A stretch of DNA of 64,000 nt. Source: Taiwanofungus camphoratus (Eukaryota > Basidiomycota > Agaricomycetes > Polyporales > Taiwanofungaceae). Shown piece after piece: positions 1 through 64,000 of the stretch (positions are counted from its first letter, which is position 1; each line of letters begins with the position of its first letter). The DNA is taken from NCBI GenBank assembly GCA_003999685.1, contig CP021224.1:1612001-1676000 (forward strand), in the 5' to 3' direction. A program made the position numbers and the translations under genes. The notes under the pieces are model-generated. The model ran no database searches. It had not been told where the DNA came from and saw nothing but the letters and a program-made list of their open reading frames with translations.

Positions 1-2020
1 CAGAGAGGAATCCCATTTGTGGTTGGTTTGGCCATGATCCAGGCATAGTATCCTTGCCATTCGGCAAGTCTGGCTTCGTTAATGTCGATCGTCCCTTTCT
101 CCCAGTCAATTTTTGGGTTGACTTGTGCGAGCCAGGGGTTGTCAAGTACCACGTCAAGTGGCCCGATGTCTGAGACATAGAAGTTAGTCGGGACGTCGTT
201 TCCTTGTAGGCAGATGCTGCCTTCAACCCGATGGGTGATGGGCCCCCCTCTGTTTGCACTCCCATCAATGGTGGTGGAGATCACTGTTCGTGGTAGTGGT
301 CTGGTGGGGAGTCCCCATTTCTTCACAAAGTTTGGGTGGACTAAGTTAGCATCGGCCCCGCTATCCAGTAGGGGGAAAACTGCGACGGCCTTTTCTCCTG
401 CAACGATGTAGCCAGGCAAATAGAGGGTATGGCATTTGTGAAGTCCGGTAATTACACTTCGTATTGAGGGTTCTGGCAGCTTGTGTGCCGAGTCGGGTTG
501 CCTTAGAGGAAACCCAGCATGTGTGGGTTCCACCGATATGTCTTTGTCACTTTCGACATTCGGTTCTTCTGGGTATGCTCATGAAGTCCCTGCCATGGGT
601 AGCTCTATCGATCCGTCAGATTCCTCACTGCCCCAGTAATCCGCTGGTGGGCAAGGGTATGGCTGAGTTTCTTCCAGCATGAAGTCACTTACGCTGGTTG
701 GCCATCGTGACAAGGGTTCTGTGATGACAGGGAATGAGTCTCTCCTTCCGGAGCCTACTCCCCCAACTGCCTCGGGGGGTTGTGAAAGTCTGGGTCCCGT
801 CTCATGCTGGTTGTCCTGTTCATTATCGGCCTTAACTGAGCTAGCGCTGTCGCCTCCTTTTCATTTGGACTTCCTGGGTTCAGGGCAATCCTTGACCGTG
901 TGTCCTGTCTTTCTACATCGGTAACAGCTCTTCTTTTTCCAGTGCTGTGTCCGTGTGTCGATGTCGCTTCGGTGTGGTCGTGCTGTTGTTCTTCCTTGGG
1001 GCCTGCACCTCCCTGTCCCTGGTCTAGGACATCAGCAGAGGGTTGAGAAAGTCCAAGGTCGTCATTGCTCGCTGTGAGCGGTCCATTTCATGGGATTCCA
1101 AGTGCATTTTCTTCGACTGTTTCTGGTCATGGGGGTTTTTTCTCTTCTCTCCCTTCCTTCAGTTTTCTTCGCCAGGCAATAGCTCTCCGGACTATTGCCA
1201 GGAATCGTTCCATCCTGTTCGTGCCTCTCTCTCTCTCTGTCGGGCAAAAGATGGTGCGTACTCGTAGTCAAGTAGCCTCCTCCTGCCAGTCCCTTTTCGA
1301 GATGCTGGTCTTATCCAATCCTGCCTATGAGGACGTTGGTGAGGTTCGGGTGTTTTGTTCGTTCGTTTCGGGTTCGGGTTCACTATCTGCAGATAGAAGT
1401 TTGAAATCTTGTCCTAATGTTACGGGGGTGTCTATGCCCATAAGCGACTACTAGTGACGGTGAGTCGTTGAGTAGTCGAGCGTGTATGTGAGGAGTCAGC
1501 CTGGCTGACGACGAGTATACACCTAAGTCTTCAACCGCTAGCCCAACGGTCTCGAGAGAGTTACGGGCTATGTCGCGTCGTCTAGCTCCAAGTGTAGTCA
1601 CAAGAGAGTAGATGGTCTGAGAAGACCCGTTGAATAGACAAAGGTATATACAAAGTACAAGGACAACGATGGTGTCCAAGTACGCAGTGAGGCTAAGGCT
1701 ACTGAAGTGTAACCTATGGTGACTAGTAACGAAGGTGACAGACAAGAGGACAAGATTGGGGTACTCCGCAGTGAGCCAACCCCCTTAAGTACTATGGTGG
1801 GTTTTAGGGCAAGCCAGCCCTCGTCCCACAGGTATCAGTACCTACTAAGTGTCCCTGAGTCAGGGGCCTGAGTGGCCCCCTCTGAGTAACAGTCCATGAC
1901 TAAGCGGGGATGGACAGCCCGTCTGGAATGGTGGTGGTAATCGTAAGTGTACACAACCCGCTAGTCTGTGAAGTAAAGAGAAAATGAAATGTACGCCCAC
2001 ACCTGTATCGCCTTGTAACA
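1..2020 (-). mobile_element. E1: Ty3/gypsy chromovirus, 5' part, cut by window start
   Basis: A minus-strand element enters the window with its 5' LTR at 1418-2020. Reading leftward there is a leader and short gag-like stretch, one CCHC zinc knuckle (CYRCRKTGH, about 890-935) and an aspartic protease region (about 60-390) with an LLDSGA-type active site followed by ANLVHP. The window ends in the protease-RT linker. The protein sequence is close to the same parts of E2, E5 and E6. The gag is short: the knuckle lies only about 490 bp from the LTR and no capsid-like part is visible between. The coding part is broken at several places and counts as a fossil, although its LTR is fairly CpG-rich and so perhaps not very old. 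Confidence 0.85.
1418..2020 (-). repeat. LTR-A, 5' LTR of E1
   Basis: This 603-bp terminal repeat reads TGTTACAAGGC...GTAACA on the minus strand. It aligns along its length with ten other full or partial copies in the window. The segment after its inner end (TTAGGACAAGATTTC) is conserved among A-type elements and is where the primer-binding site should lie. The other end of E1, and so its target duplication, is outside the window. Confidence 0.85.
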
Positions 2021-5000
2021 GGCCCTAGTCATCAACTACAATGGGGCAAAACCTAGTATTTCTTTCATCGCTCTGATTAATTCTTCAATCTCCAGCACAG
2101 TCCAGTCTCTTTACCTCTCTGCTTGCTCATCAGTTGCCTCACATTTACAGTCTCTCTATACCCCAAATGCAAAAGCATCCAGTACAGCCACGTTGAACAC
2201 TTCAACATGGGCTTCAACACTTCTATTTTCAGCCCCCCTTGCTTCACTTCCCACTCTGTCCTCTTCAAACTCTTCGACTCACACTTTGACCTCTCAGCTT
2301 CTTAATTCCATTCTTCTGACATCTTCTACTTCAACTCACGAAACCTATGCAGCTACTAAGAAAAAGTACAAGCCAGTTGTGCTCAAGACTTGTCCCATTC
2401 TAGGAGCAGTCCCCAAGCAGTTTTGAATAGTTCAAGACATCAAGGGCAACCCCCTATCCATTATGCCAGTACTCTCAACCAACCCCTCACCTTTTGAACC
2501 TATTGGCTGTTATATGTGTGAATGCTTTGACATCACAGAGAAGCTTCACGATGGCAACTTCCTACTCCCTGATGAGCATTGAGTCCTCCACCACTTCATG
2601 TGCTTGCACAACAAAGCCTTCACATGGACCAACAAAGAAAGGGGATGCTTCAAGCCAGAGTACTTCCCCCCCGTTGATTTTCCCGTCATACTGCATATGC
2701 CCTGGGTGCAGAAGAATATTCCAATTCCACCTGGGATCTACAATCAAGTCTGTGCAGTGATCAAGCAAAAGATTGACACAGGAGTCTATGAGCCTTCAAA
2801 CTCATCATATCAATCGTGCTGGTTCTGCGTAGTAAAGAAGGATGGGAAATCTCTTCAACTCATACATTCCCTCGAGCCCCTTAATGCAGTTACTATACAG
2901 CACTCCAGCATACAACCCACACCAGAATATCTCACAGAACAGTTTGGAGGAAGACTGTGTGGTGGCATGCTTGACCTCTACATAGGCTATGATGAACGAC
3001 TCATCGCAGAGTCATTGAGAGACCTTACAACGTTCCAAACCCCCTACGGCACCATGCGACTTATCACCCTTCCAATGGGTTGGACAAACTCAGTCCCTAT
3101 ATTTCATGACAACGTCATGTACATTCTACAACCTGAAATCCCACACTCTACAGTCCCCTACATCGATGATGTTCCCATCAAAGGCCCTGCAACAGACTAC
3201 AATGATGAGTGGCTGTCTTTGAACCATGGAATTTGAAGATTCATATGAGAACACTTCGAAAACTTGAATTGTATAGTCACTCAAATGTGATATGCAGGAG
3301 GAACCTTCTCTGGCATAAAGAGCATTCTAATCTCATGTGAAATCATGGTCATAGGACACCGGTGTACTCCTGAAGGATGGTTGCCTGACAACTCTCGAGT
3401 CTCAGCAATACACAACTGGGGCCCCTGTGCTACACTCTCTGACATTTGAGCATTCCTAGAAACCATCAGAGTCATTCAAATCTTCATACACAACTTCACC
3501 CATTGCACCAATGCCCTTATACACCTTACGAGGAAGGATGTAGAGTTTGAATTTGGTCCTGAACAAATCACAGCCCAAGAGGACCTCAAGGATGCTCTAC
3601 TCTCATCCCCTGCACTATGTGCTATCAACTATGACTCCCCCTCCCCCATAATTCTCGCCGTCAACACTTCGTTCATTGCAGTTGGGTATCACCTTTGTCA
3701 GTGCGACGAAACAGATACTCAAGTCCACTACTACAACCGCTTCGGCTCTATCACTCTGAACAATTGTGAGAGGTTCTCTCAACCCAAGCTCAAGATCTAT
3801 TGTCTATTCCATGCCCTTCGATCCCTTCGACTTTATCTTATCAGCATTCGAAACCTCATCATAGAAGTTGATGCACACTACATCAAAGGCATGCTCAAGA
3901 ACCCAGATATTGCCCCCAGCACAAGTATCAACCGCTGGATAGTAGCCATCCTCACATTCCACTTCACAATAGTACACATTCCCAGTACAATGCATGGCCC
4001 TGACGGTCTCTCTTGATGTATGCCACAGCCAGGTGACACTGTCATAGAAGAGATCGATGAAGACTTTGATGACTGGATCAACCACATGCACTCCTTCGTC
4101 CATCAGATACTACCCCCCCCTCCTACCCCTACAATGCCTGTCCTAACCAATGCAGAAGCCAAGTATGGCTCCAATTTCAAAAAGGAGGAGGATAGCTATG
4201 AAATTGTCCTGTGTTCAGAGCAAGCGCAGCTCACAGATGCAAGACTTGATAAAGTCCTCACATTCCATCAAACACTATCAAAACCAGAAGGCATCTCAGA
4301 TGGTGAATATGATGGGTTCCTCAAGTACTGCTTGCTGTTCTTCTTGGACAACAACACTCTATGGTGAAAGGACAGTCACAGCATGCACAAGTTGGTCATC
4401 AAGCCTGGCGATTGACTCCAAATTCTTCAAGAATGTCACAACCACACCGCTCATTGAGACATCTATGTGATGAAAGTCTTCATCAATGAACAATTTTGGT
4501 GGCCATTCCACTATGCAGACATAGCATGGTTCATTCGAACATGTCATCTATGCCAGTTCCATCAAGTCCAGCAGATCCTTATTCCACCTACTGTTGCAAT
4601 GCCCACTCCCATCTTCGCAAAGATTCATATTGATACGATGCATATGCCCATGTCTGGTGGATACAAGTATCTCATACAAGGAAGATGCTCCCTCACAATG
4701 TACCCGGAATTTTGAATGCTTCAAAAGGAAACAGCATCAGCACTTGCCGACTGGATCTTCGAAGATATTCTCTGTCGATGGGGCACGCTAAGCGAGATCG
4801 TTATGGACAATGGTGCAGCATTCATCAAGGCAGTGGACTATCTGTCAAAGAAATACCACATAAACCACATTTGAATCAGTGGCTACAACTCGAGAGTGAA
4901 CAGGCTCATCAAATGTCCACACTTCAGTATGAGACAAGCCCTGTTCAAGACTGCTGATGGAGACAAGAAGAAATGGTCTTGTGTGGCTTACTTCATGTTT

Positions 5001-5609
5001 TGATCTGAACGCATTATGACTCGATGACGCATGGGTTGCTCACCGTACTTCGCAGTCACAGGCACTCATCCCCTCATCCCTCTCGACATCATAGAAGCTA
5101 CATACCTTCAGCCCCCTCCCACTTCAATTCTTTCTACAACAGATCTCATTGCACACAGAGCAATTGCACTTCAGAAGCACGTAAAACAAGTATCTGAACT
5201 CAAATTGAAGGTTTATGAAGCACGTTGAACAGCAGCACTCCACTTCAAAAAGGAGCACGAGCACTCGATAAAGGACTTTAACTTCAAGCGTGGAGACTTA
5301 GTGCTCATACACAACACAAAGGTCAAGAAGTCCCTGAACAGCAAGATGCACCCACGCTACCTAGGCCCCCTCATCATTGTCTCGTGCAACAAGGGTGGCG
5401 CATACATCGTTTGCAAACTAGATGGCACAGTCCTTGACAGGCCAATAGCAGCATTCTGAGTTATCCTCTACTTTGCTCGACAATCCATCCCCATCCCCGA
5501 TGACTTAGAAGATGTCTCAATGGAGTGTCTTCGAGAACTTGAATGATCCAGTTCGCTCAGCGACGATGACAACGATATCATTGAAGACGTTGAAGAAAGC
5601 GACCACTAG
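2021..5609 (+). mobile_element. T1: degraded Ty3/gypsy pol of a second lineage
   Basis: This plus-strand pol fossil belongs to a lineage distinct from the chromoviruses around it. Visible parts in order are a pre-RT region (about 2340-2620), reverse transcriptase (about 2640-3200, active-site box YIDDVPIKGP), RNase H (about 3600-4015), integrase with its zinc-binding part (RTCHLCQFH, about 4540) and catalytic core (about 4630-5060), then a basic C-terminal module (MHPRYLGPLIIV, about 5350) and an acidic tail. From memory, this RT type is widespread in Agaricomycete genomes. No chromodomain and no LTRs are seen, and the left side abuts the E1 LTR. It carries a dozen or more breaks and is clearly old. 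Confidence 0.8.
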
Positions 5610-6005
5610 AAGCCCCTGTCTCTCTACTTGTACTACTATGATGTGTACCTTCTACAGTCTATTTTCTCTTACTATATGCTTGATTTCATCTCTTTTTCTA
5701 TTGATTTAGCGTTATTTTACTTGTACCATACATGATTCAACTCGACTAAGTTGCGATATCACTTCGACATTCTACAAATACTTCAATTCGAATGTTGCAT
5801 GGAGGCTCACTTTCTACAAGCCCTCCTAGGCAGTGATGACAAACTGAGCCTACCAATGTTGCCATTTTTTTTACTAAGTCCTTTGATATGTTCTATTCCT
5901 TTGATCACTTCTATTTCCTTCTATCACACCTTTCACAATTTGGACGAAGAACTTTTATTTGCTACTCTACAAAAAGAAAAGCCATGACCCACCACAAGAC
6001 AACAA
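5610..6005. other. AT-rich spacer after T1, no gene seen
   Basis: This stretch probably contains the 3' untranslated part of T1 and the downstream flank of the minus-strand gene at 6006-7374. I see pyrimidine-rich runs but no LTR boundary, no convincing coding frame and no RNA gene. Confidence 0.4.
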
Positions 6006-7374
6006 CTACTTCTCATCACCCGACTCCAGCCCAACTACAAATCCGTTGCCTGCAATTGCCTCTTGTCCCATATGAATCAACTCCACATCGAGATCATGGA
6101 GCATTGTGCGACAAAATGTGAGGTTCATGTGCTCCTCTCAAATCATGTGGATGGTGGCATGGGATTGCTTGTCAAGGTCAAGTGAATCCAGATCATCCTG
6201 GTCGAGGCCAAGGCAGCTGCCACCATCCAAAGGGACCTTGACTGTGGGACGAGATGGCTGGGTCACTTAATGGTGCTTCGATCCACTGGCCTCCCCCATC
6301 AAAGGACCAGCAGAAGGGGCATGCACTGCAAAAAGAAGTGTTAGAAGCATGGTGTAAGAACCAAAATGTACTTACCTTGCTTCTTTCTGCCGTTGCACAT
6401 CTTCTTTGTCTTCCCCAAGACCGAGACACCACCAAAATAACATCCCTGCACTGCCTGTATGCAACAGTCACATGCAGTGGCACCCTCTGACCAGACACAC
6501 TCTATGGTTTGTGTGTGTATTCAACATTGGTCACACTATGAAGAGGTGTTAGCAAAGTAGAACAACCAAGGCAACAAAACACATACCTTTTCACCTGCCT
6601 GCTGCTTCATGCATGCAATGTGCACCCAGTCAATCTCAGATGTCACCGAGACATCACAATCACCTGTCAACAGCTTCTACAATGCGGTCAGTAACAAGGA
6701 AAGGGAAGGAACAAACCAGTTACTTACCATTGTGTCATCCCTGTCTTCTGGCCAAGCCTGCTTCTTGCCCTTCAAAGGAGCGGCAGCTCCTTCGACATGC
6801 TCCTCGGTGCCCTCGACCATCTGTGAAGCTTTGGTGTCAGCCACACATGCCGCCTTCTCAGCCTCCTGCATGAGATGGGCAGCTGCTTCCTCCTCTTTGG
6901 CCAGGCGCTCGGCTTCCTCCTGTTGATGATGCTCCTCCTCCACATGATGAACTTCAGTGGTGGCAGCATGTGCTTCCTCTTCTAGGTGTTGCTCCTCCTT
7001 CATGTGGTGCACAACTGCAATGTTGATGGCCACGGTGAGCGCAGGCCACTCATTGCAGGCCCAGTGGACCCAAGACTCTACAGCATGCTCAGTGAGATCT
7101 TCAATGAGCATGGCAACACACCCATCAACCTCAAGATCCTCAGCAACCCCACATGCCCTACAATATGCATTCTACAGTAAACACTGGTCAGTCAAAAACA
7201 AAAAGAGAAGAAGAAGGAACTTACCAAGAGGTCAGCCACATCCTGAGCCCATACTTCTACCTCTTCAGTGGGCACGGTGTCAGCATAAGGAGTGTTGAGG
7301 GCCACAACCAAGTGATTGTGAGCACATTGTGTGTGCAAGACTATGACAGCGGGAGTTGAGGAACGAGAAGTCAT
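6006..7374 (-). pseudogene. Spliced Cys-rich fungal protein, decayed
   Basis: The minus strand carries a multi-exon gene with good GT-AG introns. Exons lie about 7374-7225 (MTSRSSTPAVIVLHTQCAHN), 7171-6728, 6676-6587, 6535-6376 and from about 6329 to a stop at 6006. Exon 2 encodes ESWVHWACNEWPALTVAIN followed by a Glu/His/Ala-rich coiled-coil-like stretch (HHMKEEQHLEEEAH). Exons 3 and 4 carry paired cysteines resembling a fungal zinc-cluster-like motif (CDQC, ECVWSEGATACDCC, CYFGGVSVLGKTKK). The last exon gives DLDKQSHATIHMI and a short C-terminus ending GDEK. I recall similar Agaricomycete hypothetical proteins but know no function. In-frame stops in exon 4 and in the last exon (two there) show it is decaying. 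It lies between retroelements and may be a transposed or duplicated host gene. Confidence 0.6.
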
Positions 7375-7611
7375 TGAAAGCAGGATAGGAAAGCAGTCAA
7401 GACAAGAGATGCATCAAGTAAGGACGGAGCACAAAGAAAAATTGGCTGAGTCGCCCCCACTTAAATCCTCTTCAATGGCACATGATCAGCACAAGTCATG
7501 AGAAGGTCAGAACCACGCAGATCCCCATAGAGCTTCGATCCAGTCACACCCATCAAGCTTCTAGACATCACATGTGGACCAAGGACAGTCCAAATTCCAA
7601 AAAGGAGGAGA

Positions 7612-8655
7612 TGATAGGTGCCAGGCCCTTCTAGGCCCCATGGAGTGCTCTAACTTGACCCTGAAGCCTTAGTCATGTCTTTGATGCCACTTGACGCAGC
7701 CAATACAGTCTGTACGCCATAGCAAGCCTCTTCAATAGCTTTGAATCACACCACAGCCACTCCACCAGTTCCAGTCCAACACTCCGACATACCATTCCCT
7801 CTGCATGCAAGATGCCACATGCAGCATCACTCAAATATCCTTGCACATGACCGGTCTCACCACTCCAATATTGCTTGATCTGCTATGATGTGCCACTCAA
7901 TGCACTTGATAATGCTACAGCTCCAGGTTTTGTCCTAGTCTATTTCATGTACATTCTTTTGTCTCAGCCTTTCTAGTGACATCAGTACAGTAGCCACTCC
8001 CTCTATGAGCCACTCCGTAGTTCATAGTATGCAAGTAGTTAGGATGCCACTCATACTATGCCACTCCCAATGCGTCTTACATTGTAGTACAGTAGTATAA
8101 ATGTGATGTACAGTGTCTCAGAACAAGGGAGAGAAGTTTTCCCCCATCCTGCAGAGCTCAAGAAGAGCACCTTTGATTCAGTCTTCTACTGCATTCTACT
8201 GTGTCTCTCCATCTTCAATTATGTTCAAAGAGTTGCATCTACCATCTGCCTTCTACAGTATCTTGAAGGGTTGCGTTTAGTCCACCTTCTACAGTGTCTT
8301 GAAGGGTTGCATCTAGTCCATTTTTGACATCTGTTGAAGGGTTGCATTTTAGTTCTCCTCTACACTTATCTGTCTCTGACTTCATCGAAGGGTTGTGTTT
8401 TAGTCCACCTTTGACTCACGTCAGAGGGTTGCATTTTATCCATCTTCAACATCTGGTAAAGAGTTGTGTTTCAGTATCCCAGTCTTATGTCTGCCTTTGA
8501 GTCACATCAAAGGGTTGTGCTAGTATCTCGTCTCTAACCCAAGTCCACATTCTACAGTAGTTGAAGGGTTGCATATCAGCTAAGTCCTCACGTTTAGTCT
8601 CTCCCTAGTTCAGTACAGCATAGTAGCGCATTGAAGCTACATCAAGCAGTTGCAA
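7612..8655 (+). repeat. LTR-C, plus copy, left arm of palindrome
   Basis: This LTR-like element begins TGATAGGTGCCAGGCCC. It holds a TATA box (TATAAATG, about 8096) followed about 40 bp on by a conserved segment ending in CTCAAGAAGAGCACC, and then a degenerate minisatellite with the recurring core GAAGGGTTGCATTT (about 8230-8580). Compared with the copies at 8656-9773 and 39257-40244 it lacks the last ~190 bp. A short open frame starting MMYSVSEQGREVF recurs between copies but is transcript-leader sequence rather than a gene. No internal coding region accompanies it. The 237 bp to its left (7375-7611) hold nothing I recognise. Confidence 0.65.
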
Positions 8656-9773
8656 TGATATGAACTATAACACTCCAACCCCTACTGGGTATGACCTAGA
8701 GAAGCTGAAAAGCTATAGAACTGTTAGTGTGCAAGGGGAGAGTCAGCAGCAAAGGGTTCCCGATCTCAAATTGGTTGAGAAATGTCTATGAAGGTCTTCA
8801 ATGACCTACAATGTGTGTCATGACTGCTCAATGTAGCTTCAATGTGCTACTATACTGGACTGAACTAGAGAGGGACTAAATGTAAGGACTTAGCTGATAC
8901 ACAACCCTTCAACTGCTGTAGAAGGCAGACTTGGGTTAGAGACAAGATACTAGCACAACCCTTCAATGTGACTCAAAGGCAGACGTAAGACTGGGATACT
9001 GAATGCAACTCTTTGATGGATGTTGAAGACAGATAAAATGCAACCCTTTGACAAAGTCGAAGATGGACTAAATGCAACCCTTCAAGATACTGTAGAAGGT
9101 GGACTAAATGCAACCCTTCAAGATACTGTAGAAGGCAGATGGTAAATGCAACTCTTTGAATGTAATTGAAGACAGAGAGACACAGTAGAATGCAGTAGAA
9201 GACTGAATCAAAGGTGCTCTTCTTGAGCTCTGCAGGATGGGGGAAAACTTCTCTCCCTTGTTCTGAGACACTGTACATCACATTTATACTACTGTACTAC
9301 AATGTAAGGTGCATTGGGAGTGGCATAGTATGAGTGGCATCCTAACTACTTGCATACTATGAACTACGGAGTGGCTCATAGAGGGAGTGGCTACTGTACT
9401 GATGTCACTAGAAAGGCTGAGACAAAGGAATGTACATGAATATAGACTAAGACAAAACCTGGGGCCATAGCATTATCGAGTGCATTGAGTGATGCATCAT
9501 AGCTGATCGAGTGATATTGGAGTGGCGAGGCTGGTCATGTGCAAGGATATTTGAGTGACACTGCATGTGGCATCTTGCACGTAAAGGGAACGGTACACCA
9601 GAATGTCAGGCTGGACCTGTAGGAGTGGCTGTGGCACAAATCAAAGATATTGGAGCATCTTGCTGTGGCATATGGACTGTATTGGCTGCATCAAGTGACA
9701 TTGAAGGTCTGACAAAGGCTTCAGGGTTGAGTTAGAGCACTCCACTTGGTCTAGAAGGGCCTGGTGCCTATCA
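8656..9773 (-). repeat. LTR-C, minus copy, right arm of palindrome
   Basis: This full-length copy (1118 bp) lies in opposite orientation immediately after the plus copy. On its own strand it runs TGATAGGTGCC...CATATCA. It carries the same TATA region (about 9280-9290) and minisatellite (about 8900-9180). No target duplication can be read at its ends: TGCAA on the left and CTGGC on the right do not match. Confidence 0.65.
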
Positions 9774-10448
9774 CTGGCAACCGCAGCCACTGAAATCGTC
9801 ACCCCCCCTCACTGCCTGGACTGTTTTGCCAACAACCACAACACTGACCACTGCCCCGTCGTGAGAGCTGCCTGGTCAGAGATCAATGACCCCACCAAGG
9901 ATGCCACCACCACATAAAGGTAGATGTTGGGATGACATCTAGGGGAGATGGGGGTAATGTTACTGACTGGTAGGGATGATGGACATATTTACTCTTTTTT
10001 CCTCTTGTCTTACACTACAGATGTGCAGCTCCACTTTTGATTACTCACACACCATCTGTCTGATGGCCCAACCATCTCTGCTTACAATATCTGTAGTTAC
10101 TCATGTGGACCGCTGACCCCTCTCTCCTTATGCTGTCCCCTGGGGGTGACACAGTGGTACCTGGGGTCTGGCAGCAGTAGTATATATAGGGCCTCTGCTA
10201 AGGGATGATCCTTAGCTTTATCCTCTTTGTTCATCACTACAAGTACTACACCTTAGTATGCAATATACCTTGCTTTACTTGTCCCTTTGTATTGCAAGAA
10301 GCCCACAACCCTTTGAGATCATATAGAGCTTGTGGTTGAAGACACATTCGGGACAAGTGACTCATCATCACTGGCATTCTGTCTCATCACCCAGCTGCAT
10401 ATAGCCTCCACTGTTAGCAGCATGTAAGCGGGTGCACCCCCAGTAACA
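9774..10448 (+). mobile_element. E4: 3' end of a D-type chromovirus with LTR-D
   Basis: The first ~145 bp encode the C-terminal part of the third ORF also seen in E5 and E7 (second zinc knuckle CLDCFANNHNTDHC, then AWSEINDPT). A polypurine tract ending GGGGGTAA comes next, then a 491-bp LTR-D at 9958-10448 (TGTTACTGAC...CAGTAACA) with a TATA box (TATATATA, 10191-10198). The rest of the element is missing to the left, where an LTR-C abuts it. Confidence 0.75.
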
Positions 10449-11559
10449 TTGTCTTACCATGCATTGCCCCTCTCTGTCTTGCTTTCCTCTTGTGCTCACT
10501 ATTCCACCCATTCACCTGCACAACTGCTGTGTGGGTTGTTGATTTGCTTGTAGTTGCTTTTACTGCTTTTTTGGCTTGAACATGTATTTTGTGTATTGTA
10601 GTGATTTATGGAAAAATGTGATTGTCTTGCTTTCAAGTCTTGCTGTGCTTTTTGTGATTTCTAGTGAGGGCCTGTATGCAAGGAATTTTGCTTGTAGGGC
10701 TTTTTAAGTGCTTGTTGATTTCAAGAAGGACAGAAAGCACAAGAAAGTGACATTTCAAGCAATATAAAGATGAATTTAAGCTGTTACAAGCCATACATGA
10801 TACAAATTGGTATCTCGGATCCTATATGTTGCCTCACACGTGAGGGCCTGACCACGATAGAAGGTGGCGAGGTCTTATGGTCGATATAGACCGAGTGTCG
10901 TGAAGTCCGTAGACTCGAGCGAGTATCACTCAGATATGAGCGAGAGGATACAAGACACGAATATGATAGTAACAAGACTAATGGTAACAAGATCAGACTT
11001 AAGGTCCGACCTAAGCTAAATACATGCTATATATACAAGTACGTATCATGAGCACGGACCAAGAACTACTCTAGGCAGGAGGTCCGAAATGTGGTACGAC
11101 TATAGATAAATAGAAAGTGGTACGATCCGGGCGTATTAGCAATACGTATGAGTGATGAGGAATGTGGTAAGCGGCCCGGATATGAGTCAGAGTTCTATGC
11201 ATAAGCGGGGCCGATCCGGGGCCCGTACAGTAATAGTCCATGAATAAGCAATGACCGTGGTAATGACAAGAAATAGAAATTGTATCAATACAAGTACATC
11301 AGAAGTAACCTGTGTGTCAGACTAAGATTTTGAAAGTCACACAAGAATCCCAAGCACAGAAAAAAGTATAACAAGACAGAGGATTGTCTTGTCACTCCTT
11401 GTGACAAGCACAATTCTGGCATCACAAGCCTTGTAAGACACCTTTACCTTGTCATCCTTTTTGTCTTGTGTGCTTGTGACAAGACAATAAGAGCACACAA
11501 GACACAAAAGACATTGGTAGGTTTTCCTGATGTAGATGTGCATGATGAGCAAGTGAGAT
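10449..11559. other. Non-coding spacer, split by a solo LTR-B
   Basis: Apart from the LTR at 10798-11287 this is AT-rich DNA without a recognisable gene. An imperfect hairpin lies near 11455-11515, where GTCTTGTGTGCT is answered by AGCACACAAGAC, and a nearby short palindrome reads CTTGTCACTCCTTGTGACAAG-like. It may be a worn non-autonomous element, but ends and target duplication are not clear. Confidence 0.35.
10798..11287 (-). repeat. Solo LTR-B with 5-bp target duplication
   Basis: A single 490-bp LTR of the B family, running TGATAC...GTATCA in minus orientation. It is flanked on both sides by ATACA (10793-10797 and 11288-11292). No internal element sequence adjoins it, so it is the product of LTR-LTR recombination. 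It has diverged, with small indels, from the LTRs of the whole B element at 17191-25208. Confidence 0.85.
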
Positions 11560-12116
11560 TGTTACAAGGCAGTACTGGTGTGGACATACATTTTCACTTC
11601 CCTTTACTCATCGGACTAGCGGGTCGTGTACACTTATGATTACCATCATCATTCCAGATGGGCTGACCGTCACCCACTTAGTTATGGACTGTTACTCAGA
11701 GGGGGCCATCTGGGCCTCTGACACAAGGACACTTAGTAGGTACTGATATCTGTGGGGGTGAAGGCCAGCTTGCCCTAAACCCACTGTAGTACTTAAGGGG
11801 CTGGCTCACTGCAGAGTACCCCAATCTTGTCCTCCTCAGTTACACCATGTACTTTGGTATCGTCATTACCTTAGTACTTTGTACTCATACCTTTGTCTAT
11901 TCAATGGGTCTCCTTAGACCATCTATCTCCTTGTGACTACACTAGGATATAGACAATGCAACTTAGCCTGCAACTCTCTTGAGACCATTGGGCTAGCGGT
12001 TGAAGACTTAGGTGTATACTCATCGTCAGCTAGGCTGACCCCTCGCATACATGTCCAACTACTCAATGACTCACCATCACTAGTAGTCACTTATGGGCGT
12101 AGACACCCCCATAACA
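11560..12116 (+). repeat. LTR-A, 5' LTR of E2
   Basis: A 557-bp LTR running TGTTACAAGG...CCATAACA. The sequence immediately inside it (TTAGGACAAGATTCC) is shared with E8 and nearly so with E5, marking the likely priming region. Confidence 0.85.
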
Positions 12117-15100
12117 TTAGGACAAGATTCCAAACCCCTATCTGCAGATAGCAAACCCAAATGTGAAATGAACAAATGAATGAAACTAGGACCTCACCAA
12201 CATCCTCATAGGCAGGATTGGATAAGACCAGTGTCTCTAGGAAAGAGACTGGTGGAGGGAGACTACTTGACTACAAGTACACACCATCAATTGCCCATCA
12301 GAGAGAGAGAGGCATGAGAGGGATGGAACGATTCCTGGTAATAGTCTGGAGAGCTATTGCCTGGCAAAGAAGACTAAAGGAAGGAAGAGAAGAAGAAGAA
12401 CTTCCTTGACTGAAAACAATCAAAGAGAATGCACTCAGAATCCCGTGGGATGGACCACTCACAGCAAGCAATGATGACCTTGGACTTTTCCAACCCTCTG
12501 CTAGTGTCATTGAGCAGGGACAGGGAGGTGTAGACCTCAAGGAAGAACAACAGCATGACCACACTGAAGTAGCATCGACATCACAGATGTGGACATGTCA
12601 CTGGAAAAAGAAGAGCTGCTACCAATGTAGGAAGGCAGGACACACAGCTAAGGAGTGTCCAGAACCAAGGAAGCTGAGAAAAAGGGATCAAGGAAGCACT
12701 AGCTCTGTTGGAGCCGGCGACAAGCTTGGTGATCAGCATGGAATGGAACCCAGACTTTCACAACCCCCTGAAGTAATCGGGGGAGTAGGCTCTGGGGAGG
12801 AAGACTCTTACCCCATCATTGCTGAACCCTTGACATGCTCACCAACAGGCAAAAGCAACTTTATGCTGGAGGAAACCCAGCCTTACCCGGTCTCACTGGC
12901 TGACTACTGGAGCAGTGAGGAGTCTGATGATTCAACAGAACTATCAACAGCAGTGATCCAATGAGCATACCCAGATGAGTCAGATGATGACAGTAACCCT
13001 GCCATATTGGCAGGAATCACACATGTCAGTTATCGGAGATGAAACACCCTGTATGTCAACGGATACATCATTGTGGGGGGCATAGCTGTTGCAGCAAGAC
13101 CACTAGTCAACAGTGGAGCCAACGCCAACCTGATTCATCCAGATTTCATAAAGAAATGAGGGCTCCCTACTAGGCCTCTGCCAAGGGCAGTGACCACTTC
13201 CACCATTGATGGGAGTCCAAACAAGGGAGGATCTATCACTCATAGGGTTGAAGGAAAACTCCGGATTGAAGGGCACGACGTACCCACAAACTTTTATGTG
13301 TCAGAGATTGGGCCCCTGGGTGTGGTGCTCAGCAACCCCTGACTGAAACAGGTCAACCCAAAGATCAATTGGGACAACAGGACACTAGAGTTTGATCCAA
13401 AGAGGATCGCCAAATGGCAGGGGTACTATGCATGGATCATGAACCAACCCATGGATGAAGGCATCCCACTGTGTTGTGCCTGGGCAAATGATGACAAGGG
13501 TGAGTTGGAAAACATTGTGTGTGCATACACACAAAGCGAAGGGATCCTGGGTGTATTCAAGAACAAATCGGAACCGCTAATCGATGATGAAGGGCTGTTA
13601 GTGCCACCAAAGTACCATCTGTCAATGTTGAACTGGAGTGACCTTGCCAAGGGCTCAAAGTGATTCATAGCAACAGCCAGACAAACCAACACACCTCTGA
13701 CACCTCCAGAAGCAGAACCATGAATTGAGGACCTGATGCCCAAATACTTGCTTGACTACAAGGACCAGTTTGAAAAGGCAGCAGCCACATGATTTCTCAA
13801 ATCCTGACCATGGGATCACACCATTGAAACCAAACCTGACTTTGTGCCAAGAAAGTGCAGCATCATTCTGTTATCACGGGCTGAACAAGTTGAAATGGAC
13901 AAGTTTCTGGATGAGAACCTAGCAAAAGGCTACCTACCAAGTTGCCCATGGCCTCCCCATCATTCTTTGTGGGAAAGAAAGATGGCACACTCTGGCCCTG
14001 TCAGGACTACCAGTACCTCAACAACAGCACAGTGAAGGACATGTACCCACTCCTGCTCATTGGGAAACTGATTGACAAACTAACAAAGGCAACCGTCTTC
14101 ATGAAACTGGACCTCTGGAACAGCTACAACAATGTATGCATCAGGGAGGGTGACCAGTGGAAGGGCATGTTCATGGTTAACCATCATGGAACCAAGAAGT
14201 TAGTTGAACCAATGGTGAGGTTCTATGGCATGTGCAACGCTCCAGCAACTTTTCAACAGCTCATGAATGATGGCTTTCAAGACATGCTGGCAGAAGGATG
14301 GCTCGTCATCTACATAGATGACATCCTGATCTTTTCTGATGACACCACTATCCACAGAGAACGGACATGCCAAGTGCTGCAATGCCTTCAAGAAATGGAC
14401 CTCTTTGTCAAGCCTGAAAAGTGTGCATTTGACATTCAAGAAGTTGACTTCTTAGGAATGACCATCACACCAGGTCATGTCCACATGGTCAAGGGCAAAC
14501 TGCAGGGCATTGACAAGTGGCTGACATCAATCAAAGTCAAGGATGTTGAGTGATTCCTGGGCCTAGCCAACTACTACCACTGGTTCATACATGGGTTTTT
14601 GGACATTGCCCACCCCTTGAATGCTCTCAAGAAAAAGGGGGTGCAGTGGAACTGGACCACAAAGTGCCAAGCCACTTTCGATGAACTCAAGCACCATTTC
14701 TGTGAGGCCCCAGTACTCACTATGATCGACCCAGAGAAACATTCATGATCGAAGCTGATGCATCCTTGATAGCAACTGGAGCAGTGTTGCAGCAGGAAGA
14801 GTCTGATGGGAAACTCCATCTGATGGTGTTCCTTTCCAAATCACTACAGAAAGCTGAATGAAACTATCAGATTTATGATAGAGAACTGCTGATGATCATA
14901 CATGCACCCAAGGAATGGCACCACCACCTGGAAGGGGCAAAACACCTGGTTACAGTCATAACTGACCATAAAAACCTGATGTATTTCAGGGAGGCACAGC
15001 AACTAACACAACAACAGGCATGATGGCAATTGCTGCTGTTGCAATTTGAACTACAGTTGGAAAACTGAAAAGGCAAGCGACTCATTGTCGCTGACACATT

Positions 15101-17190
15101 AGCACAATGACCAGGTCACCCTGGTGGCGAGAGGGACAATGATGACATCATCCTCTTATCAGAAACACTGTTTGCAAAAGCTGTTAATGTCGACCTCATC
15201 GAGCGTATCCAAGAGCATTGTAGCTGTGATCAGAAGGTCATTGAGACAATTCACACCTTAAAATGGGGGAAGGTACCACCATTCAAGGGCACTGGGTTTG
15301 CACACACAACACTGGCCAATTGGGATGTACAGGATGGATTAATTTTGTACAAAAACCAAATCTACATACCCCCTAACGATGATCTATGCAGAGAAGTCAT
15401 CAGCCTATGCCACGACACCCCAGCCATGGCCCATCCTGGAGTGCAGGGAACATTTGCCATCGCCAGAAGAGACTGGTTCTGGGATGGCATGCTCACATTC
15501 ACTGAAAACTATGTGAAGGGCTGCATGAAGTGCCAGGAAAGCAAGGTTAACACACACCCAACATGGCCACCAATGCAACCAATACCCACCAAACTGAACT
15601 CCAGACCATTCTTGCACATCTCAGCTGACTTCATCATGGATTTGCCTGAATCAAAGGGCTTCGATGCACTAATGGTGGTTGTCAACTGCAAATTGTCAAA
15701 GAGGATAGTCCTGATCCCATGCAACAAGACTATTGATGCAGTCAAAATGGCTGAAGCGCTTCACCAGAACATCTATCAGTGATATGGGCTATCTGACAGG
15801 ATCATATCAGACAAAGGCCCACAATTTGCAGTGATGGTATTCTGAGAATAATGCAAGTTGACAGGTGTTAAAGTGGCCATGTCCACCACCTATCACCCTC
15901 AGTCAGATGGAAGCACTGAGCACGTCAACCAGGAACTCAAAGCAGTGTGGAGGATTCTGTGTGCAAATAACCCACATGACTGAGCAAAGTTCATCCCAGA
16001 ATTCAAATTCGCGCACAACCAGGTGCCACATGCTGGATGAAAGGAGTCACCTTTCAAGCTGATCATGAGATACAACCCAAAGGCCATTGGCTCACTGAAG
16101 GCCTCAGAAAGGTATCCATCTGTCAAAGACCAACTCTCAGCCATCAGTGAGTCCAGAAGGGAAGCCCTGGCAGCACAAGATCTGGCTGCTCAGCTCATGG
16201 TGGAAAGAATGTGGACAGCATGGAAACCATTTGAGAAGGGTACACAGGTTTGGCTAGAAGCTACTAACCTCCACCTGAAGATCCTGAAGAAGTTTGCCCC
16301 AAAGCGCATAGGACCACTCAAAATAGCCAAAGTCCTTAGACCACTGATGTACAAGCTACAGCTACCAAAGGCATGAAAGATACACCCAATATTCCATGCA
16401 TTGCTGTTGACACCATACCGGGAGACCAAGGAACATGGCCTGAACTTTATGAGGCCACCCCAGAGTTGGTCAATGAGGATGAGGAATACAAAGTTGAAGC
16501 CATTCGTGGGCATCGTGCCCAACATGGGAAATGGCAGTTCTTGATCAAATGGGTCAGATGGCCTAACTCTACTAACACATGGCAGTCTGAGGTGGACTTA
16601 GTGAACTTGCCCAACATCCTGGAGCAATATAAGAAGGCCAATAAGTTACCTGCGAAACCCCAGACCAGTGCCCGGTACACTCACATCTGCAGACACACAT
16701 ACACCTGCAGCTCACCTGGAGAACAACACTACAAGGTCCACTTATACAAACCCCTGACAGCAGTCCATGCACTTGAGCCACAGCATGGCAAACATACGAG
16801 CCCTCACACCCAGGGTACAGGCAAGGCAGACATGGGCCCATCCATACAACAAAGTTCAGGAGACGGTGCCCCCATATGCTGCATTAGACGATCCATACAA
16901 TCACTGGAGACTGGCACAACAGATCACATGGGCCCTGGTGGATGCAGACCTCTGGCCAGAGGTCAACATGAGGATGATAACATGGCCAGATCTGCACATG
17001 CTAGTCAACATCTATCAGACACTGGTAGGCATGACACATGATGCAGGTGGTCTGGCAGCCATGGAGCAGTGACGAACAGGTCTTGACATGAACAGGGACA
17101 ACCCAATGACATGGGAGCTGACCATGCTCCACATCGATGTGGGCAGAGCAGCATGGGACCTGCTTGCATACATCATGTGATCGTCCCTAG

Positions 17191-17666
17191 TGATACAATT
17201 TCTATTTCTTGTCATTACCATGGTCATTGCTTACATATGGACTATTACTGTACGGGCCCCGGATCGGCCCCACTTACGCATAGGACTCTGACTCATATCC
17301 GGGCCGCTTACCACATTCCTCATCACTCATACGTATTGCTAATACGCCTGGATCATACTACTTTCTATTTATCTATAGTCGTACCACATTACGGACCTCC
17401 TGCCCTAGAGTAGTTCTTGGTCCGTGCTCACGATACGTACTTGTATATATAGCATGTACTTAGCTTAGTTCAGACCTTAAGTCTGATCTTGTTACCACTA
17501 TATTCGTGTCTTGTATCCTCTCACTCACATCTGAGTGATACTCGCTCGAGTCTACGGACTTCACGACACTCGGTCTATATCGACCCTAAGACCTCGCCAC
17601 CTTCTATCGTGGTCAGGCCCTCACGTGTGAGGCAACATATAGGATCCGAGATACCAATTTGTATCA
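17191..17666 (+). repeat. LTR-B, 5' LTR of B
   Basis: The LTR ends are the perfect 6-bp inverted pair TGATAC/GTATCA. A TATA box (TATATATAG) lies at about 17444, giving a plausible promoter. No TGG-type tRNA primer site follows immediately (the inner flank reads AAAGATCAGACTTACG), so the primer is unclear. Confidence 0.9.
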
Positions 17667-18107
17667 AAAGATCAGACTTACGCCAAGCCGCCCCTAGTAC
17701 CATCTAGCGGGCATACATCCATTACCACGTCTTACCTCAGGACCGTCGATCCTGACTATTGGGGGTTACCTTCACGGGGAGAGGAACCACTTCTCTACGA
17801 CATCGAACAACGAGTGTTCGTAGACGCGAACCGGAACCCGATCTATCCGAGTTCACCGCTTACCTGGGTTAGAACAACATCCAGACGACCAATCCAACAA
17901 GCACAGGCCAACCTCGCTACTTACTTCCAGCGAAACCCTGTCGACGAAGGAAAAGACATCGCCATCTTATTCACGGGAGGATCGCAGGAAGCCACACCTA
18001 TCGAACCCATCCCTGAAGGCTCGTTCACCACCTCCACTTCACGAACCCCTACTCCCACTCCATCCTCTTCCACATCTACTCCTATAATATCCACACCCAC
18101 ACCTTGA
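17667..18107 (+). other. Leader region of B with an open frame lacking ATG
   Basis: A frame stays open from just inside the 5' LTR through to about 18104 and has coding-like composition (for example RTVDPDYWGLPSRGEEPLLY, and then a Thr/Pro/Ser-rich tail). It has no obvious ATG near its start. It could be a leader peptide, part of a gag precursor, or a frame kept by chance. I do not recognise a domain in it. Confidence 0.4.
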
Positions 18108-18116
18108 CGAGTCACA

Positions 18117-19145
18117 ATGGCCACAATTGGGAACATGACACAGCAGCAGCTAGAGGCACTCATCGCTTGCCTCAGCACCCAACAGCAAGGGGCTCGAGCC
18201 CTAAAGCTCGACATTCCTGCACCGGATCCATTCACCGGGCAAGGAGAAGATCTGGATCAATTCATCCAGCGGGTGGAACACTACTTCACCGCCACAAACA
18301 ACACCAACCTCAGCGATGACGCAAAAATCGCATTCGCGGTCGCCCTCATGAAGGGAGGGCAGGATGCCCGTATATGGCGCGACACATTCTACGAACGAGC
18401 AGCGGGGGGTCAAGCACCTTACAGGACATGGGACCTGTTCAAGGGATCCTTCAAGTTGGCATTTCCTGAACACGAGGGAGTGCAGCGAGCACATCAGGTG
18501 CTCATGGAATTACCAGCCAAACAGCTGAACAAGAAAACGAGGGCCACTACCAAAATGTATGTGGAGAGATTCCGACTTCTGGCCGAAAAGGCGAAGTTGA
18601 AGGACGCGACCATCGATGCGAACGGGAACCGCACCGAGAACGATTACCCTACCCTTAGGGCGATATTCATCAAGGGGCTAGACCGCCAGATCTACGCCAC
18701 ATTAGCCGGAAGGGCCACATCCGAAAGGCCGGACACCATGAAAAAATGGTATCGAGACGTCCTATCATTGGACGTGATCTACAGGGGGATCGACCAGATC
18801 TCCAACGTCACCACCTCGGTCGATTATGGGGAACCCATGGACGTAGACGCGGTCGTCACACGCTCCACACGCACCGCTTCAGCCGCCCCTAACAGGAAGC
18901 AATGGACGGATGGTTGTTCCTTGAACGAAAGCGAAAGGAAGTACCACTGCGACAACAACCTATGCTTCTATTGCCATAATAGGGGACATTCGGCACGAGA
19001 CTGTCGCAAGAAGGCGGCAGCAAGAACGAAGAACACGCCCAAGGCGCAAGACACGCGCCCTACGGATTACCGCTCTTACATCAAGAGCCTATCGGCTGAT
19101 GAAAAGAGGGAGGTCATGGAAGAATTGGCCACAGAGGATTTTTAA
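18117..19145 (+). CDS. gag: B gag polyprotein
   Basis: This 342-residue protein has the retrotransposon gag layout. An N-terminal segment with many glutamines is followed by a capsid-like core at about residues 35-200 (DPFTGQGEDLDQFIQRVEHY near the start; FKGSFKLAFPEHE; a helical stretch with MYVERFRLLAEKAKL), and then one CCHC zinc knuckle near residues 285-298 (CFYCHNRGHSARDC) with a basic tail. It should package element RNA in a particle. Its start is the first ATG of the frame (MATIGNMTQQQ), and pol follows downstream in a different frame. Of the gags seen here, only this one and E5's retain a recognisable capsid region. Confidence 0.88.
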   Translation: MATIGNMTQQQLEALIACLSTQQQGARALKLDIPAPDPFTGQGEDLDQFIQRVEHYFTATNNTNLSDDAKIAFAVALMKGGQDARIWRDTFYERAAGGQAPYRTWDLFKGSFKLAFPEHEGVQRAHQVLMELPAKQLNKKTRATTKMYVERFRLLAEKAKLKDATIDANGNRTENDYPTLRAIFIKGLDRQIYATLAGRATSERPDTMKKWYRDVLSLDVIYRGIDQISNVTTSVDYGEPMDVDAVVTRSTRTASAAPNRKQWTDGCSLNESERKYHCDNNLCFYCHNRGHSARDCRKKAAARTKNTPKAQDTRPTDYRSYIKSLSADEKREVMEELATEDF

Positions 19146-19149
19146 AGGG

Positions 19150-22100
19150 GCAGGGTGAGTCGACGCAACCGCTGCCCATTTCAGTTTCACTGTCCCGTGT
19201 TGTACTAGTAGTTCGGAATGAAAGGGCCTTACACATTCCGATTACGGTGGGACGAAAAGACGTCGAAGTGTGCGCCTTCATCGATAGTGGCGCCTCCAGG
19301 ATATTCATACATCCCAGATTTGTCAAAGAACACAACATCCGCACGGAGGCTTTACCTCGCCCAATGCCCATGTTCAATGTGGATGGAACAGCTAACAAGC
19401 AAGCCACCATCACAAAAAGAGCTCTTCTTTCGTACAAAATAGGAGGAGAACCCCGATTCGTTAAAGCCTATGTAGCCAGCATAGGGAACGAGGATATTAT
19501 CTTCGGACATACCTGGCTCAAGCTGGAAAATCCAGACATCGACTGGAAGACAGGACGGGTGGAGCTCAAACATCGCATGACTCTGGAAGAATCTAGGGAA
19601 TGGAAGAAAAACCTACTAGAGACCAGGGCCAAACGAATGGAAATCAAGAGGTTAACAGCAGAATCTCTTTCTAGAGAAATCATCAAAGCTCGCCAACCTT
19701 CGGTCGAAGAAATTGAGGACGAAGGAGATGGAGACGTCATGGATACCATGTCTCCAATCCTACCAACCACAAAGACCTCTCGTCAAACGACATCTCGAGA
19801 CTCTCCAGTCTCAACCCCGAAAGAAAACTCGGTAAACGGCATCACACTTGAACAAGCAATGGAAACAATCAACGACGATGAACTGGTCATAGCATTCATC
19901 GAAGGGGACGACCGAATCACAACGTACAAGCGGGATTCACATCCCGCGTATCGAGACGTCCCGCTTACGGAGAAGAAATACCCTCTCGATGGAGCGTATC
20001 GTCGCCTCGAAAATGGTCTCATCTGGCAGGTCAAGCATGACATTGGTCGACTCACTACCTCTACGGAACTCGCTATTAAGGAACACGCCAAGAAAGGGGA
20101 GAAACCGGTCACGGAACTCGTCCCTAAGTACCTACACGATCTCCTACCCGTATTCGACAAACAAGCGGCAGCCCGACTCCCTAAGCATACGGAACACGAC
20201 CACGAAATCAACTTGAAGGAAGATTTCAAGGAATTCAAGCAGTCCACTTATTCGCTCAACAGAGAAGAACGAGAGGAGCTGGACAAGTTCCTGGAAGAGA
20301 ACCTCCAAAAGGGGTACATCCGTCCGTCAAAATCACCATTGGCCAGTCCATTCTTCTTTGTAGAAAAGAAAGATGGGGGGTATCGACCTTGCCAGGATTA
20401 TCGGGAACTCAACGAGGGAACTATCAAGGATCGCTATCCACTTCCCCTTATATCGGAACTCCTGGAATGGCTGAACAAGGTGACCATCTTCACCAAGATG
20501 GATCTCAGGCAAGGGTACAACAATATACGGATCCGAGAAGGAGACAAATGGAAGGTGGCTTTCGGTGTCCCAGCAGCTGGGGAAGGACCTCCCTCGTTCT
20601 ATGAACCCCTGGTAATGTTCTTCGGGATGTGCAACTCACCAGCGACGTTCCAACGGATGATGAACACGGTCTTCGCAGACATGCTCAAAGAAGGATGGTT
20701 AGCAATCTACATGGACGACATCCTTATCTACTCGACGGACCCCGACGAGCATAAGAAACGAACACGACGAGTTATCGAGAGACTGCGGGATAACGACCTA
20801 TACCTCAAACCGGAGAAATGTAAATTCGATGTGCAAGAAGTCGAATTCCTAGGCATGATCATCAGACCTGGACAACTCGCGATGGACCCAGTCAAGGTAG
20901 CCGGTATCAAGGATTGGCCGATACCTAAGAACCTCAAGGAGGTTAGGTCCTTCATCGGATTCGGGAACTTCTATCGTCGCTTTATACACGGCTTCTCACA
21001 TCTGGCTCAACCTCTGGTCTCGCTTACACGAAAAGATGTCAAATGGCATTGGGACAACGAACAGCAGGAAGCTTTTGAAGCATTAAAGAAAGCTTTCCTA
21101 GAACAACCGGTTCTACAGATGCCCGACCCGGACAAACCATTCGCGTTGGAAACGGATGCATCGAAATTCACCACGGGGGCAGTCCTCAGGCAAAAAGACG
21201 ACAACGGCGATTGGCACCCATGCAGTTACATTTCCCAAAGCATGACACCAGCGGAGCGAAACTACGACGTCTACGACCGAGAACTCATGGCCGTCATGAG
21301 AGGACTCAATGAATGGAGTCACCTTCTCATCGGAAGTCCACACCCAGTCACGATTTACAGCGACCACAAAAATCTGACATACTGGAAGACAGCACGAAAT
21401 CTAAATCGAAGACAAGCACGATGGGCTCTTCGCCTATCCGAATTCGATTACAGATTAATTCATGTCCCGGGCACTCAAATGGTGCAAAATGACGTGCTGT
21501 CCCGACGCCCCAACCACGACGACAGTTCGGCAGACAATCTGGGAGTAACTGTCCTACCAGACAAGGTATGGGCAGCGGCAATCGACACGAGCCTAAGGAC
21601 TTCCATCACGAAAGCGGGCGTAAACGACCCGGTATATAAGGAAGGGCTGCATAATGCACAAAACGGCTTAGACGATCACTGGACGGTTCAAGATGGACAC
21701 CTCCTTTATGATAACCGGGTGTACATTCCCCTGGATGAGAACCTACGACAACAAACGGTCTCAAATTATCACGACCTCCCGCACGCCGGTCATCCCAGAA
21801 TTGTCAAAACCCTGGGCTCACTGCGAAGGGACTATTGGTGGCCTGGAATGGCCGACTTCATCGCCCGTTATGTTCATGGCTGTGGCACCTGCCAACAAAT
21901 GAAGGTTAACACTCACCCGGATCGTCCCGCCCTTGTCCCTATCCGAGCCGCCGCCCACGCCACACTGTTCAGCACTTTCTGTTGCGATTTCATCACGGAT
22001 CTACCCCTTTCAAACGGCTACAATGCCATATTGGTCGTAGTGGACCACGACCTTAGTAAGGGGGTAATTTTCATCCCATGCAACAAAACTATTGACGCGC

Positions 22101-23065
22101 AAGGAACGGCGAAGCTCCTTTACAACGAAGTCTACAAATGGTTTGGACTCCCAGACAAGGTGATCAGTGATCGCAGACCACAATTCGCATCAAAGGTATT
22201 CCAAGAGCTATGCCGCATGACTGGGGTGCAGTCCGCCATGAGCACGGCTTTCCATCCTCAGACAGACGGAGAAACAGAACGGGTCAATCAAGAACTCGAA
22301 GTGTACCTTCGATGCTTCACAAGTAACAACCCGGATAGGTGGTCTTCTCTACTCAGCGCAGCACAATTCGCTCACAACTCCAGAGAACATTCGACAATCA
22401 AGGCATCACCGTTTAAAGTCATGATGGGCTTCAAACCGTGAGGGATTCCCGTTGTACACAAAGGATCGGACACACCCGGCGCAGCTTATCGCCTGAAGAA
22501 CCTCCAAAAGATAAGAGAGCAAGCACACACGGCGATGGAGCTAGCCCAGGCAGTATTGGCAAAGCGGATCAAACCACGAGGGAAAGGTTTTCGTAAAGGA
22601 CAGCAGGTTTGGCTCGACTCTCGGAATCTAAAACTGCCATACCCCTCCAGGAAGTTGGCACCCAAGAGAGAGGGCCCCTTCGAAATCGTTGAAGTCCTAG
22701 GCCCGGTTTCATACAAGCTGAAACTCCCGGAGACATGGCGGGTACATCCCGTTTTCCACGCCGCCCTTTTATCGCCATTTACGGAAACGGAGATCCATGG
22801 CCAGAACTACACGAGGCCACCCCCGGAACTTATCGAAGGCGAAGACAACTACAAAGTCGAAGCTATCATCGGACATCGGGAGAACTTACGGAAAAAACAC
22901 CGCGAGTATAGGGTCAGGTGGAAAGGATATTCTTCGGCGGATGACTCATGGGAACCGGAAGCGAATTTAGCCGGTACTGCGGAGGAACTCCTGGGAGCAT
23001 ATAAGGAGAAGAAGAACTTGAGCAGAGACCAGTTCACTCCCTTCAGACGAACTACCACCCGCTAG
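19150..23065 (+). mobile_element. pol: B pol region: protease, RT, RNase H, integrase, chromodomain
   Basis: The order of parts is typical of chromoviruses. An aspartic protease lies about 19270-19560 (FIDSGAS). RT is about 20270-20870, with box YMDDILIYS at about 20708-20734. RNase H is about 21110-21490 (TDASKFTTGA, YDRELMA, YSDHKNL). Integrase has its HHCC zinc part about 21768-21905 (CGTCQQMK) and a core to about 22430 ([21 protein letters not shown]). A GPY-like module (GPFEIVEVLGPVSYKL) lies about 22670-22790 and the chromodomain about 22843-23010 (YRVRWKGY...DDSWEPEANL). The chromodomain is expected to steer integration towards modified histones. This whole region has about one break. 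Confidence 0.88.
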
Positions 23066-23069
23066 TAAC

Positions 23070-24455
23070 ATGCCTCGCCAGTCTAACACCACCGCCCAAG
23101 CTGCCGCTCGTGGCCGAGCCCGTGCCTTCCTTGCCACTCAACGTGCTACCCGCACACCTCAGACGGCCACCTCTCCTACGGTAGCACCATCCTCGTCATT
23201 GGCATCCTCTACGTCCACTGGTAACGGACCACTTTTTGGATTTCAAACCGCCGCGCACTTTCGCAACCCCGTGCCGGGAGAAGGCGCTTTACCTCGACAA
23301 GCCGACGTCCTCTACTACCCGCGCTTCATCTACGACGTGGACCCAGTCCTCCTCGACATCCTGGTTCGACACTCAAGGGACATCGCACGATTACTTGGGT
23401 CCCTACCCAATACGCAAAATAACCAGGACGAGCAGGAGGCTTTCGGAGAGTACATCGATGCCAGGTTGCAATATTTAGGAGCGGTAGACAACGCAATGGA
23501 ACAGCTGGCCATATGGAAGGACCAAATCCGGCAGTTAGACTTCAAGGTGGTCCGCACCTTACGACGGATGGATGATATGTCCATGGCCCGCCACCTTCAG
23601 GACATGATCGCCCTGCACCGACGAACCAATCACCATAGGTTCGTACGAAGATCTCAGCCCGACATTGTCACACGCGGACCCACCCCGCCACCTGAACCCG
23701 AGGACCCTTTGCAAACCTTCATCGACACCCCGGCCGGACAAGAATCCATTGGAGCCGTTCTCAGTAGGATCGACTCCCTCCCAAACTATATGCGCCCTGG
23801 ACCCAATTGGAGACCCCGAGGACACTGCCACGCCTGCGGCAGCATGATGCACTGGGTACGTGACTGCCCCGACTACACCTGTGCCAGGTGTCATCGCACG
23901 GCCCCGGGGCATCTATCCCGAGAATGCACAGTAGCCCGCCACGCTTCCGCCCCACCCATCCTGCCCGCCCCTGAAGAGGATCATCGTCGTGAGCTAGTTG
24001 ACTCAATCCACCGCCCCACGCAGGCACCCATCCCGGTCATGTCGGCCACCAATCCTCCTCACGTCCTTATGTCTCGAAGGGAGCAACCCCTTCCCCCTAC
24101 CCCATCTCGCCCCAGGGCAAATACGACAGCCGGTCCATCGCGGACCGATACGCCTCACCCTCACCCACGCGCACCTGGCCCACCACGCAACCATTTATCC
24201 GGTCCGGGTGTACCACCCGACCAACACCTCGCAGAACCCGGGGCAAGTATTGGCCCTTTCACTCGTGGCCCAGACGGCCGATTCACTCCTCCCCCAGTCA
24301 TCCCACCTCCCTCATCCAGTTATCACGTCCCCCCTGTCGTTTCTCCACCACCTGCTTACCGCCGTGGGACTTACGATCCGCCCTCGAACTCCTACATGAA
24401 TGACGACGAGTGGGACGACTACGGGTTCGAGGATTACGGTGATGGTGAACAGTAG
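23070..24455 (+). CDS. B third ORF: paired zinc-knuckle, proline-rich protein
   Basis: The ATG lies four bases after the end of pol and the frame runs 461 codons to shortly before the 3' LTR. The N-terminus (residues 1-50) is Ala/Thr/Ser-rich and basic. Residues about 80-190 look alpha-helical (DPVLLDILVRHSRDIARLL). Then come two zinc knuckles: C253-C256-H261-C266 (CX2CX4HX4C) and C271-C274-H281-C286 (CX2CX6HX4C). A long Pro-rich tail follows, with an acidic Tyr/Asp end (DDYGFEDYGDGEQ). Gag and pol are already present, so this is an extra gene, probably a nucleic-acid-binding accessory protein; that function is inference. Close coupling to pol suggests reinitiation or a spliced message. I do not recognise the family. 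Confidence 0.8.
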   Translation: MPRQSNTTAQAAARGRARAFLATQRATRTPQTATSPTVAPSSSLASSTSTGNGPLFGFQTAAHFRNPVPGEGALPRQADVLYYPRFIYDVDPVLLDILVRHSRDIARLLGSLPNTQNNQDEQEAFGEYIDARLQYLGAVDNAMEQLAIWKDQIRQLDFKVVRTLRRMDDMSMARHLQDMIALHRRTNHHRFVRRSQPDIVTRGPTPPPEPEDPLQTFIDTPAGQESIGAVLSRIDSLPNYMRPGPNWRPRGHCHACGSMMHWVRDCPDYTCARCHRTAPGHLSRECTVARHASAPPILPAPEEDHRRELVDSIHRPTQAPIPVMSATNPPHVLMSRREQPLPPTPSRPRANTTAGPSRTDTPHPHPRAPGPPRNHLSGPGVPPDQHLAEPGASIGPFTRGPDGRFTPPPVIPPPSSSYHVPPVVSPPPAYRRGTYDPPSNSYMNDDEWDDYGFEDYGDGEQ

Positions 24456-24732
24456 GGGTGCTGTTTGCTTGAGGCGGTAGGTTGCAAGCGGTGCTGGGTC
24501 CTTACCCGGCCGCCCACATGCCTACATTGCATTGCACGAGGCTTACACGATGTCGTGGGTCCTTACCCGGTCGCTGTCTGTCTCACACGGAACGAGATGA
24601 AACACTCTCATTGGGATTCGAGGTGAAACATCCTCACGGTACGCGGTGAAACACCCGCACGGCTGAAGAACATTTTTATTTAACGGAAAATCAAGTAGGG
24701 TCGTTCGGAGATCGACCTTAGTAAGGGGGTAA

Positions 24733-25208
24733 TGATACAATTTCTATTTCTTGTCATTACCATGGTCATTGCTTACATATGGACTATTACTGTACGGGCC
24801 CCGGATCGGCCCCGCTTACGCATAGGACTCTGACTCATATCCGGGCCGCTTACCACATTCCTCATCACTCATACGTATTGCTAATACGCCTGGATCATAC
24901 TACTTTCTATTTATCTATAGTCGTACCACATTACGGACCTCCTGCCCTAGAGTAGTTCTTGGTCCGTGCTCACGATACGTACTTGTATATATAGCATGTA
25001 CTTAGCTTAGTTCAGACCTTAAGTCTGATCTTGTTACCACTATATTCGTGTCTTGTATCCTCTCACTCACATCTGAGTGATACTCGCTCGAGTCTACGGA
25101 CTTCACGACACTTGGTCTATATCGACCCTAAGACCTCGCCACCTTCTATCGTGGTCAGGCCCTCACGTGTGAGGCAACATATAGGATCCGAGATACCAAT
25201 TTGTATCA
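24733..25208 (+). repeat. LTR-B, 3' LTR of B
   Basis: This is the second 476-bp LTR of B, about 99.6% identical to the first by eye. About 280 bp of non-coding sequence separate it from the third ORF, containing short repeats such as GTCCTTACCCGG (twice) and GAAACA(C/T)-type repeats near 24590-24660. Confidence 0.9.
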
Positions 25209-25532
25209 CCTAGTAAGGATCATTGATGACTTGATACCCCCACAACACCAGGCCTGGGTGCAGGCACCCACTATTAGCTATGCCCTCAGCTCAGGATCAG
25301 GGGGGCCCTCAACCCACAACTCCTCCAACCCCTCAGCAACCAACTCCTCCTTCTGCATAAGGTGCCTTCAAGTGGGGCATCGGGTTGAAGAATGCATGCA
25401 TGACAGCAACAATGATCTGTCCTCTGACCATTCTGACACCATCCAACCTCGAACAATGCTGGAGGAAGATGCTGTGAACTCTAACATTGAGGATTAGATT
25501 GTTGGGGCAATGAATCTTTGAGAGGGGGGTAA
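25209..25532 (+). other. E2 third ORF, distal part with zinc knuckle
   Basis: To the right of the B insertion, and after its CCTAG duplication, the coding segment of E2's third ORF resumes. It carries one clear CCHC knuckle (CIRCLQVGHRVEEC) and an acidic C-terminus (EEDAVNSNIED), then the polypurine tract and the 3' LTR. The proximal part left of the insertion has the conserved pattern WALVDADL...WPDL...NIYQ, which corresponds to WVLANEQL...WPNL...AIFQ in E7. Confidence 0.65.
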
Positions 25533-26080
25533 TGTTACAAGGCAGTACTGGTGCAGATGTACATTTTCACTTCCCTTTACTCATTGGTCATATACACCTA
25601 CGATTACCATCATCATTCCAGATGGGCTGACCATTACCTGCTTAGTTATGGACCATTACTCAGAGGGGGCCATCCAGGCCTCTGACACAAGGACACTTAG
25701 TAGATACTGATACCTGTGGGGATGAGGGCTGGCTTGCCCTAAACCCACCATAGTACTTAAGGGGCTGGCTCACTGCGAAGTACCCCAATCTTGTCCTCCT
25801 CAGTTACACTGTGTACTTTGATACTGTCATTACCTTAGTACTTTGTACTCATACCTTTGTCTATTCAATGGGTCTCCTTAGACCATTTATCTCCTTGTGA
25901 CTACACTAGGATATAGACAATGCAACTTAGCCTGCAACTCTCTTGAGACCATTGGGCTAGCAGTTGAAGACTTAGGTGTATACTCATCATCAGCTAGGCT
26001 GACCCCTTGCATACATGTTCGACTACTCAACGACTCACTGTCACTAGTAGTCGCTTACAGGCATAGACACCCCCATAACA
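25533..26080 (+). repeat. LTR-A, 3' LTR of E2
   Basis: A 548-bp LTR preceded by a polypurine tract (AGAGGGGGGTAA). The next 95 bp (26081-26175) hold nothing I recognise before the 1.42-kb repeat begins. Confidence 0.85.
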
Positions 26081-26175
26081 GGAATGAGGTGAGGAGGAAA
26101 AATTTTGCTGCTCAGTCAGACATTGGGGCCAGCCTCTCATGGCTCTGTGAGTGATCAGCTGGCACCAGCACTAAA

Positions 26176-27594
26176 TTCCCTCAATTCACATGATGTTGCA
26201 ACTTGAGCAAATAGATGCTACCCTTGTAGCTCCATTCATTTGATCCACTTCATATTGACACTCCATACCTCAGCACATGCTCATCGCTCAAATTCAGATC
26301 AATCATTGTTTCTCTCATACTTGCAGCAATGGTGTCCCTGGTATTCTCTCTCAATGATCAGGAGATATTAAGTTAATATCAACTATGATAGGGCTGTTGC
26401 AGCTTAGACATCTTTTTGTCTGCTTCCCAAGGTATGCATATCAAGTACATACCATTCAAGCTCAAAATTTTCCATGTTCATATTTGCTATCCTTCTCTTC
26501 CTTTATCAGATAATCACCCCATGCTCAATGTCTTGTGCCCTCAAGATCATTCTTACACGGGTGAAAGGGTTGGTTGATAAATGTCACCACATCCATCCAC
26601 TTAATGCCAGTGTGCACATGATGAGTCTGTTCTTTACAGTGTATGTGGAGATTGGAATGCAACTATGGATGTGTTAGCCAGGTGTAGTATTTTGAATTCT
26701 AGTAGTAATTTGTACTAATTTACTGTGGTGCTCTGCTCTCATCAAATCCGAGTCTCCCTTGGATTACATGCATGGTCAGTCATGCAGGCATACATTCTCC
26801 TTATGTGATACTGTCACCTGATAGTTCATTGATTCCAGCTGCCCTATACCATGTTGTCATTAGTTATCATGTCCAAACATTTTGGCTAGTCTTTTCAGTT
26901 TTCACTACCTTGTAACCAGCTTCTCATCATGTCAAAGTCTCATATGCAACAGCCATCTAACTGTAAGGGGAGCCTCTTGCAAATAGAGGTGTCTCAGCCA
27001 CCTCATCTTGTGTACAGACCTCAAGCCTGCTGATCATTGAGGGTGTCAAGTTGTTATCTGTCAGATGAAAGCAATTGAGGCACCATTGTATGTTGTCAAT
27101 GGATCTTGAAGACTCTGCAGGTCAAGACATACTGAGATGGAATGGTTCAATGACTTCACTCTTGATAAATGGATCTTTGATAGTTCCTGCTTCACATATG
27201 CCTGTGTGTATCTCAGATGAAGCATCCAACATTGTGCATAATGATCATGAGCATGGCAATAATATGAAAGATGTGATGCTACTCTGCCTTGCTGCTCATG
27301 AGGATAAGCAAAGAACACTAGATTAACAGATGTTGAATGATCGTCACAAAACATAAGCTTTTGGTGGATTGTGGGACGTCGCAGAGAGCTAAACACTTTC
27401 CAATAGCTCATAATCCAAAATTGAAAATGTATTTGGTACCATGTGATATATACCTCATGCACAATAATATAAAGCAAGCCTTCGATCTCATATGCCAGCC
27501 GTGAATCTGACGAAGCAGATGGATCCATTGCCAGCATGGCGGACTAGGTCAACAGTGAGTGAGATACAACAATTGTCAGAAACAGGACTCACAG
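26176..27594 (+). repeat. 1.42-kb repeat R, left copy
   Basis: The repeat runs from TTCCCTCAATTCAC to CAGGACTCACAG and is about 95% identical to the copy at 37628-39049, with mostly transitions between them. It contains no long frame that both copies share convincingly. I find no terminal inverted repeat, no matching target duplication and no coding domain, so its class is unknown. Its right end runs into the last exon of the F-box gene. Confidence 0.75.
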
Positions 27595-29697
27595 CCAGCA
27601 TCACCCACAGCGTCTTCCTCGTCTCTCGAATCGCTCCAGTCCTGTGTCCTACGCCGTTCCCGCTGCTGCACCGCGTGTCTGATCAGCGCGAGATCCCATA
27701 CCATCCACAGTGCCGTGCGCGTCATCTGCATGCCGCAGAATGCCACGCCCCGTGCCCGCGCCCAGCCCAATCTGGTGCTGGTAAAGTCTGACAGGTGGAA
27801 GACGGTCATGTTGGGAAACGGCTCTGAGGGCTGATGCGGAACAGCATCCATGGCTTCCGAGATCGACCGCTCGCAGTGGTATGAAACATCAAGATTGATA
27901 ATGAATATTTCCTCCGAGGCCTTGTATTGTAAATTGAGTAAAAGTCAAGGTTACGCCAGGACGTAACATACCGTCTGCAAAGCTAGACGCCGTTGCTGCT
28001 CTTCCCATATGAGATCTCGCACAGCCTCTTTCATATATATGCGCTTCGAGATTTCCGCGAAGGTGAAGGTGCCTCGTGCGACACGCCTGAAGTCAGATAC
28101 AAGATAAAGCAGTCCGAATGCGGTCCCGACAGCCACATGCCGTCCGTCTGGCGAGAAGAGGGCTGTGAAAAAATTAGAGTATGGCAGCAGTAAGAGGGCG
28201 CTGCTCACCTGAGACATAATAGGATCGCATAACGCGGAAGCCCGTAGGAACGATTGCTCGGTCATTCGCAGCGGCAGCAGCAGTCTCTGCACGAGGCACT
28301 ACTTCGAACTGTTCCATAGCGTCCAGACCGGTGACACAAGTCATGCTGCCACCAGGAAGAGTTTCTACTTCAAAAGCGGGAGCCGACTGACTCGATCGAT
28401 CAACCTTGCTGAGCTGCATAGCCGAGTCTTGGAGTGACTGGGGGAGAAGATCTTCCGCGAGGACCAGCATCTTTGAGGTCTCTTCGCCGTCGGATTGCTC
28501 TAGTAGCTCAACGTCCGGCCCTGCGGCCTCATCCGATTTCCGACGAGGGACAAAAAGGACTCCGAAGTCCATGCATATAGAAATATAATCGCCCGTCACG
28601 TCCAGGTCCATAACAACCCTATCAGAAGGAGGGGGAAGCACAAACCCTATAGGGGCACCTATGATAGACTGCATGTTTAAGGCGATTCTCCGCAGCACGA
28701 CGCCTCCGCAAACGTCAAGTAGTAGTACAGCGTTCCTATCGTAGTGATCCATAAGAACAACATCGGGGAACCGAAAACGGAACAACCCGACCGTGTCGAC
28801 GAGGGGTTTACGAAAGTAGGCGTGTGGGGTATACTGCCCACGAAGCGGCTGAGAGACGTCTGACGTCTGATAGATCAACGATAGTTGCAAAGAGAGACGT
28901 GCTTCTGCAAATTGAAACTCGACAGCCGCAGAGGGCGAAGGCTCACGAATTGGCGTTGAGACGATGCGTCCGTTAGTATGCAGTCCAGGATTAGCCTCGA
29001 CATCCGCTGAACGCCGCCATATCTCGAGCCCTGATTTGTTTGTAAACACTAGAAAGCCATGGGAGAGCTCGCATCTACTGCGGAACGGATAATCCTGGGA
29101 AACCGACATGATGACGCCATTATTCAGTATTGCGAGACAATCCAAGAAAGCTGTAACAGGCACTTTACTGAGGCCCCAGAGCACCCGGTGATCTTCCATC
29201 GCGTGAACGGTCAACCCTCCGGAGCGGGAGGCTTCAATCACTGTTTTCTGCTCCTCATCTATCTGAAAGCGGAGCACTCCGTCGTCCGCTGTTGGATAAC
29301 CACCCTCGAGGACCTGACCACGCCCATTCCAATTCCGTTCTAAGGTCAGCAATCGTCTACCTGAATTAAAACGCTCGTGAGGATGGCGAAATGGGCGGTT
29401 CTTTCACTCCCTACACTTACAAAGTTCTTTCCAGGTCCAGATATCGTCTAGCCATCCTCCTCTATGAGACTCGGACAACTTCGCGGCTTTGAGGGAAAGC
29501 CTGGGGGATACAAACTTGTGGAACACGGCTGCTTGATGATACACAGTGGCCTCATTGTCGTTGATGAGATGGTGCACCTGGGACGAGAGTAGATGAAGCG
29601 AGCTAAGATCGTGTAACGGCAAGAACGACAGAATGCATAATGTTATGTCGGTTGGGAACAACAACAACATAGCAAATCCGGTTCTTGGTGTGCGCAA
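27576..29697 (-). CDS. F-box protein with beta-propeller-like C-terminal region
   Basis: Four exons (29697-29421, 29360-28209, 28162-27972, 27920-27576) with GT-AG introns of 45-62 nt keep one frame and give 654 residues. An F-box lies near residues 13-50 (FPTDITLCILSFLPLHDLSS). It is followed by WTWKELCRRLLTLERNW across the first intron, then a long region with WD40-like pieces (LFSPDGRHVAVGTAFGLLY) and acidic segments. F-box proteins link substrates to SCF ubiquitin ligases through Skp1; the substrate is unknown. The start could also be the Met ten codons in, just before the F-box. The last ~6 codons and the stop (CESCF) lie inside repeat R, so the original C-terminus may have been replaced. 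It diverges from the actin gene about 1 kb away. Confidence 0.85.
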
Positions 29698-30625
29698 GTG
29701 TATGAGGATCTAATGATACGAGTGGACGTTGGAGAAAGGCGCAGATTCACCACACACTCAGAATCGATGCAGGTTGCTCATGCATGTTCCTGATGCCGAT
29801 CAATGCCGCGATTGATTTCACAGGAATGTCAACGCATATACGACCACTTGTTGCATGCAAGGAATAGATGCAATCAAATATAATGTCGATATCTGAACAA
29901 GCGATAGTAATTGTGTACAGTAAGGGGAGGAGGAACTTCCGACTCTTCACCAGTTCAGTAACATGCATATAGTAGCCGTCGATCGGGAACTCGATGTCTC
30001 CCAGCACGTGACCAAATCACACTACGCATTGAGTTGAAAGGCGCAGCACGCGCTAGTGCGCGCCGCCGTAGTAGACAGCACCTGGAGGGACCCAATTATA
30101 CGCCATCAAACTTGGTTCCTTGAACAGGTCTCCGTGAATTCAAATCTTCCGAGATGGCCATACTCAGCCTGCACATCGTTGCGCAGCGTCTGCGGGACTT
30201 GCCCCCCCCTCTTTGGTCTTTCGAGGATAGACTAAGGCTGTACAACTACTGGCGTCAGCCTTGACGGGCCAACTATGTCGTTGCATCGTGACGAACTCTC
30301 TCTGGCGCCTGACAAAGCGGATTCAGATGCTGCGTGAGAGCACTCTCGGCCGCTGCGGCTCTGAGTCTGCGCCTGTCGCACGCCGATGTTTGTCTCGTCC
30401 GCAGGTTACCCATGCCCAGCGCGCGCTGCGGGTGTCTTCATATGAACAAGGCTTCGTTCTTCGAGGTAGGTGAAGTTGGCGCAGGCTATCGCCAAGCTTT
30501 CCTAGCATTTGCTTGTCTCAGACGGCTTCGCCTCTTCGCCCGTCATCATGTCTGCATGTAGCATCCCTGTCATAGGTTGCCGCTGCGCGAGGGCACATAC
30601 GTCGCTGTACCGCATTGTTCATCAA
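29698..30625. other. Shared upstream region of F-box and actin genes
   Basis: About 0.9 kb between divergent genes. A frame of 86 codons exists on the minus strand (29747-30007), with one possible hydrophobic stretch (KFLLPLLYTITIA), but nothing supports it as a gene. I see no RNA gene here. GC content and CpG frequency match the host genes rather than the retroelements. Confidence 0.4.
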
Positions 30626-30633
30626 TATATATA
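30626..30633 (+). promoter_or_regulatory. TATA box of the actin gene
   Basis: TATATATA lies 71 bp upstream of the actin start codon. A pyrimidine-rich stretch follows it up to the ATG (CTCACATCTTATCTTGTCTC), the usual look of strongly expressed fungal promoters. A sequence call only. Confidence 0.55.
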
Positions 30634-30703
30634 GAGCGTGAGCTGGGAGAGCCTCTCAATATCAGTCTCACATCTTATCTTGTCTCACAATTCGTCTGCC
30701 AAT

Positions 30704-32333
30704 ATGGATGAAGAGGTCGCAGCGATCGTGCGTACCATTCAACTCGCCCTCGGTACTTACATGCGACAACTCATGTATCAGGTCATTGACAACGGTTCTG
30801 GCATGTGCAAGGCTGGCTGTAGGTCCTTCTTTTTCCAGTGCGGCGATCCAGTGTGACGTTGAGTCCTTTTAGTTGCAGGTATGTTCGTGCTAGAGGGTGC
30901 ATGACGGTTTTGTCTGATGATTATCGAAGGTGATGATGCACCTAGAGCTGTGTTTCCGTGAGTGTCGTGATCGCAAATAGTCAAATGAAGCTAACGCTCT
31001 CATATTCCAGCTCTATCGTCGGTCGACCGCGCCACCAGGGCGTGATGGTCGGAATGAACCAGAAAGACTCTTACGTCGGGTACGCTTCCCATTCGCCGCC
31101 TTCAATTTTCACTCACACACTTCTGCCAGCGACGAAGCACAAGCAAAGCGAGGCATTCTGACGCTCAAGTATCCGATCGAGCACGGCATTGTGACCAACT
31201 GGGACGACATGGAACAGATCTGGCACCACACATTCTACAACGAGCTGCGTACCGCATCAGAGGAACACCCCGTGCTGCTGACCGAGGCACCGCTCAACCC
31301 GCGCGCGAACCGCGAGAAGATGGCACAGATCATGTTCGAGGCGTTCGCTGCGCCCGCATTCCACGTGTCCGTGCAGGCCGTGCTCGCGCTTTACGCGTCC
31401 GGGCGGACGACAGGCATCGTGCTCGACGCGGGCGACGGCGTCACACACACCGTACCGATCTACGAGGGCTTCTCGTTGACGCATGCCATTCGCCGCGTCG
31501 ACCTCGCCGGGCGCGATCTCACACACCGCCTCGTGAAGCACCTGGCGCTGCGCGGATACCAGCTCAATACCAGCGCCGAGCGCGAAGTCGTGCGCGACGT
31601 GAAGGAGCGCCTGTGCTACGTTGCACTGGACTATGAGCAGGAGATGCGCACCGCCACGCAGTCGTCCGCGCTCGAGAAGAGCTACGAGTTGCCAGACGGC
31701 CAGGTTATAACCATCGGGAGCGAGCGGTAGGACTCCTTACCATGCTGGGTCTTCTCGATGCTTACCTTGAGTACTGTGGTCAGATTCCAGGCCCCGGAGG
31801 CGCTCTTCCAGCCCGCCCTCCTAGGCTTGGAGGCCAGTGGCATTCACGAGACCGTGTAAGCATTATCTCACATTGCTTAGGGCAGCCTTGGTTGAGCAGA
31901 AACATCACCAGATATACCTCGATCACAAAGTGCGACTTGGATGTCCGTCGCGACTTGTACGGCAACATGGTCCTATCTGGCGGCAGCACCATGTTCCCAG
32001 GCATCGCCGATCGCTTGCAGAAGGAGATAACGGCGCTCGCGCCACCTAGCATGAAGGTACGCTACATTCGCCATCGTGCTCCTGCCTGCAATGTTGGAAG
32101 ATAATTCTGACGCACCATCGTACAGGTCAAGATTGTTGCCCCGCCGGAGAGGAAGTACTCGGTCTGGATTGGCGGCTCGATCTTGGCGTCGTTGAGCACG
32201 TTCCAGAACATGTGGTGCTCGAAACAAGAATACGACGAGTCGGGACCTGCTATTATTCATCGCAGTGCGTGCCTTCGTTCGTCGCTCGCATGCTTTTCCA
32301 CATTGACGCCCCTCCGCCCCAGAGTGCTTCTAG
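30704..32333 (+). CDS. Actin, divergent paralog, ten exons
   Basis: Exons 30704-30727, 30782-30818, 30873-30878, 30930-30957, 31011-31079, 31130-31726, 31784-31855, 31912-32056, 32126-32264 and 32323-32333 keep frame and give exactly 375 residues, the canonical actin length, from MDEEVAAI to HRKCF. Conserved marks include [70 protein letters not shown] and [14 protein letters not shown], covering both nucleotide-binding loops. Several normally invariant sites differ ([44 protein letters not shown]), so this is probably a second, specialised actin and not the main gene. Exon 3 is only 6 nt (TTGCAG), completing the Phe-Ala-Gly of KAGFAGDD. It looks intact. Confidence 0.93.
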
Positions 32334-34250
32334 TGTGAGGAATATCATCGACGGTGCTATGAGGGCGGCCCTTATCGTAACTGAATATATTGTTTGTGGC
32401 TATTGCTCGGTTTCCTCATGTATCCTCGTGGTAATTGTTACATTCCCCGCAATGCATGCTAGACCTTCACCGATACAGAGACTTACAGTAACATTGAACT
32501 ATGCCAGGTCTGCGAAATTTGAATCTTGCATTCATATACGCTGGTTTGATTGCAGTCAGCAGCGTTCGCAACTGATAGACATGCTGTTGTCAGCCCTCCG
32601 TCGCTCGGAAAGTCGAGGCACTTGATTTACTTGAGCACGATTCTGATGGTCATTAAGTCTGTCCTAGAGGGACGACATCCAGTTACTGCAGTCATCGTCC
32701 ACTCCACATCATTATGCCCCACCAGCATAAGTCATTGCTTGTAAGCCATGGGCTTGCGCAAGGCATGTAAAATTCGTTTGCTTCGGTTGCAAGGGCCGTT
32801 CGGAATCCTGACGTGCTCATCCGATATCACAGACTTACTACACGATTTGAGCCCGGCTCTCTTCTTGCTCACCTTTTTGACATCGTATTCCATGCCAACA
32901 CAACGCGCGCTCTGCAATTAATACGGTCAGACAGATCCCCGCTGCGTTTGCAAAGCCCTTGCACGGCATGTTACATTACCTTTGCAAGTATCTCCTTTAT
33001 CACTCGAAAGAAATAGCGGAATCACTATTGTCATTCTAGATGTGAGAACTCGTCGAGTTCGGCAGGCGTACTTCACTGATAGATCTGATCAAGCAATGGA
33101 TAGTTCAGCTCGGACAAACACACTATTACCAATGCGATGCGAGACTGCTTGCAGGACGAGCCACATTGTTGCTGATTCCCATATTTTGCGGAACCTGAAC
33201 ATGCTGACAATGATGAATTCTAAGAACGCGACTTTGGCATACATTCTGTCCCGAGGCAGTACCCACCGCGGGCGTTGAGGGGCACAACCGGGAGAATACC
33301 AGGTTCCTCAGATGGTTTCTCGTCGTTACTAAGTCATCGAGTAGTTTTCGACGACTCGCGGGAATGGATGCCGCGTAGATTCGGCACCATGATCCGAGCT
33401 TGACACAATCGTACCAACGGTACACAATCCAAACGACATCTTCATACTGCGTTAGCTCCAGCAAGCGTGAGAGACGCTCGTCTGCACCGGATTAACCGCC
33501 GTCTGAGGAGTCAAATGCAATTGGTACAGCACTAGCATTACCTGAGATGCCCGTTGCAGAAGTTTGCCATGCAGAGATTGTGTGTGTAGCACGCTGTGTA
33601 CGAGGGGAACTGATATCAAGGTGTGCGATAATGTGAGAAACGCATTCGGTGGGTGGCCAGAGATCAACGACAGTATTGCCACTGGGATCGGCTGCAGAAG
33701 AAGGAGAAGCATATGCTTGGAAGGGGGATTTGAGATGGGTAAGAACCTCGGAGGAAGCAATTGAGTACGGTCAAGGAGGGTTTCTCGGTGCGCGTTTTGG
33801 AACAACGTCGCATCGCAACTTGAGTGTATGTACCCTTGCCAAACTTGTATAGGTGTGTGAAAATGAGCACGTAATGGGGCGACGGCGGACATACTCGCAG
33901 AGGCTGCGTATCTGCATGACTTTGACCACACATGCTCATGGAAGCGGTAGTAAGAGAGAATGAACGGCCGTGGTTGGCCTGCCACGTACACGTGACCGAC
34001 GCGTGTAGGTGAACGGTCAATGGATTGCTCGCGAGTTTCAAACTTACTGCCAACTCCCAAGATTCTGTAGTGTACTCAATACCAGCAAAAGAAGCACACT
34101 CGGTAGTCGTGCATCTTAACATTAAAATCACAGCCGTTGCATGCTTATTTGTTCCCATTGTTCTATTTAACTAGCCACGGGCAGCCACGATCCCATTCTC
34201 AAAGTGTGTAGAGCCACAGCTGGCCACAGCAGGCCACCGCAGCGATTGCA
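32334..34250. other. Intergenic stretch between actin and kinase
   Basis: About 1.9 kb of host-like composition. A 202-codon minus-strand frame (33452-34060) has a Leu-rich hydrophobic part (HMLLLLLQPIPVAILSLIS) but matches no family I know and shows no gene structure. I see no tRNA or repeat. Confidence 0.35.
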
Positions 34251-34256
34251 TATATA
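34251..34256 (+). promoter_or_regulatory. TATA-like box of the FunK1 gene
   Basis: TATATA lies about 46 bp upstream of the kinase start codon. If used, the 5' untranslated region is very short. A sequence call only. Confidence 0.4.
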
Positions 34257-34296
34257 ACATGCATACGTTATTGTCAAGCTCCGTAGAGCATCCATC

Positions 34297-36934
34297 ATGG
34301 GTGAGCCGCAATCTTCCCCGACTACTCCTCCTACTAAGAATATTCCACTACCTGATACTCCTGCCGTGCGTAAGTGTACACAAGACCCATCATATCTGGA
34401 TGGAGACCTGGAAGAGGGTCGAGTAGCAGTGATACAGGAACTTGGAGAATCCATCTTCGAGGTTTCTGTCCAGTTCTTTCTCGACAACATCTTCCCCCCA
34501 CTTCGTCCGGAATTCGACCTTGATAGAGTCATTCAGACGCTCAAAGACCAAAACAACATTTCACAGAGCGGACGATGGAGATCTTTTCCAGTCAACCCCG
34601 CTGCGTCATGGTCTAATGAGAATGTTACCTTCAAGCCTCTCGAGGACATGGTCAGGCAGATTGCAATGGCGGGCGGATTGGGCGGTAATGGCAGACTGCT
34701 TGACTTCGAGAACAATCCAAATCACACCCCAAAGTCGGAACTCAGAGACTCTACATCTCGCCCCGACGGATATCTTATACTGCATGACAAACAAGATGGT
34801 GTCCACTGGACAGACATCGCCCTTTGTGCTGAATACAAGAAGAGAAAATCTATTGATGACAGGAATGATGTGAGTACGAAGGCTGATGAATGTAAGAGGC
34901 TCATAACTGATATTGGTACAGAATGTTCGGAAGATTGTGTGGGGCATGCACCATTGCATGCGCAATGATCCACGTCGAAGATTTACGATAGGCCTTACAA
35001 TTGAGGATATGGATACGAGACTTTGGTTCTGTAGCCGTTCGGAGACATTAGTGACCGACCTTTTCAACTTTACGACGGTGCGTTGCCATACAATTTTTGT
35101 ACAAAGTGTCATCTTACGCTGCACACAGGACCATAAGACCGTTGTTCATATATTCTTGTCGTTGATGTATGCTGCATCACATGAAGTCGGTTGGGATCCT
35201 ACAATTTGTCCCGTCACGGATAGCGAAGGCAAGGTACTATTGGACAGCGATGGTAAACGCCGGTTCGACATTTCTGTGCGATCGGCAGACGGAACCAATG
35301 TTGTATATCGCACAATCAAGATTCTAGCCGACTTTGGCGCGAATGCGCCTCAGGGCAGGGGTACTCGGGTTTGGGAAGCCAAGAAATTGGAGAATGGAGA
35401 GGAATGTGGAGAACCCGTTGCACTCAAAGATTCTTGGATCGACAGTGATCGTACAAGAGAAGGTGCTCTTTATGGAGAGCTTCGCGCCTCGGATACTTCC
35501 ACAGATTTTCAAGATGCCATGAAGACATTCATTATGACGGTTATATGCGAGGGAGATGTCTACATCAATGGAGAAATTGATGACACTCGGACGCTCATGA
35601 CGCGGGGTCAAGGAATTCCAAAGAACAGTTCCCACTTTACAGTCCAACTCACATGGCCTCCCGCAGCCAAATTAAGCCAGTCGTCGAGAGTGACCACGGG
35701 GTATCATCACAGTCCGGAAGAGTACATGTGGAAGCTACCGGATCCTCCCAGAGTCTATCATCCGAAAGCACACTATCGGATTGTTTTCAAGGAGGTGTGC
35801 AAGCCCATATACACAGTCCCCTCGTTGGCCACGGTTTTCCAGCTAATCGCTCAAGTTATTCGTGGTAAGTGCCTTGTCCATTTGCGAATGGATCTTGTTA
35901 TTAATCCACTCTTTTGTACTGGTGTGACTAGGGTTGAGATTCCTGCATCGAAATAAGTGGGTCCATCGTGATATAAGCGTGGGAAACATCCTTGTAGACA
36001 AGGCGTCGAATGTGAGGTTAGGTGATTTGGAGTACTTGAAGAGGATGGATCAAGATGGCGCACATGATATACGGACGGTGCGCACTTAGTACCATTTGAT
36101 TTGACTGTATCCTTATCTCTGCATCATCAGGGCACTGCTGATTTCATCGCAATAGAAATTGATGGACGAACGTATAAATTCATGTCGGAACAAGATGACA
36201 CCGATGATACAGATGATAGTTCGACACCACCTCCGGAACCTATAGAGTCTTCCGAAGCGATCGATGCAGTCGCTGAGTCGTCACTCCCTGATCCCAATGT
36301 AGCAGACTGGGAACCGGAAACGCAGGTGAAACAGAAGCCTGGTGTGAGATACAATCCTCTGCATGACCTTGAATCCTGCTGGTGGGTTGCAGTATATTTC
36401 CTCTTCAATTACCGTGTCGTCCGCGTCGGCAATAGTGCACCATCAAGTGATTATGACCGTAAGCTAGAAGGGCAAATGCGTTACGCAAAGAGGCTCTTTT
36501 ACGGAGACTTGGCATCGAGAATTAGTACCTTGACTGACGTTGGCGTTTTCATCGATGCTGTGGGCAACCTTCATTCATCTGTTAAAGGCACAGGCGTCAT
36601 GCTCGAAGATGCGAGGAAGCGGCTCATAAAACGTTACCGCGAGGGCGAGAAAGATTTGGCTACACTCAACCACACAGTTGCGGACGGTATTCATGCAAAG
36701 ATCGAAAAGCAGTTTATCGAGAAATCGAAAATCCTGTCCGCAAAAAATGTCGAAATCGGTCCATTCAGAGGGGTCGAGAGAAAGGCGACGAGCAAGCGGC
36801 GACGAGAGGACGCGGACGGAGGAGATGGCAAAGAAGACGTTCAGGCGGAGGATGTTGAACCCACCGGAAGTGCTGTCGCACCATTAAAACATTCATCCTC
36901 GTCGAAGAAACCCAGGCTATCTTCGGATCCTTAA
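34297..36934 (+). CDS. FunK1 fungal-type protein kinase
   Basis: Five exons (34297-34869, 34922-35077, 35129-35864, 35932-36077, 36131-36934) with 50-67 nt introns give 804 residues in one frame. The kinase loop is at residues about 500-510: H500-R501-D502 in WVHRDISVGNILV, with N507. The metal-binding Asp is D520 in LGDLEY, where ordinary kinases have DFG; a DLE-type motif is, as I recall, usual for FunK1. The activation segment ends in GTADFIAIE (538-546). The N-terminal ~450 residues carry the FunK1-specific region, and the C-terminus is acidic with a basic KRRRED cluster that may be a nuclear signal. FunK1 kinases are greatly expanded in Agaricomycetes and linked to multicellular development; the substrate is unknown. 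The gene looks intact. Confidence 0.9.
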
Positions 36935-37627
36935 CGGCTTGACGGCACTCATACAAGGACGCACTCTCATAACAAGGTTGGCGTGGTCGGGCAAGTCGAA
37001 GAGACAACGCGTGTCCACAAACGCAATCTTTCCCGGACGAGGAAAAACTAGGTGAAGATGAAGTATATAATCGTCCGACTTATTTCCAAATGCAACTAGT
37101 ATGATGTATATTATGGAGTTGATATCACCATGTAGAATCCAGGCTGTATTATTTTGTTTGTCGAATTGCTGGACTGATTTTCATACGTCAATACATTACA
37201 AGTGAGCTGCGAATATTGGTGCATTCGAAGTTTTCGTTGATCCTTTTCAAAAGGAATTTTGTCTTCCAGATATTGGTGCATTTGTGGCCCTTCAAGTTGT
37301 GATCCAACTTGAAGATGTGCCATAGACAATTGGTTCGTTGGTATATGTACTTTTAATTAGTGTCCACTACAGACATGGGATAACCGCTGATGGAATACCT
37401 GTGAGAACAAGCGAAAAATCGACGACGGCCGCGGTTTGTCCACGGGCACAAATGAAGCCCGAAGGGCAATCGCGTGAGGTAAGTACACAAAAATTGACTG
37501 TTTATATACCCGGTACCCCCCCTGCTCTCGGCCAGGCACTATCGCGGCCGAGCTTGCGAGCTCGCCACGATTGTGTGCTCCAACAATACCGACGAATGAT
37601 TATCCCTCAGAATTGTGTGGACGAACG
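36935..37627. other. Kinase downstream flank, no gene
   Basis: A likely 3' untranslated region and spacer. The short phrase GAT/AATATTGGTGCATT occurs twice about 60 bp apart (near 37211 and 37270). I see no gene. The region ends where the second copy of repeat R begins. Confidence 0.4.
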
Positions 37628-39049
37628 TTCCCTCAATTCACGTGATGTTGCAACTTGAGCAAATAGATGCTACCCTTGTAGCTCCATCCATTTGATCCAC
37701 TTCGTATTGGCACTCCATACCTCAGCACATGCTCATCGCTCAAATTCAGATCAATCATTGTTTCTCCCATACTCGCAGCAATGGTGTCCTGGTATTCTCT
37801 CTCGACAATCAGGAGATATTAAGTTAATATCAACTATGATAGGGCTGTTGCAGCTTAGATGTCTTTTTGTCTGCTTCCCGAGGTACGCATATCAAATATA
37901 TACCATTCAAGCTCAAAATTTTTCATGTTCATATTTGCCATTCTTCTCTTCCTTTATCAGAATAATCACCCTGTGCTCATTGTCTCGTGCCCTCAAGATC
38001 ATTTTTACATGGGTGAAAGGATTGATTGATAAATGTCAGTCCCACATTCATCCACTTAATGTCAGTGTGTACATGATGAGTCTGTTCTTTACAGTGTATG
38101 TGGAGATTGGAATACAACTATGGATGTATTAGCCAGGTGTAGTATTTTGAATTTTAGTAGTAATTTGTACTAATTTACTATGATGCTCTGCTCTTATCAG
38201 AACTGAGTCTTGCTTGGATTACATGCATGATCAGTCATGTGGACATGCATTCTCCTTATGTGATACTGTCACCTGATAGTTCATTGATTCCAGCTGCCCT
38301 ATACCATGTTGTCATTAGTTATCATGTCCAAACATTTTGGCTAGTCTTTTCAGTTTTCACTACCTTGTAATCAGCTTCTCATCATGTCAAAGTCTCATAT
38401 GCAACAGCCATCTAACTGTAAGGGGAGCCTCTTGCAAATAGAGGTGTCTCAGCCACCTCATCTTGTGTACAGACCTCAAGCCTGCTGATCATTGAGGGTG
38501 TCAAGTTGTTGTCTGTCAGATGAAGGCAATTGAGGCATCATTGTATGTTGTCAATGGATCTTGAAGACTCTGCAGGTCAAGACATATTGAGATGGAATGG
38601 TTCAATGACTTCACTCTTGATAAATGGATCTTTGATAGTTCCTGCTTCACATATGCCTGTGTGTATCTCAGATGAAGCATCCAACATTGTGCATAATGAT
38701 CATGAGCATGGCAATAATATGAAAGATGTGATGCTACTCTGCCTTGCTGCTCATGAGGATAAGCAAAGAACACTAGATTAACAGATGTTGAATGATTGTC
38801 ACAAAACAGCTTTTGGTGGATTGTGGGATGTCACAGAGAGCTGAACACTTTTTAATAGCTCATAATCCAAAATTGAAAATGTATTTGATATCATGTGATA
38901 TATATCTCATGCACAACAATATAAAGCAAGCCTTTGATCTTATATGCCAGCCATGAATCTGATGAAGCAGACAGATCCATTGCCAGTTGCATGGTGGACT
39001 AGGTCAACAGTGAGTGAGATACAACAATTGTCAGAAACAGGACTCACAG
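37628..39049 (+). repeat. 1.42-kb repeat R, right copy
   Basis: The same direct orientation and extent as the copy at 26176-27594. Its last base abuts the LTR-D of E7 exactly, so the repeat may continue beyond E7, and its true right end is uncertain. Confidence 0.75.
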
Positions 39050-39256
39050 TGTTATCAGGGGTACACCCATTAGAGTGCTGCAAATGGTGGATATGGAGTG
39101 CAGTGAGGGTTGTTACTGGCTGGCAGGGGTAACAGGTGTATTTACTTTTCTCTTACCTTACATCATGGACATGTGGCTCCACTTCCAGTTACTCATTCAC
39201 CATATGTCCAACGGCCCGACTGTCTCCGCTTATGCCATCTGTAGTTACTCATATGG

Positions 39257-40244
39257 TGATAGGTGCCAGGCCCTTCTAGGCCCCACGGAGTGCCCTCACT
39301 TGACCCTAGGACCTTAGTCATATCTTTGACGCCACTCGACGCATCCGATACAGCCCAAAAAGCCACCACGAGACTCTCTGATAGCTTCGAATCACACCAC
39401 AGCCACTCTGCCAGTTCTGGTCTGACATTCTGGTGTACCATTCCCTCTGCACACAATACACCACACGCAGTTGCCACTCAAGGTCCTTGCACATGACCGG
39501 TCTCGCCACTCTGATATCGCTTGATCTGCGACGACACACCACTTGATGCACTCGATAATGCTATGGCCCCAGGATTTGCCTTATATTTCATGTATGTTCC
39601 TTTGTTTCAGCCTTTCTAGTGACATCAAGTACCATAGCCACTCTCTCTACAGGCTACTCTGTAGTACGCAAGTAGTTAGGATGCCACTCGTACTACGCCA
39701 CTCCTGATGTGCCTTACATTATAGTACAGTAGTATAAACGCAATGTACAGTGTCTCAGAACAACAGAGAAGTTTTCCCCCATCCTGCAGAGCTCAAGAAG
39801 AGCACCTTCGATTCAGTCTCCTACTGCATTCTACTGCGTCTTTCCGTCTTCGATTACATTCGAAGAGTTGTGTCTACTATCCACCTTCTACAGTATCTTG
39901 AAGGGTTGGATCTCATCCGTCTCCGACATCCATCAAAGGGTTGCATTAGCATCTCGTCTCTAACCCAAGTCCGCCTTCTACAGTAATTGAAGGGCTGCAT
40001 ATCAGCTAAGTCCTCACATTTAGCCTCTTCTTAGTACAGTACAGCATAGTAGCACATCGAAGCTACATCGAGCAGTCATGACACATGTCGTAGGTCATTG
40101 AAGACCTTTGTAGATGTCTCTCAACCCATTTGAGATCAGGAACCCTTTGCTGCTGACTCTCCCCTAGCACACTAACTAGTACTATAGCCATCCAGCTTCT
40201 CTAGGTCGTACCCAGTTGGGGTTGGAGTGTTATAGTGCGCATCA
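39257..40244 (+). repeat. LTR-C inside the 5' LTR of E5
   Basis: A 988-bp copy of family C (TGATAGGTGCC...GCATCA) sits inside the LTR-D of E5. It has the family TATA region (about 39733) and a shortened minisatellite. A target duplication is not clear: flanks read ATATGG and ACATGC. It is the best copy for defining the 3' end of the family. Confidence 0.7.
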
Positions 40245-40678
40245 ACATGCCGCTTACCTTTCTCTCTTTACGCTGTCCCCAGGGTAGTAGTGGAAGTGCC
40301 TGGGGGATGGTGGCAGTAGTATATATACGACCCTTAGATGACGGACGGTCTTTAGCTTTGTCCTCTTTGTTCATACCATAGAGTACTACGCCTTTGTACT
40401 CAATATACCTTGCTTTACTCGCTACTCCGTATCACAAGAAGCCTGCAACCCTTCAAGACCACATAGGGCTTGTGGTTGAAGAACGCTTCCAGAACAAGTG
40501 ACTCATCATCACTAGCATTCTGCCTCATCACCCAGCTGCATATAGCCTCACTATTAGGCAGCACGTTAATGGGCGCACCCCCAGTAACACTAGGATAAAG
40601 CTCCTACACACCAGAAATGAACCTGTACCGGTTCATGAACAAGGACCAGCATACTCATTAGGACAAGTACTGGTCATC

Positions 40679-42626
40679 ATGGACTATCAACGACCTTTTG
40701 ATTTGAACTACCAGCAAGAGGAAGAGCTGGACCATGCAGAATACGACCAAGATCTTCCAACATTGGAAGAAGTGCTGGACCAGGCAGAGTGTAACCTCAG
40801 AGCCATCCTCCATGCTGACAGCTCCACCAGTTTCCTCACCCAGGAACAAAGAGAACTAATACAGTACACTCACTCTCACCTTTTCAGAGCAGCTGATGCT
40901 TGGCAAGCAGTACTAGAAAATCATGCATGACTAAGTAGAGGAAGTTGGCCTCTTCCCCCCACACCCTCTGAAGATTTTGACGACATTCTCAACCATTGCA
41001 TCTGCATCACACAAGGAGTGCTCTCCAACCCACACTTCACCTTCCAACTAGCCGTGCCCAGGATCGTAGCCCTCTATCAGAGGCTACTCAGTGCCAGGGA
41101 ATTCTATCGTCGCTGGCAAGCTGGATCCATCCTCCAGAACGAGGAGGAGTCTGAGTCTAATGTGTGCAGGGAAGGCTCATCGCTATCAACAGGAGAACAA
41201 TTGAGACGTTCACTGACACTACACGAGGACCTCTAACTGGAGGGTCTGTTCAAATCAACCCTGCCCCCACCAATATGACCCAGCCCCTTACCAAGGCAGC
41301 AACCTTGAACCCTGCACCCCAACCAACCATGTGCTCATACAAGCCCAGTTCACTACCTTTGATGAAGAAGATCATCCCTCTGATAGCGCCAGCACAGAAG
41401 TAACTGACCCAGAGGCAGATCCATCAGAGCAACAAATGGAACCAGAAGCAGAGGGAAAGACGTCCCCCCACACTCCTGATACGCCATGAGGTTTAGGCAT
41501 TTTCTGTTCTGAGGGAGCCACACAAGAAGAAAGGCCATCTGGAGGAGGAGGGCCATCTGAAGGAGACTCTTCTGGCGATGAAGGAGGCCCACCCAGAGGA
41601 GGACCACCTGGAGGAGGCCCACCCAGAGAAGGCCCACCCAGAGGTGGCCCACCTGGAGGAGGCCCACCTGGAGGAGGCCCACCTGGAGGAGGCCCGCTTA
41701 GGGGAACCCCTGCACCTCAAGGGTATAACCACCTGCTGGACCAAAAGGAGCCGGAAATTGAGAAATTCTCTGAAAAATGAGAGGATGCCCATCATTTTGT
41801 CATTCAGTTTGCCCAATGTTTCGACACTGTTCGCTGGGCCCTCACCCCTGACCGAGAAAAAGTCAGCAACTTCCTCAGCCACTTGGAGGGAACCCCTGGA
41901 AAATGGGCAGACACCCTTACAGAAGCAGCCTTCCAGCCACACCCCACCTGGTATGGGGCAACAAGAGGGTATGACACCTACCAAAACATTGTCTTGCAGT
42001 TCCTCCTACATTTTGGGGTCATTGAGGAAGAGGTGTCAGCCTCCATCGACCTGTGAAACTTAGTCTATACCTTTGACAAGACCATCGAGGACTTCAATGA
42101 ACAGTTTGATAGGCTGGCCTCTTTGGCAGAAATCACAGAAGAAAGTGCCCTCATAGCCTGGTACAGAGAGAAGCTGCCCAGCATCATCCAGGGGCATATC
42201 ATGGAATGCGATGTTCCCCCCACAACTTTGGCAGGATGGAAGGAAGCCACGGCCCATAGAGACAGGGCCTACAGGAACAATAAAGCCATTGACGTGGCAA
42301 TTAAGAAAGTCAAGACACCCACTCACATCTCCAACTGGGCAGGCAACTACAACCAGCCTGATAATCAGCAGCGTCTGACGGACTGAAAGTCAGGGTCATG
42401 CTACAGGTGTCACAAAAAGGGACACCTCGCTAAAGATTGCCCAGACAAGGCAATGGGCTCAGGAGGAGGTGAAGGAAGGAAACCCCCTGCCAGAAAGGCT
42501 ATGGTAGGGGACACGACAGAGGCCGACGATGGGACCCCTGAGCAAGAGGATGTGATGGACCAAGAAATGGTAGACCGCCTTTTCCCCCACTTTGCTAAAT
42601 ACGAAGACTTCTCGGATTTTCTCTAA
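40679..42626 (+). other. gag: E5 gag region with Gly/Pro tandem repeat
   Basis: This gag-like region starts MDYQRPFDLNYQQ, passes through a helical N-terminal part, a Gly/Pro/Arg-rich linker, a capsid-like core (QFAQCFDTVRWALTPDREKV, then WYREKLPSIIQGHI), and ends at a zinc knuckle near 42399-42442. The capsid part resembles Ty3/gypsy gag of other chromoviruses. It is the only A/D-type element here in which the capsid region is visible. It is broken and counts as a fossil. Confidence 0.7.
41578..41700 (+). repeat. 15-bp tandem repeat in E5 gag
   Basis: About eight imperfect copies of a 15-bp unit (GGAGGCCCACCTGGA), giving repeats of Gly-Gly-Pro-Pro with Gly, Arg or Glu. It lies between the N-terminal and capsid parts of gag and would form a flexible linker. 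The opposite strand reads as a Leu/Val/Gly repeat, which is only a shadow. Confidence 0.8.
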
Positions 42627-45600
42627 GGCAACCCGACTCCACGCACGAGTTGCCAGAACTCTCTGTACGAAATGTAATTACCAGTCTCTGCAAACACAAT
42701 ACACTCTATTTGCCTGGTTACATTGTCATGGGAGAAAAAGCTGTCACAGTATGCCCCCTATTAGACAGCAGGGCCAATGCCAACCTAATCCATCCAAGCT
42801 TTGTAAAGAAATGGGGACTCCCCACCAGGCCACTACCACGAGCAGTGACCTCTACCACCATTGATGGGAGTGCAAACAAGGGGGGGCCCATCACCCATAG
42901 GGTCAAAGGAAGTATCCGACTACAAGGTAACAATGTCCCAACCAACTTCTATGTTTCCGACATTGGGCCACTCGATGTTGTGCTCGGCAACCCCTGGCTC
43001 GCACAAGTCAACCCCAGGATTGACTGGGTAAAGGAGATGCTCGACATCGACCAAGCCAGGCTTGCCAAATGGCAGGGGTACTACACCTGGATTATGACCC
43101 AACCAACCTCAAATGGGATCCCTCTATGCCATGTCTCTGTGCATGAGGACGACGATGAGCTGGAAGAAATAATATGTGCATACACGCAAGGAGAGGGAGT
43201 GCTTGGGGTTTTCCAGCACAAGGAACAGCCGCTCACCAATGAAGAGGGGTTTTTGCAACCACCAATCCTGAGGAAAGCAATGCTAAACAGGGTCACCCGC
43301 TTCTCAAACTCCAAGCTGCTGGTACTGAATGCTAGGGAGACTGTGGAACTGGAAACACCGACAGAGCCACCCCCTTCACTGGAGGATCTCATTCTGGAAT
43401 ACCTGTGGGACTACAAACAGGTGTTTGAAAAAGCTGCTGTGGACCGCTTCCCCGAATCGAAGCCGTGGGACCATGCAGTTGAGCTGAAACCAAACTTTGT
43501 CTCAAAGAAATGCAGGGTGATCCCACTATCCGTAAAGGAACAGGCCAAGATGGACAAGTTCATATCAGAGAATATGGCGAAGGGGTATCTGTGAGAATTG
43601 AACTCCCCTATGGCATCACCCACCTTCTTTGTCAAAAAAAAGGATGGGACACTGTGTCCATGCCAAGACTACCGGTATCTGAATGATGCCACAGTCAAGA
43701 ACACTTACCTGTTGCCTCTGATAGGGGAGCTCATTGATCAACTCCAGAAAGCCATGGTGTTCATCAAGCTAGACCTTCAGAACGGATACAACAACATCTG
43801 AATCAGAGAAGGTGACCAGTGGAAGGGCACATTCATGGTAAAGCATGGCAACAAGGACAAGCTCGTCGAGCCCACTGTCATGTTCTTTGGAATGTGCAAT
43901 GCCCCCACCACTTTTCAGCATATGATGAACAATGGGTTCCAAGACCTGTTGGCCGAAGGATGGATAGCGATCTATATGGATGACATCCTCATCTTCTCAG
44001 ATGACACAACAGTACACCGGGACTGGACACGGCAGGTCCTGCAGCGGTTACAGGAACTTGACCTATTTGTGAAACTGGAAAAATGTGCTTTCAATGTTGT
44101 TGAAGTCAACTTCTTGGGAATGACGATCTCACCCGGACAGGTGCACATGGACAAGGACAAATTGAGTGGGATAGTGGACTGGCCTCACCCCACCAGGGTG
44201 AAGGACGTCGAACAATTCATGGGACTTGCAAACTACTATCAACGTTTCATCCACAATTTCTCCCATATTGTGCACCCTTTGAACGTGATAAAGAAGAAGC
44301 GCACTGAATGGGACTGGACACCCACTTGCAAAACTGCCTTCGAGGAGCTCAAACGATGCTTCTCCAGCATGCCTGTCCTCCACATGCCAAACCCCTCCAA
44401 ACCATTCACAATTGAAGCAGACACCTCACTTGTAGCAACTGGAGCGGTCCTGCAGCAAGCTGATGACCAGGGCTGGCTCCATCCCATCGCATTCCTCTCG
44501 AAGAGTCTGAAAGAGGCTGAACAAAACTATCAAATTTACGATAGGGAACTCCTTGCCATTGTACACGCACTCAAAGTGTGGTGCCACCACCTCAAGGGCA
44601 ATGGACACACTACCATGGTGATCACTGATCACAAGAACCTAACCTACTTCCAGGAGGCCCAATGATTGAACCGCCAGCAGGCCTACTGGCAGTTATTCCT
44701 ATCCCTGTTTGACATCCAGCTACTCAATAAAAAAGGCAGCTGCCTCATCGATGCTGATGCTCTGTCCCGATGGCCAGACCACCCAGGGGGTGAACATGAC
44801 AATGAAGATGTCATCCTCCTCCCAGACGACCTGTTCCTCAATGCCACTAACACAGCCATTATCAAAAAAATACATGAATGTCATAGCTGTGATAAAATGG
44901 TCATCGAGACAATTGACACCTTAAAACAGGGGAAGGTACCGCCATTCAAGGGCACAGGATTCGCACACACAAAACTGGCAGACTGGGACGTTCAGGAAGG
45001 ATTGATTTTGTACAAAAACTGAGTCTACGTCCCTCCCGACAATGACCTGTGCTGAGAAGTCATCTGACTCTGCCACGACACACCTGCCATGGCACACCCT
45101 GGTGCTCAAGGCACCCTTGCCATCACCAGAAGGGATTGGTTCTGGTATGGGATGACCACGTTCATTGAGAAATACATTGAGAGATGCGCCAAATGTCAGG
45201 AGAACAAGATCAACATGCACCCAACGAACCCCCCACTAATGGCCATCCCAATGGAACCAAACTCCCAACTGTTCTTGCACATATCGTTCGACTTCATCAC
45301 TGACCTACTGGAGTTGCAGGGGTACGACACACTCATGGTGGTAGTTGACAGAGAGCTCACCAAGGGTATCATATTGGTACCCTGCACCAGGAACATAGAT
45401 GCTGTTGGGACAGCAGAGGCCCTCCACCTCAACGTATACAGGTGGTACAGCTTGCCTGACAGGATGATATCAGACTGGGGCCCACAGTTTGCGGCCACTG
45501 CATTCCGGGAATGGTGTAAGCTGACTGGAGTCAAGGCGGCAATGTCCACAGCCTTGCCTATCACCCCCAGTCTGATGGGAGCACGGAGCGGGTCAACCAG

Positions 45601-46725
45601 GAGTTAGAAGCAGCCTGGAGAATTCTGTGCACAAATGATCCCCACACATGGGTCTGACACATTTCAGAGTTTGAATTCACACACAACCAGGTGCCGCATG
45701 CTGGAAGAAAGGACTCCCCATTCAAGCTGATCATGGGATATGACCCAAAGGCCATCGGCTCTCCTTGGCCCTCAGAGAAGTACCCCATGCTTCAGGACTG
45801 CCTGACCCAGATCTCCGAATCCTGCAAGGAGGCCCTTGTGGCACAAGAACTGGCATGGAAGCTGATGGAGGACAGGACCCCCTTCCCCTGGAAACCATTC
45901 CAGAAGAACAACAAGGTTTGGCTAGAAGCCATGAACCTTTGCCTGAAGACAATAAGTCGGAAGTTTGATCCCAAGCAACTTGGGCTGTTTAGGATCGTCA
46001 AAGTCAAGGGACCCCTGACTTACAAGCTACAGCTCCCGAGGACCTGGAAAATCCACCCGGTGTTCCACACATCTTTACTCACCCCATACAGGGAAATGGC
46101 GGAACATGGACCAAACTGTGCTAAGCCCCCACCTGACCTGGTCGAAGGGGAAGAAGAATATGAAGTTGAAGGTATTCACAGGCATCGTGCCCACCATGGA
46201 GGGTGGGAGTTTCTCATCAAATGGAAAGGATGGCCAGCTTCCACCAACACATGGCAAATGGAGGAGGATCTGCGTCACGCCCCCGAACTGTTAAAACAGT
46301 ATAAAAGGGCAAACCACCTCAGTGTCAACCCAGAATCCAGCCACTCAATTGCAACATGCACAGCATTCACCTCCACCCCAGACGTCGACCTCAGCCATGT
46401 CCCACCAGAACAACCTTGCCAGGGCCTGCCTCACCACTTCCATCCTCACTGCCACCAATGCCCACACCCTCAACCCCTTCCTCCAGGGGCAACAGAACCT
46501 CCCCAACTGGGATGATGGGATTGTGGTTGCCCTCCCCTGCCAAGCGACGTTGGGTCTCACCACCAACTTCCTGACCCCAGCCAACCGTCTAGGGTGGGTA
46601 TTGGCCAATGAGCAGCTCCGCCCAGTGGTCAACACTGCCCTCATCATCTGGCCTGACCTTGCATGTCAGGTCACCATTTTCTGGCACGAGGCTGAGGTCA
46701 TCCTCCACCTCGACCAGGTCATCCG

Positions 46726-47353
46726 TGTTACGGGGGTGTTTACGCCCATAAGTGACTACTAGTGACAGTGAGTCGTTGAGTAGTCGAGCGTGTATGCGAG
46801 GAGTCAGCCTAGCTGATGACGAGTATACACCTAAGTCTTCAACCACTAGCCCAATGGTCTCGAGAGAGTTGCAGGCTATGTTGTGTCATCTAAGTCCAAG
46901 TGTAGTCACAAGGAAATAGATGGTCTGAGAAGACCCGTTGAATAGACGAAGGTATATACAAAGTACAAGGACAACAACAGTGTCCAAGTACATAGTGAAC
47001 TAAGGCTACCAAAGTGTAACCTGAGGTAAGAAACGAGGTAACAGGACGGTTACCAGGGTGTAACAGAAGGTGATAAACAAGAGGACAAGATTGGGGTACT
47101 CTGCAGTGAGTCAACCCCCTTAAGTACTATGATGGCTTAGGGCAGGTCGGCCCTTGCTCCACAGGTATCAGTACCTACTAAGTGTCCCTGAGTCAGAGGC
47201 TCGAACAGCCCCCTCTGAGTAACGGTCCATAACTAAGCGGGGACGGACAGCCCATCTGGAATGGTGGTGGTAATCGTAAGTGTACACAACCTGCTAGTCC
47301 GAAAAGTGAAGAGAAAATGAAATGTACACCCACACCTGTATCGCCTTGTAACA
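46726..47353 (-). repeat. LTR-A, 3' LTR of E6
   Basis: A 628-bp LTR, somewhat longer than its partner because of an extra GGTAAC/GTTACC-rich segment near 47015-47075. The same extra segment is present in the LTR at 63495. Confidence 0.85.
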
Positions 47354-50300
47354 GTGTTGTTTGCCGGAGAAGTCACGGTTGTATGTCTGTCTGCAGATGC
47401 AGGTGTGCCGGGCGTTCATTTGGGGTCTTACTGGTAGCTTGTTGACCTTTTTATACAGTTTCAGGACTTCGGATGAGTTCACTAGGTCTGCTTCCAACTG
47501 CCATGTGTTAGCCGAGTTTGGCCATCCAACCCATTTGACCAGGAACTGCCATTTCCCACGCTGGGTATGATGCCTGCGAATGCCTTCGACTTCATATTCT
47601 TCGTCCCCATCGACTAATTCTGGGGGTGGTCTTGTGAAGTTTGGACCATGTTCTTTAGTCTCTTGGTATGGTGTCAACAGCGATGCATGGAATACTGGGT
47701 GTATCTTCCATGTTTTTGGTAGCTGCAGCTTGTACGTTAGCAGCCCTAGGACTTTGGCTATCTTGAGCGGTCCTATGCGTTTCGGGGCAAACTTCTTCGG
47801 AATCTTTAGATGAAGATTCGTGGCTTCTAGCCAAACCTGTGTGCCCTTCTCAAACAGTTTCCATGGCTGCCGTGTTCGTTCCACCATGAGCTGTGCGGCC
47901 AGATCCTGTGCTGCCAAAGCTTCTTTCCTAGACTCGCTGATAGCTGAAAGGTGGTCCTTGATGGACGGATACTTCTCTGATGCCTTAGGAGAGCTGATGG
48001 CCTTTGGATCATATCCCATGATCAGCTTGAATGGTGACTCTTTTCACCCTGCATGTGTAACCTGGTTGTGCGCAAACTCAAACTCTGGGATAAACTTTGC
48101 CCAGTCATGCGGGTTGTTCATGCACAGAATCTGCCATGCTGCTTCAAGTTCCTGGTTGACAAATTCAGTGCTTCCATCAGACTGTGGATGGTAGGCAGTG
48201 GACATGGCTGCTTTAATGCCTGTCAGCTTGCACCATTCGCAGAAAACTGCTGCTGCAAACTGAGGGCCTCTGTCTGATATCATCCTGTCTGGTAGTCCAT
48301 ACTGCCAATAGACGTTCTGGTGAAGTGCTTCTGCTGTCCCAACTGCATTGATGGTCTTGTTGCATGGGATCAAGACGATCCCCTTGGACAATTTGTGGTC
48401 GATGACCACCATTAGTGCATCAAAGCCCCTTGACTCTGGCAAGTCCGTGATGAAGTCGGCTGAGATGTGTGAGAACGGTCTGGAGTTCAGTTCAGTGGGG
48501 ATTGGGTGCATTGGCAGTCATGTCAGGTGCGTATTGACCTTGTTTTCCTGGCATTTTGCGCAGCCTTTTACATAGTTTTCGGTGAACACTAGCATGCCAT
48601 CCCAAAACCAGTCTCTTCTGGCAATGGTGAACGTCCCCTGTACTCCGGGATGGGCCATGGCTGGGGTGTTGTGGCACAGGCTGATGACTTCTCTGCATAG
48701 ATCGTTGTTAGGGGGTACATAGATTTGATTTTTGAACAAAATGAGTCCATCTTGTATGTTCCAGTTGGCCAGTGTTGTGTGCGCAAACCCAGTGCCTTTG
48801 AATGGTGGCACTTTCCCCCATTTTAAAGCGTCTATCATCTCAATGATCTTCTGATCATGGCTGCGATGCTCCTGGATCCGTTTGATGAGGTCTACATTAA
48901 TCGCTTTTGCAAATAGTTCATCGGGCAAGAGGACAATATTTTCGTTGTCCCTCTCACCACCAGGATGCCCTGGTCATCATGACAATGCGTTGGCAACTAC
49001 AAGTCGCTTGCCTTTCCAGTTTTCCAACCGTAGTTCAAACTGCGACAGCAGCAGCTGCCATCGCACTTGTCGTTGTGTTAGTTGCTGGGCCTCCCTGAAA
49101 TACATTAGGTTCTTATGGTCCATGATGACTGTAACGGGGTGTTTCACCCCTTCCAAGTGGTGGCACCATTCTTCAAGTGCTCATACAATTGCCAACAGTT
49201 CCCTATCATAGATTTGATAGTTCCGTTCTGCTTCGTTCAGTGACTTTGAGAGGAACGCCGTGGGGTGGAGTTCTCTGTCAGGTCCTTCTTGCTGTAGTAC
49301 CACCCCAGTCGCTACGAGAGATGTGTCACATTCAATTACAAATGGTTTCTCCTGGTCGAGCATCGAGAGTACCAGGGCTTCACAGAAGCGGCTCTTGAGT
49401 TTCCTAAAAGCAGCCTTGCACTTCACCGTCCAGTCCCACTGCACCCCTTTTTTCTTAAGAGTGTTTAAGGGGTGGGCAATGTCAGAGAACCCTCGTATGA
49501 ACCAGTGGTAGAAGTTGGCCAGCCCCAGGAATTGTTCGACATCTTTGACCTTGGTTGGCATCGGCCAGTCCTTGATGCCTCGCAGCTTGTCTTTGTCCAT
49601 GTGGACCTGGCCTGGCATGATGGTCATTCCCAGGAATTCGACTTCTTGAACATCGAATGCGCACTTCTGTGGTTTAACAAAGAGGTCCAGCTCCTGTAAG
49701 CATTGTAATACCCGCCGTGTTCATTCCTTGTGGACCGTGGCATCGTCAGAAAAGATGAGGATGTCATCCATGTAGATGACAAGCCATCCCTCCATGAGCA
49801 TGTCCTCAAACCCATCATTCATGAGTCGTTGGAACATTGCCGGAGCATTGCACATGCCATAGAACATAACTGTCAGCTCGACTAACTTCTTGGTTCCGTG
49901 GTGATTAACCATGAAAGCACCCTTTCACTGGTCACCCTCTCAGATGTGGACGTTGTTGTACCCATTCCGGAGGTCCAGTTTCATGAACATGGTCGCTTTG
50001 GTCAGTCTGTCGATCAATTCTCCAATGAGTGGAAGTGGGTATGCGTCCTTCACCGTACTGTTGTTGAGGTACCAGTAGTCCTGACAAGGTTGGAGTCTGC
50101 TGTCCTTTTTCTTTACAAAGAATGCTGGGGAGGCCATGGGTGACTTGGATTCTCACAGGTATCCCATTGCTAGGTTCTCGTCCAGGAACTTATCCATCTC
50201 AACCTGTTCCACTCATGATAGTGGGATAACACTGCACTTTCTTGGCATGAAGTCGGGCTTGGTCTCGATGGCATGGTCCCATGGTCGGGGTTCGGGAAAT

Positions 50301-51998
50301 CACTTGGCCGCCGCCTTTTCAAACCGGTCCTTGTAGTCAAGCAGGTATTCGGGCACCAGGTCCTCAATTCATGGTTCTTGATCAGGGGGCGCCAGGGGTG
50401 AACTGGTTTGCCTGGCTGTTGCTATGAATCGCTTTGAGTTGTTGACATGGCTTCCTCGGTTCAACTTTGATTGGTGGTATTTGGGCATCCTTAGCAGGCC
50501 GTCCTTGTCTACTAGTGGTTCTGTTTCATCTTGGAAGACGCCTAGGACACCTTCTCCCCATGTGTATGTGCATACAATGTTTTCCAATTCATCGTCGTGG
50601 TCATGTACTGATGCTTGGCTTCTATAATGGCCTTCTCCCGGTGGTAAGGCCATTGCCATGACATAGACTCCTTGCCATTTGGCAATCCTTTTTGTGTTGA
50701 GCTCCAGTGTTCCTGCATCCCAGTCGATCTTCGGGTTGATGTACCTCAGCCAGGAGTTGCCTAGGATCACATCCAGGCATCCAACGTCTGATACGTAGAA
50801 GTTCATGGGTATGTCACATCCTTCAATACGGATTTTCCCTTCGACCCTATGGGTGATCAGTCCCCCTTTATTTGGACTTCCATTGATGGTGGTGGAATGC
50901 ACACTTTTTGGCAGGGGTTTGGTGGGGAGTCCCCATCATTTTATGAATTTGAGATGAACCAGGTTTGCGTCGGCTCTGCTATCAATTAAGGATCGTACCA
51001 CGACAGCGATTCCTCCAGTGACAATGTATCCGTTGACATACAGGGTATTGCAGTTCAGGTGTGCGACATGTGTGAGTCCTGCCAGTATACTATTGTCACC
51101 TCCAGTGTTTGGCCCATCTAGGCGTGCACGTGGAGTCTCAGTCACAGGCGGTTCTATCGATTCGTCGGATTCCTCGCTGCCCCAATAGTCTGCTGGTGGA
51201 CAAGGGTATGGCTGGGTTTCTTCCAACATGAAGTCGCTTACACTGGTTGGCCATCGTGACAAGGGTTCCATGATGACGGGGAATGAATCTTCCCCCCTGG
51301 AGCCTACTCCCCCAATTGCCTCGGGGGGTTGTGAAAGTCCAGGCTCCATCTCACACTGGCTGCCCTGTTCATTATCAGCTTCGACTGAGCTAGTGCGGTT
51401 GCTTCTTCTTTGCTTGGGCTTCCTGGGTTCAGGGCATTCCTTGACTGTGTGCCCTTCTCTCCTGCATCGGTAGCAGCTCCTCTTTTTCCAGTGATATGTC
51501 CATTTTGATGCCGTGTGGTCGCACTGTGGTTCCTCCTTGGGGCCTGCACCTCCCTGTCCCTGGTCTAGGATGCTAGCGGAGGGTTGATAAAGTCCAAGGT
51601 CGTCGTTGCTCGCTGTGAGCGGTCCATTCCACGAGATTCTGAGTGCATTTTCTTCGACTGCTTCCAGTCAAGGGAGTTCCTCTTCTTCTCTCTCTTCCTT
51701 CAGTTTTCTTCGCCAGGCAATAGCTCTCTGGACTATCGCCAGGAATCGTTCCATCCCTTTCATGCCTCTCTCTTTCTGATGGGCAAATGATGGTGCGTAC
51801 TTGTAGTCAAGTAGTCTCCTCCTGCCAGTCTCTTTTTCAGGATGCTGGTCTTATCCAATCCTGCCTATGAGGACGTTGGTGAGGTTCAGGTGTTTCGTCT
51901 GTTCGTTTTGGATTCAGGTTCACTATCCGCAGATAGGAGTTCATTCGTTTCAGGTTCTGGTTCACTATCCATGGATAGAAGTTGGAATCTTGTCCTAA

Positions 51999-52601
51999 TG
52001 TTACGGGGGTGTCTACACCCATAAGCGACTACTAGTGACGGTGAGTCGTTGAGTAGTCGAGCGTGTATGCGAGGAGTCAGCCTAGCTGATGACGAGTATA
52101 CACCTAAGTCTTCAACCGCTAGCCCAATGGTCTCGAGAGAGTTGCAGGCTATGTCATGTCGTCTAAGTCCGAGTATAGTTACAAGGAAATAGATGGTCTG
52201 AGAAGACCCATTGAATAAGCAAAGGTATATACAAAGTACAAGAACAATGGCAGTGTCCAAGTATGAGGTAAGATTAAGGCTACTGAAGTGTAACCTATGG
52301 TGACTAGTAACGAAGGTGTAACGGAAGAGGACAAGATTGGGGTACTCCGCAGTGAGCCAACCCCCCTAAGTACTACAGTGGGTTTAGGGCAAGCCGGCCC
52401 TCACCCCACAGGTAACAGTACCTACTAAGTGTCCCTGAGTCAGAGGCCCAAATGGCCCTCTCTGAGTAATGGTCCATAAGTAAGCGGGTGATGGACAGCC
52501 CGTCTGAAATGATGGTGGCAATTGCAAGTGTACATGACCTGCTAGTCCGATGAGTAAAGAGAAAATGAAATGTACGCCCACACCTGTGTCACCTTGTAAC
52601 A
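51999..52601 (-). repeat. LTR-A, 5' LTR of E6
   Basis: A 603-bp LTR. Just inside it the leader holds a short imperfect duplication (two versions of GGTTCACTATCC within 51910-51980). Confidence 0.85.
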
Positions 52602-53161
52602 ATCCATGGGTACAGGGGGGAGACAGAGACAGGGGGACATGATGCGATGAAGTGGTGGGCCAGCCTGATCTGAGAGGTGGGGGTAGCATACTGGCAGGCC
52701 TGTAACAGCACCTGGTCTCTCCTCAACTTCCTACTTCACACAGATATTGTCAGTGCACTCCAGCATCTCCTTCCCCTGTCCTTCATCATCACACGCCCCG
52801 CCCCCACCATTCAAGATGAATGGACTGTTTGTCTCCACCCTGAATGCCGTCAAACTTCGACATCTACCTGGGACTACTCTTGTTGGTTCTGTGGGGGTAA
52901 GGACCACGCTTCGGCAGCATGTTACCAACACCCAGTCCTGGGGACTGCAGCCACCAAAGCCAATGCTTGCTCACAACGGGAAACATGGGCTGCTGATGCT
53001 GTTGTTCCCCCTCACTGCCTTGACTGCTTTGCTGACCATCACAACACTGACCACTGCCCCATCACGGGGGCTGCCTGGTCAGAAATCAATGACCCTGCCG
53101 AGGATGCCACCACTGTCTAATGGTAGATGTCAGGATGACATCTTGGAGAAGACGGGGGTAA

Positions 53162-53648
53162 TGTTACCGGCTGGCAGGGGTAACAGGCATATTTACTTTT
53201 CTCTTACCTTATGTCATGGACGTGCAGCTCCACTTTCAGTTACTCATTCACCATATGTCCAACGGCCCGACTGTCTCCGCTTACACCATCTGTAGTTACT
53301 CATACAGGCTGCTTACCTTTCTTTTTTTATGCTGTCCCCAGGGTCATAGTGGAAGTGCCTGGGGGATGGTGGCAGTAGTATATATATGACCCTCAGATGA
53401 TGGATGGTCTTTAGCTTTATCCTCTTTGTTCATACCATAGAGTACTATGCCTTTGTACTTAATATACCTTGCTTTACTCACTACTCCATATCACAAGAAG
53501 CCTGCAACCCTTCAAGACCACATAGGGCTTGTGGTTGAAGAACACTTCCGGAACAAGTGACTCATCATCACTAGTGTTCTGCCTCATCACCCAGCTGCAT
53601 ATAGCCTCACTATTAGGCAGCACGTTAATGGGCGCACCCCCGGTAACA
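53162..53648 (+). repeat. LTR-D, 3' LTR of E5
   Basis: A 487-bp LTR (TGTTACCGGC...CGGTAACA) preceded by a polypurine tract ending GACGGGGGTAA. A TATA-like run (GTATATATATGACC) lies near 53378. It is the cleanest D-type LTR in the window. Confidence 0.88.
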
Positions 53649-53760
53649 AGGGTGATGAGGAGGAACAGCAGTGATGATGAGTCATGATTCTCTAAGTCTT
53701 CAACTACAAGCCCTATATAGTCTTGGAAGGCTTTACAGGCTTCTTATGATATGAGGTGAC

Positions 53761-55884
53761 TGTTACAAGGCAGTACTGGTGTGGGCATACATTTTCATTT
53801 CTCTTTACTCATTGGACTAGCGGTGATATGACCTAGGGAGTCCTGAATGGAGGGATGAACCTAGGGAGTAGGTCCAACATGTCCTAAAGAGAGGGCAAGC
53901 TAGAGCAGTGTGGTACCTATGAGAGATACCAGAGGAAATGGTAAGTGAATGGACATGACAGAGAAACTACCTAGACCACAGTCAGGGTCCTAAAAGTCTA
54001 GTGTGTGCAGAGGAGTAAGGGGCCAATGAGTCCTGCATGACAGGATCTTATGCCAGGGTGCGGATAGTCCCAAGGAGGTAGGAACGTGGTCTTCTAATCC
54101 AATGGCAGTGGGCTGGTAGGATACCGGCCAGGTGCAAAGGAGTCAAAGGAAACTGAGGGTGAACCAATGATAAACTGAGAACCAAAGGATAAACCAAGAA
54201 CTGATGTAATTGGGAGAGGGGATGCTGCTGAGGGATGCTGCTGTAGAAATGGAGTGTAGAACTGGTGTAGACGATGACTGATGGACTGAACTATATGCAA
54301 CGCATGCCTATGGGGTATAACAAGGGTGGAGGCATGCCGGATGAGGAGGAGGAGGGGGGCTGGTTACTCAGACTGAAGTTACTCCAACTTTGGGAATGTA
54401 GGACATAGGGGATGTAGGACTGCTGTGATATATGATGTAGTATGACTGCTGGCTGATGATATGTGTAGATACGATGGAGGAGAACCTTGTCAGACTGTTA
54501 GGAAGCCATAGAGCAGGGGAAACCCAAATCTGAACTCTGGGGGACAAGTCTGTGGATTCTCTGAGACAAGATGGGAGCGCATATCTTCTCTCCTGTCTGG
54601 TAGGTACAGGAGACTACATAAGGGGTCCGTGGTGTCAAAGTATCTTACGCAAAATAAAACCGAAGAAACCAAAAACAAACTGAAAATTGTAAAATCTAAA
54701 AACCGATCAGCATACCATATGGGGAACTAAACTGAAGTAGGACATGAAACAGGAACTCTGAATGTGGTAGAAAGGTTACCAGGGAATGGCACAGGGAGGG
54801 GGATGCTTATCTAGAGATCATCATATGGGAGATGGGTTATCTAACCAGACTTTGAGAGGGACAAGGACCTAGGAGTGCTGAACTGTCAAGCCAATGCATA
54901 GGGGCCTAGACAATACCAAGGGATCATATGGACGTCATGGACAAGAGGCTGGGACTCCGGACCGAGGGACTGAGAACCAGAACTGAGAACCAAAGACTGA
55001 AAACTGAAGTGTCTTTACTTGGTTGTTCTCAACCAAAGGTTCAGACTCGTAAGCGGTCAGGAGGATGCTAGGGGATGCTGCTGGTGTGCATTCTAGAGTG
55101 TGAGGGACCACTTCTCTGCAACAGGGCTTCCGGAGTGTCAGGCAGGCCTTCCATCATCAAAAATCCCATTGTTCTTCCCGGATAGGAAGGCTGGATGGCC
55201 AAGGTGTGAGTAGACACATGTATCGCACCTGTCCACCAAGTTAGGGCACTCCCTAGTGATGGAATAGAGTCCTCAATCCTTGTTATGACATTTGGACCTC
55301 CAAAACTTGGCAGTACATTCCGAGAAAGGGGTGGGAGACCGAAAATATGCAATTTTGGGGCATGGAGTCATATCAGACCTATCAGCGGGTCGTGTACACT
55401 TGCAATTACCACCATCATTCCAGATGGGCCGACCATCACCCACTTAGCTATAGACCATTACTCAGAGGGGGCCGTCCAGGCCTCTGACACAAGGACACTT
55501 AGTAGGTACTGATACCTGTGGGGATGAGGGCTGGCTTGCCCTAAATCCACCATAGTACTTAAGAGGCTGGCTTACTGCGGAGTACCCCAATCTTGTCCTC
55601 CTTTTAGTTACACCATATACTTGGGTACCGTCATTACCTTAGTACTTGTGTATATACCTTTGTCTATTCAACAGGTCTTCTTAGACCATCTATCTCCTTG
55701 TGACTACACTAGGATCTAGATGATGCAACTTAAGCCTGCAACTCTCTTGAGACCATTGGGCTAGTGGTTGAAGACTGAGGTGTATACTCATTGTCAGCTC
55801 AGCTGACTCCTCACATACACATCCGACTACTCAATGACTCACCATCACTAGTAGTCACCTATGGGTGTAGACACCCCCATAACA
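53761..55884 (+). repeat. Solo LTR-A in the E7 LTR, itself interrupted
   Basis: A plus-strand LTR-A is flanked by GTGAC on both sides (53756-53760 and 55885-55889). It is split near its start by element G (53824-55384). No internal coding sequence adjoins it, so it is a solo LTR, inserted into the 3' LTR-D of E7. Confidence 0.85.
53824..55384. mobile_element. Element G: 1.56-kb LTR-like insertion
   Basis: Unrelated to the other families here, this segment runs from TGATATGACCTAGG to TCATATCAGACCTATCA. The flanks share GCGG (AGCGG if the final A is counted in the flank), and removing it restores the LTR-A sequence exactly. TG...CA ends, length and lack of coding frames suggest a solo LTR of a fifth family, although its ends also form imperfect inverted repeats (TGATATGAC against GTCATATCA), so a small DNA transposon is possible. 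Confidence 0.6.
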
Positions 55885-56057
55885 GTGACAAGTAAAGCAA
55901 GGTATATTCTTGATACTAAGGCATAGTACAAGAGGGTATGAACAAAGAGGATAAAGCGAAGAAACTCCCCTCAGCAGAAGGATTCTATATATATACTGCT
56001 GCTGCTGGACTCAAGACACTACTATGTCACCCCTTTGGAGACAGTGTAAGGTAGAAG

Positions 56058-56645
56058 TGTTATGAGGGTGCCTATGTCCGTAAGCGACTATCAGTGATGG
56101 TGGGTCATTGGGTAGTTGAATGTGTACTATATGTGAGAAGTCAGCCTAGCTGATGACAAGTATATGCCTAAGTCTTCAACCACTAGCCCAATGGTCTGGA
56201 GAGAGTTGTGGGCTAGGTTGTGTTGTCTATTTCCTAGTGTAATCACAAGGAGATAGACGGTCTAAGAAGACCCATTGAATAGACAAAGGTATTGGGGCCT
56301 AAGCCCAGTTGTAAATACAAAGTACTAGGGTCACAAAGTATCAAGTATGCGGTGTAACTAAAGAAGGACAAGATTGGGGTACTCCACAGTGAGTCAACCC
56401 CTTAAGTACTATGGTGGGTTTAGGGCAAGCCAGCCCTCACCTCCACAGATATTGGTACTTGTGCCTACTATGTGTCCATGAGTCAGAGGCCCAGATGGCC
56501 CCCCACTTTGAGTAATGATCCATAACTAAGCAGGTGACAATCAGCCCATCGGGAGTGATGGTGAATGTAAGTGTACATGGCCTGCTAGTCCAGTGAAGGA
56601 AAGAGAAATGAAAATGTACATCCACACCAGTACTGCCTTGTAACA
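56058..56645 (-). repeat. Solo LTR-A with AGAAG duplication
   Basis: A minus-strand LTR-A of 588 bp flanked by AGAAG on both sides (56053-56057 and 56646-56650), inserted in the 3' LTR-D of E7. No internal sequence is attached. Confidence 0.87.
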
Positions 56646-56842
56646 AGAAGAAGTCAGTGGTCCGAATGAGTAACTACTAATGGTGTAAGTGGAGATGATC
56701 AGCCCATCAGACAGACAATGTGTGAGTAATCAGGAAGTGGAGCTGCATGTCCATAGTGTAAGACAGAAAGAAAAGTAGATATGTCTGTACCCTATCAGCC
56801 AATAACATTATCCTCTTCTCCTCCTAGATGTCAATCCAACAT

Positions 56843-57661
56843 CTATGCTTTGACATTGGTGTTTTCTCTGGAGGGTGGGGTGGTATCATTGATTTCTAAC
56901 CAGGGAGCCCACACAGTGGAACACTGATTGATGTTGTGGTCATCAGCAAAGCAGTCCAGACACCATGGTGAGATGATGACTTCAGTGGCCAGGGTCCCCA
57001 GAATAGGACACTGGTAGCATGCAGCAGAGGCATGGTTCTTGCTGCTGCAGAACTGGCAGGAGTACTCCCAGGTGAATGTTGAGGGCTGGTGACATTCTGG
57101 GTGGAGACAGACTGTCCACTCATCCTGAATTGTGAAGGCAGGGTGTGTGATGATGAATGATGGAGGAAGGAGGTGCTGGAGGGTGGTGATGACATCTGTG
57201 TGAAGGAGGAAATTGAGGAGAGACTGGGTGAAATTACAGGCTTGCCAGTATGCTATCCCAACCTCCTGGATTGGGCTGGCCCACCATTTGGCTGCATTGT
57301 GATCTTCTGTCTTTGTCTCTCTCTTGTACCTCCTTATCACCTGATCAAGGTGCATGATGACTTCAGCTTCATGCTGGAAAATGGCAATCAGGCATGCAAG
57401 GTTGGGCCAGATGACCAGGGCAGTGTTTATGGCCAGACAGAGTTGTTCATTGGCCAACACCCACCCCAGGCGATTGGCTGGGGTCATGAAGTTGGTGGTG
57501 AGACCTGATGTCACCTGTTGGGGGAGGGCAGCCACAATTCCCTCATTGAAGTTGGGGAGGTTTTGGGGTCCCCTAAGGAAGGGGTTCAAGGTGTGAGCAT
57601 TCGTTGCTGTGAGGACAAAGGTGGTGAGGTGGGCCCTGGCAAGGTTGTTCTGATGTGACAT
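56843..57661 (-). CDS. E7 third ORF: paired zinc-knuckle accessory protein
   Basis: An open frame of 272 codons lies between the E7 chromodomain region and its 3' LTR. Residues 1-110 include a segment conserved with E5 and, more weakly, E2 (RLGWVLANEQL, then VIWPNLACLIAIFQ). The middle is helical (SLLNFLLHTDVITTLQHLL). The C-terminal third has a CLHPEC pair (C185, C190), knuckle 1 at C202-C205-H210-C215 and knuckle 2 at C234-C237-H242-C247, both CX2CX4HX4C. It probably binds RNA or DNA; that is inference. It has stayed open although the E7 pol is badly broken. I do not recognise a named family. Its counterpart in B has the same position and knuckle pair but little overall similarity. Confidence 0.75.
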   Translation of the reverse strand: MSHQNNLARAHLTTFVLTATNAHTLNPFLRGPQNLPNFNEGIVAALPQQVTSGLTTNFMTPANRLGWVLANEQLCLAINTALVIWPNLACLIAIFQHEAEVIMHLDQVIRRYKRETKTEDHNAAKWWASPIQEVGIAYWQACNFTQSLLNFLLHTDVITTLQHLLPPSFIITHPAFTIQDEWTVCLHPECHQPSTFTWEYSCQFCSSKNHASAACYQCPILGTLATEVIISPWCLDCFADDHNINQCSTVWAPWLEINDTTPPSRENTNVKA

Positions 57662-57707
57662 GATGGGGACTGGTCTTCAGGTGTTGTGTGGTTATAGTAC
57701 ATGCAGG

Positions 57708-58159
57708 TGTTATGGGGGTGTTCAAGTAGTCAGCCTAGCTGGCGATGAGTATACACCTAAGTCTTCAACTGCTAACCCAACGGTCTCAAGAGAGTTGCAG
57801 GCTAAGTTGTGTCATCTATATCCTAGTGTAGTCACAAGGAGATAGATGGTCTGAGAAGACCCATTGAATAGACAAAGGTATGAGTACAGAGTACTAAGGT
57901 AACAATGGTACCCAAGTATACAGTGTAACAAAAGAGGACAAGATTGGGGTACTCCACAGTGAGTCAGCTCCTTAAGTACTACAGTGGGTTTAGGGCAAGC
58001 CAGCCCACACCCCACAGGTATCAGTACCTGTGTCTGCTAAGTGGGTGATGGTCAGCCTGTCTGGGATGATGATGGTAATTGTAAGTGTACACAACCCACT
58101 AGTCCAATGAGTAGAAAGAAATGAGAAATGTACACCTGCACTAGTATCACCTTGTAACA
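57708..58159 (-). repeat. Short LTR-A between E7 third ORF and chromodomain
   Basis: A 452-bp minus-strand LTR-A, shorter than other copies. On its own strand both flanks contain CCTGCATG, but offset, so a clean 5-bp duplication cannot be stated. It is solo, without internal sequence. Confidence 0.75.
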
Positions 58160-61100
58160 GCATGCAGGGGTCAAGTGGTTGGGTTCTGGGTTGACAGTGA
58201 GGTGGTTTGCCTTTTTATACTGCTTCAGCAGTTCAGGGGCATGCTGCAAGTCATCTTTCTTTTGCCAGGTGTTGGTGGAGGCTGATCATCCCTTCCATTT
58301 GATAAGGAATTCCCACTTCCCACATTGGACATGATGCCTGTGGAGGCCTTCAACTTCATATTCTTCTTCCCCCTCAACCAGGTCTGGTGATGGCTTAGTG
58401 AAGTTTGGTTCATGCTCCACCATTTCCCTATAAGGGGTGAGCAGGGATGCATGAAATATCAGGTGGATCTTCCAGGTCTTCAGAAGTTGTAGTTTGTACA
58501 TCAATGGCCCCTTGACCTTGATGATTCTAAATGGCCCAAGCCATCTGGGATTAAACTTCCAGCTTATCATCCTCAGCCAGAGGTTTGTGGCTTCTAGCCA
58601 GACCTTGTCATCCTTCTGAAATGGCTTCCAGGAGAGAGGGGTTCAGTCTTCCATCAGCTTCCATGCTAACTCTTGTGCTGTGAGGGCCTCTTTGTGAGAT
58701 TCAGAGATCTGGGTCAGGTGGTCCTGGAGTGTGGAGTACTTCTCTGAGGGTTGAGGGGATCTGATGGCTTTTGGATCATATCTCATGATCAGCTTGAATG
58801 GAGAATCCTTCCTTTCAGTATGTGGGCACTTGATTGTGTGTGAATTCAAACTCTGAGATGTATCTGACCCATGTGTGAGGGTTGTTTGCACACAGAATTC
58901 TCCAGGCTGCTTCTAGTTCCTGATTGACCCATTCTGTGCTTCCATCAGATTGGGGGTGGTAAGTGATGGACATTGCCACTTTGACTCCAGTTAGCTTACA
59001 CCATTTGTGAAATGTGATGGCTGCAAACTGTGGTCCTTTGTCAGATCTGGTCAGATAAGCCATATCATCTGTACACATTGAGATAGAGGGCTTCTGCTGT
59101 TCCTATGGCATCTATGTTCTTGGTGCATGGCATAAGTATGATGCCCTTGGTGAGCTCCCTGTTTACTACTACCATGAGCATGTTGAACCCTTGTGACTCT
59201 GGTAGGTTGGTGATGAAGTCTACTGATATGTGCAAGAAGGGTCATGAATTCAGTTCCATTGGGATGGCCAGCAGTGGGGAATTCATTGGGTGCATGTTGA
59301 TCTTGCTTTCTTGGCATTTGGCACACCCCTCAACATACTTCTCAATGAATGTAGTCATCCCATACCAGAACCAGTCTCTTTGAGCAATGGTGAGGGTGCC
59401 CTGTGCCCCTGGGTGTGTTATAGCTGGTGTGTTGTGACAAAGTCAGATAACTTCTCAGTGCAGATCATCATCAGGGGGTATGTAGACTTGGTCTTTGTAC
59501 AAAATTAATCCTTCCTGTATGTCCCAGTCTGCCAGTTTTGTGCAAGCAAATCCTGTGCCTTTGAATGGTGGTACCTTCTTCTGTTTTAAGGTGTCAATTG
59601 TCTCGATGACCATCTTGTCATGACTGCGACATTCATGTATCTTTTCAATAATGGCCATGTTGGTGGTGTTGATGAACAGGTCAGAGGGTAGAAGGATGAC
59701 ATCTTCATTGTCATGTTCACTGCCTGGGTGGTCTGGTCATTGAGATAGGACATTGGCTACTATAAGTCAACTGCCCTTTTTGTTTAGCAGCTGTAAGTTG
59801 AACTGAGACAGGAACAGTTGCCAGTGAGCCTGTCATCAGTTCAGTCATTGGGCCTCATGGAAGTAGGTCAGGTTTTTGTGATCTGTAATCACTGTGACTT
59901 TATGTCCACTGCCCTTGAGGTGGTGACACCACTCCTTGAGTGCTTGCACAATGGCAAGGAGTTCCCTGTCATAGATCTGATAGTTGCACTCAGCTTCTTT
60001 CAGGCTCTTTGAGAGGAAGGCTGTGGGATGGAGTCAACCATCATTGTTGAGCTGTTGTAGTATCGCTCCAGTGGCAACTAGAGAGGCATCCACCTCAATG
60101 ATGAACAGTTTGGAGGGGTCTGGCATGCAAAGGATGGGCATGCTTGAAATGCATCACTTGAGCTCTTCAAAAGCCTCTTGGCAGACAGGCATCCAGTTCC
60201 ATTTTTTGATGTGTGCTTCTTTTTTACCACATTCAGAGGGTGAGCGATGTGAGAGAAGTTGTGTATGAAGTGTCGATAGTAATTGGCAAGTCCCATGAAC
60301 CTTTCAATGTCTTTCACCTTGGTGGGTGGGGGTCAGTCCACTATCTCAGATAGTTTGGCTTTGTCCATGTGTATCTGTCCAGGCAAGATCATCATCCCCA
60401 GGAAGTCCACCTTGATGACATCAAATGCACATTTTTCTGGTTTGACAAATAGGTCTAGTTCTTGTAGCCATTGTAGAACCCATCATGTCCAATCTTGGTG
60501 GACCTTTGCATCATCAGAGAAGATGAGGATGTCATCCATGTATATCATGATCCATCCTTTGGCAAGCATATCCTGGAAGCCATCATTCATCATGTGTTGG
60601 AAGGTAGCTGGTGCATTGCACATCTCAAAGAACATGACAGTGGGCTCAATGAGCTTGTCCTGGTTCCCATGCTTTACCATGAAAGTGCCCTTCCATTGGT
60701 CACCCTCCCTGATTCTGACATTGTTGTATCCATTTTGAAGATCCAGTTTGGTGAACATGATGGCCTTCTAGAGCTGGTTGATTAGTTCTCCTATTAGGGG
60801 CAGTGGGTAGGCATCCTTGACCGTGGCATTGTTCAGGTAGTGGTAGTCTTGGCACAGATGCAGCATCCTGTCCTTCTTTTGGACAAAGAAGGTGGGTTAT
60901 GCCATGGGGGAGTTCAACTCTCTGAGGTACCCCTTAGCCAGGTTTTCAGTTATAAACTTGTCCATTTTGGCCTGCTCATTTATGGACAGAGGGATCACTC
61001 CATATTTCATTGATATGAAGTTTGATTTCAGCTTGATGGTGTGGTCCCAGGGTTTTGATTTGGGAAAACAGTCAGAGGCTGCTTTTTCAAACACCCATTT

Positions 61101-61283
61101 GTAGTCCTATAGGTATTCCAGGACAAGGTCCTCCACTGATGGGGGTGGTTCCACTGGTATTTCTAGCTCTACAGCCTCCCTAACATTTAGTATCATCAGT
61201 TTGGAGTTTGAGAAGTGAGTAATCCTGTTTAGTGTCATTCCTTGTGAAGCTGGTGGCTGCAAAAGCCCTTCTTTGTTTGTGAG

Positions 61284-61729
61284 TGTTACAAGGTGGTACT
61301 GGTGTGGACGTACATTTTCATTTCTCTTACTCATTGGACTAGTGGGTTGTATACACTTACAATTACCACCATCATTTCAGATGGGCTGACTGTCACTCGC
61401 TTAGTTATGGACCATTACTCAGAGGGGGCCATCCAGTCCCCTGACTCATGGACACTTAGCAGATACAGGTACTGATACCTATGGGGTGGGGGCTGGCTTG
61501 CCCTAAACCCACTGTAGTACTTAAGGGGCTGGCTCACTGTGGAGTACCCCAATCTTGTCCTCCTTTAGTTACACTGTGTACTTTGGTACCTTTGTTACCT
61601 TAGTACTTTGTACTTACAACTGGGCTTGGCCCCAATACCTTTGTCTATTCACCAGGTCTTCTTGGACCATCTATCTCCTTGTGACTACACTAGGATATAG
61701 ATGACACAACTTAGCCTGCAACTGTCTTG
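61284..61729 (+). repeat. Partial LTR-A interrupting E7
   Basis: A plus-strand LTR-A begins at 61284 within the protease-RT linker of E7 and stops at 61729, where a second LTR-A starts. It probably received E8 as an insertion; its remaining part may lie beyond the window. Confidence 0.7.
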
Positions 61730-63313
61730 TGTTACAAGGCAGTACTGGTGCAGGCATACATTTTCATTTCCCTTTACTTATTGGACTAGCAGGTCATGTA
61801 CACTTATGATTACCATCATCATTCCAGATGGGCTGACCATCACCCACTTAGTTATGGACTGTTACTCAGAGGGGGCCATCTGGGCCTCTGACACAAGGAC
61901 ACTTAGTAGGTACTGATATCTGTGGGGGTGAAGGCCAGCTTGCCCTAAACCCACTGTAGTACTTAAGGGGCTGGCTCACTGCAGAGTACCCCAATCTTGT
62001 CCTCCTCAGTTACACCATGTACTTTGATACTGTCATTACCTTAGTACTCAGTACTTATACCTTTGTCAATCCAATGGGTCTTCTCAGACCATCTATCTCC
62101 CTGTGACTACACTAGGATATAGACAACATACTTAGCCTGCAACTCTCTTGAGACCATTGGGCTAGCGGTTGAAGACTTAGGTGTATACTTGTTGTCAGTC
62201 AGGCTGACTCCTCATATAACATTTCACATCTGACTACTCAAATGACTCACCATCACTAGTAGTCACTTATGGGCATAGACATCCCTGTAACATTAGGACA
62301 AGATTCCCAAACCCCTATCTGCAGATAGCGAACCAGAACAAGAAAACAGAAGAAATCAGGACCTCACCAATGTCCTCATAGGCAGGATTGGATAAGACCA
62401 GCATCTCTAAGAAAAGAGACTGGCAAGAGGAAGATTACTTGACTATGAGTACACACCATCAATTGTCTACCAGAGAGGGAGAGGCATGAGAGGGATGGAA
62501 TGATTCCTGGTGATAGTCTGGAGAGCTATTGCCTGGTAAAGAAGACTAAAAGAAGGAAGAAAAGAAGGAGAACTTCCCTGACCAGAAACAATGAAAGAAA
62601 ATGCACTTGGAATTTCATGGGACAGACTGCTCACACTGAGCAAAGAAGACCTTGGACTTTTCCAACCCTCTGCTGGAACCCTTGAGCAGGGGCAGGGAGG
62701 TGTAGGCTCCAAGAAAGAACAACAGCATGACCACCCTGAAATAGCATCAACATCATGAACTGGGACACATCATTGGAAAAAGAAGAGCTGCTACTGATGT
62801 AGGAAGGCAGGGCACATGGTTAAGGAGTGCCCAGAACCAAGGAAGCCTAGGTGAAAGGAACACAGCAGCACTAGCCCTGGAGAAGCTGATGATGAGCTTA
62901 ATGAGCAGTGCAGGACAGAACCTGGACTTTTGCAACCTCCTGATGTAATCAGGGGAGTAGGCTTTGGGGGGGCAACCACACAATCCCAGTACCCTGCAAG
63001 CACAGAACCCAAGTCACATTGGTCAACAGATGGGGATGACTTTGCATTGGATGAGACCCAGTCATACTTGGTCCCACTACTGGAGCAGTGAGGAAACTGA
63101 GGAATCAACAGAATTACCCGCAGCTGAGACCACCATAAGAGAATGGTTTCCCCATTTCCAGCACTTCACTGATGTCCCAAATAAAGGGACAGTGGTCAGG
63201 AGGGTGGGAGCCCTCAGATGAGCATACCCAGACAAGCCAGATGCTAGCAAGGACTGGGCCATATCAGCAGGAATCACACACATCAGATATCGAGACCAAA
63301 GCACCCTGTACAT
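61730..63313 (+). mobile_element. E8: 5' fragment of an A-type chromovirus
   Basis: A 563-bp 5' LTR-A (61730-62292) is followed by the family leader (TTAGGACAAGATTCC), the short gag-like part and a CCHC-like region at about 62785-62835, then the N-terminal part of the protease region, ending near CACCCTGTACAT. The rest is absent. It is the fourth copy in which only about 0.5 kb separates the LTR and the knuckle. Broken in several places. Confidence 0.75.
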
Positions 63314-63494
63314 ATATTCAGTTATATTGACATATATACTAAATATAATGATCTACAATGTAGATAACAAGTAATTAAGCCTGGTCTAGTCTGGCACCAG
63401 AGGTGAGGGATGCCTGCCCCAGTCCCTATCTCTATCCCTCTCCAGCTCATCAAATGTCATGCTTGTGTTCTTCTTGTGTGCCCTCTTCACACTG
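63314..63494. other. Short AT-rich spacer
   Basis: The first ~65 bp are very AT-rich (TATATTGACATATATAC and similar) and the rest is CT-rich. No gene or element end can be recognised. Confidence 0.35.
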
Positions 63495-64000
63495 TGTTAC
63501 AAGGCAATACAGGTGTGGGCGTACATTTCATTTTCTCTTTACTTCATGGACTAGCGGGTCGTGTACACTTACAATTACCACCACCATTCCAGACGGGCTG
63601 TCCGTTCCCGCTTAGTTATGGACCGTTACTCAGAGGGGGCCGTTTGAGCCTCTGGCTCAGGGACACTTAGTAGGTACTGATACCTGTGGAGCGAGGGCCA
63701 ACTTGCCCTAAACCACCATAGTACTTGAGGGGGTTGACTCACTGTGGAGTACCCCAATCTTGTCCTCCTTTGTTACACCCAGGTAACCCTTGTTACCTCG
63801 TTACCTTAGGTTACACTTCGGTAGCCTTAGTCTCACTGTGTACTTGGACACCGTCGTTGTCCTTGTACTTTGTATATACCTTTGTCTATTCAATGGGTCT
63901 TCTCAGACCATCTACTCTCTTGTGACTACACTCAGAGCTAGATGACACGACATAGCCTGCAATCCTCTCGAGACCGTTGGGCTAGCGGTTGAAGACTTAG
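63495..64000 (+). repeat. LTR-A, cut by the window end
   Basis: A CpG-rich LTR-A that matches the E1 and E6 LTRs closely, including the GTTACC-rich segment (about 63770-63825). It may be the 5' LTR of an element continuing to the right or a solo copy. Confidence 0.8.

What the first reader, a model, noticed from the sequence alone, without database searches (positions are those of the whole stretch)
23070..24455. A third gene after pol in fungal chromoviruses, with paired zinc knuckles
In B a 461-codon frame starts four bases after pol and ends before the 3' LTR. In the A/D elements a frame at the same place (E7 56843-57661 intact; parts in E5, E2 and E4) also carries CCHC knuckles, two of them wherever the distal half is fully visible. 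Overall sequence similarity between the B and A/D versions is slight, so either an old accessory gene has diverged greatly or two were gained independently. Standard Ty3/gypsy elements carry only gag and pol. I know of no named family matching it; function as a nucleic-acid-binding accessory protein is inference.
Basis: partly seen in the sequence, partly recalled or inferred. Interest (0 to 1): 0.78.

Follow-up and report, generated by a model that had tools for sequence, protein, structure and literature searches.

The report
Selected third gene in fungal retrotransposons
Jumping elements in this fungal genome carry, besides their usual two genes, a third gene for a small protein that probably grips RNA or DNA with zinc fingers, and natural selection has clearly kept that gene working.

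Summary
The 461-codon frame at 23070-24455 is real, coding, and part of a larger pattern. The own genome (33.2 Mb, unnamed, fungal) holds four chromovirus families (B, C, E, F) with a third ORF after pol; 130 of the 150 scored reverse-transcriptase matches have one 1.2-4.5 kb downstream on the same strand, against 2-12 in controls. Among 19 open B copies dN/dS is 0.11 (pol tail 0.09 in the 11 compared), lowest at the knuckles (0.02), above 1 in the other two frames. E subfamilies give 0.10-0.22; there the ORF overlaps an extension of pol in which no constraint was detected. B and C share a paired-knuckle module; E and F share another protein; beyond one generic knuckle I found no link between the two types. 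F has one knuckle, so 'paired' is not universal; the four-base spacing is a quirk of this copy. Best reading: a non-envelope, nucleic-acid-binding accessory gene, in two types. Selection is shown; binding is inferred; role and expression route are unknown. Additional ORFs in such elements are already in print (PMC2864245, PMC7264820), hence a new variant of a known kind.

The parts
17186..17190 (+). target-site duplication CCTAG, left (repeat at 25209-25213)
17191..17666 (+). 5' LTR of element B (476 nt; 2 differences from the 3' LTR, 99.6% identical)
18117..19145 (+). gag of B, 342 aa, one CX2CX4HX4C knuckle
19247..23065 (+). pol of B: protease, RT, RNase H, integrase, chromodomain; in-frame stop at 22439-22441; family stop before ORF3 lost, so it reads to 23065
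23070..24455 (+). ORF3 of B, 461 aa, the finding
23826..23867 (+). first zinc knuckle CX2CX4HX4C (residues 253-266)
23880..23927 (+). second knuckle-like motif CX2CX6HX4C (residues 271-286)
   Evidence: shared with family C
24720..24732 (+). mostly purine tract directly before the 3' LTR, putative PPT
   Evidence: sequence; label inferred
24733..25208 (+). 3' LTR of B
16605..17192 (+). older F-type ORF3, first part, with stops; element B is inserted in it
25210..25509 (+). the same F-type ORF3, second part, one knuckle
46397..46726 (+). E-type ORF3, residues 1-110, split by a nested minus-strand element
52602..53117 (+). the same E-type ORF3, distal part, with one stop
56843..57661 (-). E7 ORF3, 272 aa, open, two knuckles
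9774..9914 (+). tail of an E-type ORF3

Best explanation
ORF3 is a genuine third gene of these chromoviruses. It encodes a probably soluble accessory protein with one or two zinc knuckles which most likely binds the element's RNA or cDNA in trans, alongside Gag's own knuckle, as a nucleocapsid-like chaperone or packaging and protection factor. It comes in two types. Type 1 (B, C) is built on a paired-knuckle module; in C it is little more than that module (84 aa), in B it also carries a longer N-terminal part and a proline-rich tail. Type 2 (E, F) has a conserved N-terminal part of about 170 aa followed by one or two knuckles, and its start lies inside the open pol frame. Shown: presence in many copies, open frames, purifying selection, overlap with the pol frame. 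Inferred: zinc binding, nucleic-acid binding, role. Not known: how it is translated.
For: Pairing of RT with ORF3: 130 of 150, controls 2-12. B: dN/dS 0.11 over 171 pairs of 19 open copies (of 30 held); other frames 1.74 and 2.12; knuckle stretch 0.02. Biallelic sites that differ in one copy only: N:S 110:63; shared by two or more copies: 108:221; pol tail of 11 copies likewise 103:114 and 47:138; so constraint acted while the lineages transposed and relaxed after insertion. E: 0.10-0.22 over six pairs of four copies. F against an old F copy: 0.31 and 0.27 over its two parts. C keeps little but the knuckle module, yet 64 of 78 matches have no in-frame stop (my count). E and F are homologous (tblastn to 1.8e-10, hhalign 3.8e-9); B and C likewise (4.8e-13, hhalign 2.8e-13). 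The E/F profile's best PDB matches are retroviral nucleocapsid proteins, weak (best E 0.0074).
Against: Only B's first knuckle passes a Pfam cut-off; E and C give no zinc match and F is below cut-off; their motifs rest on pattern. B alone finds only weak PDB matches (best E 0.22, a CCHC protein, ZCCHC8) and its profile none at E 0.1. Both structure models are poor (mean pLDDT 38.1 and 46.0). Gag already has a knuckle in B and E, so a second nucleocapsid-like protein is not obviously needed. Synonymous change is near saturation in several E and F comparisons (dS 0.8-1.5), so those ratios are rough. No transcript or protein data. No other species could be tested.
Confidence: 0.66

Rival explanations
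1. ORF3 is a nuclear regulator: it binds element DNA or small RNA and counters host silencing or controls element transcription, rather than acting in the particle.
For: Knuckles can bind nucleic acid of either kind (recalled). Broken copies carry mainly TGA stops by eye, which would fit decay at methylated CpG (inference), so a silencing pressure is plausible.
Against: No regulatory domain in Pfam; no localisation data either way.
Confidence: 0.2
2. ORF3 is an envelope-like gene, as in other elements with an ORF after pol.
For: Position between pol and 3' LTR. One 19-residue stretch in E7 and E72 has mean hydropathy 1.94 and 1.76, above 1.6, the usual limit (recalled).
Against: The highest value is 1.24 in B, -0.23 in C, 1.47 in E60 and 1.37 in F (one copy each); zinc knuckles, proline-rich tail in B; C is only 84 aa. 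No signal-peptide or topology program was run.
Confidence: 0.04
3. ORF3 is a duplicated piece of gag (nucleocapsid).
For: Both have CCHC knuckles and lie in the same element.
Against: hhalign finds no gag match for B or E/F ORF3 (only B and C gag were compared); the second-knuckle spacing CX2CX6HX4C of B and C is not in B's gag.
Confidence: 0.06
4. A host gene was captured by the element, once or twice, and kept.
For: Capture of host genes by retroelements is known (PMC7264820, part read).
Against: The own-genome searches brought up no evident single-copy host relative, but I did not examine every unpaired match and no other eukaryote genome could be searched.
Confidence: 0.15
5. The frame is a chance opening without function.
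For: In E and F the pol frame also stays open across the overlap, so open frames alone prove little.
Against: dN/dS 0.10-0.22 in two types with no detectable relation, other frames about 1 or above.
Confidence: 0.01

Closest known systems
Additional ORFs (aORF) of plant LTR retrotransposons (PMC7264820, first of three parts of the text read)
   Same: Extra gene between pol and 3' LTR, kept in most copies, function unknown
   Different: Sense aORFs described there are env-like; others are antisense, including that of Boty in the fungus Botrytis cinerea. Here a sense zinc-knuckle protein
'add. ORF' of unknown function in a survey of Gypsy elements of fungi and one spikemoss (PMC2864245; section 5 and two passages read)
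   Same: The legend of its Figure 3 names an additional ORF in the elements drawn
   Different: What I read gives no sequence, motif or selection test; which element bears it I could not see (figure not held, supplements not open to me)
ORF3 of bdelloid rotifer LTR retrotransposons (PMC5408684, passages read)
   Same: Non-envelope ORF3 after pol, without transmembrane part in the enzyme-like kinds
   Different: Those are GDSL esterase/lipase-like and DEDDy nuclease-like proteins; Juno's extra Zn knuckle follows the dUTPase between protease and RT
Retroviral nucleocapsid proteins (PDB 1cl4, 1a6b, 1u6p)
   Same: CX2CX4HX4C knuckles; weak profile match to E/F ORF3 (E 0.0074-0.022)
   Different: Part of Gag (recalled), not a separate gene after pol

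Membership tests
Ty3/gypsy chromovirus (element B) | LTRs with short target-site duplication | tested here: met
   476-nt LTRs, CCTAG on both sides
Ty3/gypsy chromovirus (element B) | pol order protease, RT, RNase H, integrase | tested here: met
   RVP_2, RVT_1, RT_RNaseH, Integrase_H2C2, rve in order, each over its cut-off, rve and RVP_2 narrowly
Ty3/gypsy chromovirus (element B) | chromodomain at the integrase C-terminus | tested here: met
   PF00385 E 7.2e-16
zf-CCHC zinc-knuckle proteins | match to PF00098 over its cut-off | tested here: inconclusive
   B met (31.5 and 32.7 bits against 20.8); F below (17.7); E7, E60, E72, C none
zf-CCHC zinc-knuckle proteins | C, C, H, C residues in knuckle spacing | tested here: met
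   pattern in one copy of each of the four families; 18 of 19 open B copies and 26 of 26 open E copies with both
Envelope-like ORF3 | transmembrane segment or signal peptide | tested here: inconclusive
   hydropathy only; one stretch above 1.6 in E7 and E72, none in B, C, E60, F
Retroviral or retrotransposon nucleocapsid | encoded within Gag | tested here: not met
   separate frame after pol; gag has its own knuckle in B and E
Retroviral or retrotransposon nucleocapsid | binds the element's RNA | not testable with these tools
   needs a binding assay

The most novel reading that the evidence does not exclude
Two chromovirus lineages in one fungal genome independently gained a zinc-knuckle accessory gene at the same place after pol, one of them overprinted on the 3' end of the pol frame, and most of the best-scoring elements now carry one: a convergent, non-envelope third gene class of fungal chromoviruses.
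Probability: 0.4. Interest if true: 0.66.

Novelty: new variant of a known kind. Interest (0 to 1): 0.55.

Why it matters
Chromoviruses are usually described as gag-pol elements. A selected non-envelope third gene beside most of the scored RT matches of one genome implies a step in their life cycle that gag and pol do not cover. The 84-aa form of family C narrows the question to a pair of knuckles that can be made and assayed directly.

Tried and rejected
Chance frame: rejected by dN/dS and by reading the other frames. Dual coding in the E/F overlap: no constraint on the pol frame was detected; its ratio is 0.93-2.09 in the stretches compared in E and 1.55 in F, and the pol stop varies (+116, +362, +425 in E; +521 in F). 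Only some pairs truly share the overlap (L044-L042 over 120 codons, 1.85; L044-L041 and L041-L042 over 38 codons, 1.01 and 1.52), so weak constraint near the chromodomain is not excluded. Splice acceptor at TTCAG before the B start: its AG is missing in several copies with open ORF3, such as L012, L022, L032 and L033, so not supported; expression route left open. Stop-start ATGA in family C: the ATG overlaps the pol stop in 3 of 3 copies in hand, but leads in frame into ORF3 in only 1 of 3. Gag origin: no match. Whether C's short form is derived: not resolved; pol-tail identity of nine matches adjoining older B-like ORF3 copies is 70-79% to B and 66-78% to C, nearer to B in 8 of 9 by 1-4 points, a slight hint that the long form groups together. 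B-C selection at the knuckles: synonymous sites saturated, no ratio. Structure models: poor, not used; no fold search made. Viral contigs: no relative of one B or one E ORF3. Papers: the listings of searches showed me no named family for this ORF; subscription journals and Repbase were not searchable. An alignment of window fragments for folding was dropped because one row was in the wrong frame. The 20 of 150 RT matches without ORF3 were not followed one by one; one region beside one of them was fetched (L075): its pol ends abruptly within the chromodomain region and no ORF3 is clear.

Full report
What is there. The window lies at G000:C5:1612001-1676000 of an unnamed 33.2 Mb genome in 15 contigs. 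Element B runs from 17191 to 25208, with 476-nt LTRs that differ at 2 positions and CCTAG duplications on both sides. It has gag (18117-19145), pol with protease, RT, RNase H, integrase and chromodomain (19247-23065, with an in-frame stop at 22439-22441), and a third frame of 461 codons at 23070-24455. That frame has a zf-CCHC knuckle (PF00098, E 1.6e-7, over the cut-off) and, after four residues, a second motif CX2CX6HX4C. B itself is inserted in an older element's third frame, parts of which flank it at 16605-17192 and 25210-25509.

Not a quirk of one copy. Own-genome searches show four families; each count below includes the query copy and is mine from the table named. B: 42 near-full matches at 80% identity or more; of the 37 that match end to end (84% or more), 23 have no in-frame stop. 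E (with E7): 56 near-full, 33 without stop. F: 42 at 87% or more over a 205-residue part of the 251-aa protein, 33 without stop. C: 78 matches of 61-100% identity to an 84-aa frame, some partial, 64 without stop. Frameshifts are not seen in these counts. Of the 150 RT matches that the tool scored (of 419 candidates), 130 have an ORF3 match on the same strand 1.2-4.5 kb downstream: C 47, B 39, E 38, F 6; 20 have none. For this I gave 62 of the 93 rows, 73 of 81, 55 of 105 and 78 of 131; the rows left out were second pieces of the same copy or matches to the sister family. The same count is 6 on the opposite strand, 6 upstream, and 2-12 with positions shifted by 8-60 kb. Families with weaker RT matches are not covered.

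Coding and selected. The 30 B copies held are the best-scoring matches; 19 are open over 440 codons and 11 were dropped. The 171 pairs give mean dN 0.061, dS 0.568, ratio 0.11; 68% of changes are at third positions. In the 11 copies where the pol tail is also open, ORF3 gives 0.11 and pol 0.09. The other two frames of ORF3 give 1.74 and 2.12. By 50-column stretch the ratio is lowest at the knuckles (0.02) and at columns 100-150 (0.03), 0.17-0.19 in the first hundred, and highest at columns 350-450 of the tail (0.23-0.29), falling to 0.05 at the very end. Biallelic changes seen in one copy only have N:S 110:63, those shared by two or more 108:221, with 2.99 times more N than S sites; the pol tail of 11 copies shows the same contrast, 103:114 and 47:138. 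So selection acted while lineages transposed and relaxed after insertion. Choosing open copies biases towards constraint, but would not by itself produce the third-position excess or the contrast between stretches. In E, six pairs of four copies (E60, two E72, E7) give 0.15-0.20 in the first 120 codons and 0.11-0.22 in the rest (0.10-0.22 for the first 38 codons alone), while the pol frame gives 0.93-2.09 over the same overlap stretches. F against the old window copy gives 0.31 and 0.27. dS in E and F comparisons is mostly 0.4-1.5, near saturation at the top, so these ratios are rough.

Arrangement. In B the pol stop lies 45, 46 or 47 nt before the ORF3 start, hence in different frames relative to it, in 26 of 30 copies; in the window copy that stop is lost, so pol happens to end four bases before. 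A fixed frameshift is thus not the route in B. In E and F the pol frame stays open past the chromodomain and, in undecayed copies, 116-521 nt into ORF3, in the same relative frame. No constraint on that part of pol was detected, so ORF3 appears to overprint a dispensable extension. How ORF3 is translated is not known; a candidate splice acceptor was not conserved.

Two types. C matches B over the paired knuckles (49% over 53 residues, 4.8e-13; hhalign 2.8e-13). Their starts align (MPRQSN in B, MSQSN in C), and their pol C-terminal stretches are mostly 80-84% identical, less in decayed copies. F matches E over about 150-200 residues at 24-27% (1.8e-10; hhalign 3.8e-9). Between the types only 19 columns of one knuckle align (probability 17%, E 0.0015 for that single comparison), and with knuckles cut off nothing does. 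The profiles are shallow (effective number of sequences 1.2-1.9), so very old common descent is not excluded. E has two knuckles and F one, so pairing is not a fixed feature.

What it does. The best-supported reading is a nucleic-acid-binding accessory protein. The constant part is the knuckle, and family C consists of little else. Nothing in Pfam matches the rest; E/F weakly match retroviral nucleocapsid chains in the PDB (0.0074); B alone matches only weakly (best 0.22, ZCCHC8) and its profile nothing at 0.1. Single-sequence structure models were too poor to use (mean pLDDT 38.1 and 46.0). An envelope role is unlikely from hydropathy and size, though one stretch in E7 and E72 is above the usual limit. 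Whether it chaperones RNA, protects cDNA or counters silencing cannot be decided here.

Against what is known. Extra ORFs are known in plant elements, and in antisense in the fungal element Boty (PMC7264820, first of three parts read), and in rotifers (PMC5408684, passages). [quoted passage not shown] figure not held). PMC3248453, PMC3411680 and PMC10799480 were looked at by term search only; the passages shown describe no such ORF, the first mentioning additional domains in composite elements made by nested insertion. My eight answered paper searches listed no paper that I could see naming a zinc-knuckle ORF3 in fungal chromoviruses; that is weak evidence of absence, since most listed papers were not opened and subscription journals and Repbase were not searched. 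No other eukaryote genome was available, so age and spread are open.

Noticed in passing
16605-25509: Element B is inserted inside an older F-type ORF3; an E-type ORF3 (46397-46726 / 52602-53117) is likewise split by a nested element. Two cases may be chance.
   Followed up: partly
57652-58158: LTR-like sequence lies between E7's pol and its ORF3, directly before the ORF3 start.
   Followed up: partly
G000 C1:3689972, C1:3734601 (L069): Two family C copies have an open frame of about 1,780 codons over gag and pol (seen in L069); in L070 gag and pol are in different frames.
   Followed up: partly
L075; G000 C8:1005810, C8:840797, C11:1178412: Three B/C-like copies stop matching at the same point near the end of the chromodomain region; perhaps a 3'-truncated subfamily.
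   Followed up: partly
L009-L038: Open B copies in one genome differ by mean dS about 0.57 yet remain open, which suggests several lineages active in parallel.
   Followed up: no
tables: In-frame stops in broken copies are mainly TGA by eye, as expected if CGA decays to TGA at methylated CpG.
   Followed up: no
31191-31730 and 34913-35956: An actin-like frame (PF00022, E 1.5e-57) and a fungal protein kinase frame (PF17667, E 5.9e-27) lie between the elements.
   Followed up: no
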